64,000 nucleotides of DNA, from NCBI RefSeq assembly GCF_947490415.1, contig NZ_CANLGX010000004.1, forward strand, positions 434,001 to 498,000, read 5' to 3'. Each line of letters starts with the position of its first letter. Position 1 is the first letter of the stretch. Made by a program: the position numbers and the translations under genes. The stretch comes from an uncultured Eudoraea sp. Lineage in GTDB: Bacteria > Bacteroidota > Bacteroidia > Flavobacteriales > Flavobacteriaceae. Below are positions 1 through 64,000 of the stretch, piece after piece. A model generated the notes under the pieces. It saw only the letters and a list, made by a program, of their open reading frames with translations, searched no databases and was not told the origin of the DNA.

Positions 1-96
1 CCTGCTGCAATAGTGGCTTTTGCCATGTTATTTAGAAGGGTGGTCAGTCTTTTTGTAGATGGAGTTTCACAGGAAGCTTTATTGGCGACCTTTTAA
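1..96 (+). CDS. 3' end of an unidentified gene (partial)
   Basis: An open frame enters from the left edge and ends at a TAA at 94-96, giving 31 residues that end in ALLATF. The segment has a hydrophobic stretch followed by RR, so it could be the end of a membrane protein. The fragment is too short to assign. A short hairpin follows the stop immediately, which supports this being a real gene end. Confidence 0.5.
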   Translation, partial: PAAIVAFAMLFRRVVSLFVDGVSQEALLATF

Positions 97-121
97 GAGC
101 TATTGGCAATAGCTGCTTTTC
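97..121 (+). terminator. Probable weak intrinsic terminator
   Basis: A perfect 7-bp stem, AGCTATT at 98-104 and AATAGCT at 108-114, with a 3-base loop lies 1 base after the stop of the partial gene. A short T-run follows. The stem is AT-rich, so it may be inefficient. Confidence 0.45.
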
Positions 122-322
122 TATTTGTGGCTAAAAACTATTCAATCAATCACTCTTCATAGCCGTTTGAATATGAAAACTACCTATTATTAAAGAAGGC
201 GTTTCACTCCATAAAAAAGGTATAAATCTTTAACGAATTAGTATTTAATATGAGCAAAATCAGCAAACACTTAAGATAAGATTGGTTAAGGAATTTGTTG
301 GTTAACCTCATTATTTATTGAA

Positions 323-335
323 GTCCCGTAAAACG
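323..335 (-). repeat. Diverged TTTTATGGGAC-family repeat, inverted copy
   Basis: Read on the minus strand this is CGTTTTACGGGAC, one base from the form at 852-864. It is the only inverted member. It is short and single, so it is the weakest member of the set. Confidence 0.3.
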
Positions 336-420
336 AGTGTTTAATAGAAATAAAGTAACATCACAAAAAGCTATATCATATACTGGTTAATCCATAATGC
401 TAATTTCAAAACCACAAAGC

Positions 421-463
421 TGATGATAGTCATTGCAGTCCCCACGGAAATTGTACAATTTTA
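421..463 (+). promoter_or_regulatory. Crp/Fnr-like composite promoter of the SHOCT gene (site A)
   Basis: TGATGATAGTCA at 421-432 fits TGAY-N4-RTCA. Exactly 23 bases later CAATTTTA at 456-463 stands in the -7 position; it fits TAnnTTTR except for the first base. The same arrangement recurs through the 37-54 kb stress island. The site ends 55 bases before the ATG at 488. Confidence 0.55.
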
Positions 464-481
464 AAAAGTTTAATCAATAAA

Positions 482-763
482 GTGAAAATGATGAATTTAA
501 TTAATTTACATCAGGACGGTATGCATTGGGGCGAATGGCATTGGGATGGATGGTTTATTTTCCCGGTAATCATGTTTAGTATATTCATAATCTGGCTCCT
601 ATTTGGTAAAAAACGTTATATGTGGTCATGGCCTCATTATTATAACGATCATTATAAGCAGAGAACTTTTGAAACAGCTCTTGAGATACTGAAGAAAAGA
701 TATGCCAAAGGGGAAATCGACAAAGAAGAATTTGACCAAAAACGCAAAGACATGCTAGAATGA
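482..763 (+). CDS. Small membrane protein with SHOCT domain
   Basis: This 93-residue protein has a His/Trp-rich N-terminus, one transmembrane segment at about residues 24-41 and a C-terminal SHOCT domain at about 65-91 (pattern ALEILKKRYAKGEIDKEEF). SHOCT is a short oligomerisation-like motif found at the ends of many unrelated bacterial proteins; its function is not established. The frame can start at GTG 482 or at ATG 488 or 491; ATG 488 is the more likely start. The gene stands alone, but its promoter matches the stress-island consensus, so I infer membership of that regulon. A function in envelope or metal stress is only a guess. Confidence 0.75.
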   Translation: MKMMNLINLHQDGMHWGEWHWDGWFIFPVIMFSIFIIWLLFGKKRYMWSWPHYYNDHYKQRTFETALEILKKRYAKGEIDKEEFDQKRKDMLE

Positions 764-851
764 GTAATCTTTTAATTTAAAGATAAAATTTCACCATTGT
801 AAAAGTTATAATACCAAGGGTATGTTTTATTGAACAATCCCAAAAAACAAA

Positions 852-930
852 CGTTTTATGGGACGTTTCTATTCCTTCCAACCAGTTTTGTAAACGGGCA
901 TTTTATGGGACTGTGACATTTGATAGTTAG
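852..930 (+). repeat. Dispersed repeat, paired TTTTATGGGAC copies
   Basis: TTTTATGGGAC occurs at 854-864 and again at 901-911, 47 bases apart. The second copy continues as TGTGACATTTGATAG. A related pair at 2507-2580 has the same order and nearly the same spacing, so the whole block of about 80 bases is repeated. This copy lies between the convergent SHOCT and SDR genes. Confidence 0.55.
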
Positions 931-955
931 ACCAGTTCCAATTGATTAAATTATT

Positions 956-1777
956 TTATCCTTTTATCAGCGATTCAGTAATTGACCACAATTGTTCACC
1001 TACATTTTTATCTTTCCAATATTCTATCAGAGGATATTCTTTTTTTTCCTTGAATACCTTTCCGTTTTTTTCAATTTCAGATGTGAGAACATAAAGAATA
1101 TTTTCAGCAGCTTTATCCACAGTAGATGAGAATAGGTTTTTGAACCATCCAGCAAGTGGTACTTCTTTTACTAGATTTGATTTAAAAGGCCCAGGGTCGG
1201 CCATGAATGTCGATATACCATCATTGCCATATCTCCGTGAATACTCGAGACTGGTAAAAAGAAGACAAAGCTTTGTTTTAAAGAAAGAGTGGTACATGCT
1301 ATATTTTTTTATGAATTGCAGGTCATCCATATCCAGGCGTAATCTGTCTGAAGGCCGTCCGTTGTTTAATATTTGTGGTGATGAACCTTTCTTTAGGATA
1401 TCCCGGAACGATGTCATTAGAATAAACGGGGCAAGGTAATTAACTTGAAACATCATTTCAAACCCATCCTCAGTTACGGTGCGCTTCTTTTTCATGATCG
1501 CAGCATTATTAAATAGTATATCAAGCTTGGTTTTTCTTTTTAGAAAGGCATTTATGAAGCTTTGGATTGAGTCCATTGAGGACAGATCACAAATCATTAA
1601 TTCAATTGCAGTGCCGGGAACTGCTCTTTTTATTTCAAGAATAGCCCTTTCGCCCACTTCTTCGTTTATGCACAGCATTACTGTTTCGGCACCATGGGTC
1701 GCTAATAGCTTTGTTATTTCAAATCCTAATCCTGAATTTGCGCCGGTAACTAGACAGGTTTTTCCTGAAAGATTCAT
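956..1777 (-). CDS. Short-chain dehydrogenase/reductase family protein with altered active site
   Basis: The 273-residue protein has the Rossmann nucleotide motif TGANSGLG at 11-18 and the NNAA motif at 90-93, so the SDR fold (retinol-dehydrogenase-like branch) is clear. The catalytic part is unusual. Where SDRs carry the VSS serine, this sequence has ILNNGRPS (136-143). The expected YxxxK reads MYHSFFK, with Tyr162 and Lys167 five apart instead of four. It may therefore be a degenerate or non-catalytic SDR, or it may use shifted residues. The ATG start is clear. It lies 48 bases downstream of the osmC-like gene on the same strand and may be cotranscribed with it. No substrate can be proposed. 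Confidence 0.8.
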   Translation of the reverse strand: MNLSGKTCLVTGANSGLGFEITKLLATHGAETVMLCINEEVGERAILEIKRAVPGTAIELMICDLSSMDSIQSFINAFLKRKTKLDILFNNAAIMKKKRTVTEDGFEMMFQVNYLAPFILMTSFRDILKKGSSPQILNNGRPSDRLRLDMDDLQFIKKYSMYHSFFKTKLCLLFTSLEYSRRYGNDGISTFMADPGPFKSNLVKEVPLAGWFKNLFSSTVDKAAENILYVLTSEIEKNGKVFKEKKEYPLIEYWKDKNVGEQLWSITESLIKG

Positions 1778-1825
1778 ATCAACCTCTTTATTTTGAAAAA
1801 TGGCATTATTTCCAAAACATTGAAA

Positions 1826-2242
1826 CTATGCCTTTGCGTAAGAATTATATAAATATTTTACTCTTACTGGAATTCCTTCTGCAAGACTGTTCTTGATTGG
1901 GCAGCCTTCGGCGGCCCTTTCCAAACGTTTGCCAGTCTTTTCTGATATACCTTCCGGCATTGTGACGATAACCTCCACTTCATCGAAACGCATGATTGGT
2001 TTGTGGGTGGCCGTAATATGTACATCCATCTTTGTCCCAGTCAGGTCAATGTTGTGCTGAATAGCATATGTTCCCATAGCCATTAGCATACAACCCCCTA
2101 AGGCTGATTCCACGAGATTGGTAGGTGAAAACTCTTCTCCTTTCCCTGTGTATGGACAATCCATGCCAACAGTTTTTCCCTTTGATTTTTTTAAAGCTGT
2201 GCAATGTTGTTTCGCATCATAAACTATTTGTACGTCTTTCAT
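1826..2242 (-). CDS. OsmC family peroxiredoxin-like protein
   Basis: The 138-residue length is typical of the OsmC/Ohr family, thiol peroxidases that reduce organic hydroperoxides. Both signature cysteines are present: Cys51 in ALGGCMLMA and Cys114 in AAEGCPIKNSL. The first lies on the central helix and the second follows the EGC motif, as in the family. It is probably a cytoplasmic defence protein, closer to the general OsmC (YhfA-like) branch than to Ohr. The start is an ATG; I see no stress-island promoter upstream. The SDR gene lies downstream on the same strand. Confidence 0.88.
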   Translation of the reverse strand: MKDVQIVYDAKQHCTALKKSKGKTVGMDCPYTGKGEEFSPTNLVESALGGCMLMAMGTYAIQHNIDLTGTKMDVHITATHKPIMRFDEVEVIVTMPEGISEKTGKRLERAAEGCPIKNSLAEGIPVRVKYLYNSYAKA

Positions 2243-2726
2243 GATTTGTATTACTTTAATTTTGGATATAGTTTCATTAGAACTTTTTCCTTATCGTTCG
2301 CAGTTCAATAACAAATGAATGCAGACATTCTCAAATATCCTATGATATGGATCAGGAACGAAATTGATTTTGGAGAGTTGTCTTACCTTACCATCGATCC
2401 ATTTAGACAAGGCTATGCTAATACTGGATAAACCTGATGGTAATTGTAGAATTTGCTGAAGGAGTACAGCTTTAAGAAATTTTCTCGGAGTATCGAAAAT
2501 CGAATATTTTATGGGACACTACCAATTTTTCTTAATCTGTTCTTATAAACCGCCGTTTTATGGAACCGTAATATATGATACCTAAATTACTTGCTAAAGT
2601 TTAAATAACTAAGATTATAGATATAATGGGAATATAATTACCAGTAGCCATATTTCTTATATTTAGAGTATATCGTTGCTATGGTAACTATATACAATTG
2701 TTGTATCAATGTAATTGCTTATAGTT
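2243..2726. other. Intergenic region between divergent genes, with repeat block
   Basis: No gene is visible in these 484 bases. They contain the second copy of the dispersed repeat (2507-2580). An inverted repeat, ATACAA at 2692-2697 and TTGTAT at 2701-2706, lies just upstream of the next gene and could be an operator. Confidence 0.5.
2507..2580 (+). repeat. Dispersed repeat, second paired copy
   Basis: TTTTATGGGAC at 2507-2517 and TTTTATGGAAC at 2556-2566 are 49 bases apart. The flanks match the block at 852-930 (for example TATAAACCGCC against GTAAACGGGC before the second half, and ATATATGATA against ACATTTGATA after it). It lies between the divergent osmC-like and SRPBCC genes. Confidence 0.55.
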
Positions 2727-3326
2727 ATGAAAATAACTGCTTCAGAAGAAGAAAAATCCATGGCATTACCGGGGGATGATGTCATTCCTGATTTCAAAGG
2801 GCGGGTCACCTTTGCTATAAATATCAGATCAAATCCCCAAGAGATCTTTCCTTGGATAAAGCAGATGGGATGTCGAAGGGGAGGGTGGTATAGCTATGAT
2901 AAACTTGATAATGGTGGCAAACCGAGTGCTCAGGAAATCATACAAAAATTTCAAGAAGTGAAGATTGGAGACTTTTTGCCGGCAAGACCCAATGACCCTC
3001 CGGGAACAGGGTTTAGAGTACATGGAATAAAAGAGAATGAGTATTTGGTTTTAACCACATTTAGCGAGTTTCCATCATTTGAACCGGTTAAGGACAATGA
3101 ACGGCCAAATCGGTTTTGGAGAACTACATGGACATTTTTCCTCAAAAAAGAAGCACGTGATAGGACCAGATTAATTGTAAGGAACAATATTGGATTTGAA
3201 CCATGGTGGATATCAATTGTTTCAAATGTGATAGCTAAACCATTGCACTTTATTATGCAAAAAAGACAATTGAATAACCTTAAAAACAGAATTGAGGAAC
3301 AAGACACTGCACACAACAAAAGATAA
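2727..3326 (+). CDS. SRPBCC (START-like) family protein
   Basis: The sequence has the features of a large uncharacterised SRPBCC subfamily: an N-terminal beta strand, then the conserved block IFPWIKQMGCRRGGWYSYD and later a WTFFL strand with an amphipathic C-terminal helix. SRPBCC proteins form a deep hydrophobic ligand pocket; the ligand here is unknown. I chose ATG 2727 over an upstream TTG at 2715 because the extra four residues have no support. It is a single-gene unit flanked by dispersed repeats on both sides. No signal peptide is visible. Confidence 0.75.
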   Translation: MKITASEEEKSMALPGDDVIPDFKGRVTFAINIRSNPQEIFPWIKQMGCRRGGWYSYDKLDNGGKPSAQEIIQKFQEVKIGDFLPARPNDPPGTGFRVHGIKENEYLVLTTFSEFPSFEPVKDNERPNRFWRTTWTFFLKKEARDRTRLIVRNNIGFEPWWISIVSNVIAKPLHFIMQKRQLNNLKNRIEEQDTAHNKR

Positions 3327-3376
3327 AATGAATTGAAACTCATTTTATCAAGACCATTAGGCCCACAAAAGGAACG

Positions 3377-3410
3377 CTTTATGAGACTTTTTAATATCGA
3401 AAGTTAAATT
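3377..3410 (+). repeat. Dispersed repeat, half copy
   Basis: CTTTATGAGAC at 3377-3387 followed by AATATCGAAAGTTA resembles the second half of the repeat blocks at 901-926 and 2556-2580. It follows the SRPBCC gene. It is more diverged than the two paired copies. Confidence 0.35.
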
Positions 3411-3504
3411 CATTCCATTAAATCATGTTTGTTCTATTACCGGAAAATCTACAATCACCAATTAAGATTATTCCACTATATATAAAATTTAGGTTTTAGT
3501 TTTT

Positions 3505-3690
3505 TATCTTTGTGTCTAACGAAAGTTGCTTTGATATAATTCAAATCATATCAAGTTCACAAATCGTCAACACAAGAAGAGAAAATTAGCAAGTGGCCTA
3601 ATCCCATTGGGATGCGAGCATTAAGCTCCAACCCCAGACAGTTCACAGAGAAAGCAAAAACCCACCGAACAGGTGGATTTTTTATTTTGA
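3505..3690 (+). ncRNA. Candidate structured small RNA, about 170 nt
   Basis: A perfect Bacteroidota -7 box, TATCTTTG at 3505-3512, is followed by a non-coding stretch rich in hairpins and then an intrinsic terminator at 3662-3685. Visible stems are CTTTGATAT with ATATCAAG (3529-3537 with the partner near 3553), ATCCC/GGGAT at 3601-3613 and GAGC/GCTC at 3616-3628. TTGCTTT at 3526-3532 could alternatively pair with AAAGCAA at 3651-3657 and close the whole molecule, much as 6S RNA is closed. I do not recognise the family. A 6S-like RNA is possible but unproven. Confidence 0.45.
3656..3690. terminator. Intrinsic terminator hairpin
   Basis: CCACC at 3662-3666 and GGTGG at 3672-3676 form a GC stem with a 5-base loop. 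An A-run precedes it and a T-run follows, so it could act in both directions: for the candidate RNA on plus and for the BNR gene (ending at 3743) on minus. Confidence 0.65.
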
Positions 3691-3742
3691 AGGAAATCCA
3701 ATCTCGCTTGAGATTTTCGGAGAAATATAAAACGACAAGCGG

Positions 3743-6700
3743 TTATGATTTTATCTTCTTATCTAATTGAATTTGAAGTTCGCTTTTCTTTAGTTGGGCA
3801 TTCAGATTTTTTACTTCGTCCTGCATAAATTCCTTGAACTTCTTATCTATAGATTTTAAACGTTCATTGAAGATGGCATAGACCTCTCGCTGCTGATCTG
3901 TGGGCCTAAAGTCGACCCCATTTCCAGTAATATCACTAGCAAGAGCACTCAGCCTTCCGTAGAGTTTCATCGGTGCCCTAAAAGCATCTTCCCTGGCTCC
4001 TGTTAGTTGTATATCGTACAAGCTGCCTGCTATTGATTCTGATACTATTCGTAGTTGTATTGCTTTTTGGATATCACCCTTCTTCTTTAATTTGGGGATA
4101 ATTTCGGCTAGTTCTGAACGAATTCCTTCAATATCGTTGATCATGGTAACCGCTAAGTTTATGGCATCGCGAAGTTCGAGTGAAAAAGCTACTTGATCTT
4201 TGATTTCTTCTATGGTTCCTTCAGATGTTGGATCTTTCAACACCACCACTTCCCTAACAAATTCTTCCTTTCCAACGATCAGCTTTACTTTATAAGTGTC
4301 CGGAACGACTTTAGGTCCGTATTGTCCTCTCATTAAGTCAAGATCCCAGGTAACCAAAGGACGCCAACCTTCACCGTTGAGTTGCACCCATGGTCTTCCC
4401 GGAGGAGTGGATTGCAATTTTGGTTTAAAAGTGGGCTCATAACGAAGGTCCCACATGACCCGATTGATTCCCTTCTTCTTTTTACCTTCCAGCGTTCTTA
4501 TTATTTCATCATTGCCTGTTAATATTTGTATTTCCACCTTTTGATCCGTACTATCCTTCAGATAATAATTAATGTCCGCCCCATAGGCAGGGTTGGTTCC
4601 TGAGTTTGTACTTGGTCCATCTGTCTTAATACTCTGCAGGTTTTGAAAACGGTAGGCCTGGCGCAGACTAAAAAGATGGGTCTCCTTATTACGAGCATCG
4701 GTATTGAACTCGCGCAGGGGTGATATATTATCTAAAATATAATACCCCCTTCCATAAGTGCCTACCACCAGGTCATCAAAGCGCTCTTGAATCTCCAACC
4801 AATATACGGGTGCCGGTGGAAGGTTATTTTTTAAACGCATCCAACTTTTACCGTCATTATTAGAGATATAAAGGCCATTATCAACGCCCAGGTACAACAT
4901 ACCTTTGCGTTTTGGGTCTTCTTTGATTACATGTGCAAAGCTGTGCACCGATCCAGGTACGGAACCACTAATCAATTTCCAGCTCTTCCCGTAATCTTCA
5001 GTTTTATAGACATAGGGATCGAAATCACCCATTTGATGTAAATCCACCGTTATGTAAACCGTACCCTTCGCATAACGGGAAGGCTCTATATTTGCAATAG
5101 TTCCCCATTTAGGGAGATTTGGAATGTTCTGAGTAACGTTGGTCCAACTTGTGCCACCATCTCTGGTAAGCTGTACCTGGCCATCATTGCTGCCTGTCCA
5201 GATAAGGCCTGGTTCCATTTTTGATTCTACGATGCTAAATAAAACCGATCCATCAAAAGTCATCAAATTATCCGTGGCGATTCCCCCTGAACTTTGTTGA
5301 TGGGTTTTATCATTCAAGGTTAAATCCGGACTAATAACCTGCCAGCTTTGGCCTCCATCATCACTTTTATGTACAAACTGACTTCCGACATAGACTCTGT
5401 GTTTTGTATGGGGCGAAAATGCCAATGGAAAGTTCCAGTGCCAACGGTATTTTAGTTTACCAGGTTCCCACCCGTAGCCTGCTTCTGGCCATACCCGGAC
5501 ATCGCGAGCATGGCCGGTTTTGGCATTATATCTTTGTAGGCCTCCATCATAACAACCAGACCATACAATGTCGTTGTCAAAAGGGTCGGGTTGGGCAAAA
5601 CCGCTCTCACAACCCCCTACCCCTTTCCATAGTCCCAACGGAATATAGCCCTGTCGGCTGTTGCTTGGCCCCATATATGAATAACCATCCTGACGGTTTC
5701 CATAGACATTGTAAGGAATCTGATCGTCTACCGAAACGTGGTACATCTGAGCAATTGGCAGCACAACACGCTGAAAGCTTTTACCATGATTAAGGGTAAT
5801 ACTGGCGCAACCGTCATGTGCAACCATCATACGGTCAGGGTTGGTAGGATCCAACCAAATATCATGATTATCCCCCCCGGCCTCATACCCCCCCTTGATG
5901 GTCTTGCCACCATCTTTGGAGGTACTGAACTTTACGCTTGCAAAATACAGTTCGTTTGGGTCTCCCGGCGAAACAGCCATACGCGTATAATAAGGGGCAC
6001 GCTCCGCAATATCGTGGTTACGGGTTTGCAAGGACCAGGTATCCCCAAAATCTTCGGAGCGATAGAGGGCCGGACTATCAATCTCAAATAACGCATATAT
6101 AATATTCGGTTCCGAATGGGAAATCGCTACTGCTGTTTTACCAACTGGATTATCTTCACCTCCAGGTAGTCCATTTTTTGAAAGTGCCTCCCAGGAGTCG
6201 CCACCATTTGTTGAACGATATACCCCTCCTCCGGCACCACCGCTTCGTAGTCCCCAGGTATTAATATCTACAGACCACATCGCCACTAGAAGTCGGTCAG
6301 GGTTTTTAGGGTCGAGGGCCAGTTCGGCCGCACCTGTATTTTCGTCTACAAAGAATATTCGTTTCCAGGTCTTTCCACCGTCCATTGTTTTATATACGCC
6401 CCGATCTTGTTGGGGTCCATAGGTATGACCCAAAGAAGCGGCATATACAATATCAGGATTATTGGGATGTATGATGACACGACCAATTCTCCCTGTTTTT
6501 TCAAGACCCATATTTTTCCAGGTTTTTCCTGCATCTTCTGATTTATAGATTCCATCGCCCATGGCGTGTGCCGGCCTAATAACAAAAGTTTCACCAGTAC
6601 CTGCCCAAACAATTTCGGGATTAGAAGGGGCAATAGCTATGGAACCGATGGAAGAAACCTCCTGATCATCAAAAATTGGATCCCAATTGATTCCTCCATC

Positions 6701-6904
6701 CGTGGTTTTCCACAAACCACCTGAAGCAGCACCGATATAATTGATCATAGGATCGCCCGGCACCCCGGCAATGGCAATAGCACGATTACCTTCAGGGCCT
6801 ATAAAACGGAATTTAAGATTTTCGAATATCGAGGAATCGGATTGAGCAAAAGTTAAAAAAGAGAATAAAAAAAAGTGGCAGAGGAGCAGTAGCTTCGTCT
6901 TCAT
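3743..6904 (-). CDS. Secreted BNR/sortilin-type beta-propeller protein (WD40/YVTN/BNR-like)
   Basis: The 1053-residue protein has a signal peptide at about 1-20 (ending FLTFAQ) and many BNR-type repeats, seen as recurring KTTDGG, SEDAGKTW, STNGGDSW, KSDDGGQSW and SNNDGKSW motifs through about residue 730. This matches the VPS10/sortilin-like propellers common in Bacteroidota, usually annotated as glycosyl hydrolase or exo-sialidase-like. I see no sialidase arginine triad or Asp/Glu pair that would prove hydrolase activity. The C-terminal 300 residues form a separate domain with a helical end (about 900-1053). The gene is monocistronic and ends at a bidirectional terminator. A binding or scaffold role at the cell surface is as likely as catalysis. 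Confidence 0.82.
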   Translation of the reverse strand: MKTKLLLLCHFFLFSFLTFAQSDSSIFENLKFRFIGPEGNRAIAIAGVPGDPMINYIGAASGGLWKTTDGGINWDPIFDDQEVSSIGSIAIAPSNPEIVWAGTGETFVIRPAHAMGDGIYKSEDAGKTWKNMGLEKTGRIGRVIIHPNNPDIVYAASLGHTYGPQQDRGVYKTMDGGKTWKRIFFVDENTGAAELALDPKNPDRLLVAMWSVDINTWGLRSGGAGGGVYRSTNGGDSWEALSKNGLPGGEDNPVGKTAVAISHSEPNIIYALFEIDSPALYRSEDFGDTWSLQTRNHDIAERAPYYTRMAVSPGDPNELYFASVKFSTSKDGGKTIKGGYEAGGDNHDIWLDPTNPDRMMVAHDGCASITLNHGKSFQRVVLPIAQMYHVSVDDQIPYNVYGNRQDGYSYMGPSNSRQGYIPLGLWKGVGGCESGFAQPDPFDNDIVWSGCYDGGLQRYNAKTGHARDVRVWPEAGYGWEPGKLKYRWHWNFPLAFSPHTKHRVYVGSQFVHKSDDGGQSWQVISPDLTLNDKTHQQSSGGIATDNLMTFDGSVLFSIVESKMEPGLIWTGSNDGQVQLTRDGGTSWTNVTQNIPNLPKWGTIANIEPSRYAKGTVYITVDLHQMGDFDPYVYKTEDYGKSWKLISGSVPGSVHSFAHVIKEDPKRKGMLYLGVDNGLYISNNDGKSWMRLKNNLPPAPVYWLEIQERFDDLVVGTYGRGYYILDNISPLREFNTDARNKETHLFSLRQAYRFQNLQSIKTDGPSTNSGTNPAYGADINYYLKDSTDQKVEIQILTGNDEIIRTLEGKKKKGINRVMWDLRYEPTFKPKLQSTPPGRPWVQLNGEGWRPLVTWDLDLMRGQYGPKVVPDTYKVKLIVGKEEFVREVVVLKDPTSEGTIEEIKDQVAFSLELRDAINLAVTMINDIEGIRSELAEIIPKLKKKGDIQKAIQLRIVSESIAGSLYDIQLTGAREDAFRAPMKLYGRLSALASDITGNGVDFRPTDQQREVYAIFNERLKSIDKKFKEFMQDEVKNLNAQLKKSELQIQLDKKIKS

Positions 6905-7257
6905 ACAAATGTTTATAGTATTAATACAATGTAAATGTTACTAATATAGCTAAGATTTATGGAATAGGTACTCGCTTTTATATTATTGAAATTATATCAT
7001 AATTATTTGGTTGGAGCCCCACCTGTCTGCCGTGACCATGCCTTCGGGATGGAGAAGGAGAAGCCAGATCACAAAGTGAATTAAAAATGCTGACACAACT
7101 ATCAGGGTTTTTAATTCATAACTTATACCATCCTATAGTTGATATCTGAGATAGGTTGGGTAATTTATAGTATAAATAAATAAGACTTCAATTCAAAAAT
7201 ACCTAATTTTAAACCTGATGTATTTATAGTCTTCTTCCAAATAAAGGAAACCACCCC
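6905..7257. other. Intergenic region between divergent genes, with two stem-loops
   Basis: No coding frame is visible in 353 bases. CCATGCC at 7036-7042 and GGATGG to 7052 form a hairpin around a TTCG tetraloop with one bulged G. TGAATTAAAAA at 7077-7087 and TTTTTAATTCA at 7108-7118 are an 11-bp perfect inverted repeat with an inner CTGA/TCAG stem. The stretch just upstream (CCACCTGTCTGCCG at about 7019-7032) is GC-richer than its surroundings. It may be a palindromic intergenic element remnant or a leader RNA. Confidence 0.4.
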
Positions 7258-10200
7258 ATGCCTAAAAAAATAACAAAATTTATTGTCAGTTTACTTCTGA
7301 TTTTAGGAATTGTACTTGGGGCTATCTACTTTTTTGTAAAAAGTCATAAAGAAGAAGTTGTCAACTTTATTGTAAATACCGTTTCTGAAAACCATAATGG
7401 CACTGTCAGTTTTGACGATGTAACCTTAAAGAATTGGGGTAATTTCACCAATCCTGCATTCCACGTCAAAAATATGGTGCTTCTGGATTCAACTGAATCA
7501 AAAATTACCCGTTTTCAAGCAGAGGATGTCTATTTAAAACTATCCATAAATAGTTTATTGAAAAAAAACATCCAGGTAAAATCTCTTCAAATAGAAAATG
7601 CGAACTATAAGTCCGTCGTAATTAAAGAAGATCTGGTCACTCTGACTGTAAAAAAGGACTCCACCCCAAAAGAAAATAAGGTTACTGATATCTTTAAACC
7701 TTATAAAATGAAAATGAGCATTGAAGATTTCACCATCGATATTCAAAATATACCACGTCATAAAGCATACAGGTTTAAGTTAAACGAAATAACATCAGAC
7801 CTCCTTATAGCTAGTGATCGGATAAGCTCTTCTCTGGACCTGGACGCAAATATTAAACAATTGGGGTTTAACCTTCAAAAAGGGAGCTATCTCAAAAACA
7901 CCAAAATCATCGGATCCATGAATCCGGAAATAGACTTAATTTCGGATAAGATTCATATTCCTTCTTTTGATTTATCCATTAATGATCAGATATTTAAGCT
8001 AACGGCAGATTTTGATACATCAGGCAGCGGTAGTTTTCATTTTATTATTGTAAACGAAGAAACAGAATATGCCCCAACTGTAAGTCTTGTATCTGACAAT
8101 ATTCAAGAAAAACTTGGCAAATATAAAATTGACCAGCCTTTTTCTACCACTACTACGCTGGATGGTAGTTTTGCGCCATTCTCCAATCCTTTGGTTCATA
8201 TAGAATTCAATAGCGTTGATAATACGGCAACCATAATAGACCGCTTTGATCTGGAATCCTTATCATTTACTGGAAGTTTTACGAACAGGATTTATGACGA
8301 TGAGCGGGCCAAAACTGAAGACAAAAAAGATTCAAAACTCAAATTCAGTTCTGTTACAGGGATATACAAAGAGACCAAATTTGAGTTAAATAACGGTATG
8401 TTAATAAGCACTCCAAAAGATAAAGCCCTCATTAAAGGTTCTTTAAAAGTAGACGGTATACCTGAAAATTTAGTTTCACTAACCAATAAACCTATTTTTA
8501 CGCTTAAGGGAGGCCGCTTTAATTTAATGGCCGAATTAGAAGGAGATGCAACTTCTGCAGTTGACCTTCTAAATAAGTCAGATATCAAATTAGAGGTTAG
8601 AAATACCGGAATTTTTGACATTGAAGATGAGATATTTATTCCCGTAAACCAGTTAGATATTCGACTCAAAGAAGACCGGGCTGTGTTGGAGATTTTGGAG
8701 CTTCCTTTGAGTTCTTCTGATAAATTGAATATTTACGGTCATGTTAACCGTTTTTCTTCACTACTAACAAAAGAAGCTGAAATCCAAGCAACGACTACTT
8801 TAGGCTTGAAATCAACAAAATTGAGATGGGAAGATTTTATGAATATTTTTGCGAATTCCAATAAAGGACCTAAAGACAAAGTAAAACAACCTGCATATGT
8901 AATACGGGACATGGCAAGAAAAATTTATTTAAAATTTAATCCTTCAGTTGCCGTGGATATTAAGGAATTTGGTTATGAATCCTTTCAATTGACTAATTTC
9001 TTTACAGATTTGACCTTTAGTGATGTGAATCATCTTCATCTTTACAATACGACTTTTGACATAAGTGATGGTACTGTTAAACTCAAAGCCGATCTGGACC
9101 TTGAACAACCTAAGCAAATTTTAATTGATGCCGATATTGATGCATCAGGCACGCCCGAAATTTTGAATGATATTTTTAATAATGATACCTTCTTTTTTAA
9201 CGGGGGTAGCTTTTCATTGAATGGGAAAGTCTATGGGGACGTACTCCAAATGGATGATTTTTTAAATGCATTAAATGGCACAATCAGGTTAACCAACAGC
9301 AGCATATTTTACCAACCAAATAATCTTACCGTCCCTATTAATTTATTTGATGTACAGATTGACAACAATTTGGTTGTCCTGAATTCCCTGGAAATAGGCA
9401 TAGGTGAAAAAGATAAATTAAATTTTTCCGGAAGACTGGAGAATTTTAGTGCGTTTCTTTCTTCAACCAATACAGATCAGGTTAATTCCTATATAAATCT
9501 TCATTCGGATAGACTGCAATGGGAAGATTTTTTATCGGTTTTTCAAAAAGGAATAAAAAAAGAAAAGAAAGATTCTGTTACATCCATTAATAACAGCGTC
9601 AAGGAAACCGTGAGGGGGCTTTATACTAAGTTTAATCCCAAATTAGGAATAACCATTGACAAATTTGAATATAAAGATCTGATAGTCGTGGAAAATTTTT
9701 TTACCGGTTTAGATTTTGATGGCCAAAATAATTTGATTCTGGAGGAAAGTGGTTTTGATTTTAATAAAAAAATTAAAGTAGAATTTAAAGCTAGGCTAGA
9801 TATATCCGAATCTGTTGGAACAGATATAGATATGGACTTCAGGGCCTTTGGTGATCCTTCCCAACTAAATGAAATACTAAACTATGACACTTTTTTACTT
9901 CAAGATGGAGATATAGAAATTACAGCTAAAGCCTCAGGTGATATTGAAAATATCAATGAATTAGTATCCTCCGCTTCAGCCATGTTTAAGATTGAGAATA
10001 GTGCTTTGATACATAATACAAGTAAGGTTCGTATTCCATTTAGTATTCTTGAAATAGATATTCTCAATGATGATGCTGTCCTTAAATCTTTGAATATTGA
10101 ATTGCCGTCGGGAGATAAAATAAAACTCTATGGAGAATTAAAGAATATTACCTCAATTATACCAGAAATTAGTGCCAATTACGAAAGAATGAGCTCAAAA

Positions 10201-11229
10201 CTCAATATTTCTTCAAAAAAGATACGTTTTAGTGACTTTTTGGATCTTTTCAATAATGTAGATGCCGAGGAGAAAGTGGAAAATTCAAATCGCCACCTGG
10301 CTTTAAAAACGGTGGTAAAAGACTTTTACAATAAATACCAGCCAGAAATTTCCATTAATTTAGATGAATTCATATTTAACAAACTCATCATAAACAATTT
10401 CAATACCGGTTTTTATTTTGAAAATGAAGATCTGCTTTATCTGGAAAATACCGCTTTTGATTTTTATAAAGGCAAAGTAACACTTGATGCACATTTAGAC
10501 ATAACCGATCCACATGAAACTGGATTTTCAATTGGATTTACCACCGATAATCTCGATCTGGAAAAGTTGTTGATTTCCTTTGATTATTTTGATATCCCTT
10601 CAATAAAGGAAGCGGATAAAATAGATGGAAAAGTTAGTGTTGATACGAGAATAGAAGGAGATTTATTAGATAGTACAGGCATAATATCCAATTCGTTAAA
10701 AGGAACTATAGGGTTTGATCTCCAGGAAATGCAAATTAAAGGTTTTGATCCTATTATTAAAGTTGGGAATTTGATTTTCAAGAAAAAACGTTTTGAAGAT
10801 ATTCGGTTCGGGTCCATTGAAAATATCCTTTATGTTGCAAATAATACGGTTGAAATCCCCCTTATGCAAATACAATCCACTGCACTTGATTTTTTTGTGG
10901 ACGGGCATTTAGGCTATCAGGAAGTGCCTACAAATCTTTGGACGGGGATACCGCTTTCTAATTTTAAAAGTAGAGATCTTGTGGATATTCCAAATAAAAC
11001 CGGATACATTGAATCAGGTAAAAAGGTTTATATTGAAGCCAAAAGTGGAAAAAAAAATAAAATCAAATACAAACTTCATTTCTCTGAAAGAAAATATTTC
11101 AAAGAAAGGGAATTACTCAGTGAATACAGAATAATGGTAAAGGAGGATAGATTGCTCAGAAGAAAATATAAACGGGACTCCAGGGCAGAAGAAAAATTAC
11201 AAAAGTCGGACTCTACTAAAATAAATTAA
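7258..11229 (+). CDS. Large AsmA-like family protein with tandem repeat modules
   Basis: The 1323-residue protein has an N-terminal membrane anchor (about 5-27) followed by a very long beta-rich periplasmic part. This matches the AsmA/DUF748 proteins of Bacteroidota, a group related to TamB and YhdP that is thought to bridge the envelope and move lipids. Three modules of about 233 residues are repeated. Each starts near a WEDF-type motif (WEDFMNIF at about 523, WEDFLSVF at about 756, FSDFLDLF at about 990). Each then has KFNP or KYQP, a FF/FN-TG strand, and a D-TFxxxxG block. A partial module precedes them (about 400-520). The C-terminus is basic and charged. The gene is monocistronic. Function is inferred from architecture only. 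Confidence 0.75.
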   Translation: MPKKITKFIVSLLLILGIVLGAIYFFVKSHKEEVVNFIVNTVSENHNGTVSFDDVTLKNWGNFTNPAFHVKNMVLLDSTESKITRFQAEDVYLKLSINSLLKKNIQVKSLQIENANYKSVVIKEDLVTLTVKKDSTPKENKVTDIFKPYKMKMSIEDFTIDIQNIPRHKAYRFKLNEITSDLLIASDRISSSLDLDANIKQLGFNLQKGSYLKNTKIIGSMNPEIDLISDKIHIPSFDLSINDQIFKLTADFDTSGSGSFHFIIVNEETEYAPTVSLVSDNIQEKLGKYKIDQPFSTTTTLDGSFAPFSNPLVHIEFNSVDNTATIIDRFDLESLSFTGSFTNRIYDDERAKTEDKKDSKLKFSSVTGIYKETKFELNNGMLISTPKDKALIKGSLKVDGIPENLVSLTNKPIFTLKGGRFNLMAELEGDATSAVDLLNKSDIKLEVRNTGIFDIEDEIFIPVNQLDIRLKEDRAVLEILELPLSSSDKLNIYGHVNRFSSLLTKEAEIQATTTLGLKSTKLRWEDFMNIFANSNKGPKDKVKQPAYVIRDMARKIYLKFNPSVAVDIKEFGYESFQLTNFFTDLTFSDVNHLHLYNTTFDISDGTVKLKADLDLEQPKQILIDADIDASGTPEILNDIFNNDTFFFNGGSFSLNGKVYGDVLQMDDFLNALNGTIRLTNSSIFYQPNNLTVPINLFDVQIDNNLVVLNSLEIGIGEKDKLNFSGRLENFSAFLSSTNTDQVNSYINLHSDRLQWEDFLSVFQKGIKKEKKDSVTSINNSVKETVRGLYTKFNPKLGITIDKFEYKDLIVVENFFTGLDFDGQNNLILEESGFDFNKKIKVEFKARLDISESVGTDIDMDFRAFGDPSQLNEILNYDTFLLQDGDIEITAKASGDIENINELVSSASAMFKIENSALIHNTSKVRIPFSILEIDILNDDAVLKSLNIELPSGDKIKLYGELKNITSIIPEISANYERMSSKLNISSKKIRFSDFLDLFNNVDAEEKVENSNRHLALKTVVKDFYNKYQPEISINLDEFIFNKLIINNFNTGFYFENEDLLYLENTAFDFYKGKVTLDAHLDITDPHETGFSIGFTTDNLDLEKLLISFDYFDIPSIKEADKIDGKVSVDTRIEGDLLDSTGIISNSLKGTIGFDLQEMQIKGFDPIIKVGNLIFKKKRFEDIRFGSIENILYVANNTVEIPLMQIQSTALDFFVDGHLGYQEVPTNLWTGIPLSNFKSRDLVDIPNKTGYIESGKKVYIEAKSGKKNKIKYKLHFSERKYFKERELLSEYRIMVKEDRLLRRKYKRDSRAEEKLQKSDSTKIN

Positions 11230-11322
11230 CCCTGTAATTGAATTTCCTCGTTAAAGATTCCAAAACAAATTTAAGAGATTAACCTCCGGAACTCAATTTT
11301 TTACTCTCAGCCCTCTTTATTC

Positions 11323-12642
11323 CTAATTACTTTGAGCCGCCAACCATTCCATGATAGTGACAGGCCTGTTATTAAGAGTTACAGGTGATCCGTCAAAATC
11401 AAAATTGGCGTGGTTTGCATGTGAATAGATCCACGACCAATGCCCATTGTAATAATAATTATCGCCACCAAAAAATCCCGTAATATCGGTAACATGCTCA
11501 TAGAAAGAAAAATGAACGTTTTTGGCACCCGCCCCAATTAAACGATTGTAAACCGGAACAACCGTCTTTTCTGGAATAGTAGTACCATCGTCCCTGGAAT
11601 GTACAAACCAGATCGGTACATCCTTTATCAATTGTATTTGCTCATCGGTAATGTATTGCGATTGATAGGCCAACGCGCTGATATATCCTGCTGCAAAGTA
11701 ATCGGGATAAAGAATAATCAGTTTAAGGGCCATGTAGCCACCATTAGAACAACCTCCCACATAAATCCTGTCCGTATCAATTTTAGGATTGGCCGAAACA
11801 TAATTCTTAATCAACTCCATTAAACCTTTGTTATAAATGTCGTCTTCCCGTCCATGCGTTGTCACTCCTTTGCTGTTGTGCATCCATGCCCCGGGGCATT
11901 GCGGTGCCAGTACATAAGCTCCTCCAAAAAAGGATTGAATCTCATCGGATGCATAATTTGCAGCACGGTTAGCTATAATAGGAATGCTTGGATCTGTACC
12001 GCCTTCCCCTCCACCATGTAACCAAATAATTAAGGGAGATTTTTCATTAGTTGTCTTGGGCGAAAAAGAAGCATAAGACATGGTGATACCATTACTGTCT
12101 TTAAAAGTTCCAGAAAGGTCAAAGGAATCTATGAGCTGCCTAATGCGGCCAATCTCTTTATCCCAAACCTTATTTGAGGGTTTATGGGTAATGGAAAGTT
12201 TGTAATCGATCCAATAATTCCCCCGGTATTTATCGTTACGGATATATTGAATGGGTGATCCTATAGCCAGATCTGGGCCAACTGCTAAAACAAGGGTAAT
12301 GTGATTGCCACTTTGAAGTCTGTTCCCTTTACCATCTGAGACATAGGCAAAATTTACTGTTCTTTCGCCGGATGCCATTTCAGGAGGAATCTGGGTATAT
12401 TCTGTATGACGTATGGCACTAACAGCATAATCCCCGGCACTCACTTCGGAAACCTGTTCGTCCATTGAAAGTACTATTCTGCTTACTGCAGGACCCCAAT
12501 CATATCCCTCAATAATCATAGTATATTCCCCACCCTGGGTTGTTGTAATTGGCAACTTTTCGGTGGCAACTTCTTTTGCCAGCAAGCTCAAAGGAATATG
12601 CGTTAACGCTAATATCAATAGAGTAAAAAGAGTGTTTTTCAT
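11323..12642 (-). CDS. Secreted alpha/beta-hydrolase esterase with N-terminal Ig-like domain
   Basis: A signal peptide (about 1-22) is followed by an esterase-associated Ig-like domain (about 28-150) and an alpha/beta-hydrolase domain. The oxyanion segment HGGGEGG lies at 209-215, the nucleophile is Ser299 in GGCSNGG, and the likely acid and base are Asp351/352 (SRDDGT) and His401 (GHWSW). This matches the phospholipase/carboxylesterase or PHB-depolymerase-like esterases often found with plant-polysaccharide enzymes. It is the last gene of an operon with the methyltransferase and YceI genes, 54 bases after yceI, and is probably under the LytTR-type site at 14030-14060. The substrate is unknown. 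Confidence 0.82.
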   Translation of the reverse strand: MKNTLFTLLILALTHIPLSLLAKEVATEKLPITTTQGGEYTMIIEGYDWGPAVSRIVLSMDEQVSEVSAGDYAVSAIRHTEYTQIPPEMASGERTVNFAYVSDGKGNRLQSGNHITLVLAVGPDLAIGSPIQYIRNDKYRGNYWIDYKLSITHKPSNKVWDKEIGRIRQLIDSFDLSGTFKDSNGITMSYASFSPKTTNEKSPLIIWLHGGGEGGTDPSIPIIANRAANYASDEIQSFFGGAYVLAPQCPGAWMHNSKGVTTHGREDDIYNKGLMELIKNYVSANPKIDTDRIYVGGCSNGGYMALKLIILYPDYFAAGYISALAYQSQYITDEQIQLIKDVPIWFVHSRDDGTTIPEKTVVPVYNRLIGAGAKNVHFSFYEHVTDITGFFGGDNYYYNGHWSWIYSHANHANFDFDGSPVTLNNRPVTIMEWLAAQSN

Positions 12643-12696
12643 TAGGACTTTTTTTTTGTGTTTTTATGCTGATTAGATAGTTATAGCTCTTATAAA

Positions 12697-13272
12697 TTAA
12701 TAACCCTTGTTGAATTCACCAGTTATTCTCAAACCCACTTCATCACTAACGGACATAGTGGAAAGATTTTCACCTACTCCAAAAGCCTGTCTCATTAAAC
12801 TACCAATTGCTTTAAAACCAAGTTCATGTCGTTTAGCGCGCTCGTTCTCCACAGGGCCAACAAGCCATACATCCAGTGTAATTGGAAGTGTATTTCCTTT
12901 AATAATCATATCACCTGTTACTTTGTAATGCTCCCCCGCTATCTGACTGAAAGAAGTACTTTTAAAACTCATAACAGGATATTTTTCTACATCAAAGATA
13001 TCAGCACTTTTAAGATGTTTATCCCTGTTCTCATTTTCTGTATTAATGCTGGCCGTTTTAGCGGAAAACTCAAAAACCGCATCAGAAAAATCATCTTTTG
13101 TAGTTTTCATTGTGGCCTCAAACTCCCTAAAAAAGCCATCAACTTCTGAAATCATATGATGTGTTACAGTAAATCTTATCCTGGAATGCCCGGGATCTAA
13201 AGTCCAAACATCCTGTCCTAAAACAGTAAGTGCTGGAAAAACCAATATCAGAATTAATACAATTTTTCTCAT
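12697..13272 (-). CDS. YceI family periplasmic lipid-binding protein
   Basis: YceI proteins are periplasmic beta-barrel lipocalin-like proteins that bind polyisoprenoids or other amphiphiles. The family start is clear after the signal peptide (VWTLDPGHSRIRFTVTHHM), followed by the SIxTxxxxRDxHLKSxDFFD-type block (here SINTENENRDKHLKSADIF) and the GDMIIKG segment. I placed the start at ATG 13272, whose product begins MRKIVLIL and has a good signal peptide (about 1-19). A longer frame would overlap the upstream gene by 32 bases. It is the middle gene of the methyltransferase-YceI-esterase operon. The exact ligand is unknown. Confidence 0.88.
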   Translation of the reverse strand: MRKIVLILILVFPALTVLGQDVWTLDPGHSRIRFTVTHHMISEVDGFFREFEATMKTTKDDFSDAVFEFSAKTASINTENENRDKHLKSADIFDVEKYPVMSFKSTSFSQIAGEHYKVTGDMIIKGNTLPITLDVWLVGPVENERAKRHELGFKAIGSLMRQAFGVGENLSTMSVSDEVGLRITGEFNKGY

Positions 13273-13303
13273 TTTATTTATTTCTAGTTTGTTTTCAGTT
13301 ATT

Positions 13304-13969
13304 TCATTTTTTATAACTAATAGATAGTCCACCACCAGAATTGTCTACCGTGGTCGTGTAGTTACCCAGAGCTGATACATACTCCAGAAACTCTGTAGTA
13401 CCAGAAATTCCTCTTTTGCCCTGAGAACTGATATTATGTGCGGTAAAACATCCTCCTGATACCAATTTCGGATTAATGTCCTTAAAATAGTTGGTGTACC
13501 ATCCCTTGTCAGCATCACTAAAAACGAAATCAAAAGGACCGGGTAATTCTTTAACCAGTTCATGGGCATTAGCGCGTCTGGCATCAATATATTCAGACAA
13601 CCCTGCTTCTTTAAAATTAGCCAGGGCTTCTTTATGCCTGTCCTCATCTATTTCAACGGTAATTAACTTTCCCCCTGTTTTGCTAAAAGCCCAGGCAATC
13701 CAGATGGAGGAATGACCGGTAGAAGTACCAATTTCCAAGCCTTTGGTATAACCATTTTTCAAGATAATATCGTAAAGAAGCTCTCCGTCTGAAGCCGGAA
13801 CATTTAAATCGCGCCAATGATTTCTTTTACTTTTCAGAAATGCTTCCACTTTCATGTCCAACTCCGTATTAGTCTTAGAATCTTGAGCCAGGGTACAATT
13901 CGATGGAAAAATCAATGTAATAAAGAAAAAGAAAACCGGCCAAAAGATAGGTGTTATAATTCTTCTCAT
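13304..13969 (-). CDS. O-methyltransferase-like protein with signal peptide
   Basis: The domain from about residue 45 onward is a class I SAM-dependent O-methyltransferase (family 3, CmtA/COMT-like): motif I LEIGTSTGHSS, an acidic TVEIDED strand for ribose binding and FSDADKGWY, which resembles the metal-site DADK motif. The N-terminus is odd, however: about 30 residues with basic MRR, a long hydrophobic stretch and an AQ cleavage-like site, that is, a secretion signal. SAM is not expected outside the cytoplasm, so the signal may act as a membrane anchor or the domain may be non-catalytic. ATG 13969 is preferred over a TTG at 13981. First gene of its operon. Confidence 0.78.
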   Translation of the reverse strand: MRRIITPIFWPVFFFFITLIFPSNCTLAQDSKTNTELDMKVEAFLKSKRNHWRDLNVPASDGELLYDIILKNGYTKGLEIGTSTGHSSIWIAWAFSKTGGKLITVEIDEDRHKEALANFKEAGLSEYIDARRANAHELVKELPGPFDFVFSDADKGWYTNYFKDINPKLVSGGCFTAHNISSQGKRGISGTTEFLEYVSALGNYTTTVDNSGGGLSISYKK

Positions 13970-13988
13970 AATCGAATACAATTGTTAC

Positions 13989-14060
13989 TACAATATAAGG
14001 TTTACTGTCTAAACCGGAAAGTTGATTTTCTCAACGACAGGACTTACCCGCTAAACGACA
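13989..14060 (-). promoter_or_regulatory. Probable LytTR-binding direct repeat upstream of the methyltransferase operon
   Basis: On the minus strand TGTCGTTTAG (14051-14060) and TGTCGTTGAG (14030-14039) are direct repeats 21 bp apart, two helical turns, which is the spacing used by LytTR regulators such as AgrA. A weak -7 box (TATATTGT) follows about 32 bases after the proximal repeat. The same repeat type occurs at the LytS/LytTR genes 0.8 kb away. Confidence 0.6.
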
Positions 14061-14168
14061 TGTCTTTATCGTTTTGTATCAGCTCGAATTTTTACAAGAC
14101 CTTTTATGTTCCTTTAATTAACATGTTTCCACCAACTAACAGTTCTCGTTCCAAATATTAATTACGAC

Positions 14169-14678
14169 TTACACAAAAAGTAAAATCACCGTAAGTAACA
14201 TACCTCCAAATGCAAAGTAGAGTCCCTTTTTGAATATTGGTGTTTTGGGTCTGAACATCCAAAATGCGGAAACAGAGAAGAACAATAGTGCGATTCCGAA
14301 AATGATATTTAACCAATACAATGGGTGCCCGGAATGCATTTTATGCAAATTGTTCATATTGTCCAAAATAACAGGCATCTTCATTTCGGTATAACTAGAT
14401 TGTCCGGTAATTTTATTATAAGTACCTCCTTTAAAGTAAACAATGTCCCCTTCTTGCTTCTCTATTTTAAAACCCCTCTTACCCAGGGCCGAACCCAGGG
14501 CCTCGGCTTCCAAGCCTATCCCCAGCTTTTTCTCTATCTGTACTTCCTTTTTTAGGAAGTCGGTATTTCTAAATGTCAATACTATACCACTAATAGCGTA
14601 AACCGCCATAATACCTGCTAAAAAGAACCCCAAATACCTGTGATAAGTACGCATGTTTTGTTCTGTTTTTCTTCCCAT
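14169..14678 (-). CDS. PepSY-type small membrane protein
   Basis: Three transmembrane segments are visible: RYLGFFLAGIMAVYAISGIV near the N-terminus and two near the C-terminus. They flank a periplasmic PepSY-like part of about 80 residues. The layout matches short PepSY-associated TM proteins of Bacteroidota, related to iron-uptake reductase-like membrane proteins; the biochemical role is unclear. ATG 14678 is chosen over a TTG at 14696. The promoter region holds a LytTR-type repeat pair reading toward this gene (TACAGTTCAC and TGTCGTTCAC at 14792-14822) followed after 33 bases by GATCTTTA as -7. I therefore infer control by the neighbouring LytS/LytTR pair. Confidence 0.7.
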   Translation of the reverse strand: MGRKTEQNMRTYHRYLGFFLAGIMAVYAISGIVLTFRNTDFLKKEVQIEKKLGIGLEAEALGSALGKRGFKIEKQEGDIVYFKGGTYNKITGQSSYTEMKMPVILDNMNNLHKMHSGHPLYWLNIIFGIALLFFSVSAFWMFRPKTPIFKKGLYFAFGGMLLTVILLFV

Positions 14679-14750
14679 AATTAAAATAATTTTCAAAAAT
14701 TAATATATCCGTATATATAAATCATCTTTTAAGATTTAATTTTCCTGAAA

Positions 14751-14822
14751 TAAAGATCTGTTTACAAATAATGCTGAAGAAAAATTCTACTGTGAACGAC
14801 ATAAGATTTCCAGTGAACTGTA
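14751..14822 (-). promoter_or_regulatory. LytTR-type direct repeat facing the PepSY gene
   Basis: GTGAACGACA at 14792-14801 and GTGAACTGTA at 14813-14822 are 21 bp apart. Read toward the PepSY gene they are TACAGTTCAC and TGTCGTTCAC, close to the AgrA/LytTR core [AC]GTTnA. GATCTTTA follows 33 bases downstream as a -7 candidate. Confidence 0.62.
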
Positions 14823-14847
14823 CGCTTTAATCTTAAAGTAGAACAAT

Positions 14848-14919
14848 TGTCGTTAACAGGTATATTTCTGCCGTTCACATCCGACCATTTTTGGAAATGC
14901 ATCTATTAGTTTAGATTTG
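14848..14919 (+). promoter_or_regulatory. LytTR-type direct repeat and promoter of the LytS/LytTR operon
   Basis: TGTCGTTAAC at 14848-14857 and TGCCGTTCAC at 14869-14878 are direct repeats 21 bp apart. Exactly 33 bases later there is a perfect -7 box, TAGATTTG at 14912-14919, 11 bases before the kinase gene. This suggests autoregulation of the two-component system. Confidence 0.68.
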
Positions 14920-14929
14920 TAGTATTAGC

Positions 14930-15958
14930 ATGATTATGAATAAGATAACTTCAAATATAGGTTGGCAAGAACTCTTCTTTCAATTTGTATTGTATCTATT
15001 GGTACTTCTCTTCTATTCCTTTGACAGGAATGATCCGGGTATTACCCTGGCACAGGTGATTTTCTTTTTAGTCTATGCTTGTGCATCAGTTTTTATCACT
15101 TACTTTTTGATGCCTAAATTCTTATATAAAAAGGAATATTGGCATTTTTTTGGTTTGGTCATTTTGGTTCTTTTACTCGTAATTGTGATAGAAGAATTAT
15201 TGGAAGTTGTGTTTTATCCGGGTACACGAAGAGCAGCGATAGTTCCTGGTATATACTATGCCATTTTTGACGTTCTTCCTATAATTGCAATCTTATCAGG
15301 ATTCAAATTTGCATGGGATGCAATAGGCAAACAACGTGAATTGGAAAAATTAAAAACATCTATTCAGGAAAGTGAACTTCAATTTTTAAAGTCTCAGATA
15401 AATCCACACTTTTTATTCAATAACCTAAACAATCTGTATTCGTACGCTATAGAACTTTCCCCTAAAACTCCTGCCATAATTTTGGAATTAAGTTCTGTCC
15501 TACGGTATATGCTCTATGAATGCAAAGAAAGATTTGTGCCCTTATCTAAAGAAATTGAACAACTGGAAAATTTCACACAACTAAATCAACTACAGATTGA
15601 GGAAAGGGGAAAAGTCAATTTTAAAGCAATAAATATTGCGACTGGTTATCAAATAGCCCCGTTAATCCTCTTGGTCTTCATCGAAAATGCCTTTAAACAT
15701 AGTCAATCAGGTCAGTCCAGTAATATTAGCATAGATATTGAGATTAAAATGGAAGGAAACACCTTATTCTTCAATTGTAAGAACAATTTTCAGCCTATAT
15801 CCACTTCCGAAAATCTAACCAAAGGTATTGGGTTGGAAAATGTAAAAAAACGATTGCAATTGCTATACCCCAAGGCGCATGAATTAAAAATTAAAGAATC
15901 CTCAGATCAATTTGAAGTTGATTTGAAGATGGAGTTGCAGAAAATAAGTTTCAAATGA
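14930..15958 (+). CDS. LytS/YehU-type sensor histidine kinase
   Basis: Four predicted membrane segments (about 12-30, 39-61, 72-95, 106-128) precede a His_kinase domain of the LytS family with the phospho-acceptor His160 in QINPHFLFNNLNNLY. The HATPase part follows with IENAFKHS and the GIGLENVKKRL box. There is no periplasmic sensor domain, so sensing is probably within the membrane. The gene overlaps the response-regulator gene by 4 bases (ATGA), which supports a cognate pair. It may start at 14930 (ATG) or at the second Met. It is predicted to be autoregulated through the direct repeat just upstream. The signal is unknown. Confidence 0.9.
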   Translation: MIMNKITSNIGWQELFFQFVLYLLVLLFYSFDRNDPGITLAQVIFFLVYACASVFITYFLMPKFLYKKEYWHFFGLVILVLLLVIVIEELLEVVFYPGTRRAAIVPGIYYAIFDVLPIIAILSGFKFAWDAIGKQRELEKLKTSIQESELQFLKSQINPHFLFNNLNNLYSYAIELSPKTPAIILELSSVLRYMLYECKERFVPLSKEIEQLENFTQLNQLQIEERGKVNFKAINIATGYQIAPLILLVFIENAFKHSQSGQSSNISIDIEIKMEGNTLFFNCKNNFQPISTSENLTKGIGLENVKKRLQLLYPKAHELKIKESSDQFEVDLKMELQKISFK

Positions 15959-16659
15959 ATTGTATAATTATTGAAGATCAGCCTCCGGCTCAACGTATCC
16001 TTAAAAAATTTATAGAGGATATAGGCTCCTTACAGCTCAAAGGAGTTTTTTCAGATGCCATTCAGGCCATGGAATTTTTAAAAACTAATTCTGTGGATCT
16101 TATGTTTCTGGACATTCATTTGCCAAAGATTTCAGGGATAGATTTTTTGAGAACAATGCCAAATCCACCTTATGTCATATTAACAACTGCCTTTTCAGAT
16201 TATGCCCTGGAGAGTTATGAATTAAATGTAGTTGATTATTTATTAAAACCTTTTTCTTTCCAGCGTTTTGTAAAAGCAGTCTCCAAAATACCTTCAACTA
16301 ACGGTTTAAAACATTCGGAAGAAACACATTCTCATAATCCGGAAAATCGCAAAGAAATTTTTATCAAATCAGGATATGAACATATAAAAATCGCCGTCAA
16401 GGATATTATTTATATTAAATCTGATGCGGATTATACAGAAATCATAACCTCTGAAAAAAAATACTTATCTTCAGAACCCCTTCGTTTTTGGGAACAAAAT
16501 TTAAATCAAAAAAACTTCTTTAGAACGCATAAGTCCTTTATTATAAATACCTCAAAAATTGAAAAAATAATCGGAAACCAGGTCTATTTGATTGGAAGTA
16601 TTAAAGCTCCTATTGGACGTGCTTTTAAAGAAAATTTCATGAAAAGTCTATTGCAGTAA
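15955..16659 (+). CDS. LytTR-type response regulator
   Basis: The receiver domain (1-120) has the acidic pair near Glu7/Asp8, phospho-acceptor Asp53 in FLDIHLP and a KPF motif. The LytTR DNA-binding domain (about 130-232) has the family patterns [12 protein letters not shown] and [11 protein letters not shown]. LytTR proteins bind two direct repeats about 21-22 bp apart. Three such pairs with core GTTnA lie nearby, upstream of this operon, the PepSY gene and the methyltransferase operon. The dienelactone hydrolase gene follows after 14 bases and is probably cotranscribed. Confidence 0.92.
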
Positions 16660-16673
16660 ATAAAAATACTATT

Positions 16674-17558
16674 ATGAAAAAACTTAAAAAAGAAGATATT
16701 AAACAGGAAGTCTTTGATCTTTATGATGATTATGCACATAACAAATTACAAAGACGCGAATTTATTGAAAGACTATCTCTCTATGCCGTAGGTGGTATCA
16801 CTATTTCATCTCTTATGAGCTTTATGATGCCCAATTACAAGGATACCATGCTGGTACCACCCAATGATCCCAGGTTGGAATCGGAATATATTAATTATGA
16901 CTCTTCCAAAGGTGGCGGAACCATTAAGGGGCTTCTCTCCAAGCCCAAGGATGCTAAAGGAAAATTGCCTGGCATTGTTGTTGTACATGAAAACAGGGGG
17001 CTGAACCCCTATATTGAAGACACGGCCAGAATGGCAGCCTTGGAAGGATTCATAACTCTGGCACCAGATGCACTTTCACCTCTTGGCGGATATCCGGGTA
17101 ATGACGATAAAGGCCGGGAAATGCAGCGAGAACGTGACCGATATGAAATGCTTGAGGATTTTATTGCCGCCTATGAATTCTTAAAAGCTCACGAGGGATG
17201 CAATGGTAAAATTGGCGTAGTTGGTTTTTGCTTTGGTGGATGGATTTCAAATATGATGGCCGTGAAAGTTCCCGGACTCTCAGCAGCCGTACCTTTTTAC
17301 GGTGGACAACCTAAAGAAGATATCGATAAAATAAACGCGCCTTTAATGTTGCAATACGCCGGATTGGATACAAGAGTTAATGAAGGCTGGCCTGCTTATG
17401 AAGAGGCCTTAAAAGCAAATAACAAGGAATATGTGGCCTATATCTATCCTGATGTAAATCATGGTTTTCACAATACAACTACGCCGCGCTATGACAAAGA
17501 AGCGGCCGAATTGGCCTGGAAACGTACCATTGATTTTTTTAATAAAAACCTAAAGTAA
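16674..17558 (+). CDS. Dienelactone hydrolase family protein with Tat-like signal
   Basis: The catalytic domain has the dienelactone hydrolase triad: Cys186 in GFCFGGW, Asp232 in GLDTRV and His263 in VNHGFHN, with the Glu of HENRG (107 area) that activates the cysteine in this family. The N-terminus carries RREF at 27-30 followed by a hydrophobic stretch to about 52, like a twin-arginine signal, so a folded protein is probably exported. This is the secreted carboxymethylenebutenolidase-like group frequent in Bacteroidota. The true substrate is unlikely to be dienelactone; a general ester hydrolase is the safer description. It is third in the LytS/LytTR operon and ends at a strong terminator. 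Confidence 0.85.
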
Positions 17559-17620
17559 AGACAGACTATTTATATATAAGTAGCGCTACATGAGTACTCT
17601 TTATAATCATTAGTTCAAAC

Positions 17621-17648
17621 AAAAAACCTGCCGGATGGCAGGTTTTTT
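17621..17648. terminator. Strong bidirectional intrinsic terminator
   Basis: A perfect 12-bp stem with the 4-base loop GGAT (17633-17636) has six A at one end and six T at the other. It lies between the convergent dienelactone hydrolase and carboxylesterase genes and can serve both. Confidence 0.9.
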
Positions 17649-17688
17649 GTCTTTTATCGTTTGATTTCAGATCTTCTAATCTATCTTC

Positions 17689-19320
17689 TCAATTTCCATA
17701 AGTCTTATCCAAAAATTCATAACGAGCATCATTGCTGGCGTTTTTGGCAACACTTTCTGTATTAATAATCATTATCGGCGGGGTGGTGTCATTAGCTTCT
17801 GCAGAGGGCCACTCGGCCAGATTTTCCCCATTTGGATTACCGGTCTTGATGAAATTGGCAAAATAATTTTGCATCGTTTCAGAAACTTTAAAATCATCTT
17901 CTGTCCAGACATAGTCGTCTACCAAATGTAAGTTCCCCATGCAATATTCAATTTCACAGGCATGCGGAGCTCCAATGGCTTCCGGCTTTGCTGGGGCATC
18001 GGAATCTTTTTTTACTGTACCCCCTGCTAAACCCGAAGCAAGGGTCTTGTCCTTTAAAGGGGGACGCAATTTGCTATACTGATAGCGGTAAACTTTTTGA
18101 TCGCTGTTTTTTCTGTGCAGATCAAACCATTTCCAGGTACTGTACGCTATAAATCGATCCGAGGCCAGGTCTGTCGCAGATCTTTCTATTTCCTGCACTG
18201 AACCATGAGGATATAGTTTTAAAACCTCATCATGCGTTTCCGGATAGGCTTCTTTAACCTTTGCTAAATAATTTTCCTCAGTGTAGGGTTGCCCCTGCAT
18301 AAAAGCCATCCCCGGAATTTCAGCAGAATTCCATCCCAATAATAAAGGCACCATAGCTTGTTGTTTGCTTTCAAATATTTCGGGTAGGGATTTTGGTAAG
18401 AAATAGCCATCGATTACGGCAGGAAAACCGAATCTTTTGGATTCATTGTATATTTCATAGACCTCTCTTGTACTTAGTTTTCTTAATTCGGCCAGGCTGG
18501 GGTATCCCGCGTTTTTGGCAAATTCTAATCCGGTATTTTCGGCTTCCTTCAAAGATACCGGAGCCATTGTTGGCTTAATTCCTGCTCCACTTTCCCCAAT
18601 AGCACCGGCAATCAAATTTTTGGAAAGCGGCGAGGCCATCTGTTGGCTTACCCCTATAGATCCCGCGGATTCTCCTGCAATAGTAATTTTATTGGGACTA
18701 CCCCCGAAGGCAGCAATGTTCTTGTGCACCCATTTCAAGGCGGCGTTTTGATCCAGCAATCCATAATTTCCTGAAGCTCCGTAGGGTGCTTCAGCACTCA
18801 GCTCCGGGTGTGCAAAGAACCCAAAAATATTCAACCGGTAATTTGTGGTAACTACAACAATCCCCTTTTTGGCCATACTCTCCCCATCATAACGATATTC
18901 TGAGGCATCACCTGCAACATTTCCACCACCAAAGAAATAAACCAATACGGGCAGGTCTTTGGTGTTTCTGGTAGCAGGTGTCCAAATGTTTAAATAAAGG
19001 CAATCTTCACTAAGACCCTTTGAGCGCGATTTCATATCACCAAATACCAGGGTTTGCATGGGTCGCGGGCCAAACTCCTTGGTTTTCTTTACGCCCTCCC
19101 AATTGTCCAAAGGTTGTGGTGCCTTCCAACGCAAATCACCTATCGGTGGTTTGGCAAAAGGAACTCCAAAGTAAGTTTGAATACCTGTGTGTGTATCAAA
19201 ATTACCTTCAATAATACCGTTTTCAACCTTCACCTCAACGGGAAAGGCATTATCATTCTGAGCTACACCAACGGAAATTATAAGTATCAAAAACGTAGAA
19301 AAAATCAAGGCTGTTTTCAT
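17689..19320 (-). CDS. Secreted carboxylesterase type B
   Basis: A signal peptide (1-20) precedes a full-length type B carboxylesterase (543 residues). The nucleophile is Ser218 in GESAGS, the oxyanion hole is formed near FFGGGN (129-134), and the EDCLYLNIWTP signature lies at 105-115. The triad Glu/Asp and His lie further on (GAPHACEIEY near 430). It is divergent from the Nudix-type regulator, and the shared promoter holds an inverted repeat. In a hemicellulose locus the likely role is removal of acyl or aromatic esters from xylan, which is an inference from context. A second member of the family lies at 21095-22711. Confidence 0.88.
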   Translation of the reverse strand: MKTALIFSTFLILIISVGVAQNDNAFPVEVKVENGIIEGNFDTHTGIQTYFGVPFAKPPIGDLRWKAPQPLDNWEGVKKTKEFGPRPMQTLVFGDMKSRSKGLSEDCLYLNIWTPATRNTKDLPVLVYFFGGGNVAGDASEYRYDGESMAKKGIVVVTTNYRLNIFGFFAHPELSAEAPYGASGNYGLLDQNAALKWVHKNIAAFGGSPNKITIAGESAGSIGVSQQMASPLSKNLIAGAIGESGAGIKPTMAPVSLKEAENTGLEFAKNAGYPSLAELRKLSTREVYEIYNESKRFGFPAVIDGYFLPKSLPEIFESKQQAMVPLLLGWNSAEIPGMAFMQGQPYTEENYLAKVKEAYPETHDEVLKLYPHGSVQEIERSATDLASDRFIAYSTWKWFDLHRKNSDQKVYRYQYSKLRPPLKDKTLASGLAGGTVKKDSDAPAKPEAIGAPHACEIEYCMGNLHLVDDYVWTEDDFKVSETMQNYFANFIKTGNPNGENLAEWPSAEANDTTPPIMIINTESVAKNASNDARYEFLDKTYGN

Positions 19321-19340
19321 TGGATAAAATGTTAAAGTTT

Positions 19341-19369
19341 TATTATTGTCTCATTTTGTTACAATAATA
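19341..19369. promoter_or_regulatory. Inverted repeat operator candidate between divergent genes
   Basis: TATTATTGT at 19341-19349 and its exact complement ACAATAATA at 19361-19369 are separated by 11 bases, so the half-sites are two helical turns apart. It lies between the carboxylesterase and the Nudix-type regulator and is a good candidate for autoregulation by that regulator. Confidence 0.5.
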
Positions 19370-19416
19370 CTTTTTTTTCTTGGAATTTTATCATTTATTT
19401 GGATAAATTTTAATTC

Positions 19417-20133
19417 TTGACAAAGATCAAAAAAAAGAAACTGCTTGACGGCAAGGATTATATACCTCATCTGGCTTATGATTCGGTCATCTTTGGATTT
19501 AATGGGGAGCAATTAAAAATACTGGTTCTGGAGTACCACAATACGAATTTTTTCGCCCTCCCGGGTGGCTTCGTAAAGCGAACTGAAAATTTGGATGATG
19601 CCGTGCAAAGAGGTTTAAAGGAACGAACCGGATTGGATAATATTTATTTGGAACAGTTTCATACGTTTGGTACTATTTCACGCTCGGCGCCTAAGACGAT
19701 GAGAAAAATTTTAACCGAAAATAATTTTGATGTGAAAGAGAACTACTGGATGTTCGACCGTTTTATTTCAGTGGCTTATTACGCTTTGATCAATTATGAT
19801 GAAGTAAATCCAAAACCCGATGCACTTTCCGACAGTATTAATTGGTATGCCATTGATGAACTGCCTCCCTTAATGATGGATCATCAGGAAATCGTGGAAA
19901 AAGCACTGCAAGTACTCAGAGTTAATCTGGATAGAAAATTAATAAGCATGAATCTGTTGCCTCCTAAATTTACCATGAAGCAATTGCAGCAGGTATACGA
20001 AGCTATTTTAGGAGAAAAACTGCGTCGAACCAGTTTTCAACGCAAAATGCTGGCAATGGATATTCTGCAACGTCATGAAAAACTATTTCAGGGTAAAGCA
20101 CATAAAGCACCCTATTTATATAGTTTCAATTAA
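19417..20133 (+). CDS. Nudix-family transcriptional regulator (NrtR/AraR-like)
   Basis: An N-terminal Nudix domain (about 15-155) is joined to a C-terminal winged helix (about 165-235, with the LRRTSFQRKM region), the layout of NrtR-type regulators. The Nudix box keeps GFVKRTE but the catalytic REUxEExGU reads RGLKERTGL, so key glutamates are missing and hydrolysis is unlikely. In Bacteroidota such proteins include AraR, which senses L-arabinose; the surrounding arabinofuranosidase genes fit that role. A TTG start is used, since the frame is closed by a TAA just upstream and there is no ATG nearby. It leads a same-strand gene series up to 27141. Confidence 0.85.
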   Translation: MTKIKKKKLLDGKDYIPHLAYDSVIFGFNGEQLKILVLEYHNTNFFALPGGFVKRTENLDDAVQRGLKERTGLDNIYLEQFHTFGTISRSAPKTMRKILTENNFDVKENYWMFDRFISVAYYALINYDEVNPKPDALSDSINWYAIDELPPLMMDHQEIVEKALQVLRVNLDRKLISMNLLPPKFTMKQLQQVYEAILGEKLRRTSFQRKMLAMDILQRHEKLFQGKAHKAPYLYSFN

Positions 20134-20182
20134 CAGGGTGAATATAATTATTTAGCATCATAACGAATATTAATAAAAAACA

Positions 20183-21061
20183 ATGAAAAAATTAAAGACA
20201 AAAACAACCTTAAAACTCCTATTCTCCATTTTTCTTTTGGCCGGGACATTTATGGTTAATGCACAAGAAAAATTTGGAGGTTTAGCACTATACACTGTGC
20301 GGGATGCCATGGAGTCGGATGCCAAAACTACTTTGCAAGCAGTGGCAGATGCCGGATACAGCTATTTGGAAGCCGCCGGTTACAACGATGGTAAATTCTA
20401 CAATATGACACCCGGCGATTTCAAAAAACTATTGAATCAGTTAGGCTTAAAACCTGTTAGTAGCCATCAGAGTACGGTAACTATGGAGAATGCAGATGCC
20501 ATGATTGCAGATGTTAAAGCGGCGGGATTTAAGTATTTTGTAATTCCTGTGCCTCCTATGGGGTTATTTAATTTTGATCGTGAAACCAGAATTATGAGTA
20601 TGACGGGTGGTGCAGCCAATCTTGCCGAAATAGTCAATACCCTTGGTAAAAAATGCCATGCCGCCGGACTTGAATTGCTATACCATAACCATGATTTTGA
20701 ATTTCAAAAAGATTCCGATGGCATTGTGCCTATAGATTATTTGCTGGAACATTGCGACCCCAAATATGTAAATTTTCAAATGGACCTGTATTGGGTTACC
20801 AAAGCAGGAGCAGATCCTGTGGCTTATTTTGAGAAATTTCCCGGACGCTTTAAAATCTGGCATGTAAAGGACATGGATGAGCAAGGCAGGTTTGCACCGG
20901 TAGGTAATGGAAATATCAATTTTGCCCGTATCCTTGAGAATAAAAAACTGTCTGGCATGAAGTACTACATGGTGGAACAGGACATGACCTTTGATGGCCT
21001 GAAACCACTTGAAGCCATGAAGTTAAGCCATGAAGGATTGAGAAAAATTGGTTTTAAATAG
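20183..21061 (+). CDS. Secreted sugar phosphate isomerase/epimerase-like TIM-barrel protein
   Basis: A signal peptide (about 1-27, ending VNAQ) precedes an AP-endonuclease-2/xylose isomerase-like TIM barrel. Metal-site features are visible: a YHNHDFEF block, QMDLYWV, IWHVKDMD and the late VEQD motif. Exported members of this family are common in Bacteroidota. They are usually named isomerase/epimerase, and some act in 3-keto-glycoside breakdown; the reaction here is unknown. It follows the Nudix regulator by 49 bases and precedes the second carboxylesterase by 33, so it is probably one operon. Confidence 0.8.
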   Translation: MKKLKTKTTLKLLFSIFLLAGTFMVNAQEKFGGLALYTVRDAMESDAKTTLQAVADAGYSYLEAAGYNDGKFYNMTPGDFKKLLNQLGLKPVSSHQSTVTMENADAMIADVKAAGFKYFVIPVPPMGLFNFDRETRIMSMTGGAANLAEIVNTLGKKCHAAGLELLYHNHDFEFQKDSDGIVPIDYLLEHCDPKYVNFQMDLYWVTKAGADPVAYFEKFPGRFKIWHVKDMDEQGRFAPVGNGNINFARILENKKLSGMKYYMVEQDMTFDGLKPLEAMKLSHEGLRKIGFK

Positions 21062-21094
21062 AACAATAGTTATAGGAATACTAATATTAGAAAA

Positions 21095-22711
21095 ATGAAA
21101 AAAATTAATCTACATCTAATGGGCCTGGTCCTATTTTTAATGACCATTTCTCTTTCTGCCCAGGAAGTCATTACCGGTGAGAACATCGCCGTGACTAATA
21201 CAGAATCAGGGAAAGTACGAGGGTATATACACGATGGCACCTATATCTATAAAGGAATCCCCTATGCCAAAGCAGAGCGATTTATGGCTCCAACAAAGGC
21301 TGATTCCTGGGAAGGTGTTAGAAGTTCAACGATGTACGGGCCTGTGGCGCCCCTTATGACGCCTACAACACAGGTTATGGATGAACCTGAGTTTGTTTTT
21401 GACCATGACTGGGGATATCCTAACGAAGACTGCCTTCGAATTAATATTTGGACCCCAGGTATTGACGATGGTAAAAAAAGGCCGGTTCTGTTTTGGATCC
21501 ACGGCGGCGGTTTCACTGCTGGTTCCAGTCAGGAATTACCTTCTACTGATGGAGAAAACCTAAGTAAAAAAGGAGACGTGGTGGTTGTTTCTATTAACCA
21601 CCGTCTGAATATTCTAGGCTTTTTAGATCTATCTGCTTACGGGGATAAATACAAGCATTCTGCCAATAACAGCATTATAGATATCGTGGCCGCACTCGAA
21701 TGGGTAAAGAACAATGTTGAAAATTTTGGAGGCGATGCGGGTAATGTAACCATTTTTGGACAATCTGGCGGGGGTGCCAAAGTGAATACGCTAATGGCTA
21801 TGCCTAAAGCCAAGGGCCTTTTCCATAAGGCCATTAATCAAAGTGGGTCTTTCCGTACTGCCATGTTGGAAAAAAACGAAACACAGACCATTGCAGCAGA
21901 AGTAATTTCCAATCTTGGATTAAATGATAATCAGGTAGATAGCCTGCAGAACATCCCTTTTGAAATTTTAAGTGCGGCAGGTACCAAAGCGCTAAAGACG
22001 ATTGAAGAAAAAATGAAGGCCGAAGGGAAACCGGTAATCGGGTTTGGACTTAATTGGGGTCCTAGCCGGGATGGGGAAGACCTGCCTTATCAGTTGTATT
22101 CTAATGAAGCTTTTGATCTTTCCAAAGAAGTACCCTTATTAGTGGGAACAACGAAAAACGAATTTGCTCCTTTTGCAAATATGCGGTTTGTCAAAGCTTC
22201 TGAACAGCAAATAATGGAGCATATAAAGGAACAGTATAAAGATAAGGCGAATGCCTATTTAAAGGCTGTCAAAAATGCCTATCCTAATGATACGGATCCA
22301 AAGGACTTAATTGACGTGGATGTAATGTTCCGTCCCGGTGCTGTTGATCAGGCTAACGAAAAATCCAAACTTCAAGATGGTGCACCGGTTTATATGTACC
22401 TTTTTACATGGCAGTCCCCGGTTTGGGATGGTAAATATAAATCCCTGCATTGTATGGAATTGCCCTTCGTCTTTGACAATATCGAGAGGGGTAAAAATAT
22501 GACAGGTGGTGGTAAAGCGGCACATGCTTTAGCGGAGAAAGTCAGCAATTCCTGGATCAATTTTGCCAGAACCGGAAACCCGAACCACGAAGGTATTCCT
22601 GAGTGGCCGGCATATACTCCAACCAATACAGCTACTATGCACCTGAATAACACTTGTATAGTAAAACCTCAATTGGACAAGGATTTATTCGAATTAGTAA
22701 GCAACAAATAA
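21095..22711 (+). CDS. Secreted carboxylesterase type B (second copy)
   Basis: The protein has a signal peptide (1-22), the oxyanion motif HGGGF at 136-140 and nucleophile Ser224 in GQSGGG, with the EDCLRINIWTP signature at 111-121. Length (538) is full for the family. The GQSGG form differs from the GESAG of the paralog at 17689-19320, and the two are clearly diverged, so different ester substrates are likely. It is the third gene of the series led by the Nudix regulator. Deacylation of xylan side groups is a plausible role from context only. Confidence 0.87.
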   Translation: MKKINLHLMGLVLFLMTISLSAQEVITGENIAVTNTESGKVRGYIHDGTYIYKGIPYAKAERFMAPTKADSWEGVRSSTMYGPVAPLMTPTTQVMDEPEFVFDHDWGYPNEDCLRINIWTPGIDDGKKRPVLFWIHGGGFTAGSSQELPSTDGENLSKKGDVVVVSINHRLNILGFLDLSAYGDKYKHSANNSIIDIVAALEWVKNNVENFGGDAGNVTIFGQSGGGAKVNTLMAMPKAKGLFHKAINQSGSFRTAMLEKNETQTIAAEVISNLGLNDNQVDSLQNIPFEILSAAGTKALKTIEEKMKAEGKPVIGFGLNWGPSRDGEDLPYQLYSNEAFDLSKEVPLLVGTTKNEFAPFANMRFVKASEQQIMEHIKEQYKDKANAYLKAVKNAYPNDTDPKDLIDVDVMFRPGAVDQANEKSKLQDGAPVYMYLFTWQSPVWDGKYKSLHCMELPFVFDNIERGKNMTGGGKAAHALAEKVSNSWINFARTGNPNHEGIPEWPAYTPTNTATMHLNNTCIVKPQLDKDLFELVSNK

Positions 22712-22733
22712 AAAGTACTTAATTATAAAAAAC

Positions 22734-25046
22734 ATGGATATACAAAAAAAATCAGTTATTGTATTTTGTTATGCCGCAGTATTACTGTCTATATCTTGTA
22801 GCCCGAAATTTACCGAGGAAGACAAAGGAGATTATACGCTGGTAAAAAATGAAGGCGGAAAAACACTGGGGTATAGCCCTAATTCTGGCGTCAAGTTATT
22901 AAATATTGATCGCTATGCCTTTAAAGATTTGAGCAAGGATGGAAAATTGGATGTTTACGAGGATTGGCGATTACCCGCAGAAAAGCGGGCCCAAGACCTG
23001 GCAGGGAAAATGTCTTTAGAACAAATTGCCGGTTTGATGCTCTACAGTGGACATCAATCTATTCCGGCAGGAGGCAATAGATTTTTTGGTCCCGCAACCT
23101 ATGGAGGTAAACCATTTGCCGAAAGTGGGGCGAAAGCCAGTGACCTGTCTGATGCACAACTAAAATTTCTGGAAGAAGACAATCTCCGACATGTGCTCAT
23201 CACAAGAGTAGAGTCTCCTGCTATTGCTGCCAAATGGAACAACAATGCACAAGTGTTGGTGGAAAAAATCGGTTTAGGAATCCCCATCAATTCAAGTTCG
23301 GATCCCCGACATGGTAGTGATTCCTATGCAGAGTTTAATGCAGGTGCGGGCGGTGAAATATCAATGTGGCCCGGCACTTTAGGTATCGCAGCTTCTTTTG
23401 ATCCCGCTCTTATGTATCAATTTGGAGAAATTGGTTCAAAAGAATACAGGGCACTTGGCATTGCTACTTCTTTGTCACCTCAAATAGATTTGGGAACGGA
23501 ACCACGTTGGAACCGGTTCGATGGCACTATGGGCGAAGACCCGGATTTGGCAACGGATATGGCAAGGGCATATGTAGACGGATTTCAGTCTTCAGACAAT
23601 GGAGTTGGTTGGGGATATCAAAGCGTGAATGCCATGGTAAAACACTGGCCTGGCGGAGGTCCCGAAGAAGGGGGCAGGGATGGTCATTTTGGCTATGGGG
23701 CCTATGCTGTTTATCCGGGTAATAATTTAAAAGATCATTTACAACCATTTACTGAAGGTGCCTTTAAGTTACAAGGCCCTACTAAAATGGCTTCCGCTGT
23801 TATGCCTTACTACACCATCTCTGATGGGCAGGATACCAAGAATGGTGATAAAGTAGGTAATGGCTTCAACAAGTACCTGATTACCGATCTTTTAAGGGGC
23901 GAATATGGTTTTGATGGTGTGGTATGTACAGACTGGGGTATCACCCGTGATGTAAGCGCAGTAGATTTATTTGAAGGCAAAAGTTGGGGTGTTGAGACTA
24001 TGACTGTAGCCGAACGCCATTATAAGGTGATTGAAGCCGGCGTGGACCAATTTGGTGGAAACAACGATATGGGACCCATTTTGGAAGCTTATAAAATTGG
24101 GGTCGCTGAACATGGGGAAGAATATATGCGTCAGCGATTTGAAACCTCCGCAGTTCGTTTGCTGATGAATATTTTTAGGGTCGGACTTTTTGAGAATCCG
24201 TATCTGGATATCGAAGAAACTGAAAAAATTGTGGGGAATGCAGAATTTATGAAAGCTGGATTTGATGCCCAATTGCGTTCAATTATTATGCTAAAAAACC
24301 ATCAAAATACGCTTCCATTAAAAGCGAAGCAAAAAGTGTATGTTCCTCAAAGGTATATTGCTGCGAGCAGGAATTGGTTTGGAAGAGAGACCCCGGAGAA
24401 ATTGGAACACCCTTTTAATATCGAGGTCGTTAACAAGTATTTTGAAGTTGTAGAGAATCCATTAGAAGCAGATTTTGCGCTTGTCGGAATTACTAGTCCC
24501 AATGGCGGGGTAGGTTATAATAGAGAAGATCTGGCTAAAGGTGGCAATGGCTATGTACCTATAAGTCTGCAGTATGGATCCTATACCGCTACTGATGCGC
24601 GCGAGACCAGTTTAGCAGGTGGAAGCCCATTAGAAGATTTTACCAACCGTTCGTATAAAGGTAAATCGGTTACTGCGATTAACACTACCGACATGAAAAT
24701 GGTAAACGAAACCAAATCAAAAATGGGAAACAAACCGGTTATTGTAGTTGTAAATATTTCCAATCCCATGGTATTTTCGGAAATTGAAAAAAGCTCCGCA
24801 TCCATTCTGGTTCATATGGGAGTTCAGGATCAGGCGTTGATGGAAATAATTACAGGTGAAGCAGAACCATCAGCACTATTACCTTTTCAAATGCCTTTAA
24901 ATATGAAAACGGTGGAGGAACAATTTGAAGATGTCCCAAGAGATATGACTCCGTATGAAGATTCTAATGGCAATGTGTATGACTTTGCTTTTGGAATGAA
25001 CTGGCAAGGGATTATTAAAGACGCGAGGGTTGATAGGTATAAATAG
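22734..25046 (+). CDS. GH3 family beta-glycosidase lipoprotein
   Basis: A lipoprotein signal ends at Cys22 (LLSISC). The GH3 N-terminal TIM barrel follows, with the KH motif at 303-304 and the nucleophile Asp400 in GVVCTDWG. The (alpha/beta)6 domain runs from about residue 505 onward. Length (770) fits GH3 enzymes of the beta-glucosidase/beta-xylosidase type without a fibronectin-III tail. The neighbouring arabinofuranosidase and glucuronidase genes favour a role on xylo-oligosaccharides or glucosides, but the sequence does not settle specificity. It lies 22 bases after the carboxylesterase gene. A decayed relative of its 3' end occurs at 27181-27432. Confidence 0.88.
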   Translation: MDIQKKSVIVFCYAAVLLSISCSPKFTEEDKGDYTLVKNEGGKTLGYSPNSGVKLLNIDRYAFKDLSKDGKLDVYEDWRLPAEKRAQDLAGKMSLEQIAGLMLYSGHQSIPAGGNRFFGPATYGGKPFAESGAKASDLSDAQLKFLEEDNLRHVLITRVESPAIAAKWNNNAQVLVEKIGLGIPINSSSDPRHGSDSYAEFNAGAGGEISMWPGTLGIAASFDPALMYQFGEIGSKEYRALGIATSLSPQIDLGTEPRWNRFDGTMGEDPDLATDMARAYVDGFQSSDNGVGWGYQSVNAMVKHWPGGGPEEGGRDGHFGYGAYAVYPGNNLKDHLQPFTEGAFKLQGPTKMASAVMPYYTISDGQDTKNGDKVGNGFNKYLITDLLRGEYGFDGVVCTDWGITRDVSAVDLFEGKSWGVETMTVAERHYKVIEAGVDQFGGNNDMGPILEAYKIGVAEHGEEYMRQRFETSAVRLLMNIFRVGLFENPYLDIEETEKIVGNAEFMKAGFDAQLRSIIMLKNHQNTLPLKAKQKVYVPQRYIAASRNWFGRETPEKLEHPFNIEVVNKYFEVVENPLEADFALVGITSPNGGVGYNREDLAKGGNGYVPISLQYGSYTATDARETSLAGGSPLEDFTNRSYKGKSVTAINTTDMKMVNETKSKMGNKPVIVVVNISNPMVFSEIEKSSASILVHMGVQDQALMEIITGEAEPSALLPFQMPLNMKTVEEQFEDVPRDMTPYEDSNGNVYDFAFGMNWQGIIKDARVDRYK

Positions 25047-25155
25047 AATAAAGCATAATTAGAATTTTATTTGTAATTCAGATAATTGGAACTGGTTAAT
25101 CTCAAATAAGTTAAGCCGGTTCAATTTACAAAGCGAAAACCTAAATGAAAAAGTC

Positions 25156-27141
25156 ATGACCAGAATCAACAGTTATCCTTTATTGGCAATTCTCCTGATA
25201 TGCTCAATTTCAGCAACAGGACAAAAAACCAGGTTGGAAGTAGATGTCAACCATTCAATTGCGGAAATTCAACCCACTATGTATGGAATCTTCTTCGAGG
25301 ATATCAATTTTGCGGCAGATGGCGGGGTGTACGCTGAAATGATCAAAAACCGGGGCTTTGAATTCGACAACCCTAAGATGGGCTGGCAGCAGCCCAACAG
25401 CAATTCCTATGGCTTTAATAAAAAGTCTGGTATTGCCAACATAATCAAGTCAGGCACTGATGCTTCCAGTAATAATTTCTGCCGGGTAAGCATAGAAAAC
25501 GATAGTGGATATGTTTTAATAAACGAGGGCTTCCGGGGTATGGGCATCAAAAAAAACGCTAAATACAGGCTTTCCTTAATGGCCAAAAATTCAAAACTGG
25601 CAATTCAAAAGGTCCGAATCCATTTTGTAGACGAGACAGGGCAGGTTTTAGGGGAATGCAGCATCATACCTGCGGCCAGGGACTGGGAAACATATACTGC
25701 TACCCTAATGGCTACGGAGACGAATCCAAAGGTTGAATTAAAAATCACCTTTGAAGGCACCGGGGTAATAGATTTGGATAATATTTCACTTTTCCCTGTG
25801 AATACCTGGAAGGGAAGAGAAAATGGATTGCGGGAAGACATTGTGCAACTCCTTGCCGACCTGCAACCAGGTTTTTTGCGTTTTCCTGGCGGTTGTATAG
25901 TGGAAGGCAGGACATTGGCCCAACGCTATCAATGGAAAAAAACAGTGGGGCCATTATGGGACAGAACCTTGTTGATAAATCGCTGGAATACAGAATTTAC
26001 ACACCGGCCCACCCCGGATTATTTTCAGAGTTTTGGCCTCGGTTTTTTTGAGTATTTTCAACTTGCGGAAGATCTAGGTGCTGAGCCATTACCCATTTTG
26101 GGCTGTGGAATGGCCTGCCAGTTCAATACAGGTGAATTAGTTCCACTCGCTGATTTGGATCCCTATGTACAGGATGCATTGGATCTTATAGAATTCGCAA
26201 ATGGCCCTGCCGATTCCCCTTGGGGTAAGGTACGCAATAGCATGGGACACCCTGAACCTTTTAATATGAAATACATTGGTATTGGAAATGAGCAGTGGGG
26301 GCCCGAATATATTGAGCGCTATGCAATCTTTGAAAAAGCCATAAAGGAGCAGCATCCTGATATTGTTATTATTTCAAGTAGTGGTCCATTTCCTGAAGGC
26401 GATTTTTTTGAGTATGGCACGTCTGAACTGAAAAAGTTAGATACCGAAATTATTGATGAACACTATTACAATACCCCGGAATGGTTCAGGGATAACGCTA
26501 CCCGTTACGATAATTATGTTCGCGGAGGGGCCAAGATATTTGCCGGTGAATACGCTGCCCAAAGCGTCCGAACAACCAGCCCGGAAAACAAAAATAACTG
26601 GGAATGTGCACTCTCTGAAGCTGCCTTCATGACAGGATTGGAGCGAAATGCCGATTTAGTTGTCATGACCTCCTATGCCCCGCTTTTAGCCCATCAGGAG
26701 GGATGGCAATGGACTCCAAATCTTATCTGGTTTAATAATTTGGAAACCTACGGAACTGCAAACTACTATGTTCAGAAATTGTTCTCAAATCATCGTGGAA
26801 ATGAACTATTGGCCATTTCTACTTTTGACGGAAAAGTGGTTGCCGGAGAAAATAACCTTTTTGCCTCTTCGGTTAAGGATACGCAATCAGGCGAAATATT
26901 TGTAAAATTGGTGAACACTTCGGATAAAAAAAAACAACTTGAGATTGACATCAAGAATCAAAAATTAGAGGGGACGGCCACAGCCTTGATCTTAAGTTCA
27001 GATCAGCTTACTGATGAGAATTCCTTTGAAAACCCTAAAAAAATAGTACCACAGGAAAGTGAACTTTCTGCAATTAATAACCACCTTAGTCTGGAAATTG
27101 ACCCATATACCTTTATGGTTGTTAAAATAGGTCTGAAGTAG
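25156..27141 (+). CDS. GH51 alpha-L-arabinofuranosidase with N-terminal carbohydrate-binding region
   Basis: A signal peptide (1-22) is followed by the start of the barrel (MYGIFFEDIN), an inserted beta-sandwich of CBM4/9 type (about 75-210) and the catalytic domain. Acid/base Glu379 lies in IGIGNEQWG and nucleophile Glu465 in FAGEYAAQ. The order matches eukaryote-like GH51 alpha-L-arabinofuranosidase A. It removes arabinosyl side chains from arabinoxylan or arabinan, probably in the periplasm or at the surface. ATG 25156 is used because the nearby ATG 25145 frame stops at once. It is the last intact hydrolase of the plus-strand series; a GH3 relic follows. Confidence 0.9.
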   Translation: MTRINSYPLLAILLICSISATGQKTRLEVDVNHSIAEIQPTMYGIFFEDINFAADGGVYAEMIKNRGFEFDNPKMGWQQPNSNSYGFNKKSGIANIIKSGTDASSNNFCRVSIENDSGYVLINEGFRGMGIKKNAKYRLSLMAKNSKLAIQKVRIHFVDETGQVLGECSIIPAARDWETYTATLMATETNPKVELKITFEGTGVIDLDNISLFPVNTWKGRENGLREDIVQLLADLQPGFLRFPGGCIVEGRTLAQRYQWKKTVGPLWDRTLLINRWNTEFTHRPTPDYFQSFGLGFFEYFQLAEDLGAEPLPILGCGMACQFNTGELVPLADLDPYVQDALDLIEFANGPADSPWGKVRNSMGHPEPFNMKYIGIGNEQWGPEYIERYAIFEKAIKEQHPDIVIISSSGPFPEGDFFEYGTSELKKLDTEIIDEHYYNTPEWFRDNATRYDNYVRGGAKIFAGEYAAQSVRTTSPENKNNWECALSEAAFMTGLERNADLVVMTSYAPLLAHQEGWQWTPNLIWFNNLETYGTANYYVQKLFSNHRGNELLAISTFDGKVVAGENNLFASSVKDTQSGEIFVKLVNTSDKKKQLEIDIKNQKLEGTATALILSSDQLTDENSFENPKKIVPQESELSAINNHLSLEIDPYTFMVVKIGLK

Positions 27142-27180
27142 AAGGATTTTAATAGGGGATAATGAAGTATTTAACAAATT

Positions 27181-27432
27181 TGATGCTCATTATGGAGGGT
27201 AAAATAGGATCAAAGCAATTGTTGCCTTTTTAAATTCCCACTAAAATGAAGCTGTTGAAGAAAAAATTGAGGTGATGACCAGAGCTATGAATCCTTATAA
27301 GGGTTCCAAAAGAATTAGTATAACTTAGCCTTTGGCATGGATTGGAATGGGGTAATTTCCGATGACCGTGTAAAAAGTATAAATAATAGCTATTTAGTTA
27401 AACCTTTGGATAATATTAATGTCCAAAAATAA
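27181..27432 (+). pseudogene. Relic of a GH3 C-terminus
   Basis: Translation in shifting frames aligns with the last 65 residues of the intact GH3 at 22734-25046. QLLPF, stop, IPTKMKAVEEKIEVMTRAMNPY matches ALLPFQMP-NMKTVEEQFEDVPRDMTPY. After a frame change, YNLAFGMDWNGVISDDRV matches YDFAFGMNWQGIIKDARV. At least one in-frame stop (near 27231) and one frameshift (near 27318) are present. The relic ends at TAA 27430-27432, so a second GH3 gene once lay downstream of the GH51 gene. Confidence 0.78.
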
Positions 27433-27464
27433 ATATATTTAAACATTCACTTAAATTATAAAAC

Positions 27465-27962
27465 ATGTTAAAGAAAGTTTTAATCGGATTAGGTATTGTA
27501 TTGATAATTATACAGTTTTTTCGCCCTGAAAAGAACGAATCCAACGACCTGACTTATGACGTTTCCACAAAATATCAGGTCCCGGATGATATCAGCCATC
27601 TGTTGCAGGTTTCCTGCAATGACTGCCATTCAAATAAAACGGAGTATCCGTGGTATGCAAATGTACAGCCGGTGGCATGGTGGCTAAATGACCATGTGGT
27701 AGATGGAAAGAGACATCTAAATTTCTCAACTTTTACCAAAATGCCCATAGCTGTTCAAAATCATAAATTTGAAGAAACTATTGAAATGGTAGAAGAGAAA
27801 GAAATGCCATTACCTTCTTATACCAATTTTGGCTTACATAAAGAAGCTGATCTTTCAGAAGATCAAAGGCAGAAGATTATAGTTTGGGCAAAAGATCAAA
27901 TGAACTATCTCAAAGACAACTATCCGGCAGATAGCCTGGTTATGCCTAAGAGAAAAAATTAA
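27465..27962 (+). CDS. Membrane-anchored heme-binding domain protein
   Basis: One N-terminal membrane segment (about 4-19) is followed by a periplasmic domain with a c-type heme motif, Cys51-x-x-Cys54-His55 in SCNDCHSNKTEYPWY, and then the NVQPVAWWLNDHV block. This is typical of the Haem_bd family (PF14376-like) of Bacteroidota. It is probably an electron-transfer or redox-sensing protein in the periplasm; the partner is unknown. It follows the GH3 relic and is not obviously tied to polysaccharide use. It converges with the TolB-like gene on the other strand. Confidence 0.83.
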   Translation: MLKKVLIGLGIVLIIIQFFRPEKNESNDLTYDVSTKYQVPDDISHLLQVSCNDCHSNKTEYPWYANVQPVAWWLNDHVVDGKRHLNFSTFTKMPIAVQNHKFEETIEMVEEKEMPLPSYTNFGLHKEADLSEDQRQKIIVWAKDQMNYLKDNYPADSLVMPKRKN

Positions 27963-28059
27963 AGAGTGTTTTAGGTTGCAAGGGATAACCCAGGCATGTT
28001 GTGTGTTAACATTCCAAGTAATATTTGAAAAAGAACTGAACTTACTACCTGAACCAAAG

Positions 28060-29571
28060 TTATAGTTTGGTATTGGTTACGAATGCTATTTTTTTACTAT
28101 CCGGAGACCAGCTTGGCACATTAATAGAACCCTGTCCGCCATAGATGTATGCAATAACCTTTGGTGTTCCCCCTTCGTATGGCATTATACGCAATAAACA
28201 ATGCTTGTAAAACGGATGGTCAGCGGGGTCTATATCCTTGGGAAAAGAAATGAAGGCAATCCATTTTTTATCCGGACTGATATGCGGAAACCAATCATTG
28301 TATTCATCAAAGGTCAATTGCTTTTGATCTTCACCGTCAGCTTTCATTCTCCATAGTTTCATCTTTCCGGTGCGGGTTGAGTTAAAAAAGATGAATTCAC
28401 CATCCGGACTATACTCCGGCCCATCATCTAGAGTAGTTTGATTGGTAAGCTGATTTTCCTTACCGGAATCAATATCGATGGAGTAAATATCATACGCTCC
28501 ATTTCGGTTGCCGGTAAACACCATTTTCTTATTATCAGGTGACCAACCATGTAAATATGATGCCCCTACTCCCGGTTTTGTGACCATTTTGGGTAGAGAA
28601 TCCCCTTCCGAAGGCAAATAATACAAAGCCGAAGTTCTGTCGTCATCCGGATTATGATTGCTAATCCCTAATAGCTTACCATCAAAAGTGAGGACATGAT
28701 CATTGTTGTTATTTATGGCAAATCCCGTATTCAAGGGTGAGATGGTACTGGAAGAAATTTCGTAATTATATAAATGCCCTTTCGAATTGTATATTAATTT
28801 CTTTCCATCTGTCGTCCAGTTAGGTGCCTGTATGGAATGTGCAGACCTATAGATAATCTCTCGATGTCCACTGCTTACATCCATAATTTCCAGATTGCTG
28901 CCAAGATAGTCGCGATAAGGCGTGTAATCAGGATCAACCGGTCTAATAATTCTGACGTTTCTGTATTTCACGGTTTCCATTACCTCAGGGTTATGGGAGC
29001 AACTATAAATTCCGATGTAAACAGAGTTGTCCAGTTCCATATCCTTTAATTCCACACTTGTAAATTCTTCCCCAAATTTGGCGGTAGACATAATATAATT
29101 ATTGCCAATCCTTTCCAATTGAATAACATCCGGAAATGTGTCTGAAGAAATCACTTCTTTGGTTTCCCCTTTAACCTCTTCGCGGTATTGAAGGGTGGTA
29201 AGGCCATCACCATGAGTAGTGGCATTTACATGTTTTGAATTTGCATCCAAATTATTCTTAACTATCCATCCAGCTTTTCTATGAGGATCTACCCCTTTTC
29301 CTAAGAATTTTACTTCTGCTCTCAGAATAAAATCGCCTTGAATAGTTGTCCATAAATATTGAAAATCATCCTTCCCAAACCACATATTGGTTCCTGAGCC
29401 ACCAATTTTATAGGTTTGATTTTCTGCAGAATATTCCGAAAATCCCTTTAATTTACAATCGCCGATATCGCTGTTGTTATCAAAAATTCCTATTTGGTTC
29501 TGGGCTTGTACATCATTGATCGCAAAGATCATAAAGCTTAGTAGGACGTAATATAATTTTGAAGTTTTCAT
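28060..29571 (-). CDS. Secreted TolB-like beta-propeller protein with N-terminal DUF1349-like domain
   Basis: A signal peptide (MKTSKLYY to VQAQ) is followed by a concanavalin-like beta sandwich (about 25-210, with GSGTNMWFGKDDFQYLW) and then WD40-like PD40 repeats of TolB type (TDGKKLIYNSKG, SPDNKKMVFTGNRNG, SPDGEFIFFNSTR, SPDKKWIAFISFP, SPDSKKIAFV). It is probably exported and binds or recognises carbohydrate or protein; no catalytic residues are seen. ATG 29571 is chosen over an ATG at 29616 because it gives a clean signal peptide. It is the last gene of the GH67-GH43-GH51 series on minus, 63 bases or more after GH51. Confidence 0.8.
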   Translation of the reverse strand: MKTSKLYYVLLSFMIFAINDVQAQNQIGIFDNNSDIGDCKLKGFSEYSAENQTYKIGGSGTNMWFGKDDFQYLWTTIQGDFILRAEVKFLGKGVDPHRKAGWIVKNNLDANSKHVNATTHGDGLTTLQYREEVKGETKEVISSDTFPDVIQLERIGNNYIMSTAKFGEEFTSVELKDMELDNSVYIGIYSCSHNPEVMETVKYRNVRIIRPVDPDYTPYRDYLGSNLEIMDVSSGHREIIYRSAHSIQAPNWTTDGKKLIYNSKGHLYNYEISSSTISPLNTGFAINNNNDHVLTFDGKLLGISNHNPDDDRTSALYYLPSEGDSLPKMVTKPGVGASYLHGWSPDNKKMVFTGNRNGAYDIYSIDIDSGKENQLTNQTTLDDGPEYSPDGEFIFFNSTRTGKMKLWRMKADGEDQKQLTFDEYNDWFPHISPDKKWIAFISFPKDIDPADHPFYKHCLLRIMPYEGGTPKVIAYIYGGQGSINVPSWSPDSKKIAFVTNTKL

Positions 29572-29679
29572 TTGATATAGGTTTTTGATGAACAGACTAA
29601 AAAAAATTAAGACCATTTTGCCATAAGTCCTTCAAATTTTATGCAAATTACTGATAGGTGTTATTTTAAATAAATATAT

Positions 29680-31239
29680 TTAATTGTCGCTAATACTAAG
29701 TAATACTACAGATTTCGAAGGTATATTTAACTTAATCTCCGATGTATTCATTCGGTAATCCGAAAACTTCTGAATTTGAATCGATTCTTCTTTACCAAAT
29801 TCATTTAGTGCATTCATTTTATCAGAAGTAATAATACTAGCGGTGATAGTTCCCCAATTTTCCATTCCAGGAATTTCAATAGATGTCGGCAAATTCCTTT
29901 TGGGATCTACATTGGCTATAGTAATATTTATATTTTTATTCTTATCTCTGGAGGCAGAAACGGACAAAGCCGGAATTTCACTATTATCATTTTTATAATT
30001 TTGTGCAGTTACTTCAGAAGGTAAATGAAGTGCATCCTGATGTACCTTATACATTTTAAATACATGGAAAGTAGGGGTCTTCACCATTTGATTCCCTCTG
30101 GTAAGTATCATGGCTTGCAATACATTTACGGTTTGAGCAATGTTTGCCATCTTAATGCGTCGGGCGTGATTATTAAAGATATTCAGGCCCAAAGCAGCCA
30201 CCAGAGCATCCCTAAGGGTATTCTGCTGATAGAGAAACCCGGGGTTCGTGCCCGGTTCCACGTCATACCAGGTGCCCCACTCATCTGCAATCAAAGCTAT
30301 AGTATTATCGGGGTCGTGTTCATCCATTATTGCAATATGATCTTCCAGATTTCCCTCCATCTTCAAAGTATTTTGCATGCTTTTAAACCACTCGTTTTCC
30401 ACAAAATCGGTTGCAGAGCCTTTAACCTCCCAATTATTGACTATGGTATAATAGTGATAGGACAATCCATGTGCAATATTTAAATATCCGGGAGTACCCT
30501 TAATGCCGGCCATAAAGGTTTTAGTCCATTCCAAATCATCAAAGATTCCCCCGCTGGCAATTTTAAATTCTGCGTTGCAGTAGGTACTGAATCTTTTAAA
30601 GACATTGGTATAGTATTCGGCGTTCATACTTCCACCACAACCCCAGTTCTCATTACCAATACCCCAAAATTTAACATCCCAGGGACGTTCCCTGCCATTT
30701 TTACTCCGCAGTCTTGTAATTTCACTATCCTTATCAGAAGTTACATACTCTACCCACTGATAAGCATCTTTTACAGTGCCGCTGGCTATGTTGACGGCAA
30801 TATAGGGTTCTGTTTGCAACAACTCACATAGTTCCAAAAACTCATGGGTTCCAAAGGAATTATCTTCCGTAACACCACCCCAAAAAGTATTCACAACAAG
30901 GGGTCTGTCCTTAACAGGTCCAATCCCATCTCTCCATTGATACTGTTCGGCAAAACACCCTCCGGGCCATCTTAACACAGGTATTTCCAATTCTCTTAGC
31001 GCCTCTACAACATCCTTTCTTATCCCATTAATATTAGGAATTTCTGAGGTTTTTCCCACATAAAAACCATCATAGATACCCCTTCCCAAATGCTCCGCAA
31101 AATGACCATAAATGTGTTTGCTTATCGTGTCTTTTGCTTTATTTATGTGTATTGTGATTTTATTTTCCTGACCAATAATGGCTTGCAATGACAGGAATAA
31201 AATTAAGAAGGGAATGGTTAGAGTTTTACAGTTTGACAT
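29680..31239 (-). CDS. GH51 alpha-L-arabinofuranosidase
   Basis: This is the bacterial AbfA-type GH51: signal peptide (1-23), KHIYGHFAEHLGRGIYDG at the start of the barrel, RWPGGCFAEQYQWRDGIGP, acid/base Glu197 in GIGNENWG and nucleophile Glu320 in IADEWGTW. The C-terminal beta sandwich is present; length (519) is normal. It differs in architecture from the CBM-containing GH51 at 25156-27141, so the two probably act on different arabinosyl substrates. It is in a minus-strand series after GH67 and GH43. Release of arabinose fits the AraR-like regulator nearby. Confidence 0.92.
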   Translation of the reverse strand: MSNCKTLTIPFLILFLSLQAIIGQENKITIHINKAKDTISKHIYGHFAEHLGRGIYDGFYVGKTSEIPNINGIRKDVVEALRELEIPVLRWPGGCFAEQYQWRDGIGPVKDRPLVVNTFWGGVTEDNSFGTHEFLELCELLQTEPYIAVNIASGTVKDAYQWVEYVTSDKDSEITRLRSKNGRERPWDVKFWGIGNENWGCGGSMNAEYYTNVFKRFSTYCNAEFKIASGGIFDDLEWTKTFMAGIKGTPGYLNIAHGLSYHYYTIVNNWEVKGSATDFVENEWFKSMQNTLKMEGNLEDHIAIMDEHDPDNTIALIADEWGTWYDVEPGTNPGFLYQQNTLRDALVAALGLNIFNNHARRIKMANIAQTVNVLQAMILTRGNQMVKTPTFHVFKMYKVHQDALHLPSEVTAQNYKNDNSEIPALSVSASRDKNKNINITIANVDPKRNLPTSIEIPGMENWGTITASIITSDKMNALNEFGKEESIQIQKFSDYRMNTSEIKLNIPSKSVVLLSISDN

Positions 31240-31344
31240 TGTTTGATAATTTTTTTTAATAATTCACTGACTTTTAATTGTGTCTGTAAGTATTGTATTT
31301 ATACTATGTTGGATCTCCAAGGAGAAAGATAATGGATCAAATCT

Positions 31345-32454
31345 TTAATCCACCATGGCATTTATAGTTTTAATGGTCCCATCTTTATTGTATAGCAATT
31401 CTGTTACCTTAACATTTCTCAAATGTGTTTTCCCTCCCGAAAGGAAGCTGTCATGATAAAACAATAACCATTTGCCATTATACTCAACTATGGAATGATG
31501 GTTGGTCCAGCCTAATACGGGCTTCAAAATGACTCCCTGATAGGTAAAAGGGCCGTAAGGATTATCACCAATACCATATGCTATATTATGAGTGTCTCCT
31601 GTTGAATAGGATAAATAATACTTTCCATTGTACTTATGAACCCATGCTGCTTCAAAGAAACGTCGTTCATTATCACCTGCCAGTAATGGGTTACCATTTT
31701 TATCAAGTATTAGCACATCTGCCGGAGTTTCTGCAAAACCCAGCATGTCATCGGTCAGCTTTGCGATTTTAGGAGTTAACGCCATCTGGTCTTCAGCCGG
31801 GTAAACATCTTCACTCATATAAGTTCCGCTGGACCATCGCTGTAACTGCCCACCCCAAATACCACCAAAATATATATAATAGACACCATCGGTATCTTCA
31901 AAAACAGCAGGATCCATACTAAAACTTCCTTCGATAGGCTTCTCTTTTGCATTAAATGGCCCAAAAGGATTTTCACTTGTGGCTACGCCAATTTTAAATA
32001 TATCCGATTTATCCTTTACAGGGAAATAGAAATAATAGACACCATTTTTTTCTGCCGCATCAGGGGCCCACATCTGTCTTCCTGCCCAGGGAACGTCTCT
32101 AATGTGCAAAGCAACGCCGTGATCTATAACATTACCTCCTATACTATCCATCGAGAATACATGATAGTCGTTCATATCAAAATGACTCCCTAAATCATCT
32201 TCCGGAACACCCGATTCAAAATCGTGGGAAGGATAGATGTACAATTTCCCTTCAAATACATGTGCCGATGGATCAGCAGTATAGATATCTGAAATTAGCG
32301 GCAAAGGGTTTACCCGGATGATTGAGACAGTATCTTCGGGAAGCTCATCTATGGAAGATTCTGTTATTTTGTTTGTTGTTTTGTCCTTGCATCCAAAAAG
32401 CAGGATTGCAGCCAGCAAATTCACACTTAAGATTCTAAATTTCGAAGGATCCAT
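31345..32454 (-). CDS. GH43 family beta-xylosidase/arabinofuranosidase lipoprotein
   Basis: A lipoprotein signal ends at Cys22 (LLFGC). The five-bladed propeller of GH43 follows, with base Asp61 (YTADPSAHVF), pKa-modulating Asp181 (FSMDPAVFED) and acid Glu268 (RRFFEAAWVHKY). The substrate is arabinosyl or xylosyl units in xylan side chains; the subfamily cannot be fixed by eye. The gene lies between GH67 and GH51. TTGATA at 32494-32499 and TATCAA at 32505-32510 form a small inverted repeat about 40 bases upstream and may be an operator. Confidence 0.88.
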   Translation of the reverse strand: MDPSKFRILSVNLLAAILLFGCKDKTTNKITESSIDELPEDTVSIIRVNPLPLISDIYTADPSAHVFEGKLYIYPSHDFESGVPEDDLGSHFDMNDYHVFSMDSIGGNVIDHGVALHIRDVPWAGRQMWAPDAAEKNGVYYFYFPVKDKSDIFKIGVATSENPFGPFNAKEKPIEGSFSMDPAVFEDTDGVYYIYFGGIWGGQLQRWSSGTYMSEDVYPAEDQMALTPKIAKLTDDMLGFAETPADVLILDKNGNPLLAGDNERRFFEAAWVHKYNGKYYLSYSTGDTHNIAYGIGDNPYGPFTYQGVILKPVLGWTNHHSIVEYNGKWLLFYHDSFLSGGKTHLRNVKVTELLYNKDGTIKTINAMVD

Positions 32455-32582
32455 AAATTGGTTTTAGTTACATTATTTAGTACTTAAAAGTTGTTGATAT
32501 TATTTATCAAGGGCCTTAAGTTATGTTCTTAACAGACTGATGAAAGTTAATCAAAAAAAACGCTCATAAATGCCCTTGAATT

Positions 32583-34754
32583 CTAATTTCCTGGGGCATA
32601 AGGGAATTTTAAGGATTTATAATACTCCAGGTTTTCCTCTGGTCTTCCCACCCCATCTGGCAATTCTCTTCCTGAAAATGTCTGAAAATACAGAAGGCTT
32701 GCATTCCTCCACCATTTTGCCTCCTGAAGCTGAATTTCAAGAAGCATCCTTACTTCATTGTATTGATCATCAGAGATATATGTTTTTACTTGCTTCCAGG
32801 TGCTAATCATTTCTTCTACCTGGTCAACACCTTTCTGATATTTCAAAGCAAGGGCATCCCAAAGAATTCTTCCATTTTTCAACTCATAGTCCCATGGTAG
32901 ATGATGAAACCACAAGAGGTATTCTTCCGGACATGTTTCCGGGTCATTAAAAATTTTAGCAATCTCAGGAGCATACTGAGATGTAGCATTGCTTCCTGTA
33001 GGGGTACGATCAAATCCAATACCGTTTTTATCGGCATTGTGATAATACGTAGGATTCCACTCAGGCCTGCTTAAATCACCCACCCATGGACCCGGACCGT
33101 AATGATGACCTGTATCCATCAAATGGTGTAAACCCATTGGGGTCATATAGTTAACAACGGCTTCCCTGGAAGCGATCATTATTCTTTTAACGGGCTTGAC
33201 AAATTCTGAATTATTGGAATAGGTTAAGCGCAACCATTCTTCGGCAATGGTTTCAGAACTCAGATAAGGATCCCACGCCAAACGTCCATATCCATACCAG
33301 TTCGCCTGCGCAAATGGATGCCCGGTCCAATTCATATCTGTCCCAATATTTGCCACTCCGGCCATTCCGGATATTTTTTTATTGAATAACGATCCATCGA
33401 TAACTTTAGCCACTGTGCTATTTTTGCCTTTTCGATAGGTCTCAGCGTCTAACACTTCTTCGTACAGTTTAGGAAGAAATACCAAATGGGAACTAAAACC
33501 AAGATATTCCTGGGTAATTTGGAACTCCATAACCAGTGGTGTATTGGGCATAGCTCCAAACATCGGATGAAAAGGCTCTCTCGGTTGAAAATCAATTGGC
33601 CCGTTCTTTACCTGAACCAAAACATTATCCAGGAAATTACCATCATAGGGTACAAATTCTGTAAAGGCCTGTTTTGCCCTGTCTGTTGCATCCGTTTCAG
33701 AATACACAAAGGCTCTCCAAATTACCAATCCATCAAATGGTTTTAATGCAGTTGCCAGCATATTTGCCCCATCTACATGGGTTCTTCCATAATTCTGTGG
33801 GCCGGGTTGTCCTTCGGAATTTGCCTTAACCAAAAATCCTCCAAAGTCCGGGATATATTTATAAACCTCTGTCACTTTATTATTCCACCATTTAATTACG
33901 TCCTTATCCAAAGGGTCTGCAGTATTTAATCCTCCTATTTCAATGGGAGCAGAAAACCTGGCCGTTAAATATACTTTTATCCCATACGGCCTAAAAACAT
34001 CAGCTAAAGCAGCCACCTTTTCTAAATAAGCAGAAGTTAATACAAGGGCATTTGCATTTACATTAGTTAATACAGTGGCATTAATACCTATTGAGGCATT
34101 AGCCCGCGCATAGTCTTTATAGCGCTGGTCTATATATTTTGGTAGTTTCTGCCAGTTCCAAAGCGAAAACCCGGCATATCCGCGTTCTATGGTGCGGTCA
34201 AGGTTGTCCCAATGATTAAGCATTCGTAAATCAATTTTTGGTGCTTCTATGAGATTAATCTCATCGAGTGATTTTTGCATTTTCATCAATTGCAAAAATT
34301 TAAATACTCCGTAAAGTATCCCTGTATCTGCGTTCGCTGAAATCAATAAAATATTCTTTCCATCTACTGACACAGATTTAATAATAAACCCTTCTTTGCC
34401 AATTTGTTCAAAATAGCCTTTTAGTGCACTCTGTAACTCCTGGTTAAGACCATCTTTCTTAACCACCCACATGGTATTCGATAAATTGGGGGAATCCTGT
34501 ATATCGGATGCTTGTCCCAGCATTGCATCAAGACCCTTGACAAGTTCTTTTTCCGCATTTAGAAGAATGCTATTGCCTCCTGAGAAAAATATAGAATTTG
34601 TCACCTTTTGATACTCCGATAATATTGTTGGTTCTCTTATTTCAGAGTATTCCAACCACAAATCGTATCCGGCTGGAGTCTGTGAACTGCTAATAGCTAT
34701 TGAAAGTAAAGCAAATACATAAAACAGTTTTAAGTGGGAAAAGGAGATATTCAT
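32583..34754 (-). CDS. GH67 alpha-glucuronidase
   Basis: The 723-residue protein has a signal peptide (about 1-24), an N-terminal alpha/beta domain, and the signature NHWDNLDRTIERGYAG (180-195). The catalytic acid is Glu314 in FLVKANSEGQPGP. GH67 removes 4-O-methyl-glucuronic acid from the non-reducing end of xylo-oligosaccharides, so the locus acts on glucuronoxylan-derived oligomers. It is the first gene of the minus-strand hydrolase series (GH67, GH43, GH51, TolB-like). The length and motifs are complete. It is a periplasmic or surface enzyme. Confidence 0.93.
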   Translation of the reverse strand: MNISFSHLKLFYVFALLSIAISSSQTPAGYDLWLEYSEIREPTILSEYQKVTNSIFFSGGNSILLNAEKELVKGLDAMLGQASDIQDSPNLSNTMWVVKKDGLNQELQSALKGYFEQIGKEGFIIKSVSVDGKNILLISANADTGILYGVFKFLQLMKMQKSLDEINLIEAPKIDLRMLNHWDNLDRTIERGYAGFSLWNWQKLPKYIDQRYKDYARANASIGINATVLTNVNANALVLTSAYLEKVAALADVFRPYGIKVYLTARFSAPIEIGGLNTADPLDKDVIKWWNNKVTEVYKYIPDFGGFLVKANSEGQPGPQNYGRTHVDGANMLATALKPFDGLVIWRAFVYSETDATDRAKQAFTEFVPYDGNFLDNVLVQVKNGPIDFQPREPFHPMFGAMPNTPLVMEFQITQEYLGFSSHLVFLPKLYEEVLDAETYRKGKNSTVAKVIDGSLFNKKISGMAGVANIGTDMNWTGHPFAQANWYGYGRLAWDPYLSSETIAEEWLRLTYSNNSEFVKPVKRIMIASREAVVNYMTPMGLHHLMDTGHHYGPGPWVGDLSRPEWNPTYYHNADKNGIGFDRTPTGSNATSQYAPEIAKIFNDPETCPEEYLLWFHHLPWDYELKNGRILWDALALKYQKGVDQVEEMISTWKQVKTYISDDQYNEVRMLLEIQLQEAKWWRNASLLYFQTFSGRELPDGVGRPEENLEYYKSLKFPYAPGN

Positions 34755-34897
34755 CTTTAAGGATATCTATTTTTAGATTTAAGTAACTATTGTACGGCCA
34801 GGAACTAAGATGGCTTAAGGTTAAATTATTACTACATGGGTTATTTCGAAAAATGTACTGATAGGTAACTGTAAACCACTTTGCAAGTTTCTAGTTA

Positions 34898-35317
34898 CTA
34901 ATAATCAGTTGAAAAAATCTCATCATCCGTTGAAAAACTTTTAAACTCTACCATATAACCATTTGGGTCCCTTACAAAAAAAGACAAATGTTCCCCTGTC
35001 TTATCTTTCAAAAAAGTAGCTTCTTTTGTTATTTCAAGATCCATTTCTGACAATCTGCCATACAAATTCTTCCATACCTCTGCATTAACTATTACTCCAA
35101 AGTGGAATGAGGGAAGTACATGATCACTAAATCGGTAACTCTTAAAGTCAAAATTAAAATTTCCTGCCTGGGTAAAAGTCAATTGATTTCCATAAAGATT
35201 TATATCCAGCCAATTCTCTCCCGATCTTCCTGTTTCTGCCTTAAGGATTTCCAGGTAAAATTTCCTGGTTTCTTTAATATTGATGCAAGGGAGGGCAAGA
35301 TGGAATTTTGAATTCAT
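34898..35317 (-). CDS. VOC (glyoxalase/bleomycin-resistance) family protein
   Basis: This 139-residue protein has the two beta-alpha-beta-beta-beta units of the vicinal oxygen chelate fold. It starts FHLALPCINIKETRKFYLEIL and ends with SFFVRDPNGYMVEFKSF, whose Glu is a common metal ligand. His7, or His72 in SFHFGVIV, and the C-terminal Glu could form a metal site. The family includes glyoxalase I, dioxygenases and antibiotic-binding proteins; the role of this member cannot be told. It is a single gene between the hemicellulose locus and the stress island. Confidence 0.8.
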   Translation of the reverse strand: MNSKFHLALPCINIKETRKFYLEILKAETGRSGENWLDINLYGNQLTFTQAGNFNFDFKSYRFSDHVLPSFHFGVIVNAEVWKNLYGRLSEMDLEITKEATFLKDKTGEHLSFFVRDPNGYMVEFKSFSTDDEIFSTDY

Positions 35318-35371
35318 TGTTTGGTTTTGTTTGGTGAGTAACTTTTAATCGACTAAATAAGAGTTGTTCCT

Positions 35372-35662
35372 TTATTCTTCCTCATCCTCGATGTCTTCTA
35401 TTGACAATTCATTCTCAACATCTTCTTCTATTATTTCATCTTCTTCCAGGTCATGATCTTCCATAGCTGCGACCAGACGTTTACTGACTTTTACCAGATA
35501 TATAGTATCATCCGTCCTTACTTCAACGCATTCCACTATTTCGTTTAATGCGTTTTTAAAGGTGATAATATGGTCATCATCATATCCATCAGGGTATTTG
35601 GTAACGAGAAGATCCAGGATGTCCTTATTTAGCTTTTTAAAATCTACGATTACACGTCGCAT
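35372..35662 (-). CDS. Conserved acidic small protein of unknown function
   Basis: The 96 residues begin with a folded-looking part (MRRVIVDFKKLNKDILDLLVTKYPDG) followed by a short beta segment (ECVEVRTDDTIYLVKVSKRL). The tail of about 30 residues is almost entirely Asp/Glu with hydrophobics. I recognise this layout as a small protein common in Flavobacteria, but its function is unknown; some relatives are labelled DNA primase, for which I see no basis here. A perfect -7 box (TAAATTTG on the minus strand, near 35700) lies about 30 bases upstream. It is monocistronic. Confidence 0.7.
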   Translation of the reverse strand: MRRVIVDFKKLNKDILDLLVTKYPDGYDDDHIITFKNALNEIVECVEVRTDDTIYLVKVSKRLVAAMEDHDLEEDEIIEEDVENELSIEDIEDEEE

Positions 35663-35795
35663 GTTTAGGGTCTCTTTTATCGTTTAAATTACAAATTTAA
35701 TTGATATGTAAGAGTAAAATATTAACTATAGCCATCCCTGGCTTTAAGGAGTATATAAAATGAAATTACCAATCTATAGTAAAATGCAATGGCGG

Positions 35796-36455
35796 CTAAA
35801 GGTTAGTTGAATCTTCTTCGTCCGCTTCTTTATGAAAAATCAAATCCTGTTCCTCCATGGCCAAAACCACAAGTTGTATATAATCATCTATCACATTTTT
35901 TATATTTGAAGGGTCTGTAATATCTATAATACCGCGCCAAATGAGTTCACGTTCCTTCCCCACACAGATACAGTAAAGGGCAGTCTCTGCATGGTAAACC
36001 TTATACTGATCATAATAATTCTCATCATAATAAATATCCTGATGTGATAAATAATCGTCTTTGAAATTATCATAATAACTATTTATATCAACCATTTCTT
36101 TTCTAAAGGTCTCTATATCTTCTGAACCAAGAATTTTGGTAAATAAAATAGCATCAAAATCTTTATCCAGGAGGGATTGTTCCACTTCATCAAGTTCTTC
36201 TTCAGACCTTTGAGAATCAGTAAATTCAACATCAAATAAATCCACACTGCGCATGGCTTCCACGCCCCTATTGGTAAATTCCTTCTTCATTTTAGTTTCG
36301 AATCCTTCCTGCGCTTTAGAATTAGAGGTCATCCCCACAATAAGTACTTTGCTGGCATCGAAAATTACAATGTCCGGATTTTTCCAATTATCCACCAATT
36401 CGGTGGACGAACACCCCATGAATAGTAATGCGACTAAAATAAGTGCTTTTTTCAT
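35796..36455 (-). CDS. Lipoprotein of unknown function in the stress island
   Basis: A lipoprotein signal ends at Cys15 (LLFMGC). Residues about 35-120 look like an alpha/beta domain (SKVLIVGMTSNSKAQEGFE, FDAILFTKIL), similar in outline to small nucleotide-binding-like lipoproteins such as the DUF4136 or GNA1162 types, but I cannot assign the family. The middle is rich in Tyr/Asp/Asn. It lies 8 bases downstream of the first paralogous helical protein gene, so the two are cotranscribed, presumably from the Crp/Fnr-like promoter at 37009-37051. The protein should be on the periplasmic side of a membrane. Confidence 0.65.
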   Translation of the reverse strand: MKKALILVALLFMGCSSTELVDNWKNPDIVIFDASKVLIVGMTSNSKAQEGFETKMKKEFTNRGVEAMRSVDLFDVEFTDSQRSEEELDEVEQSLLDKDFDAILFTKILGSEDIETFRKEMVDINSYYDNFKDDYLSHQDIYYDENYYDQYKVYHAETALYCICVGKERELIWRGIIDITDPSNIKNVIDDYIQLVVLAMEEQDLIFHKEADEEDSTNL

Positions 36456-36463
36456 TGCTATAA

Positions 36464-36907
36464 TTAATTTAATAATCGCTTTTGTTTCTCCTTCTTCAGT
36501 ACACTTGATACTAAGTCAAAAAGTTTTGTTTTGATTTCCCTGTATTCTTCTTTATAATGATCCATGCTGCTGGTCAATTCTCTATGGGTGTCGCGGTAAG
36601 CCTTTTCCAATTCTATTTGATCAACATCATCAATCATGATTTCCAGTTTATTTTCATGAGCCTGAACCTTTTTCATAAGTGAAACGGCTTCCTTCTCAAG
36701 ATCAGAAAGAGTAGTTACAATGGCTTTACTTTTTCCAAAAATTTTTGAATCAACCAATTGTACGGTATAATGCTTTACCAGATTGTTTAAAAACAATTGC
36801 TCATCCTTCATAAATCTTAATTCCGATAGCCAAAGTAAGGTTGTCCTATGCATCTCTTCTGGATCTATCCATTCAATATAACGATGCGTGTTTTCTTTGA
36901 TTTTCAT
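36464..36907 (-). CDS. Helical small protein, paralog family member 1
   Basis: The 147 residues are almost fully helical and charged. It shares a pattern with 37081-37500 and 54388-54837: W-x-S-(E/S/D)-L-x-F-x-x-D-E near residue 26, then FL-x-x-L-x-x-x-Y, a central HENKL and a later H-(R/E)-E-L with a hydrophobic C-terminal helix. That suggests a four-helix protein with conserved histidines. I know no named family. It is cotranscribed with the lipoprotein gene; a Crp/Fnr-like site at 37040-37051 lies about 130 bases upstream. Function unknown; a cytoplasmic stress partner is a guess. Confidence 0.7.
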   Translation of the reverse strand: MKIKENTHRYIEWIDPEEMHRTTLLWLSELRFMKDEQLFLNNLVKHYTVQLVDSKIFGKSKAIVTTLSDLEKEAVSLMKKVQAHENKLEIMIDDVDQIELEKAYRDTHRELTSSMDHYKEEYREIKTKLFDLVSSVLKKEKQKRLLN

Positions 36908-37008
36908 TTTGTTAAATTTTAAAATAGCACATAGTTAAACTCTAATTGTATTGAAATCTATAATTCAATTCCTTTAAAATATTGTATAGGAATATTTATT
37001 ATGAGCTT

Positions 37009-37051
37009 CCAATTTAGTTTTTTGTTAAACCAAACGAAATGATAAATATCA
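37009..37051 (-). promoter_or_regulatory. Crp/Fnr-like composite promoter (site B)
   Basis: TGATATTTATCA (minus strand, 37040-37051), 23 bases, then TAAATTGG (37009-37016) as -7. It faces the helical-protein/lipoprotein pair; the predicted leader is about 100 bases, longer than for the other sites. Confidence 0.55.
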
Positions 37052-37080
37052 GGTAGGTAAAAGGCTAGTTGGTATTAATT

Positions 37081-37500
37081 TTAGTCCGGTCTTCGACTCT
37101 TTAAAATTCCGCCGGCATAATTGAATATCTCCGATTTTAGGATTTGAAACTGCTGAAAACAATTTGCTACATTGGCTTTTAGCTTCTCATGTTCCACATG
37201 AATATCTTCATCACATTTGCTGTTTCTGCATTCAATGGACCCCCCCAGATTATTCTCATGTTGAACCATAAGATTTTGTACATTAGTCTTATCAATTTTA
37301 ATAAGCTTCAGACGCTCGAGAAAGTCTTGCAAACGCTCAAACAAATTGGACGTATTGGGCTCAAATACATAGGAGTGAAGAAGTTGTTCAATAAATACTA
37401 ATTCATCGTTCATTAAGGAAAAGGAAGATTTCCATTTCTGTGCATCTAAATGTAATTTTTGAATTGTATCCAGTTTTTGATCTTCCGTTTTATTTTCCAT
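37081..37500 (-). CDS. Helical small protein, paralog family member 2
   Basis: A 139-residue, mostly helical protein related to 36464-36907 and 54388-54837. It has WKSSFSLMNDELVFIEQLLHSY at 23-44, then HENNL at about 86-90 and HEKLKANV at about 108-115, followed by an IFNYAGG helix. Three extra cysteines near 97-113 are not shared with the paralogs. It stands alone. Its promoter has an ideal Crp/Fnr-like site at 37551-37562 and a -7 box TAGCTTTA at exactly the common 23-base spacing. Function unknown. Confidence 0.7.
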   Translation of the reverse strand: MENKTEDQKLDTIQKLHLDAQKWKSSFSLMNDELVFIEQLLHSYVFEPNTSNLFERLQDFLERLKLIKIDKTNVQNLMVQHENNLGGSIECRNSKCDEDIHVEHEKLKANVANCFQQFQILKSEIFNYAGGILKSRRPD

Positions 37501-37519
37501 ACTTATGAATCTGATATTT

Positions 37520-37562
37520 TAAAGCTACTTCTGTGCAAAAGTATGAGCAATGATAAAAATCA
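37520..37562 (-). promoter_or_regulatory. Crp/Fnr-like composite promoter (site C)
   Basis: TGATTTTTATCA (minus strand, 37551-37562), 23 bases, then TAGCTTTA (37520-37527). The site ends 50 bases before the start codon of the second helical protein. Confidence 0.7.
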
Positions 37563-37570
37563 TGTGGTTA

Positions 37571-38935
37571 TCAAAAAATAAGTTCCACCGTTTCAAATAT
37601 TTCAGGAATATGAACATTCCATTTATATACATCTGTAATTTTAATTTTAAATTCTTGTAAGGCTTCCTGCTCTCCATGAATCAGAAAAACACGTTCCGGA
37701 ATATTTTTAATAGAACCCATCCAATCCAGCAACTCTTTTTGATCTGCATGGGCTGATAAACTTTCTTCATGATGAATACTGGCTTTCACCGAAAAGTATT
37801 TTCCAAAGATCTTAAGTTCATGAGCCCCTTCCAAAAGCGCTCTTCCCCTTGTTCCTTCGGCCATGTAACCAACCAATAAAATATTAGTCTTAGGATTATC
37901 TACCAATTGTTGTAAATAAGTGAGAATTCTTCCACCCGTGACCATTCCGCTTCCGGCAATAACGATTTTTGGTCTGGGATCGTCTATGGTCTCCCATGTT
38001 TGTCTGTAGGAATCAACAATATTTACATGGGCACACATTGCCTTATATTCTTTTGGAGATAGCTTATGCCAATTTGGGAAACGTTCGAATATGGAAAGTA
38101 CATTGCTGCCCATAGGGCTATCAATAAAGACAGGAATATTTGGTATTTTATTCTTCCTGTAAAGCTTCCAGAATAAATACATCAGTGACTGTAAACGTTC
38201 TACGGCAAAAGAAGGAATGAGGAGGTTTCCTCCTTCATAAAGTGTTTTATTAACGAGGGCGACCAGTCTATCCTCGACACTATCTTTCGGGTGTAATTTA
38301 TTTCCATAGGTACTTTCAACAAAAAGAAAATCTGCCCACTCAGGTTTAACCGGTGGATCTAACAAAATATCATTTGGCCTTCCAACATCTCCGGAAAAAA
38401 CAAAAAGCTTACCTGAAATTTCTATTTCGATAAAAGTAGAGCCAATTATATGTCCGTTAAATCTGAATCTATACCGGATATTTTCAGAAAGTGGTGTCCA
38501 TTGGTTTATTTCTTCAGGTCTAAATAGCACTATTGCATTTTCTGCATCTTGTATGCTATACAATGGTAAAGCCGGGCTGTGCTTACTATACTTCTCTTTA
38601 TTTGCTATTTCTGCTTCTTCTTCATTTATCTTAGCACTATCCAGCAATATTATTCTGGTTATTGCCAGTGTAGGGGCGGTTCCGATAATTTTACCTTTAA
38701 ATCCCGCCTTTACCAATCTGGGTAAATAACCCGTATGATCTAAATGACCATGTGTTAATAAAATAACATCTATTAAGTCGACCGAAACAGGCAATGGTTC
38801 CCAATTTGATTTTCTAAGGTCCTTCCTCCCCTGGAACATCCCACAATCTATGAGAATGTTTTTCTCATCTGTTTCAAGATAAAATTTAGATCCTGTTACC
38901 GTACCCGCAGCCCCTAAAAAATGTACTTTAACCAT
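37571..38935 (-). CDS. MBL-fold beta-CASP RNA-processing nuclease
   Basis: The metallo-beta-lactamase motif THGHLDHTGY (61-70) supplies the zinc ligands His62, His64, Asp66 and His67. The beta-CASP part includes the PSFAVERLQ, DSPMG and GSGMVTGGR segments, and the C-terminal SAHADQKEL provides a further His. This is the archaeal/bacterial CPSF-Ysh1-like group, RNases that cut or trim RNA in the cytoplasm. It lies 18 bases downstream of the ATP-cone nuclease gene and is last in an operon whose promoter is site D (40313-40355). Members of this family often sit next to universal stress genes in Bacteroidota. Confidence 0.88.
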   Translation of the reverse strand: MVKVHFLGAAGTVTGSKFYLETDEKNILIDCGMFQGRKDLRKSNWEPLPVSVDLIDVILLTHGHLDHTGYLPRLVKAGFKGKIIGTAPTLAITRIILLDSAKINEEEAEIANKEKYSKHSPALPLYSIQDAENAIVLFRPEEINQWTPLSENIRYRFRFNGHIIGSTFIEIEISGKLFVFSGDVGRPNDILLDPPVKPEWADFLFVESTYGNKLHPKDSVEDRLVALVNKTLYEGGNLLIPSFAVERLQSLMYLFWKLYRKNKIPNIPVFIDSPMGSNVLSIFERFPNWHKLSPKEYKAMCAHVNIVDSYRQTWETIDDPRPKIVIAGSGMVTGGRILTYLQQLVDNPKTNILLVGYMAEGTRGRALLEGAHELKIFGKYFSVKASIHHEESLSAHADQKELLDWMGSIKNIPERVFLIHGEQEALQEFKIKITDVYKWNVHIPEIFETVELIF

Positions 38936-38953
38936 TATATCGAATTAATTGGA

Positions 38954-39796
38954 TCAAATCTTACAAAGCATACCTACTTCGTGAAGAATTTTGGCTTTCC
39001 TTGTATCTGAGACCCCCAAATGGTCGAGATAAAAGCTATCTTTTAGCAATTCACGACATAAGACCACATCACGACTTAACAAAAATTGTTTCTCTCTTTT
39101 GGTCAAAAGTGATGAAACCGTAATTGGATATAGACCAAGCCTGTCTATACGGTCTTTTAAACTATCCCCTTTTGGATAATCCCAACTTAGGAGATAAAGT
39201 CCCATACAATTACCATATAAAATAGCGTCTTTGGTAAAGCGCGTATTGGTGGCAACCCAGCATTCGTCGGGCTCTTTAATATTTGAAATATCATTAAATC
39301 CTGCATTTTTTATATCCTGATATCTGGAATAAATATATAAGGGAATCTTAACATTGCAATTGCGACCTTGTTCCCCGTGAAATTTGCATTCAATAATTAT
39401 AAGCGCTCCGTTTTTTTCTGCAATTACGTCTATTTCATGGCCAACACATTTCCCTGCAACGGTCTTGCCAACTCGAGTTTTATATCCCGCATAAATTAAT
39501 ATAGCACTTAAAAATTTTTCAAACGGGAAACCTGTGGGGCCTAACTCATATATGGCTTTTTTAAGTTTATATTTCGAAGCGAATACTGGCTTTTCGCGTC
39601 TTAACAGACTATAGGCTCTGTTATATACTTCTCTGGTTGTGATTCCATCATACAGTTCTTCCTTAACTAGAGTTAAAATTTGATTAATCAAATCATCGTC
39701 TACACCACTTCGTTTTAGAGAAGAACGTAACTTCTCTTCTGAGAATAGTACTCTGTCACCCGAAGCCTTAACTATGAAAAAACCTTCATTTGTCAT
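38954..39796 (-). CDS. ATP-cone domain protein fused to a PD-(D/E)XK (Mrr-like) nuclease domain
   Basis: The N-terminal 85 residues form an ATP-cone (FIVKASGDRVLFSEEKLRSSL and REVYNRAYSLLRRE), a nucleotide-binding regulatory module. The next part is an Mrr-type endonuclease fold with GHEIDVIAE, then IIIECKFH. Asp123, Glu136 and Lys138 are the likely catalytic triad. About 80 residues follow with a possible helix-hairpin-helix-like region. ATP-cone fused to nuclease suggests a nuclease gated by ATP or dATP level. ATG 39796 is preferred over a TTG at 39808. It is the middle gene of an operon with the eRF1-like protein (44 bases upstream) and the RNase (18 bases downstream). Confidence 0.78.
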   Translation of the reverse strand: MTNEGFFIVKASGDRVLFSEEKLRSSLKRSGVDDDLINQILTLVKEELYDGITTREVYNRAYSLLRREKPVFASKYKLKKAIYELGPTGFPFEKFLSAILIYAGYKTRVGKTVAGKCVGHEIDVIAEKNGALIIIECKFHGEQGRNCNVKIPLYIYSRYQDIKNAGFNDISNIKEPDECWVATNTRFTKDAILYGNCMGLYLLSWDYPKGDSLKDRIDRLGLYPITVSSLLTKREKQFLLSRDVVLCRELLKDSFYLDHLGVSDTRKAKILHEVGMLCKI

Positions 39797-39839
39797 TATG
39801 TCCTGCAATTGAGATGGTCCCTAATAAATTTGTAAAATC

Positions 39840-40256
39840 CTAAGCTCTGCTTTTTTTATTAAAAAATTCTCTGACCATCGCTTTTACCTGATTTTCAGTC
39901 ATACTATCTGCTTTCTCTACTGTCTTAACTTTCAATGCCAGAGATTTGTAGTTTTCATCTAATTCCTTGTAAAATTTGGAATTGGTATCTGCGGGACCAT
40001 AAATTGCTATCGCTTCTGCATCTTCAATTGCCTTCGCCAATTCCTTAAAATATAATTTCAATTGATGTTTCTCTCTTTCCAGGTATTTACTATCCTGCAC
40101 TACATCCTGAGGACCCCATTTTGTCCTGGATCGAGCTCCGCCTTTTGGATGGAAGAATTCAATTTCTGAATAAATAGTGTTGAATCTAACATCTTCATCC
40201 CTTATAGTCACTAAATGAGCCTTTTCTTTATCTAACCATATTCCTATTTTCTTCAT
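39840..40256 (-). CDS. Small protein resembling eRF1/Pelota domain 2
   Basis: The 138 residues have the RNase-H-like layout of eRF1 domain 2: an opening strand-turn IGIWLDKEKAHLVTI, a strand with basic residues (PKGGARSRTKWG), then the AIAIYGPADTNSKFYKEL block like the VAGPGFTKEDFLKYL block of Pelota, and a C-terminal ADSMTENQ helix. Free-standing proteins of this type (baeRF/host-attachment-like) are thought to act at the ribosome, possibly in rescue. I know this group only in outline. It is first in the operon with the ATP-cone nuclease and RNase, from site D. Confidence 0.5.
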   Translation of the reverse strand: MKKIGIWLDKEKAHLVTIRDEDVRFNTIYSEIEFFHPKGGARSRTKWGPQDVVQDSKYLEREKHQLKLYFKELAKAIEDAEAIAIYGPADTNSKFYKELDENYKSLALKVKTVEKADSMTENQVKAMVREFFNKKSRA

Positions 40257-40312
40257 GGATATATTATTGTGAATTAATATTGTGTTCGAGTATCGGAATT
40301 ATTATGTTTCTA

Positions 40313-40355
40313 TAAAACTAAATCCAAACCATCATTTGTCCTAAGATAGTGATCA
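40313..40355 (-). promoter_or_regulatory. Crp/Fnr-like composite promoter (site D), one mismatch
   Basis: TGATCACTATCT (minus strand, 40344-40355) misses the final A of the consensus. After exactly 23 bases TAGTTTTA (40313-40320) is a good -7 box. It overlaps the end of the upstream usp gene by 3 bases and faces the eRF1-like/nuclease/RNase operon. Confidence 0.5.
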
Positions 40356-41201
40356 GTCGGTATACGGGAGAATAAGAAAAGGTATATTGATATTAAAACT
40401 GACTTTCTCAAGAACCGGTTCACGGGTTAATTTCTCTAAAAAACCGTGTTGGTAATGAATCATTGTCAGCATATCGATACCCAATTCGTCAATAAAATCT
40501 GTTATTGCTCTGGTTTTATTGGCAAAATCTGGCATCCAGTGAATAGAATGCCTTATATCGCCTAAATACTCTCTAAGAATATATAAATTGGATTTCTGCA
40601 CCGGGCTTAGTCTTTCTTCTTCATTTATATGAACGATACGTACAGACGAATCACAAGTCGAAGCAAATGTCAGAAGAGGTTGTAACAATTTAGCATTGTA
40701 ATTCTTCTTGTAGTCTGTTGCAAAAGCAATCTCTTTAGGTAAAACAAATTCTTTTTCCCCAGGTATGGTGAGTATTGGACAATCCTTAATAGCGTTAATG
40801 GATTTGATTACATTACTAGCTAAAAAAATGGATTTGGTTCCCGTCTTCCCTTTATTACCCATCACAATAAGATCTGCATTCGTCTCTTTAATTGCCTGCT
40901 GCAGAGCATCAATTAAATTTTCATTTTTTGAATGAATACCAAAATGATGATTACTATTCCCTGTATCAAGATTAATTCTATGTAAAAAGGAATATAAACC
41001 CTCCATAGACTCTTCTCCCAGTTGTTGTAATAAACTTAAATTACGGCCCGCAGCCTGGCAATTGCTTTTTAGCGGGGTTTGCTCGGTATAAGCATTGAGA
41101 ATATGGAATGAACAATTGTAATTTTTAAACAATTGCGTGGCGTAAAAAAGTGCGTTATAGGCATTGTTGGAAAAATCTGTGGCAACAAGAATATTTTTCA
41201 T
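40353..41201 (-). CDS. Tandem-domain universal stress protein
   Basis: Two UspA folds in one chain (1-140 and 145-282). The first opens ILVATDFSNNAYNAL and has the nucleotide loop GNKGKTGTKSIFLASN, where the usual G-S is A-S. The second domain starts KEIAFATDY and has lost the loop, as in the paralogs. Usp proteins bind ATP or related ligands and help survival in starvation and hypoxia. It is the third gene of a three-usp operon (42923 to 40353; gaps of 18 bases), driven by site E. The C-terminus INIPFLILP is shared by the set. Confidence 0.88.
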   Translation of the reverse strand: MKNILVATDFSNNAYNALFYATQLFKNYNCSFHILNAYTEQTPLKSNCQAAGRNLSLLQQLGEESMEGLYSFLHRINLDTGNSNHHFGIHSKNENLIDALQQAIKETNADLIVMGNKGKTGTKSIFLASNVIKSINAIKDCPILTIPGEKEFVLPKEIAFATDYKKNYNAKLLQPLLTFASTCDSSVRIVHINEEERLSPVQKSNLYILREYLGDIRHSIHWMPDFANKTRAITDFIDELGIDMLTMIHYQHGFLEKLTREPVLEKVSFNINIPFLILPYTD

Positions 41202-41219
41202 CTAAATTTCAGAGTTACA

Positions 41220-42053
41220 TTAAGGAATAACCATAAAAGGGATGCTAACATGAAACCCTATTTTCTTGATAACCGGCTCTATAAAAAGACTTTCCAAAAA
41301 GGTGTGTTTGTTCTGGATCATTGCCAACATGTTCATTTTGTTCTTTAGTTGGAAATTATTTATTCCTGTTATGATTTCCTGATTAGGGAGGTCATGGAAT
41401 TTATGAGGGATTTTTTCTAATATCTTTTCCAGTTTGGCCTTATTTTTCAATTGAAATTCGGTAAGATCATAGCCGCTTGAAATATGAATAACTTCAATAC
41501 TGGAATTGTGTATTTTGGCTAAATAAAGAAGACCTTCTAATTGTTTTTCACTGTACTCAACTTCATAGTCCGTTGGAAAAAGTATTTCTTTAGGTGTTTC
41601 ATATTCAAAATCCGCAGGAATTGCAATCACAGGGCAGGTAGCTTTTTTAATAACATGCACTGTATGTGTACCGAGGAAAATTTCTTTTGCACCTGTTGCT
41701 CCCTGGGTACCCATAATAACCAAATCAGCTTCTTCACTGGCAACCATTGCAGCCACCTCATCAACAAGGATATTGAAAGCAGAGTGTGTTATTATAGTGT
41801 GTTTTGGATTCTTAAACTCCTTTTCAAGTTTTTTTTGAAGTTCTTCAAGTTGATTTATGGACTCTGATTGGTAAATATCTCCCAGACCGATTTGACCGGG
41901 GCTGTGTAACAAATATTCTGTTTGGTAAATAGCTGGCGTATACGTATTCATAAGATAAAAAGTTGCCTTTTCATCCTTTAAGAGGTTCAGAGCATAAGAG
42001 ATAGCATTATATGCATTATAGGAAAAATCGGTAGGAAGAATTATTTTTTTCAT
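41220..42053 (-). CDS. Tandem-domain universal stress protein
   Basis: The first Usp domain starts ILPTDFSYNAYNAI and has a full ATP loop, GTQGATGAKEIFLGTHT (G-x2-G-x9-G-T). The second domain starts KEILFPTDYEVE and ends VSIPFMVIP without the loop. It is the middle gene of the three-usp operon. The central domain boundary lies at about residue 150. A role in ATP-dependent stress tolerance is known for the family; the ligand and partner here are unknown. Confidence 0.9.
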   Translation of the reverse strand: MKKIILPTDFSYNAYNAISYALNLLKDEKATFYLMNTYTPAIYQTEYLLHSPGQIGLGDIYQSESINQLEELQKKLEKEFKNPKHTIITHSAFNILVDEVAAMVASEEADLVIMGTQGATGAKEIFLGTHTVHVIKKATCPVIAIPADFEYETPKEILFPTDYEVEYSEKQLEGLLYLAKIHNSSIEVIHISSGYDLTEFQLKNKAKLEKILEKIPHKFHDLPNQEIITGINNFQLKNKMNMLAMIQNKHTFLESLFIEPVIKKIGFHVSIPFMVIP

Positions 42054-42071
42054 CGGTACATATTTTAAATG

Positions 42072-42923
42072 TTAACGGGACAGATTTTGTAAAACCAAAA
42101 ATGGTATTTTTATGTGTAAACCTATTTTTTCAATAGTGGATTGATGCAACATTAGCTCAAGATGTGAATATCTGGAATTGACCATTACCAGCAGGTCTAT
42201 TTCTTTATGTACAATATATTTTGTGATGGCAATGGTTTTATCCTTCCCTTCTGTTGTTTCAAAAAACAAGTTGGCCTTGTACAAACATTCTTTTAAAAAT
42301 CGCATGTTATCTTCCTGCCGAAGCGATAGCTTCTTATTAGCATCAATATAAAGCATATGAATGGATGACCTAAAGGAACCTGTGAGTTCACACAATAGTT
42401 TTAATTCTCTCCTCTTATGAGGCACTAAATAATCTGAGGGGAACAATATTTCTTTTGGTGGATGGTATTTGTAATTTTCGGGAATTGCCAGTACAGGACA
42501 TTGTACGTATTTCAAAACCTGAATTGTCTTACTGCCAAAGGTTATTGTTCTGTCATTAGTTTCACCCCTTGTCCCCATTATCACAATATCCGCATTCTCC
42601 ATATTTATAAGATCATTGATCTCATCGGTAAGTGTTCCAAAGGCCGAAATTGCCTTAAACTTATGCCTTGGGTTAGGCGAATACTCAAATATGTCTTTTA
42701 AAATTTTTGCTAGTTCTTTTTCGGATTTCTTATAGGTTACCTCCTTTAGCTCATCTAACTTACTTCGTATAACCACCCGGTCTTGCTGGTATACCTCATC
42801 TGCATATGCGTGTAGAATATAAAAGTCGCATCTTGTGTATTTGAATATTTGACAGGCATATTTGAGCGCATTAAATGCATTCTTAGAAAAATCTGTGGGC
42901 ACTACAACTTTCCTCATATCCAA
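42072..42923 (-). CDS. Tandem-domain universal stress protein
   Basis: This is the first gene of the three-usp operon. The first domain starts VVPTDFSKNAFNAL with loop GTRGETNDRTITFGSKT. The loop has Asn-Asp where the paralogs have Thr-Gly or Ser-Gly, so ATP binding is less certain. The second domain starts KEILFPSDYL and ends KIPFLVLQ. It is 50 bases from the Crp/Fnr-like site at 42974-42985, with a good -7 box (TATTTTTA) at the common spacing. That site also serves the divergent thioredoxin gene. Confidence 0.88.
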   Translation of the reverse strand: MDMRKVVVPTDFSKNAFNALKYACQIFKYTRCDFYILHAYADEVYQQDRVVIRSKLDELKEVTYKKSEKELAKILKDIFEYSPNPRHKFKAISAFGTLTDEINDLINMENADIVIMGTRGETNDRTITFGSKTIQVLKYVQCPVLAIPENYKYHPPKEILFPSDYLVPHKRRELKLLCELTGSFRSSIHMLYIDANKKLSLRQEDNMRFLKECLYKANLFFETTEGKDKTIAITKYIVHKEIDLLVMVNSRYSHLELMLHQSTIEKIGLHIKIPFLVLQNLSR

Positions 42924-42942
42924 ATTATCTTAATAACCGCTC

Positions 42943-43016
42943 TAAAAATAACACTAAGCAAGACAAGAAACCATGACATTAATCAGTTACTGAATTCTAT
43001 AACTTTTCTAATTTAG
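42943..43016. promoter_or_regulatory. Divergent Crp/Fnr-like composite promoter (site E)
   Basis: TGACATTAATCA at 42974-42985 is palindromic and carries a -7 box at exactly 23 bases on each side: TAATTTAG (43009-43016) toward thioredoxin and TATTTTTA (minus strand, 42943-42950) toward the usp operon. One site therefore appears to drive both units. Confidence 0.75.
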
Positions 43017-43036
43017 CAATATGTAATTATAAGAAA

Positions 43037-43336
43037 ATGAAACAAAATTTTGGAAAATTAACAGCCGGCAATATTCCTGTTCTTGTAGATTTTTATGCAG
43101 ATTGGTGCGGACCCTGTAAAATGCTGGGGCCCATCCTTAAACAGGTAAAAGAAGAATTGGGAGATAAAATCAAAATAATAAAGATAGATGTGGATAAAAA
43201 TCAATCCATTGCTGCTAAATATCAGGTAAGGGGTGTTCCAACAATGCTGCTATTCAAGGATAAAAAGCAAGTATGGAGACAATCTGGCGTTGTGCCAAAA
43301 GATGAAATTATTAATATCGTCGAATCCTACAGGTAA
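43037..43336 (+). CDS. Thioredoxin
   Basis: The 99-residue protein is a classical single-domain thioredoxin: VDFYADWCGPCKMLGP with redox Cys24 and Cys27, the cis-Pro loop VRGVPTMLLF, and the KDEIINIV helix at the end. It reduces disulfides in cytoplasmic proteins. It is divergent from the three-usp operon and shares its Crp/Fnr-like site, with its own -7 box 52 to 28 bases upstream. Probably a stress-specific thioredoxin rather than the main housekeeping one; that is inferred from the promoter only. Confidence 0.93.
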   Translation: MKQNFGKLTAGNIPVLVDFYADWCGPCKMLGPILKQVKEELGDKIKIIKIDVDKNQSIAAKYQVRGVPTMLLFKDKKQVWRQSGVVPKDEIINIVESYR

Positions 43337-43431
43337 TTATATTACAACTTGAGTATCGTTTTCAATTAAGGTTTTTATTGAACATATTATACAAGGCGAG
43401 TACCTAACCACATCATCATTTCCATCATCCA

Positions 43432-44271
43432 TCATTCGTGCAATACCAAAAATGGGATATCCGTATGGTAACTAATTTCTTCTACGGCAGGCCTAAAGAG
43501 AATTCGCTGAAAAAAGTTAAGATTTTTAGCCACCATGGCCACAAGATCTATATCTCTGCTTTCAACAAAACACTGAACGGAAGTTTCCAATTTGGAACCG
43601 GTTAAGGAATGGAAACTATGGTCAATTCCTCTCAGGTAATCATGTAAAAAATCTTTATTACGCAATTGTTCTTCACTCAACATTTCACCTTTTTTAGAAA
43701 TATGAACAACTCTTAATACAGAGTTATTCATTGTTGCCATCTCAATTAGAGTGTCCAGGACTTTAATATCATAGGCAATGTGAAAATCTGTCGGGAAGGC
43801 TATTTCCTTTGGTCTTTTATAGAGGCTATTTTCAGGTACTGCCAGTAAGGGACATTTTACTTTAGTAATCACATCGCCTGTATTGCTGCCCATTGCAGCC
43901 TTTTTAAGTCCTGATGAACCTTTAGTACCCATGATAATAAGGTCAATCTTTTTGTCTTCAACTTCCCTTTTAATACCATCCACAAAAAAGTCATACTTTG
44001 CTATCGGAACAAAGGAATGTAAATCATTTTTGTGATGCTCTCCAATATACTTTAAAAGTTTTTTAAGGTCTTTTTTGCTCTCAGTTAAGACTGTTTCCTT
44101 AAGAAGTACAGAGGTTCCCTTAACTGAAGTCCCGGCACCTGAATATGGTGGTATCGGGTTGATGTGCATAATGTGAAAAATACACTTGGTTTTTTTAAAT
44201 AATTCAAGCCCGTAATTAATTGCATTACGTGAATTTTTGGAAAAATCTGTCGGGATTAAAATACGTTGCAT
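43432..44271 (-). CDS. Tandem-domain universal stress protein
   Basis: Two Usp domains; the first starts ILIPTDFSKNSRNAI and has loop GTKGSSGLKKAAMGSNTGD, a full ATP-type signature. The second begins KEIAFPTDFHI and ends TDIPFLVLH. It is a single gene with its own Crp/Fnr-like promoter (TGATTCTAATCA and a perfect -7 box TAATTTTG). The response regulator gene lies just upstream on the same strand (ending at 44365) but a separate promoter is in the gap. The thioredoxin gene converges on it. Confidence 0.88.
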   Translation of the reverse strand: MQRILIPTDFSKNSRNAINYGLELFKKTKCIFHIMHINPIPPYSGAGTSVKGTSVLLKETVLTESKKDLKKLLKYIGEHHKNDLHSFVPIAKYDFFVDGIKREVEDKKIDLIIMGTKGSSGLKKAAMGSNTGDVITKVKCPLLAVPENSLYKRPKEIAFPTDFHIAYDIKVLDTLIEMATMNNSVLRVVHISKKGEMLSEEQLRNKDFLHDYLRGIDHSFHSLTGSKLETSVQCFVESRDIDLVAMVAKNLNFFQRILFRPAVEEISYHTDIPFLVLHE

Positions 44272-44294
44272 CTTAGTCTGATTTGTTATATAAA

Positions 44295-44337
44295 CAAAAT
44301 TACAATCACCAAAAGAACCCTAAAATGATTAGAATCA
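44295..44337 (-). promoter_or_regulatory. Crp/Fnr-like composite promoter (site F)
   Basis: TGATTCTAATCA (minus strand, 44326-44337) then 23 bases and TAATTTTG (44295-44302), a perfect -7 box. It ends 54 bases before the start codon of the usp gene at 44271. This is one of the two best examples, with site I. Confidence 0.75.
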
Positions 44338-44364
44338 TGTTCGCCACCTTTTGGAATTAAAAAT

Positions 44365-45423
44365 TTAATAAGGTATCCTTTGTAACCGATCCATATCTAA
44401 AATTTTAATATCTCTATCCTTAATCTCAATTATACCCTCTTTCTTGAAGGTAGATAAGGTTCTTATCAGGGTTTCTGTAGCCATTCCGGCAACGCTTGCA
44501 AGGTCACTCCTTAAAACATGAATATTTCCGGCTTCATCTTCCTGCAACTTTTCGGCAAATTTAAGTAAGGTAGACGCAGTTTTTTTTCGCACGGAACCGT
44601 ATGCCATTTCTAACAACTGCTCTTTGATCTGTACAAGGTTTTCGGATAAAAGTTGTAATAACTCCATTACCAATTCCCCATTTTGCTCCAAAATCACTTT
44701 TAATTGATCTTTGTGTAAACCAATTAGGACAGAATCCTCCATGGCAGTTGCGTATTCCTGGTACGGTATATTCTTGGTGAAACTGGTGAATCCAAAAAAA
44801 TCATCTGCTTTGTAAATTCCTGTGATCAACTCCTTCCCCTGTTCATCCAGTTTATGAGTTTTGACGTTCCCCTTTATCACCAAATATACTAAATTTGAGT
44901 TGTCGCCTTCCCTGTAAATTGAATCCCCCAAATGAAACCTGAACTCCTCACCATTGTCATCAATAAAATTCTTCAGCTGATGAATACTCTTAACCCGGGC
45001 TTCACTTGACAAATCATCGTATAACTTTTCTTGTTGCGCTTCTTTTAGAATGTTGATCTTGGCTATTCTGCTTTCAATAGCACCAATAAGTTCTGCTTCT
45101 TCAAATGGTTTAGTCAGGTAGTCATCCGCACCCATATCCATACCATGTCTAACATCCTTTCGTTCTGTTTTAGCAGAAAGAAATATAAAGGGAATTGCCT
45201 TGGTCTTATTGTACTTAGACAAAGCATCTAAAACGCCATATCCATCTAACTTTGGCATCATTATATCGCAAATGATAATGTCTGGGTGACTAGTTTTGGC
45301 AACCAATACTCCCTTTTCGCCGTCAGGAGCGGTAAGCACTTTGTAATTTGCTAATTCCAATAATTCGGCTGTATTCTCCCTTAAAGCAGTATCATCCTCA
45401 ATTAATAAAACCTTTTTGATCAT
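44365..45423 (-). CDS. Response regulator with Crp/Fnr output (REC-cNMP-HTH)
   Basis: A receiver domain (1-120) with phospho-acceptor Asp53 (IIICDIMMP) and Lys105 is fused to a cyclic-nucleotide-type beta barrel (about 150-255) and a Crp-type winged helix (about 270-345). The recognition helix reads TETLIRTLSTFKKEGII and keeps the Glu and Arg that contact DNA in FNR (ETxxxR-like). The barrel lacks the cAMP-binding Arg-Ser of CRP, and FNR-type N-terminal cysteines are absent, so phosphorylation is the likely input. It is 52 bases downstream of the LOV kinase gene. It is the best candidate to bind the TGAY-N4-RTCA sites across the island. Confidence 0.9.
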   Translation of the reverse strand: MIKKVLLIEDDTALRENTAELLELANYKVLTAPDGEKGVLVAKTSHPDIIICDIMMPKLDGYGVLDALSKYNKTKAIPFIFLSAKTERKDVRHGMDMGADDYLTKPFEEAELIGAIESRIAKINILKEAQQEKLYDDLSSEARVKSIHQLKNFIDDNGEEFRFHLGDSIYREGDNSNLVYLVIKGNVKTHKLDEQGKELITGIYKADDFFGFTSFTKNIPYQEYATAMEDSVLIGLHKDQLKVILEQNGELVMELLQLLSENLVQIKEQLLEMAYGSVRKKTASTLLKFAEKLQEDEAGNIHVLRSDLASVAGMATETLIRTLSTFKKEGIIEIKDRDIKILDMDRLQRIPY

Positions 45424-45475
45424 AATAGTTTTTATTACGGTTTATAAAGAACCCTTTGGTTTAAAACAAAATTAG

Positions 45476-47371
45476 CTAGTCTTCTTTGCGATTGTAATAA
45501 ATAGGCAGCACTACCGAGAATGTACTCCCCTTGTTTTCCAAACTTTTAAAGCTAATTTTCCCTCCCAGGTTCTCAACATGCGATTTTACAATATTTAGTC
45601 CTATGCCGGTACCTTGAGTCAACAGTACGTTGTCTGCCCTATAGTAAAGGTTAAATATATGCTTTTGGTCCTCTTTTGGAATACCTATACCCTTGTCAAT
45701 GACATGGAAGCAAATATCATCTCGATTAATATCAATCTGCAAATCTATTTCAGATTCTTCAGGAGAATACTTAATGGCGTTATGCAACAAATTGGTTAAC
45801 ACCAATGAAATAATTTTCTCATCCTGGTGTATTGTAAGATCCTCTATATTAATAGGGTAATTAATTTTTTGACCTGTTTTTAATAACATATTCGCATTGT
45901 AAATCACTTCATTAACAACTTTACTAAGCGAAAAATCATTAAGTCTATAAACTTCTTTCCCTTTCTCCATTCGCTCAATAGATAAAAAATCATTCAATAT
46001 TCCGGTAAGATGATGTACACCGGTTTTTATTGAATTTAAATGTTTATCCCTCATATCCTGATCTTCGGTAGTTTTATATTTACCAACCAGGGTAGCCGAA
46101 GTAAGAATAGTGCTTAAAGGAGTTTTAAACTCGTGAGAAACCATCGAAAGGAATTTGGTCTTTAGTTTGTTCAGTTCTTGTTCTTTGACCAAAGCTGCCT
46201 TGAGTTCCTTGGTTCTTAATGCAACTGTTTTTTCGAGTTTTTGAGTATAATTTTTTCGTTCAGAAATATCCAGGACAATGGCTACTATCAATATCTTATT
46301 ACCAAGAATGGAGGATTGCAAATGAATTTCAGCAGGATATGTTGTTCCATCCTTGCGCCTAAACTGTGTTTCAAATGTAATTTTCTTTTTACTACTCAAC
46401 TGTAAGGGATCTAGAATTTCCCTGAACCGATCTTCAGTAATACCCACAATAAGATCCGTTATTGTTAATCTTTTAATTTCTCTAATGGTATATCCGGTAT
46501 TCTTCTGCGCACCATAATTTACGTGTGTAAACCTTAGTGTTACGACATCAAAAACATAAATTTCATTAAGTGATTCATCAAAAATATTTAAGAAATGTCT
46601 TATCTCTTCTTCGGCTTTTACACGGTTGGTTACATCATTTTGAATTCCTACAAAATGTGTGATCTTACCTTCCTGATTTAGGATTGGATTAATAGAGACT
46701 TCATTCCAGAATAAGGTGCCGTCTTTTTTATAATTCCTCACCTGCACCTGGCACCTTTTACCCGCTTCTATGGCCTTGTGCATTATTTTAACGCCTCTTT
46801 GGTCATTATCATCTTTCTGGAGGAACCTGCAATTTCTATTCAGGACTTCAGATTCTGAATACCCCGTAAGTTTCCTAAATGCCTTGTTCACATATATTAT
46901 AGGATGATCCTCTTTTAATGCATCTGAAATAACAATACCGTTTTGGGTAGCCTCTAAAGCCTCACTTTTTATATTTAAGTTTTCTTCAACCTCCTTTCTT
47001 TCCGACAAATCATAGACCAGTGCCAGAACATAGGTTCTTTCATAAATTGTAAAGGGATTAAACTTTACGGTCAAAGGAAATTCCTCGCCAGATTTTTTAC
47101 GTCCCTGCACACAACGCCCACCAGCCATTGAATCTTTCTTTGTGCGCTTGTAGTATTTTTTTAGATGCTCTTTATGGACATTTTTATACTTATCAGGAAT
47201 TATTTCAGAAAGTGGCTTCCCTAAAAGTTCATCATGGGAAAAATCAAAGAGACGTGCTGCTTTTTTGTTTATAGAGACAATTAGCTGCTCCTGATTTACC
47301 ACTAATATTCCCTCCGATACAGCTTCGGAAAGTAGATGGAATATATTAATATTTTTATCAAAAACATGCAT
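45476..47371 (-). CDS. PAS-LOV-PAS sensor histidine kinase (predicted blue-light sensor)
   Basis: Order: PAS (about 10-125), LOV domain (about 138-250), a third PAS (about 258-375), a coiled segment, HisKA with His413 (FLSMVSHEFKTPLS) and HATPase (NAIKYSPEES, DKGIGIP, GTGIGLNIVKSHVE). The LOV signature is NRNCRFLQ with the adduct Cys181. Other flavin contacts are present: Gln185, Asn223 and Asn228 (FWNEVSINP) and Gln244 (VGIQND). The match to YtvA-type LOV is close. No membrane segments are seen, so it is cytoplasmic. Cognate to the REC-Crp/Fnr gene next to it. It lies 48 bases after the usp gene at 47420 and may be in its operon. Confidence 0.92.
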   Translation of the reverse strand: MHVFDKNINIFHLLSEAVSEGILVVNQEQLIVSINKKAARLFDFSHDELLGKPLSEIIPDKYKNVHKEHLKKYYKRTKKDSMAGGRCVQGRKKSGEEFPLTVKFNPFTIYERTYVLALVYDLSERKEVEENLNIKSEALEATQNGIVISDALKEDHPIIYVNKAFRKLTGYSESEVLNRNCRFLQKDDNDQRGVKIMHKAIEAGKRCQVQVRNYKKDGTLFWNEVSINPILNQEGKITHFVGIQNDVTNRVKAEEEIRHFLNIFDESLNEIYVFDVVTLRFTHVNYGAQKNTGYTIREIKRLTITDLIVGITEDRFREILDPLQLSSKKKITFETQFRRKDGTTYPAEIHLQSSILGNKILIVAIVLDISERKNYTQKLEKTVALRTKELKAALVKEQELNKLKTKFLSMVSHEFKTPLSTILTSATLVGKYKTTEDQDMRDKHLNSIKTGVHHLTGILNDFLSIERMEKGKEVYRLNDFSLSKVVNEVIYNANMLLKTGQKINYPINIEDLTIHQDEKIISLVLTNLLHNAIKYSPEESEIDLQIDINRDDICFHVIDKGIGIPKEDQKHIFNLYYRADNVLLTQGTGIGLNIVKSHVENLGGKISFKSLENKGSTFSVVLPIYYNRKED

Positions 47372-47419
47372 CTATTAAGCTATGGAATTAATATTCCGAA
47401 AGTAAAATGTAAGCTTTAA

Positions 47420-48262
47420 CTAGACCTTAAAAGTAATCACCGGTAAATTTGCGTGATTCACCACATCTTCACCAATGCTGCCTTTAAAAAAATGCGCTAT
47501 TCCGCTTCTTCCATGGGTAGGAATAGCGATTAAATCTGCTTGTATATCATTCGCATGGTTAAATATGCCTCTTTCAATTGAATAATCGGAGACATAGATC
47601 ATTTCAGTATCTGAAGGAACCGGACCATTATGAGCTACTTTAAGGAAAAAGTCTGCTTTCTTTTTTATCTCCCCGGAACTCAAGAATTCTTCATTAGGTA
47701 AATTTACATATACCAGATGAAGCTTAAGGTCCCATTTGGCAAAAAGAGCCCTTGCAGTATGGTATGCTTTTATACTCTCTACCCGAAGATCACAAGCAAA
47801 AACAACTAACTTAGGAGCGAATAAAGGAGAAGGTTCTTTTATGACCAATACCGGAATATCAGAAGAGCGCACTACCTTTTCCGTATTTGAACCAACAAAA
47901 ATCTCACTAACCCCGCTTGCCCCATGTGAGCCCATAATTATCAAGTCAATGTTGTTTTCCTTGGCTACCTGATTAATCTCACTGAAGATCTTATAGTTTT
48001 GAACCATTTCGGTAATCTTAACACCTTTTAAAAATGGCTTATCTAAAAAAGTTTCGTACCGCTTCCTGGCCAATTTCATATAAAAATGAGCCTCTGCGGC
48101 TTCATCAGATTCACTTTTGGTTAAGTAGGCTTCAGACAGACCCATCATATGAAGTACAATAATCTCTGCACTAAAATCCTTTGCCAGTTTTGCCGCAACT
48201 TCAAGCGCATATCCTGCATGTTCCGAAAAATCTACCGGGACTAATATTTTTTTCATAGTCAT
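47420..48262 (-). CDS. Tandem-domain universal stress protein
   Basis: The first domain opens ILVPVDFSEHAGYALE and has an orthodox ATP loop, GSHGASGVSEIFVGSNTEK. The second domain has a second complete loop-like end, PTHGRSGIAHFFKGSIGED, so unlike the paralogs both halves look competent. It differs from the others at the C-terminus (ANLPVITFKV). It lies 18 bases after the hibernation factor gene and 48 bases before the LOV kinase, so the likely operon is hpf-usp-HK-RR. Confidence 0.9.
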   Translation of the reverse strand: MTMKKILVPVDFSEHAGYALEVAAKLAKDFSAEIIVLHMMGLSEAYLTKSESDEAAEAHFYMKLARKRYETFLDKPFLKGVKITEMVQNYKIFSEINQVAKENNIDLIIMGSHGASGVSEIFVGSNTEKVVRSSDIPVLVIKEPSPLFAPKLVVFACDLRVESIKAYHTARALFAKWDLKLHLVYVNLPNEEFLSSGEIKKKADFFLKVAHNGPVPSDTEMIYVSDYSIERGIFNHANDIQADLIAIPTHGRSGIAHFFKGSIGEDVVNHANLPVITFKV

Positions 48263-48280
48263 TTATTTAAAATATCCTAT

Positions 48281-48580
48281 TCAATACTTTTTAAAGATTT
48301 CTTTTCTCTTTTTGAGCTGGTTTTCCAATTCTTTTATTGTAGTGGCCGCGGCCTTTTCAAAATTATCCTGATTAGATTTAGCAAATAATCTCGGGCCGGG
48401 TGCACTTAATCGTATTTCGCATATTTTACCTGAACCAGAGGGGTCATTTTCTAATTTAAAAAAGACATCCGCTTTGATGATCCAATCATATTTATTTGCC
48501 AGTTTTTCTAATTTTGAAGTTACAATAGCACTCATAGAATCACTCGTTGGCATTTGAACATATTGAATATTTATTGTCAT
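48281..48580 (-). CDS. hpf: Ribosome hibernation promoting factor (short HPF/RaiA)
   Basis: A 99-residue HPF/S30Ae-family protein. It has a beta strand start MTINIQYVQMPTSD, the amphipathic SKLEKLANKYDWIIKADVFFKLE segment and the C-terminal helix of basic residues (QLKKRKEIFKKY). It lacks the long dimerisation tail, so it is the short form that parks ribosomes in the cytoplasm in starvation. ATG 48580 is chosen over an upstream frame start at 48619 because the shorter form is the family length. The Crp/Fnr-like site at 48636-48647 lies 55 bases upstream. First gene of the hpf-usp-HK-RR series. Confidence 0.88.
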   Translation of the reverse strand: MTINIQYVQMPTSDSMSAIVTSKLEKLANKYDWIIKADVFFKLENDPSGSGKICEIRLSAPGPRLFAKSNQDNFEKAAATTIKELENQLKKRKEIFKKY

Positions 48581-48604
48581 AATTATACTATTTAGAGTTT
48601 GTAA

Positions 48605-48647
48605 TAAAGATCGTACCATGCACCATGGTAAACTATGACATTTATCA
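48605..48647 (-). promoter_or_regulatory. Crp/Fnr-like composite promoter (site G)
   Basis: TGATAAATGTCA (minus strand, 48636-48647), 23 bases, then GATCTTTA (48605-48612), a -7 box without the first T. It faces hpf and, by operon, the kinase and regulator genes. Confidence 0.65.
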
Positions 48648-48740
48648 TTGTTGATAGTTGTCTAGCTATAATAATTACCAAATGCTATCCTCTAAATTAG
48701 AGATACTAATTAACCTGACCAAAAACAAAGCGGTAGTAGA

Positions 48741-49178
48741 TTATGACCTAAGTTTATTGCTCTCTTTAAGCAAGACAATAAGTGCTCCAAGTATAATTAC
48801 ATTTTTAATAATATACTGACCCAAAAGAGTAAGACTGAATGGAGCCTGCGAGAATACAAGATCAGGGAAAAAAAGAAATGGCAAGAACGTCAGGATAATA
48901 TGGACCAATGCCAGTTTTAGAGCAAATTTTTCAAAAAGGTGGCCTATTAGTAACAATCCTATCACCGTTTCCCAAATTGCAAGTAAGATAATTGATATTT
49001 CAGGAGCCAAAAATCCTAATGTCAACCGACTTATTGTGGCCTTTGCAAGTTCTTCAGCCGGACTTATACCTGCGAAGAATTTCAGCATACCAAACCACAG
49101 ATATACAATACCAATAGTTGCCGAAATTAAATTGATTTTTGTATTCCTACCTATCAAACGTACTACTAATTCCTTCAT
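48741..49178 (-). CDS. DoxX-like membrane protein
   Basis: Four hydrophobic helices are visible (about 17-34, 58-76, 84-102 and 118-140), with the YLWFGMLKFFAGISPAEELA segment typical of DoxX/DoxD-like proteins, which are often found with redox or quinone systems. The biochemical role is unclear. ATG 49178 is chosen rather than an upstream frame start at 49232. With it, the Crp/Fnr-like site at 49227-49238 falls 48 bases upstream, like its neighbours, and the extra residues of the longer frame would run through that promoter. It is a single-gene unit. Confidence 0.72.
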   Translation of the reverse strand: MKELVVRLIGRNTKINLISATIGIVYLWFGMLKFFAGISPAEELAKATISRLTLGFLAPEISIILLAIWETVIGLLLIGHLFEKFALKLALVHIILTFLPFLFFPDLVFSQAPFSLTLLGQYIIKNVIILGALIVLLKESNKLRS

Positions 49179-49195
49179 AATTTTTCTAAAAGAAG

Positions 49196-49238
49196 CTAAA
49201 CTATATACTGCAATTGAGATAAAAAGTGACATATGTCA
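49196..49238 (-). promoter_or_regulatory. Crp/Fnr-like composite promoter (site H)
   Basis: TGACATATGTCA (49227-49238) is a perfect palindrome, extended by AAAA/TTTT flanks to about 22 bases. On the minus strand, 23 bases later, TAGTTTAG (49196-49203) is the -7 box of the DoxX-like gene. Confidence 0.72.
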
Positions 49239-49389
49239 TTTTTCACTATTTATTTTTCATTTACTATACTCATTTTACCATATGCAGGGTTTTCTGCCAG
49301 GTAATTCATTAAATAGACCGGATGATTGCTTGTGCTAGGGTATTCGAAAAGTGTAAACTTAACAAACAGGAGAGGCTATTTTGATCATT

Positions 49390-49433
49390 ATTTTCAAGTC
49401 TTACCATCAGGATTTTCAATTCTTACCATCAGG
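49390..49433 (+). repeat. Tandem 22-bp direct repeat upstream of the LytTR regulator
   Basis: Two adjacent copies of the same 22 bases (core TCTTACCATCAGG) at 49390-49411 and 49412-49433 differ by one base. The spacing of two helical turns suits a tandemly binding regulator. The GTTnA core of LytTR sites seen at 14-15 kb is absent, so the binder is unknown. Confidence 0.7.
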
Positions 49434-49472
49434 GGTGTGTTTTTCTGACCAGGCGGGTAACAGTTGCTACAA

Positions 49473-49515
49473 TGATCAAAGTCATTTGTGTTAATTAACA
49501 ATGCACGTAGTTTTG
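49473..49515 (+). promoter_or_regulatory. Crp/Fnr-like composite promoter (site I)
   Basis: TGATCAAAGTCA at 49473-49484, 23 bases, then TAGTTTTG at 49508-49515, a perfect -7 box. The predicted leader before the LytTR gene is about 75 bases. Confidence 0.72.
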
Positions 49516-49594
49516 TTTTTTTAACAGATAAGCATCAGAGATCTTAGAACTATTTCGAGCACTGTTACAATCATCTTTGTTAATTGGTATTGTT

Positions 49595-50299
49595 ATGAGA
49601 AATTTACCCTTGAAGACATTAGTTGTAGAAAATTCAAAAGTGCACTGCAAAATCATAGCCGGGATGGTGAAAAATCATAATGATCTGAATTTGGTAGCTG
49701 CATGCAGTAATGCCATAGACGCCAATAGAATCATTAAAAACCATAACATAGATTTAATTCTTCTTGATATTGAAATGCCTTTTATTAATGGTTTCGATCT
49801 TCTCGAGGCTTTGGATCAGAAAATACAGGTGATAATAATATCCGGTAATTCAAATAATGCCCTAAAAGCATTTGATTATGGCGTCAGAGATTTTCTGTTA
49901 AAACCTTTAAATAGTGATCGTTTTGACAATGCAATACGAAAAGTGGTAACCAATAACAAGCGAAATGAAATTGAAGAAGACAAGGAATTTTTGATGGTGC
50001 GGAGTCATTTGAAAAATAAAAAGGTTAGTCTAAAAGAAATTAAATGGGTGGAGGCCTTTGGCGATTACGTAAAAATAATCACAGACAAAGAAAAAGTAAT
50101 TGCTCTGAGTACAATGAAATCAATCTCCGACAAGTTACCGAATGACAGATTTCTTAGGATTCATAGATCATATATTGTAAATTTAAACAAGATAGAAAAA
50201 TATGGCTGTACAAGTGTGGAGATAGATGATCATCAAATACCCATGAGTAAAAAGCAAAAACCCAAACTTGAATTTATTTTGGAAAATTTTGATAGTTAA
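49595..50299 (+). CDS. LytTR-type response regulator (second)
   Basis: The receiver domain has LKTLVVENSKVHCKI at its start and the phospho-acceptor Asp in LILLDIEMP (about residue 54 from the ATG). The acidic pair is altered: VENS where DD or ED is usual. The LytTR domain follows with IKWVEAFGDYVKI and FLRIHRSYIVNLNKIEKY. No kinase gene lies beside it. ATG 49595 is preferred to a TTG at 49577. The ABC exporter genes follow directly. I infer one operon under site I; the regulator may respond to another kinase. Confidence 0.85.
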   Translation: MRNLPLKTLVVENSKVHCKIIAGMVKNHNDLNLVAACSNAIDANRIIKNHNIDLILLDIEMPFINGFDLLEALDQKIQVIIISGNSNNALKAFDYGVRDFLLKPLNSDRFDNAIRKVVTNNKRNEIEEDKEFLMVRSHLKNKKVSLKEIKWVEAFGDYVKIITDKEKVIALSTMKSISDKLPNDRFLRIHRSYIVNLNKIEKYGCTSVEIDDHQIPMSKKQKPKLEFILENFDS

Positions 50300-50336
50300 C
50301 AAGATAAATCATACCCGACAAATCAAAATAAGTTTG

Positions 50337-51437
50337 ATGAGATGCGTTTCTTTTTCTTTTAGAATTTTATTTAGTGTAGCATTGATCTTTGCCTTTTTCG
50401 GCTGTAATGATGGTCCGGAAAAAATATTACCTTCCAAAGTAACCATTACAGAATCTGTTTATTCTTCCGTTACCATTCAACCTGATAGCCTTTATCAGGT
50501 ATACGCGGCGGTAGGCGGTATTTTGGATAAAATTTTTGTTGACGAGGGCGATTCAGTTACCAAAGGCACACCAATAGCTCAAATTATCAACAATACCCCT
50601 AAGCTAAATACCGAAAATGCCAAGTTAAATCTCGAATTAGCAAGAGAGAATTACAGCGGCAGCAATGCCATTATAAGGGCGTTAATTGATGAAATAAATG
50701 CAGCTGAACTTAAGTATAAAAATGATTCTATAAATTTTACAAGACAAAAAAATCTTTGGGAACAGAATATAGGATCAAAGGTGGAATACGAAAATCGAAA
50801 ACTGGCATATGAATTATCAGCTAATAGTTTGGCTTTGCTAAAAGGTAATTTTGAACGAACTAAGTCAGAGTTAAAAACTAAATTAAGGCAGGCCGAGAAC
50901 AATTACAAAACCTCTATGATTGCAACTGAAGATTTTACAGTTCAAAGTAAAATTAATGGAAAGCTTTATGCTCTTTACAAAAATCAGGGGGAAATTATTA
51001 GTACAATGGAACCTATAGCAGCTATTGGAAGTGCCGATGATTTTGTAATTGAAATGTTAGTTGATGAGGTTGATATTGTTAAGCTGAAAATTGGTCAAAC
51101 AGCTTTAATTACTCTTGATGCCTACGGGTCAAAAGTATATTCTGCAATCATTAACAAGATTTATCCCAGGAAAGATGAACGATCCCAGACTTTCAAAATT
51201 GAAGCTGTATTCGTAGATACTCCGGAAGTCTTATATCCCGGATTGTCAGGAGAAGGCAATATTATAGTTTCTCAAAAGGAAAATGCCCTGACCATCCCTA
51301 AGGATTATCTTATAGGTGAAAACCAAGTGAAAACTGAAATGGGAATTATAGAAATAGTTACAGGGATACAAGATATGGAACGTATTGAAGTTCGATCTGG
51401 TCTGGATGCTGAAACCTACGTATTAAAGCCGGAATAA
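50337..51437 (+). CDS. HlyD/MFP periplasmic adaptor lipoprotein of an ABC exporter
   Basis: A lipoprotein signal ends at about Cys23 (IFAFFGC). The biotinyl-lipoyl half VAAVGGILDKIFVDEGDSV, a coiled-coil hairpin (about 90-190) and the beta-barrel part follow, ending in TIPKDYLIGENQV, as in membrane fusion proteins of MacA/RND-type systems. It links the inner-membrane ABC unit to an outer-membrane channel, which is not encoded here. ATG 50337 gives the lipoprotein signal; a longer frame begins at 50268 inside the LytTR gene. It overlaps the permease start by 1 base. Confidence 0.85.
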   Translation: MRCVSFSFRILFSVALIFAFFGCNDGPEKILPSKVTITESVYSSVTIQPDSLYQVYAAVGGILDKIFVDEGDSVTKGTPIAQIINNTPKLNTENAKLNLELARENYSGSNAIIRALIDEINAAELKYKNDSINFTRQKNLWEQNIGSKVEYENRKLAYELSANSLALLKGNFERTKSELKTKLRQAENNYKTSMIATEDFTVQSKINGKLYALYKNQGEIISTMEPIAAIGSADDFVIEMLVDEVDIVKLKIGQTALITLDAYGSKVYSAIINKIYPRKDERSQTFKIEAVFVDTPEVLYPGLSGEGNIIVSQKENALTIPKDYLIGENQVKTEMGIIEIVTGIQDMERIEVRSGLDAETYVLKPE

Positions 51438-52699
51438 TGACAAATTGGAAAGTCATACTAGGTATTGCCAAAACGCATTTGTTAACCAAGATGAAGTCTA
51501 CCGTAACGGCTTCGCTTGGAGTTACTTTTGGCATTGGGGCCTATATAACGTTGGTAAGCTTTATGACTGGTTTGAATGGAATGTTAGATGATCTTGTTCT
51601 TAACCAGACCCCACATATTCATGTGTATAATGAAATTGAACCTTCAGCGGAACAACCAATTTCTTTATATGAAAAATTTGACGGAGGCTTAAATGTTATA
51701 CACTCCATCAGGCCTAAACAAAGTCAGCTGAAAATACATAATGCCCTTCCGATATTACATTATTTAAAAGAACATGAAAATGTAAAGGGGGCAACACCTC
51801 AACTCCGTTCCCAGATATTTTATTTATCAGGCTCCATTGAGCTTGGCGGGAATCTTGTGGGCGTTGATATTATGGAGGAAGTGCGCTTATCAAATATCCA
51901 GGAATATATTGTCGAAGGGAGCCCAGAGGCACTCAGGAATACGGACAATGGAATTTTACTCGGTTCGGGCCTAGCCAAGAAGATGTCATTAAGTGTCGGA
52001 AACAGAGTGCAGATCAGCACTGTAAAAGGCACTGTTTTTCCCTTGAAGATTGTTGGGATCTATCAAAGCGGTATTGCGGAAATAGACAATGTTCAAAGTT
52101 TTGCAAATCTTAAAACCGTACAAAAAATACAAGGAGAAGCCGAAAATTATGTTACCGATATCAATATAAAACTCCATGACATCTCGGAATCCGTACCTAT
52201 GGCCAGGCAGTTAGAAAGACAGTTTAAAATTAAAGCCACGGATATTAATGAAGCAAATGCCCAGTTCGAAACGGGTACTAATATTCGAAATATCATTACA
52301 TACGCAGTTTCAATAACTCTACTAATTGTTGCGGGCTTTGGAATCTACAATATTCTGAATATGCTTATTTATGAAAAAATGAAAGACATAGCCATTCTTA
52401 AGGCAACTGGATTTTCGGGTAGGGATGTGCAACTTATATTTATGAGTCAAGCTATGATAATTGGTGTTTCCGGGGGAATTGTTGGCTTAATAATAGGCTT
52501 TTTTTTATCAAGAATTATTGATAACATACCATTCGAAACCGAGGCGCTTCCAACTATAAGTACTTTTCCGGTAAATTATAACCCCGGCTATTACGTCATT
52601 GGAATTATCTTTGCACTTGTTTCCACATTTATTGCCGGTTACTTACCCTCCAATAAAGCTAAAAAAATAGATCCCGTGCGCATAATTCGCGGAACTTAA
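51437..52699 (+). CDS. FtsX-like ABC transporter permease (MacB/LolCE type)
   Basis: 420 residues: an N-terminal membrane segment (about 20-45), a large periplasmic MacB-PCD-like domain (about 45-280) and three C-terminal segments (about 285-310, 335-365, 385-405) with the GFSGRDVQLIF cytoplasmic loop typical of FtsX/LolC/MacB. There is no fused ATPase; the ATPase is the next gene. The group exports peptides, lipoproteins or toxins; substrate unknown. It starts directly at the end of the adaptor gene (1-base overlap) and is followed by the ATPase gene after 9 bases. Confidence 0.88.
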   Translation: MTNWKVILGIAKTHLLTKMKSTVTASLGVTFGIGAYITLVSFMTGLNGMLDDLVLNQTPHIHVYNEIEPSAEQPISLYEKFDGGLNVIHSIRPKQSQLKIHNALPILHYLKEHENVKGATPQLRSQIFYLSGSIELGGNLVGVDIMEEVRLSNIQEYIVEGSPEALRNTDNGILLGSGLAKKMSLSVGNRVQISTVKGTVFPLKIVGIYQSGIAEIDNVQSFANLKTVQKIQGEAENYVTDINIKLHDISESVPMARQLERQFKIKATDINEANAQFETGTNIRNIITYAVSITLLIVAGFGIYNILNMLIYEKMKDIAILKATGFSGRDVQLIFMSQAMIIGVSGGIVGLIIGFFLSRIIDNIPFETEALPTISTFPVNYNPGYYVIGIIFALVSTFIAGYLPSNKAKKIDPVRIIRGT

Positions 52700-52708
52700 T
52701 TCACAATT

Positions 52709-53389
52709 ATGGGAACTGTCCTGGAAACTAAAAATATTAATAAACATTTTAGAAAGCCCGTAGATTTTCATGTCTTAAAAGATATAAGCTTTAATGTGAA
52801 AGAAGGAGAGTTTGTATCCATTATGGGCAAGTCCGGTTCCGGTAAATCCACCCTGCTTTATATCCTTTCTACTATGGATACTGACTATGAAGGCGAATTA
52901 TTTTTAAATGAGGAACTCATCACAGGGAAACACCATAAGGAATTGTCGCAAATAAGGAACAAGCATATCGGGTTTGTATTTCAGTTTCATTATTTGCTAT
53001 CAGAATTCAGTGTGCTTGAGAATGTGATGCTGCCTGCTAAAAAATTGGCCTCTAAAACCTATGAAGAAATTGAACATGATGCCATGGAAAAATTAAATAT
53101 GTTGAACATCGGAAATTTGGCAAATAAAAGAGCCTCAAGGGTTTCCGGAGGTGAAAAACAACGTGTGGCTATTGCCAGAGCACTTATCAATAATCCGGAT
53201 ATTTTAATGGGCGATGAGCCCACAGGTAATCTCGACAGTTATAATGCCGAAAATGTCTTCCAGATATTTAAGAGGTTAAAGGAAGAGGAGGGGCTTTCTT
53301 TATTGGTTGTTACACATGATTTAGATTTTGCAAAACGCACAGATCGGATCATAGAAATGGAAGATGGTAAAATTCTTAACCCTATTTGA
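52709..53389 (+). CDS. ABC transporter ATP-binding protein (LolD/MacB type)
   Basis: A 226-residue ABC ATPase with Walker A GKSGSGKST (40-48), Q-loop near FQFHYLLSEFSV, signature VSGGEKQRVAIARAL, Walker B ILMGDEPT and the H-loop VTHD. This is the LolD/FtsE-like class that pairs with FtsX-type permeases. It completes the adaptor-permease-ATPase set. The preceding regulator gene and site I suggest induction with the rest of the stress island. It converges with a usp gene on the minus strand. Confidence 0.93.
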   Translation: MGTVLETKNINKHFRKPVDFHVLKDISFNVKEGEFVSIMGKSGSGKSTLLYILSTMDTDYEGELFLNEELITGKHHKELSQIRNKHIGFVFQFHYLLSEFSVLENVMLPAKKLASKTYEEIEHDAMEKLNMLNIGNLANKRASRVSGGEKQRVAIARALINNPDILMGDEPTGNLDSYNAENVFQIFKRLKEEEGLSLLVVTHDLDFAKRTDRIIEMEDGKILNPI

Positions 53390-53406
53390 ATTGCAGTATC
53401 CCAACT

Positions 53407-54243
53407 TTAGGGATTAAAGCAAAGTATCGGAATAGTGACTAAGGTCTCCATTTTTTTCACAATATCTTTATTAAAAATAGCAGCAAAGAGACCCTTATTT
53501 TCTCTTTCCAACATACCTAATATATCTGCATTCTCATCTTTAATATGCATTCTTAATCCCTGTTCAATACTATTAGCCAGTACCATGTGAAAACTTATTT
53601 TTTTGTACTGCACCTGAACTTCCAATAGTTCTTTAAACCATTCCATTTGTTGCATGGCTGCATATTCTTCCATTGTAGGGATATGAACCACTTCTATTTC
53701 GGCTTCGTAATATTCTGCTATCGCAGACAATTTTTTTATTGCAATAATATCAGAAGATTCAAAATCACTGGCATAAACAATTTTATTTAACTTTTTGTAA
53801 CTATAATGGGGAGGAATTATTAGTAATGGACACAGTTTCTTATCTATTAATTTATTAGCAATATTCCCGCTTAAGAAACCTCTGGCAGAGTGTTCACTTT
53901 TCATTCCTATGACTAGCAAATCAATCTTATCTTTATTTATTCGATCAATAATTCCTTTGCTTATTGAAGCATTTTGGGCAACTTCACAAATTAGTTGATT
54001 TTTGCTAAGATTTTGGTCAAGGTTTTTTATGCAATAGTCTTCCAGCATTTCTTTTTGCTCGATCATTGATAAATTATGTAATTGTTCAGACGACCTAATA
54101 CTAGATGTTCTTACGGGTGGAACATCATATATGTGAAATACAATCAGTTTGGCATTTAAAGTATCGCTGAGATTCTTTGCATAATTTAATGTTGAGATCG
54201 AATTTTTGGTACAATCCGTAGCATAGAGAATAGTGTCCATCAC
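53407..54243 (-). CDS. Tandem-domain universal stress protein, degenerate ATP loop
   Basis: Two Usp domains (about 1-140 and 145-278). The first starts ILYATDCTKNSISTLNYAKNL. Its loop reads GMKSEHSARGFLSGNIANK, lacking the second glycine of G-x2-G, so ATP binding is doubtful. The second domain starts NKIVYASDF and ends VTIPILCFN. It is the sixth usp gene in the window and is divergent from the third helical protein, with two Crp/Fnr-like sites in the gap. Its own site is 54294-54305. Confidence 0.85.
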   Translation of the reverse strand: MMDTILYATDCTKNSISTLNYAKNLSDTLNAKLIVFHIYDVPPVRTSSIRSSEQLHNLSMIEQKEMLEDYCIKNLDQNLSKNQLICEVAQNASISKGIIDRINKDKIDLLVIGMKSEHSARGFLSGNIANKLIDKKLCPLLIIPPHYSYKKLNKIVYASDFESSDIIAIKKLSAIAEYYEAEIEVVHIPTMEEYAAMQQMEWFKELLEVQVQYKKISFHMVLANSIEQGLRMHIKDENADILGMLERENKGLFAAIFNKDIVKKMETLVTIPILCFNP

Positions 54244-54262
54244 AAATCATTTAAAGATTATG

Positions 54263-54305
54263 TCAATTTACCTCAATCTGGCTTTGAATAATATGACATT
54301 GGTCA
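54263..54305 (-). promoter_or_regulatory. Crp/Fnr-like composite promoter (site J)
   Basis: TGACCAATGTCA (minus strand, 54294-54305), 23 bases, then TAAATTGA (54263-54270), a -7 box with a weaker 3' end. It ends 50 bases before the usp start at 54243. Confidence 0.65.
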
Positions 54306-54318
54306 CAAAAGCTTCACA

Positions 54319-54361
54319 TGACTTATATCATAAAAAATAGCCTTTAACTGAACTACTTTTA
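54319..54361 (+). promoter_or_regulatory. Crp/Fnr-like composite promoter (site K)
   Basis: TGACTTATATCA at 54319-54330, 23 bases, then TACTTTTA at 54354-54361. It serves the third helical protein gene. It lies 25 bases from site J, which faces the other way. Confidence 0.7.
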
Positions 54362-54387
54362 AGATCCAAACTAAAAGTCAATTTATC

Positions 54388-54837
54388 ATGGATAACAACA
54401 ATAAATCAACTCAGGAAAATACTTTTGAAGCGGTAAACTGGCAAGAACTTTATATCCTTACCGATCATTGGAAGTCAGATCTGAACTTCTATAAAGATGA
54501 CCTCAGGTTTTTACATCATTTGATAGAGAAATATATTATTTGGATTACAAAAGACGACAACCTTAACTTGGTACAAGAAATAAAGAAAAATCTTTTTGAG
54601 ATTCGGAATGAAGGTATTGACTTAATGAAGGAGGTAATCTCACACCAGAGCAATTTGGGACTTATGGTAGAAAATCCGGTTCAGAGTTCAAACCCACAAT
54701 TTGTGAAAGATCATGAAGCCCTGGAAGATAAAATTTCAAAATTCGTCAAATCGTTCAGATCCAATCGAAAAGAAGTATTTAAAATTACAGAATACATCAT
54801 AGACAGCGAGAAGTTACCAAATATTCTTAAATCCTAA
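54388..54837 (+). CDS. Helical small protein, paralog family member 3
   Basis: A 149-residue helical protein. WKSDLNFYKDDLRFLHHLIEKY at about 28-49 matches the WxSxLxFxxDExxFLxxLxxxY pattern of the two paralogs at 36-37 kb. Later HQSNL and HEALEDKI follow in the places of HENKL and HRELTSSM. It is divergent from a usp gene and under site K. Three paralogs at both ends of the stress island and under the same promoter type suggest a common role. No known domain is recognised. Confidence 0.7.
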   Translation: MDNNNKSTQENTFEAVNWQELYILTDHWKSDLNFYKDDLRFLHHLIEKYIIWITKDDNLNLVQEIKKNLFEIRNEGIDLMKEVISHQSNLGLMVENPVQSSNPQFVKDHEALEDKISKFVKSFRSNRKEVFKITEYIIDSEKLPNILKS

Positions 54838-54941
54838 TCCAGTACAATAATCTTTAGATATCTTCATAAACAGTTTTGATAATTGTTGATTTCTGATGCA
54901 CTAAGTAACCGCGATTAATCTTCCAAATAGAAATACTTCGC

Positions 54942-54949
54942 TATATTTG
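54942..54949 (+). promoter_or_regulatory. -7 box of the tRNA-Leu gene
   Basis: TATATTTG is a perfect TAnnTTTG box, 21 bases before the mature tRNA start. I see no TTTG at the -33 position. Confidence 0.6.
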
Positions 54950-54969
54950 CACCGCAATTTTAGTATAAT

Positions 54970-55053
54970 GCCCACGTGGTGAAATTGGTATACACGCTAC
55001 CTTGAGGGGGTAGTGTTCGAAAGGACGTGCTGGTTCGACTCCAGTCGTGGGCA
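54970..55053 (+). tRNA. tRNA-Leu (anticodon GAG)
   Basis: The acceptor stem pairs GCCCACG (54970-54976) with CGTGGGC (55046-55052), with discriminator A at 55053. The anticodon stem is CTACC/GGTAG with loop TTGAGGG, giving anticodon GAG. A long variable arm and the T-arm GGTTCGACTCC are present, as in class II tRNAs. CCA is not encoded. A terminator follows. Confidence 0.95.
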
Positions 55054-55056
55054 CAA

Positions 55057-55090
55057 AAAAACTGCTTCTGTTAAAAAAGGAGCAGTTTTT
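55057..55090 (+). terminator. Intrinsic terminator of tRNA-Leu
   Basis: AAAAACTGCT (55057-55066) pairs perfectly with AGCAGTTTTT (55081-55090) around a 14-base loop. It can also serve the DUF1080 gene on the other strand, which ends at 55110. Confidence 0.85.
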
Positions 55091-55109
55091 AGATTTAAGG
55101 TATAAAAAT

Positions 55110-55826
55110 TTATAAACGCCTTACCCTTACATTTCTGAACCATACGCCTGCACCGTGGTCCTGAAGAGCTAAATAGCCATCATTGGTTTTGCCGTAATCA
55201 GGATATTCATTCCATTTACCGCTATTGCGTTTTTCTAACCAATCTTGCGAGTTTTTATCAAATTCAACAATTTTCTGACCATTAAGCCAATGTTCAGCCT
55301 TGCCCTTATTAAAAACAATCTTACTTGTATTCCATTCCCCTACTGGTTTCAGGGTTTTGTTTTCATTAGCTACATGCATAGCATAATTGGCGCCGGTCTT
55401 TTGCCAGTCTTCAATGGGTTCTTCAAAACCTACATCATCCAATATCTGGTATTCCGGTCCGGTTTCATAAGGTGAATGATATATGGTATCTTCCACAACA
55501 TGATAAAAAGCACCGCTATTGCCCCCTTTGGATATTTTCCATTCAAAAGCAAATTCAAAATTATCATATGTTTCAGTACTAATGATATCACCTCCAACAT
55601 CTCCCCCTTCTCCAAAACATTCTATCACCCCATCTTTAATTGACCAATTTGATGGAAGGGAATCCTGGTTGTAGCCCCTCCAGTCAGACGTTTCCATGAG
55701 TTCAATCCATTCACTGGTTACTATTTGATCTTCTTTTGCGGCAGGTGTTTCTGCTTTCTTCTTCTCTGTGTCCTTGCAGGCTCCAATTAAGAGCACCAAA
55801 CCAATAATTATTATTCGCAGTTTCAT
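55110..55826 (-). CDS. DUF1080 lipoprotein (3-keto-disaccharide hydrolase-like)
   Basis: A lipoprotein signal (VLLIGACKD) is followed by a DUF1080 concanavalin-type beta sandwich. It has ELMETSDWRGYNQDSLP, FEFAFEWKISKGGNSGAFYHV, YEYQI-like PEYQILDD and the LQDHGAGVWFRNVRVR end typical of the family. Some family members hydrolyse 3-keto-glycosides or bind carbohydrate. ATG 55826 is used, giving the signal; a longer frame would overlap the upstream gene. The Gfo/Idh gene ends 11 bases before it, so the two form an operon for sugar oxidation and cleavage; the substrate is unknown. Confidence 0.83.
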   Translation of the reverse strand: MKLRIIIIGLVLLIGACKDTEKKKAETPAAKEDQIVTSEWIELMETSDWRGYNQDSLPSNWSIKDGVIECFGEGGDVGGDIISTETYDNFEFAFEWKISKGGNSGAFYHVVEDTIYHSPYETGPEYQILDDVGFEEPIEDWQKTGANYAMHVANENKTLKPVGEWNTSKIVFNKGKAEHWLNGQKIVEFDKNSQDWLEKRNSGKWNEYPDYGKTNDGYLALQDHGAGVWFRNVRVRRL

Positions 55827-55837
55827 AATCTTCAAAT

Positions 55838-57193
55838 TTAAAGTAGTTTCATCCCAACAGGATCCCATTTTATCGCTTTATCTAAAAAATAACTATCGTT
55901 ACAGGCTAAAGCGGGTGCCGCCGCGCGATAACCAAATACAGCGTCTTCAGATACAGCTTTACCTCCTCTGATAGCATTGAACCAATTAGAAAAATGATCA
56001 TAGTGGGCTCCATTATATCCTTCCTCTGCTTCAAAAACAATCTCTTCCTGAGGAAGCATCTTTTTCCTTGAACTGGCACTTCCAGTTTGTGACGCCTTGG
56101 CCTGTAAAAATGGATCGTTGTCAAATTGCTCATTATTCCTCCTTAAAATCACCTTTCTCCATTGGACATCCATAGATCCCTCGCTACCAACAATTCTTAG
56201 ATAAGTTGTTCCAGAGGTACCATCAACAAAATTACAACGCAATGAAAGATTAAAAGGAGGGTGTTCTTCAGAATCGGGATAATCGAATACCCCCAGAAGT
56301 ACGTCCGGAACTTCCCTGCCGTCTTTCCAATAGCGCAATCCCCCGGATGAATAAATTTGATTAGGACCTTTTGATTTGGTAATAAAATGAAGGCTGGAAA
56401 AAAGATGAACAAAAAGATCACCTGACATCCCTGTGCCATAATCTTTATAGTTTCTCCATCTGAAAAAACGCGTAGCATCAAAAGGTCGTTTATTGGTATT
56501 CATCAAAAAGGTATCCCAATCTACGGTTTTAGGAGAAGCATCCTTGGGAATATTATATTGCCAGGCGCCTGTTGGGCTCCTCCTTGCCCAAAAACCTTCC
56601 GCATAATTAATATCGCCAATTGCTCCCTGAGCCAATAACTCTTTAGCCTTTTCATTTCCGAGTGAAGACATTCCCTGACTACCCACCTGGAATACCATTC
56701 CCGTCTCATTCTGAGCTTTTATAACATCATGCCCCTCGTCTAAAGAATGGACCATAGGCTTTTCACAATAAACATGTTTACCTGCGCGCATGGCGTCTAT
56801 TGAAATCTGTTTATGCCAATGATCCGGTGTTCCAATAATAACCGCATCCACATCTTTCCTGGCTAATATTTCCTTGTACTGTTTGGTTGTAAACAAATCT
56901 TTACCCCATCTTTCCCTGGCTCTTTCAAGATGCCCATCATAAAGATCACAAACTGCAACTAGTTTTACACCATCGTGTTTTAAGGCTGTAATTGTATCCT
57001 CAGATCCCATACCCCCGGCCCCTATAAGAGCAATTTGTATATTACTGTTTGCGCTATATTTTTTTCTGCTCAAATAAGAAATATTCGGGATTGTTCCGGC
57101 ACCGATGATTGATGGTGTGCTGGCCAAAGCCAGAGTTCCGGCTCCGATTCTCTTTAAAAACTGCTTTCTGGTTTGGGTGGTTCTTTTTGACAT
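55838..57193 (-). CDS. Gfo/Idh/MocA-family oxidoreductase with Tat-like signal
   Basis: The N-terminus has RTTQTRKQFLKRIGAG and a hydrophobic stretch, a twin-arginine-like signal (RK form). A Rossmann motif GAGGMGSE (58-65) and the EKPMVHSLDEG loop with catalytic Lys follow, then the beta-sheet C-domain. This exported group oxidises sugars with a bound nicotinamide cofactor, which must be folded before Tat export. Next to a DUF1080 gene it fits the known glycoside 3-oxidation/hydrolysis type of pair. It is divergent from the CarH-like gene. Confidence 0.87.
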   Translation of the reverse strand: MSKRTTQTRKQFLKRIGAGTLALASTPSIIGAGTIPNISYLSRKKYSANSNIQIALIGAGGMGSEDTITALKHDGVKLVAVCDLYDGHLERARERWGKDLFTTKQYKEILARKDVDAVIIGTPDHWHKQISIDAMRAGKHVYCEKPMVHSLDEGHDVIKAQNETGMVFQVGSQGMSSLGNEKAKELLAQGAIGDINYAEGFWARRSPTGAWQYNIPKDASPKTVDWDTFLMNTNKRPFDATRFFRWRNYKDYGTGMSGDLFVHLFSSLHFITKSKGPNQIYSSGGLRYWKDGREVPDVLLGVFDYPDSEEHPPFNLSLRCNFVDGTSGTTYLRIVGSEGSMDVQWRKVILRRNNEQFDNDPFLQAKASQTGSASSRKKMLPQEEIVFEAEEGYNGAHYDHFSNWFNAIRGGKAVSEDAVFGYRAAAPALACNDSYFLDKAIKWDPVGMKLL

Positions 57194-57369
57194 AGTATTC
57201 TATGATTAGCGAAGCTAAATATATCCATTTATTATAGAATTTTTAAAATTTTCACAGCATAAACTAAAAAAAATGATCCCTTTGCGGATTACTTCAGAAA
57301 AAATTAACGAAACTATTGAATACTTCCGCTTATAAAATTGTAGATTTGTTTAAAGATTATTCACAAAAC

Positions 57370-58266
57370 ATGAACAATGTAAAAAAATCTTTTAGTATTC
57401 GGGATTTGGAAAACCTGTCCGGTATAAAAGCACATACTATTCGAATCTGGGAAAAAAGATACGGGCTATTGTCGCCCGAGCGAACCAGTACCAACATCAG
57501 GACCTATAGCCTGGCAAGTCTTCAGAAATTGCTCAATATTACCCTTCTCTATAATAACGGTTATAAAATATCTAAGATTGCAAAACTCCAAGAATCAGAT
57601 ATTCCACTGATAGTCAGGGAGATTACGGCCAAAAGCAGCACTAAAAATCATGCGATAAATGCCTTTAAACTATCCATGATTAACTTTGACCTGTCATTAT
57701 TCCAAAATACCTATAGTAGCCTACTTGCGGAAAAATCATTTCGAGATATTTTTTGGGAATACTTCATTCCTTTATTAAATGAACTTGGATTATTATGGCA
57801 GACAGATACCATTAGCCCGGCACATGAGCATTTTATTACTAATTTGATTAAACAGAAGATTTACACGAGTACCGAGAAATTACAGTTGATGGAACCGACT
57901 AACGATGAAAAGGTATTCGTTCTATTTCTGCCTGAAAATGAAATTCATGAAATTGGGCTGCTATTTATTAATTATGAAATTATTCTTCATGGTTACAAAA
58001 CTATTTATCTGGGTCAGACTATGCCTTTAGAAAATTTGGTAGACCTGGAAAATTATTATAATAATATCCATTATTTGTCTTACTTTACTGTGGTACCAAA
58101 CAAGGACAAATTAGAGAAATACATTGCTGACTTTACAAAATATTTAAACCAGCATAATTCCAATTTATGGATTTTAGGCAGGCAAATTCAACACATAAAT
58201 AAAGAAAAACTTCCGCCACACATTCGTACCTTTGACTCTATTGAACAATTGTCTAAAGCATTATAA
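57370..58266 (+). CDS. CarH-like MerR/B12-binding photoreceptor regulator
   Basis: MerR winged helix at about 8-75 (SIRDLENLSGIKAHTIRIWEKRYGLL) is followed by a helical domain with Trp143, Glu153 and His154, exactly the Wx9EH motif of adenosylcobalamin photoreceptors, and a B12-binding Rossmann part with ExHxxG (Glu191, His193, Gly196). CarH binds DNA in the dark with B12 and lets go in light, turning on carotenoid genes. ATG 57370 is chosen over a TTG at 57316. It leads crtI, crtB and crtZ with gaps of 21, 10 and 1 bases, so it is probably autoregulated. Confidence 0.88.
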   Translation: MNNVKKSFSIRDLENLSGIKAHTIRIWEKRYGLLSPERTSTNIRTYSLASLQKLLNITLLYNNGYKISKIAKLQESDIPLIVREITAKSSTKNHAINAFKLSMINFDLSLFQNTYSSLLAEKSFRDIFWEYFIPLLNELGLLWQTDTISPAHEHFITNLIKQKIYTSTEKLQLMEPTNDEKVFVLFLPENEIHEIGLLFINYEIILHGYKTIYLGQTMPLENLVDLENYYNNIHYLSYFTVVPNKDKLEKYIADFTKYLNQHNSNLWILGRQIQHINKEKLPPHIRTFDSIEQLSKAL

Positions 58267-58287
58267 AACACAAATAGCAGTCAAACC

Positions 58288-59754
58288 ATGAATAGCAACA
58301 AACAAAAAGTTGTAATCATTGGATCGGGGTTTTCATCCCTTTCGGCCTCTTGCTATCTGGCTAAAAAAGGCTTTAATGTTAGTCTTTTTGAAAAGAACGA
58401 TACAGTGGGTGGAAGAGCCAGACAACTCATTACTGAAGGGTTTACCTTTGACATAGGTCCTAGTTGGTATTGGATGCCGGATATTTTTGACCGATTCTTT
58501 GCAGATTTTGGCAAACAAACCTCAGACTATTACCAATTGGATAAATTAAGTCCTGCTTATAAAATTTTCTTTGAGGACGATGTTATAACGATCGGGGACT
58601 GCATGAATAAAATTTGCGAGGAATTTGAACGAATTGAAAAAGGCAGTTCCAAGCATCTTAAAACATTTATTGCCAAGGCTCAAAAAAATTACAATATTGC
58701 CATTAATGAAATAGTCTATCGTCCCGGGCTTTCACCCTTAGAGCTAATAACGAAGGATACCATAATAAGAGTAGACCAATTCTTTAAAACAATAAGTCAG
58801 GAAGTCCGAAAAAATTTTAAAAACCCGAAACTTATTTCCACACTGGAATTTCCTGTGTTATTTCTTGGAGCAAAGCCCAGTAACACCCCGGCGTTTTATA
58901 GTTTTATGAATTTTGCAGATTTTGGACTCGGAACCTGGCATCCCAGAGGAGGAATGTACCAGATAATTATTGGAATGAAAACTTTAGCGCTGGAATTAGG
59001 GGTTGCAATTCACACGGATAGCCCAGTAGAAAAGATCGTTGTACGTGAGGGTAAGGCAACTGGGATATTAGTGAATTCTGAAATAATTGATGCAGATATG
59101 GTATTAAGTGGTGCCGATTATCATCATACAGAAACCCTGTTGGATAGCCCTTATCGGCAATATTCTGAAAAATATTGGCAAAGAAAAACCTTTGCACCTT
59201 CCTCTTTACTATTTTTTATTGGATTTGATAAAAAATTAAAAAATATTGAACATCATAATCTCTTTTTTGACACAGATTTTAGTGAACATGCCTCTGAGAT
59301 TTATGACAATCCTAAATGGCCAACAAGACCATTATTTTATGCAAACTTCCCTTCTGTAACAGATAAAACCATGGCGCCAGATAATAAAGAAACCGGGTTC
59401 TTCCTGATTCCCATAGCCCCAGGCTTAGAGGATACTCAAGAACTTAGGGATCAATATTTTGATATTATATTGAAAAGATTCCAGGAGCGTACAGGGCAGC
59501 TTGTTGAAAATAATATTATATTTAAAAAGTCTTTTTGTGTGAATGACTTTAAGGAACAGTATAACTCTTATAAAGGAAATGCCTATGGTATGGCAAATAC
59601 ATTATCACAAACGGCATTTATGAGACCCGGTTTGAAGAGCAAAAAGGTTAATAATCTATTTTTTACCGGGCAATTAACAGTCCCCGGGCCAGGAGTTCCT
59701 CCTTCTTTGATTTCGGGAAAATTAGTTTCCGAATTGATGGAGAAAAATAATTAA
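58288..59754 (+). CDS. crtI: Phytoene desaturase CrtI
   Basis: An FAD-dependent desaturase of 488 residues. The N-terminal dinucleotide site is IGSGFSSLSAS (11-21) with FEKNDTVGGRA, and the C-terminal crt signature LFFTGQLTVPGPGVPPSLISGK lies near 460-480. CrtI converts phytoene to lycopene in four desaturations at the membrane. It follows the CarH-like gene and precedes crtB, so the chain is regulator, desaturase, synthase, hydroxylase. Length is normal. Confidence 0.94.
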   Translation: MNSNKQKVVIIGSGFSSLSASCYLAKKGFNVSLFEKNDTVGGRARQLITEGFTFDIGPSWYWMPDIFDRFFADFGKQTSDYYQLDKLSPAYKIFFEDDVITIGDCMNKICEEFERIEKGSSKHLKTFIAKAQKNYNIAINEIVYRPGLSPLELITKDTIIRVDQFFKTISQEVRKNFKNPKLISTLEFPVLFLGAKPSNTPAFYSFMNFADFGLGTWHPRGGMYQIIIGMKTLALELGVAIHTDSPVEKIVVREGKATGILVNSEIIDADMVLSGADYHHTETLLDSPYRQYSEKYWQRKTFAPSSLLFFIGFDKKLKNIEHHNLFFDTDFSEHASEIYDNPKWPTRPLFYANFPSVTDKTMAPDNKETGFFLIPIAPGLEDTQELRDQYFDIILKRFQERTGQLVENNIIFKKSFCVNDFKEQYNSYKGNAYGMANTLSQTAFMRPGLKSKKVNNLFFTGQLTVPGPGVPPSLISGKLVSELMEKNN

Positions 59755-59764
59755 TAGTTAGTAG

Positions 59765-60604
59765 ATGAAAGCAATTTTCGATCATATTTCTTTTGAATGC
59801 AGCAAAATTGTAACCCAGTCGTACAGTACATCCTTTTCGCTCGCTACAAAGATGTTATCCTCCTCCATAAGGAGTGACATTTACAACATATATGGTTTTG
59901 TTCGATGTGCAGACGAAATAGTCGATGCTTTTCATGACTATGACAAAGAATCATTGTTTAACAAATTTGAAGGGGATCTTGAGGCAAGCTTAAATGACCA
60001 AATAAGCCTGAATCCTATATTAAATGCCTTTCAACATACTTACCATAAATACAAAATTCCACATCATTTGGTAATGTCATTTATGAAAAGTATGAGAATG
60101 GATCTCAAGAAAAGCGTTTATAGTACGGAAGCAGAATTTAAAGAATATATTTATGGATCTGCGGACGTTGTAGGCCTAATGTGTCTTCGCGTTTTTGTTA
60201 AAGGAGACGATGAGCGTTATGAAGCACTAAAGGCTTCTGCCATGGCTTTAGGGTCTGCGTTTCAAAAGGTTAACTTTCTCAGAGACCTTAAGGCAGATTA
60301 TGAGCATTTAAATCGTTCTTATTTTCCAAATACCAACCTCCTGGAATTAGATGAAACGTCTAAACTAAGGATTGTTGAAGAGATCAAAGCAGATTTTAAA
60401 ATGGGATATGACGGAATAGTTGAGCTTCCTAATGAAGCAAAATTTGGTGTTTATACTGCCTATAAATATTATTATAAATTGCTGAACAAGTTACAAAAAA
60501 CACCGTCTTTGGAAATTAAAAATGCCAGAATACGGGTTCCTAACTATCAAAAATTCGGACTTCTTGCAAAGTCTTATGTAAATTATAAACTGAACTTATA
60601 TTAG
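59765..60604 (+). CDS. crtB: Phytoene synthase CrtB
   Basis: A 279-residue squalene/phytoene synthase family enzyme. The two Asp-rich motifs are present: CADEIVDAFHDYD near residue 50 and NFLRDLKADYEHLNRSYFP near 175, which bind the magnesium and diphosphates. It joins two geranylgeranyl diphosphates to phytoene. It starts 10 bases after crtI and ends 1 base before crtZ. No unusual feature is seen. Confidence 0.94.
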   Translation: MKAIFDHISFECSKIVTQSYSTSFSLATKMLSSSIRSDIYNIYGFVRCADEIVDAFHDYDKESLFNKFEGDLEASLNDQISLNPILNAFQHTYHKYKIPHHLVMSFMKSMRMDLKKSVYSTEAEFKEYIYGSADVVGLMCLRVFVKGDDERYEALKASAMALGSAFQKVNFLRDLKADYEHLNRSYFPNTNLLELDETSKLRIVEEIKADFKMGYDGIVELPNEAKFGVYTAYKYYYKLLNKLQKTPSLEIKNARIRVPNYQKFGLLAKSYVNYKLNLY

Positions 60605-60605
60605 C

Positions 60606-61055
60606 ATGAAAATTGTAATTTGGATTTTAGTTTTCCTTGGCACCTTCGGTTTTATGGAGTTTATGGCCTGGTTTACTCACAAGTACATAATGCATGGGTT
60701 TTTATGGGTTTTGCACAGTGATCATCATAAAAAAGATCATGGTTCCTGGTTTGAACGCAATGATGCATTCTTTATTTTTTATGCAGTTGTTAGCATGACC
60801 TTCTTTTATTTAGCATCCTATACGTCTTTCTGGTACGGTTGGCCCTTAGGCTTTGGAATTATGGCGTATGGTGCAACTTATTTTTTAGTTCATGACATTT
60901 TTATTCACCAACGGTTTAAAATGTTTAGAAATGCAAATAACTGGTATGCCAAAGGTGTACGGCGAGCACATAAAATGCACCATAAGCATATTGGTAAAGA
61001 AGATGGAGAGTGTTTTGGTATGTTGTTTGTTCCTTTTAAGTATTTTAAGAAATAA
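60606..61055 (+). CDS. crtZ: Beta-carotene hydroxylase CrtZ
   Basis: A 149-residue diiron hydroxylase of the CrtZ/fatty acid hydroxylase type with membrane helices and four His clusters: HKYIMHG, HSDHHKKDHG, HDIFIH and HKMHHKH. It adds hydroxyl groups to beta-carotene, giving zeaxanthin. The cyclase needed to make beta-carotene from lycopene is not in this window, so it must lie elsewhere. It is the last gene of the operon. Confidence 0.92.
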   Translation: MKIVIWILVFLGTFGFMEFMAWFTHKYIMHGFLWVLHSDHHKKDHGSWFERNDAFFIFYAVVSMTFFYLASYTSFWYGWPLGFGIMAYGATYFLVHDIFIHQRFKMFRNANNWYAKGVRRAHKMHHKHIGKEDGECFGMLFVPFKYFKK

Positions 61056-61111
61056 ATAGTCTTAAATAATTATCCGGTATAACAGTCAATTCCTACGCTT
61101 CCAAGTTTTTA

Positions 61112-61669
61112 TTATTTTAAGAGACCATCCAATAAAATATGAACGCTTTCTGAGTTCCAATCAGCAGATCCTGTCTCTGCTATAACAATATTCCCTTTTT
61201 TATCAATGATAAACGTTGTTGGCAAAGCCGGGGAATAAAGGGTTTTTGGTGTAAATCCAGATTCGAAATAAACCGGTAAATTATAATTTTTCTTTGTTAT
61301 GAAGTTCGACACCTTTTCTTTTTTATCCCGGGCAATAAATAAAAATGTGACCTTTTCCCCATAGTCGTTATACAACAGTTGTAAACCGGGCATTTCTGCA
61401 ACACACGGTGGACACCAGGTAGCCCAAAAATTTATAAATATAACATCACCCTTGTAATCTTTGAGATTCACCACAGTACCTTTTGAATTTACCAGTTTAA
61501 AATCATAATCCTCTAAAAACTGCTGAGCTCTCTCTTCAACAGGAACAGGATTATGAGATATTAACCTGTTAAGATATACTTTGGCGTGAAAACCTATCGG
61601 TGTAAAAAAATAAAGCGCCAATAATAGAATTATCGCAATATTGATTAGCTGTGTCCTTTTTAATTTCAC
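61112..61669 (-). CDS. TlpA-like membrane-anchored thioredoxin
   Basis: A membrane segment (about 8-28) anchors a periplasmic TlpA/ResA-type thioredoxin fold with Cys86 and Cys89 in ATWCPPCVAEMPG. It probably keeps cytochrome c or other periplasmic thiols reduced. GTG start, 2 bases downstream of its paralog's stop, so the two form an operon. The pair shares the N-terminal layout (TPIGFHAKVYLN and TPLGYYGKILLN), pointing to tandem duplication. Confidence 0.87.
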   Translation of the reverse strand: MKLKRTQLINIAIILLLALYFFTPIGFHAKVYLNRLISHNPVPVEERAQQFLEDYDFKLVNSKGTVVNLKDYKGDVIFINFWATWCPPCVAEMPGLQLLYNDYGEKVTFLFIARDKKEKVSNFITKKNYNLPVYFESGFTPKTLYSPALPTTFIIDKKGNIVIAETGSADWNSESVHILLDGLLK

Positions 61670-61671
61670 TT

Positions 61672-62229
61672 CTATTTTGTTAGTTCATTGAGCAGATTAT
61701 AGATTGTATTATTATCCCAATCGGCAATTCCTTTTTGTTTTACGCGAATATTGCCCTCTTTATCAATTATGTATGAAGAAGGCGGCTCAAGAATAGCCAA
61801 GGGAGATCTCTCACCAATAATAAGATAGGTTACCGGAAAAGTAAATTTATTTTCTTTCATAAACTCTTCTACGGGAAGTCTCTCTTCATCAGTTATAATA
61901 TAGAAATCGACCTTATTCTTATATTTATCATAAAGATTCTGTATACTTTTAAGTTCTGCCGCACAGGGCAATCGCCATGAAGCCCAGAAATTTATAAAAA
62001 CTACATTTCCTTTGGATTTTTCAAAATTGAAGAACTCCCAATTCGCATTTTTTAACTTCCAGTTGTAATCCGATATTTGTTGTTGTTCTGCAACTTCAAT
62101 TACCTCCGGACGAAAGGAAAATATTTGGTTCAATAAAATTTTACCATAATACCCAAGTGGAGTCACAAAAAATGAAAGCACGAAAGCCATGAATAGTATA
62201 TTGAGTATGGTTTTCCTACTTACTTTCAT
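61672..62229 (-). CDS. TlpA-like thioredoxin paralog lacking the first active-site cysteine
   Basis: This is the tandem paralog of 61112-61669 with the same membrane anchor, length and fold. The active site reads FWASWRLPCAAEL: Arg86 stands in place of the nucleophilic Cys, and only Cys89 remains, so it cannot do classical disulfide exchange. It may bind a partner or form a mixed disulfide. ATG 62229 is preferred to a TTG at 62247. It lies 2 bases before the active paralog. It converges with nothing; aconitase is upstream on the same strand with a terminator between. Confidence 0.83.
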   Translation of the reverse strand: MKVSRKTILNILFMAFVLSFFVTPLGYYGKILLNQIFSFRPEVIEVAEQQQISDYNWKLKNANWEFFNFEKSKGNVVFINFWASWRLPCAAELKSIQNLYDKYKNKVDFYIITDEERLPVEEFMKENKFTFPVTYLIIGERSPLAILEPPSSYIIDKEGNIRVKQKGIADWDNNTIYNLLNELTK

Positions 62230-62254
62230 ATTATTGTTGATTGACAAAACTAAA

Positions 62255-62280
62255 TAACTCCCGAGAAATATCGGGAGTTA
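62255..62280 (-). terminator. Intrinsic terminator after aconitase
   Basis: TAACTCCCGA and TCGGGAGTTA form a perfect 10-bp stem with a 6-base loop. On the minus strand a T-rich tail follows. It ends the aconitase transcript before the TlpA-like pair. Confidence 0.85.
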
Positions 62281-62303
62281 CTTTACTTAATTACAGTTGC
62301 GAA

Positions 62304-64000
62304 TTATGCCGCATTATCCTTCTTTATAACATTAAGAGCGGAGCCTTGGTGAAACCATTCAATCTGCTGCAGATTGTAGGTGTGTTTCGCCTGGATTAAA
62401 TCCTTGGTACCATCTGCATGTACAACTTCAATAGTCAATGGTTTATCTGGTGCAAATTCTTTAATATCAATGAAGTTAAAAGTGTCATCTTCCTGAATAA
62501 GGTCATAGTCACTTTCATTAGTAAAAGTCAATGCTAACATCCCCTGTTTTTTCAGATTGGTTTCGTGAATACGGGCAAAAGACTTTACAAGGACCGCCGC
62601 TACACCCAAATGTCTGGGTTGCATAGCCGCATGTTCACGGGAAGATCCTTCACCATAATTGTGGTCACCAACTACAATGGTCTTTATACCTTTGGCCTTA
62701 TACGCTCTCTGCGTATCCGGCACACCACCATATTCTCCATTCAATTGGTTTTTTACAAAATTGGTCTTTTTGTTAAAGGCATTTACAGCGCCGATCAAAG
62801 TGTTATTAGCAATATTATCAAGGTGACCTCTGTATCTAAGCCATGGGCCAGCCATTGAAATATGGTCTGTAGTACATTTACCAAATGCTTTAATCAGAAG
62901 CTTCATGTTTTGAAGACTATCCGAAGAAATTGGGACAAATGGTTCCAAAACCTGCAGCCTTTCAGAATCTTTTGCTACAATTACTTCAACCCCACTGCCA
63001 TCTTCATCAGGAGCGAGGTACCCCGCATCATCAACCTCAAAACCTTTTGGAGGTAATTCAATTCCCTCTGGTTCTTTTAATTTAATTTCCTTTCCATCTT
63101 CATTTAAAAGTGTATCGTTCATAGGATCAAAATCCAATCTTCCAGAAAGCGCAATGGCTGCTACCATTTCGGGAGAACCTACAAAGGCATGCGTGTTGGG
63201 GTTACCATCTGCTCTTTTAGAGAAATTTCGGTTAAAAGAATGCACAATAGTGTTTTTCTCCTCCCCTTTGAGATCACTTCTGTCCCATTGTCCAATGCAA
63301 GGACCACATGCGTTGGTGAAAATGGTTGCCCCCAGATTTTCAAATATCTGCAATAGGCCGTCTCGTTCAGCAGTAAATCTGATTTGTTCTGATCCCGGAT
63401 TGATTCCAAAATCGGACTTAGGTTTTATATTATTGTCCACCGCCTGTTTTGCAATAGATGCAGCCCTGGTTAAATCTTCATAGGAAGAATTGGTACATGA
63501 CCCAATAAGGCCCCAGTCAACCTGAATAGGCCAGTCATTTTTCCTGGCTTTAGGACCAAGTTCACCTACAGGAGTGGCCAAATCTGGTGTAAAAGGACCG
63601 TTAAGATGAGGTCTTAGATCATTTAAATTAATTTCTATAAGTTCATCGAAGTACTTCTCCGGTTCCGCATAGACCTCTGAATCTGCTGTCAGATACTCCT
63701 TTACTTCATTCGCCGCATCGGCAATATCACTTCTGTCTGTTGCACGAAGATATCGTTCCATAGAGGCATCATAACCAAAGGTGGAGGTAGTAGCACCTAT
63801 TTCTGCACCCATATTACATATCGTGCCCTTTCCGGTACAAGAAAGGTTCTTAGCCCCTTCACCAAAATATTCTACAATTGCTCCGGTTCCCCCTTTTACA
63901 GTTAGAATACCAGCAACCTTTAATATCACATCTTTAGCAGAAGTCCAACCTGAAATTTTACCCGTGAGCTTGACACCAATTAATTTTGGAAACTTCAGTT
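62304..64000 (-). CDS. Aconitate hydratase, 3' part (gene runs off the right edge)
   Basis: The frame stays open through the right edge, so the window lacks the 5' part of the gene. The TCA-cycle enzyme converts citrate to isocitrate with a [4Fe-4S] cluster. Two of the cluster ligand regions are visible: [13 protein letters not shown] and [15 protein letters not shown]. The swivel domain follows with [19 protein letters not shown]. The sequence resembles the mitochondrial-type aconitase found in Bacteroidota, which is about 750 residues. A terminator hairpin follows the stop. Confidence 0.94.

Follow-up and report, generated by a model that had tools for sequence, protein, structure and literature searches.

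A LOV-bearing histidine kinase with a predicted FixL/DosP-type haem PAS domain and a predicted REC-Crp partner in a stress island of Eudoraea

Introduction

In the FixL-FixJ-FixK oxygen system, the Crp/Fnr-type output is FixK, and FixJ and FixK are separate proteins. Mycobacteria place universal stress protein (USP), ferredoxin and PfkB-like genes under the low-oxygen control of DosS/DosR, where the haem sits in a GAF domain of DosS and DosR is not known as a Crp protein. Light reaches stress responses through LOV proteins such as LovK of Caulobacter, and both LovK and YtvA act via PhyR or SigB routes. The entry titles of LOVHK give the architecture LOV-PAS-HK, and we know of no FixL-type PAS domain in LOVHK, LovK or YtvA. 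In the parts of the two sources drawn on here, Brucella LOVHK is described as feeding the stress response via PhyR (PMC4438053) and YtvA as triggering the general stress response in B. subtilis (PMC6798134); the latter source also describes YHF, an engineered kinase with a LOV domain and a haem PAS domain that integrates light and oxygen. Light signalling to stress through LOV proteins and the engineered integration of light with oxygen are known already. Searches of the open-licence literature for such a kinase, for LOV in these bacteria and for such a stress operon yielded, by titles and abstract openings, no natural kinase combining LOV with a haem PAS domain, which is a weak negative.

We analysed a window of 64,000 nucleotides from an uncultured Eudoraea sp. 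(contig NZ_CANLGX010000004.1, positions 434,001 to 498,000), whose stress island encodes a sensor histidine kinase in which an initial annotation had recognized a LOV domain. That annotation called a light input to stress genes unexpected, which is overstated in view of the precedents of YtvA in B. subtilis and LOVHK. We favour, with moderate confidence, a two-input kinase with an oxygen-sensor core, an optional LOV domain for light and a REC-Crp output to a low-oxygen/dormancy regulon. As we read it from the sequence, kinase and REC-Crp regulator would form a two-component system built around a FixL-type PAS domain, to which LOV is optionally added, and would be a natural counterpart of YHF. 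It resembles FixL-FixJ-FixK in carrying a FixL-type PAS domain in a histidine kinase and in its output via a Crp/Fnr-type DNA-binding domain, but differs in that the regulator joins receiver and Crp domain in one protein, LOV is added, and the predicted targets are USP and HPF genes. Unlike LOVHK, LovK and YtvA, the Eudoraea kinase has a FixL-type PAS domain, and its predicted partner is a REC-Crp protein rather than a component of the PhyR or SigB routes. The engineered YHF and YF1, made from the LOV domain of YtvA and FixL parts, share its coiled-coil logic; YHF, however, is man-made, whereas the Eudoraea kinase, whose function is predicted, follows the order haem-like PAS, LOV, PAS3, SHEFKTP kinase, with a REC-Crp partner.

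Results

Organization and distribution of the kinase locus

A Pfam scan of the kinase ORF (Table 1) detected three PAS stretches followed by HisKA and HATPase_c, and the two further PAS domains that the initial annotation placed around LOV were borne out by the Pfam stretches on either side. PAS3 gave weak matches only, the best being to YtvA. The full-length structure model is no guide to the arrangement of the domains, with a pTM of 0.31 and an rmsd above 10 for multi-domain matches in its fold search. The neighbourhood was also as first described, with a REC+cNMP+HTH_Crp_2 regulator, USP genes on both sides and an HPF/YfiA gene, whose true start is likely codon 14, since the family model begins there.

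Table 1 Positions of the features in the window (numbered from its first nucleotide).
Feature	Position	Strand	Basis
Sensor histidine kinase, 631 aa, PAS1-LOV-PAS3-HisKA-HATPase_c	45476..47371	-	ORF uninterrupted
PAS1, residues about 10-125, FixL/DosP-type, predicted haem oxygen sensor	46997..47344	-	phmmer, profile, Foldseek
His66 codon	47174..47176	-	Alignment with FixL histidine; 97/102 orthologues having PAS1
Arg86 codon	47114..47116	-	Aligned with FixL Arg220 / DosP Arg97 position
LOV domain, residues 138-250	46622..46960	-	Pfam PAS stretch, PDB matches, NCBIfam
Cys181 codon, predicted flavin-adduct cysteine	46829..46831	-	Sequence, alignment
PAS3, residues 260-378	46238..46594	-	Pfam
HisKA, residues 404-471, phospho-acceptor His413 in SHEFKTP	45959..46162	-	Pfam
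HATPase_c, residues 517-624	45500..45823	-	Pfam
REC + cNMP-binding + HTH_Crp_2 response regulator, predicted partner	44365..45423	-	Pfam
Universal stress protein, first predicted target	43432..44271	-	Pfam
Universal stress protein with two Usp stretches, directly upstream of kinase	47420..48262	-	Pfam
Three further USP genes of the island	40353..42923	-	Pfam
Ribosome hibernation factor HPF/YfiA	48281..48619	-	Family model
Palindrome ATGATTAGAATCAT between regulator and USP gene, 54 bp before USP start codon	44325..44338	.	
Palindrome ATGACATTTATCAT upstream of HPF, 54 bp if start is codon 14	48635..48648	.	
Palindrome ATGATAAAAATCAT, 50 bp before ORF 37081-37500	37550..37563	.	

Relatives of the kinase at E <= 1e-60 were found in 71 of 149 genomes of the family, the window's own included, and named genomes that have a relative, by a separate scan, are those of Eudoraea, Pricia, Flagellimonas, Arenibacter, Maribacter, Zhouia, Psychroflexus, Gillisia and others. 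Among the species with an orthologue are Eudoraea adriatica DSM 19308 (L056), Maribacter flavus (L054, without LOV) and Zhouia amylolytica (L057, a PAS1-kinase). A search across the phylum at E <= 1e-75 returned the kinase in 10 of 296 genomes (own included), all Flavobacteriaceae, and a whole-protein scan of named genomes outside this family gave matches to the kinase end only. From 121 loci we retained 103 orthologues, dropping identical duplicates and those whose kinase domain matched that of the window more weakly than E 1e-55. They comprise 57 PAS1-kinases, 14 PAS1-PAS3-kinases, 31 PAS1-LOV-PAS3-kinases and one LOV-PAS3-kinase, L023. In the L023 locus, stop codons part a fragment resembling the kinase N-terminus, in the preceding ORF, from the ORF that starts at LOV, and L035 is an 809-aa variant with added sequence between PAS3 and the kinase domain. 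Since PAS1 is present in 102 of the 103 orthologues and LOV in 32, PAS1 is the constant input and LOV the option. On a tree of 100 of the 103 kinases, built by a quick method on which gain and loss are not separable, the LOV state changes at least six times.

The REC-Crp gene lies directly downstream of the kinase on the same strand in 100 of the 103 loci by script, and coordinates place it adjacent in the remaining three as well (L035, L211, L216). The kinase and the adjacent REC-Crp protein are thus predicted to form a two-component pair. The output Crp domain matches the FixK model at 7.3e-21, below its cut-off. The genome encodes five Crp/Fnr proteins, among them L175 (G000:C6:144087-144662), a second protein of this type with a CxxC motif near its N-terminus.

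A conserved palindrome in front of USP and HPF genes

Exact ATGAYN4RTCAT palindromes start in the window at 37550, 44325, 48635, 49472 and 54318. The palindrome at 49472-49485 precedes an ORF that reads as a LytTR-like regulator (49577-50299), and that at 54318-54331 lies between a USP gene (53407-54243) and ORF 54388-54837. Among the orthologous loci, we compared the gap between the regulator and the USP gene in 94 cases, 6 of the 100 loci without a readable gap being left out. TGAYN4RTCA occurred in 88 of these gaps; over 50 shuffles the count averaged 1.26 and never exceeded 4. None of the 94 gaps contained the control AGTAN6TACT, the reversed form of the exact pattern. The exact ATGAN6TCAT was present in 50 gaps (LOV type, 25/29; PAS1-kinase, 22/51; PAS1-PAS3, 3/14), and 36 of the 51 exact sites end 50-59 bp ahead of the start codon. 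In loci L038-L056 (19 loci), the exact site stands before HPF in 11/13 upstream regions, before ORF p48741 in 6/7 and before the kinase in 6/18, with none before TRX (0/11), USP42 (0/11) or the regulator itself (0/13). A search of the upstream regions of 19 loci for all short palindromes was abandoned in favour of the single regulator-to-USP gap, because ATGAN6TCAT was abundant in other genes (34/106) as well as in the island (63/157; shuffle means 0.6 and 0.75, respectively), leaving no clean negative set.

Across the genome, exact sites number 72, whereas the reversed pattern occurs 13 times. The analysis covered the 5 exact sites of the window and 50 of the other 67; 11 of the 50 fall inside ORFs and 5 are intergenic with no ORF start within reach. 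Downstream of the sites lie 52 candidate ORFs, 7 of them within the window, and domain scans of 30 identified USPs, a 2-oxoacid:ferredoxin oxidoreductase, a ferredoxin, a 4Fe-4S dicluster protein, PfkB, a pyruvate-kinase-domain protein, FtsH, a LonB-like AAA protein, YtxH, a multihaem cytochrome, a pyridine-nucleotide oxidoreductase and a metallo-beta-lactamase/rhodanese protein. Other ORFs of the same scan do not speak for low oxygen, namely a MlaE permease, an L,D-transpeptidase, a FadL-type porin, an HxlR regulator, an amine-oxidase-type flavoprotein, hydrolases, repeat proteins and unknowns. As a whole, the candidate set leans towards low-oxygen and low-energy physiology. Elsewhere in the genome, a palindrome (L135) is flanked by a PfkB-type kinase gene on one side and a 129-aa receiver-domain ORF on the other.

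Rather unlikely, in our estimate, is an arrangement in which the palindromes before the USP and HPF genes are sites of L175, and the kinase and regulator work but do not control the island. L175 has a recognition helix similar to that of the regulator, with the ATE...IR residues in common, and it adjoins a USP-like ORF and an ORF that, as read from the sequence, resembles a heavy-metal P-type ATPase. Moreover, the palindrome is enriched in some genomes lacking the regulator, and G089, a genome of the same genus that encodes the regulator, shows little enrichment (25 vs 21). Against this, the TGAYN4RTCA site and the USP gene come after the regulator gene in the 88 loci counted above, and a palindrome frequency at least twice that of its control is commoner with the regulator (36/74 genomes; regulator at E <= 1e-40) than without it (18/75; Mann-Whitney p = 3.6e-4 for the enrichment ratios, uncorrected for relatedness). 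Because L175 carries the same helix residues, not every site need belong to the regulator, and this second Crp/Fnr protein may own some of them. The control of a stress regulon through a Crp/Fnr-type regulator, as initially proposed, gains support from the Crp-type site beside the regulator gene and is weakened by the likeness of L175.

PAS1 resembles the haem PAS domains of FixL and DosP

A phmmer search with residues 1-130 gave 17 PDB matches at E <= 0.1, with FixL in the first seven places (best, 1d06, 7.5e-10), followed by the multi-sensor kinase 10jx and then by the haem PAS domains of DosP/EcDOS. The three non-haem matches, two of CitA type at 1.5e-4 and YtvA at 0.06, stand among or below the DosP entries. 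When a profile built from 20 relatives was searched against solved structures, FixL (1.1e-20) and DosP (1.1e-18) were recovered, and the best 14 of 31 matches were haem PAS domains, counting 10jx, which the profile list names only 'multi-sensor kinase' and which is a haem-binding PAS by its title in the fold search; YtvA followed as the best non-haem match (2e-8). The structure model of PAS1 has a mean pLDDT of 76.5, and among its 50 best of 1286 Foldseek matches, the first 32 were FixL, EcDOS/DosP and the haem PAS FG214.

His66 lies inside a predicted helix (60-75) and aligns with the FixL histidine that we take to be the proximal haem ligand. Arg86 aligns with the position of the distal arginine, FixL Arg220 or DosP Arg97; the residue is present in the window kinase and is kept in 63 of the 71 orthologues without LOV and in 14 of the 31 with it. 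According to PMC10468136, haem binding in the FixL/DosP cluster is determined primarily by the F-helix histidine, about 40% of the cluster is without this residue, and an Fe-S cluster rather than haem is associated with some members. Haem binding by PAS1 is a strong prediction from sequence and model, not a demonstration.

With Arg86 kept in so few LOV kinases and His66 missing from four (L017, L020, L022, L049), some of them may no longer sense oxygen through haem. The loss of Arg86 in LOV kinases gave p = 7e-6 in a plain Fisher test and a median p of 0.5 in a kinship-aware pair test. As the latter had only 4 independent pairs, on starred tree branches, and cannot reach significance with that number, we treat the trend as a lead only.

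The replacement of Arg86 in 17 of 31 and of His66 in 4 of 31 LOV kinases would also fit a plain blue-light kinase, in which PAS1 is a structural, dimer-forming domain without haem and LOV the sole input. We regard such a kinase as improbable: PAS1 is kept in all orthologues but one, including 71 that have no LOV domain, His66 in 97 of the 102, and haem PAS domains are the closest structures to PAS1 by both sequence and fold among the best-listed matches.

The LOV domain is canonical and optional

The LOV domain had been correctly delimited at residues 138-250 or thereabouts, as had its residues, namely Cys181 in NRNCRFLQ, Asn213 and Asn223 in NYKKDGTLFWNEVSINP, and Gln244 in VGIQND. In the alignment, N180, C181, R182, Q185, N213, N223 and Q244, which we take to be the flavin-contact residues, are all present. 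The adduct cysteine and the N5-contact glutamine are named among LOV residues in the portion of PMC6798134 used here. Among the best 60 of 227 PDB matches of the full kinase (phmmer), the top ones at about residues 132-260 are LOV proteins or chimeras wherever the entry name tells: 8a3u (1.7e-37), 7r5n (7.8e-36) and YF1 (4gcz, 1.5e-35) come first, and YtvA (2pr5, 2.5e-29) and phototropins (2.5e-27 to 1.2e-23) are further matches, a strength far beyond chance. The NCBIfam YtvA model matches residues 136-262 (E 5e-49) over the first 129 of its 243 positions, with 167 bits versus a whole-protein cut-off of 250. That the middle domain is a canonical LOV domain, predicted to bind flavin and to form a photoadduct at Cys181, is well supported.

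Since the adduct cysteine is kept in 31 of the 32 LOV-bearing orthologues, a blue-light input to the kinase is likely. The seven residues are all intact in 26 of the 32, and the worn domains include Cys to Ile in L021, the N5-contact Gln (position of Gln244) to His in L010 and L022, and Tyr or His at the position of Gln185 in L020, L023 and L050. The blue-light histidine kinase of the initial annotation was therefore sound as to the identity of LOV and probably as to light input, but incomplete, for it missed the FixL/DosP-like PAS1 and the optional nature of LOV.

A kinase of oxygen or redox whose LOV domain is a flavin redox sensor, or a light sensor of marginal use, seems to us improbable as well. 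In its favour, the flavin of LOV domains is open to chemical reduction and may act in redox sensing according to PMC6798134, and of the 103 relatives 71 have no LOV domain and a few have a worn one, the adduct cysteine being replaced in L021. A pure redox sensor, however, would need neither that cysteine (31/32) nor all seven residues (26/32).

The LOV domain has one other match in its own genome, L239 (G000:C1:502986-503276; 24% identity, 7e-9), a second LOV-like PAS ORF of 177 aa that keeps NYRRDG. Because KTPRIFQ stands where LOV has NCRFLQ, L239 is without the adduct cysteine.

Linkers keep a fixed heptad register

Distances were measured between the Asp residues of the PAS end motifs and to the phospho-acceptor histidine, in related sequences whose counts are not independent. 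PAS1 to LOV is 125 residues in 31/31 and LOV to PAS3 122 in 31/31; in kinases without LOV, PAS1 to PAS3 is likewise 122 (14/14). From PAS3 to His413 there are 45 residues in 30 of 31 kinases with LOV and in 14 of 14 without. In the PAS1-kinases, PAS1 lies 73 (25 cases), 80 (25) or 45 (3) residues from the histidine, a distance equal to 3 modulo 7 in 53 of the 56 measured. L194 was without a mapping, L231 is a 1089-aa hybrid, and L060 and L063 are probably off by small mapping slips and would both be 80. The 73 and 80 classes differ by exactly one heptad.

LOV thus comes and goes at a fixed boundary, and the linkers hold one heptad register. A heptad rule for linkers is described for YF1 (PMC6798134, in part), and the fixed register, which fits this rule, speaks for a coupling of the domains by coiled coils. 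The tandem of a haem-type PAS domain, with haem binding predicted, and LOV with linkers in register occurs in 31 of the 103 orthologues.

Discussion

In the two-input kinase that we favour, PAS1 would, like FixL and DosP, carry haem, bound via His66, and respond to oxygen or to a different haem ligand, and the flavin of LOV would react with Cys181 under blue light to give the adduct. The two signals would travel along coiled-coil linkers of fixed heptad register, via PAS3, to His413, from which the phosphoryl group would pass to the adjacent REC-Crp regulator. The regulator would then recognize sites of the ATGAYN4RTCAT kind some 55 bp ahead of start codons, thereby controlling USP, HPF and low-oxygen/energy genes, with LOV acting as an optional module that adjusts the oxygen response to light. 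By analogy with FixL, the kinase signal would most likely be on in low oxygen.

We further propose, tentatively and with less confidence than the two-input kinase itself, that in Flavobacteriaceae a FixL-type oxygen sensor kinase controlling a dormancy regulon acquires or sheds LOV between its PAS domains without ever leaving the heptad register, and that in some lineages the oxygen-contact residues decay and the input drifts from oxygen to light. Light together with oxygen might then signify 'surface, daytime', and darkness with anoxia call for dormancy.

If the two-input reading is right, the Eudoraea kinase would be a natural protein reading blue light and oxygen together, like the designed YHF proteins, and its close relatives with and without LOV would provide a ready comparative series. 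Signal integration by tandem PAS domains and evolutionary swaps of input domains would become directly testable. The ribosome hibernation and universal-stress genes of marine Flavobacteriaceae would be tied to oxygen and light. The predicted regulon, whose candidate sites stand in front of genes that include USP, PfkB, ferredoxin/POR and HPF, resembles that of DosR in flavour, by analogy only.

The stress island also holds, at 37571-38935 on the minus strand, a Beta-CASP/RMMBL metallo-beta-lactamase RNase with sub-cut-off matches to the archaeal aCPSF1 and type VII Cas14 models, which is retained in the islands of several Eudoraea-like genomes.
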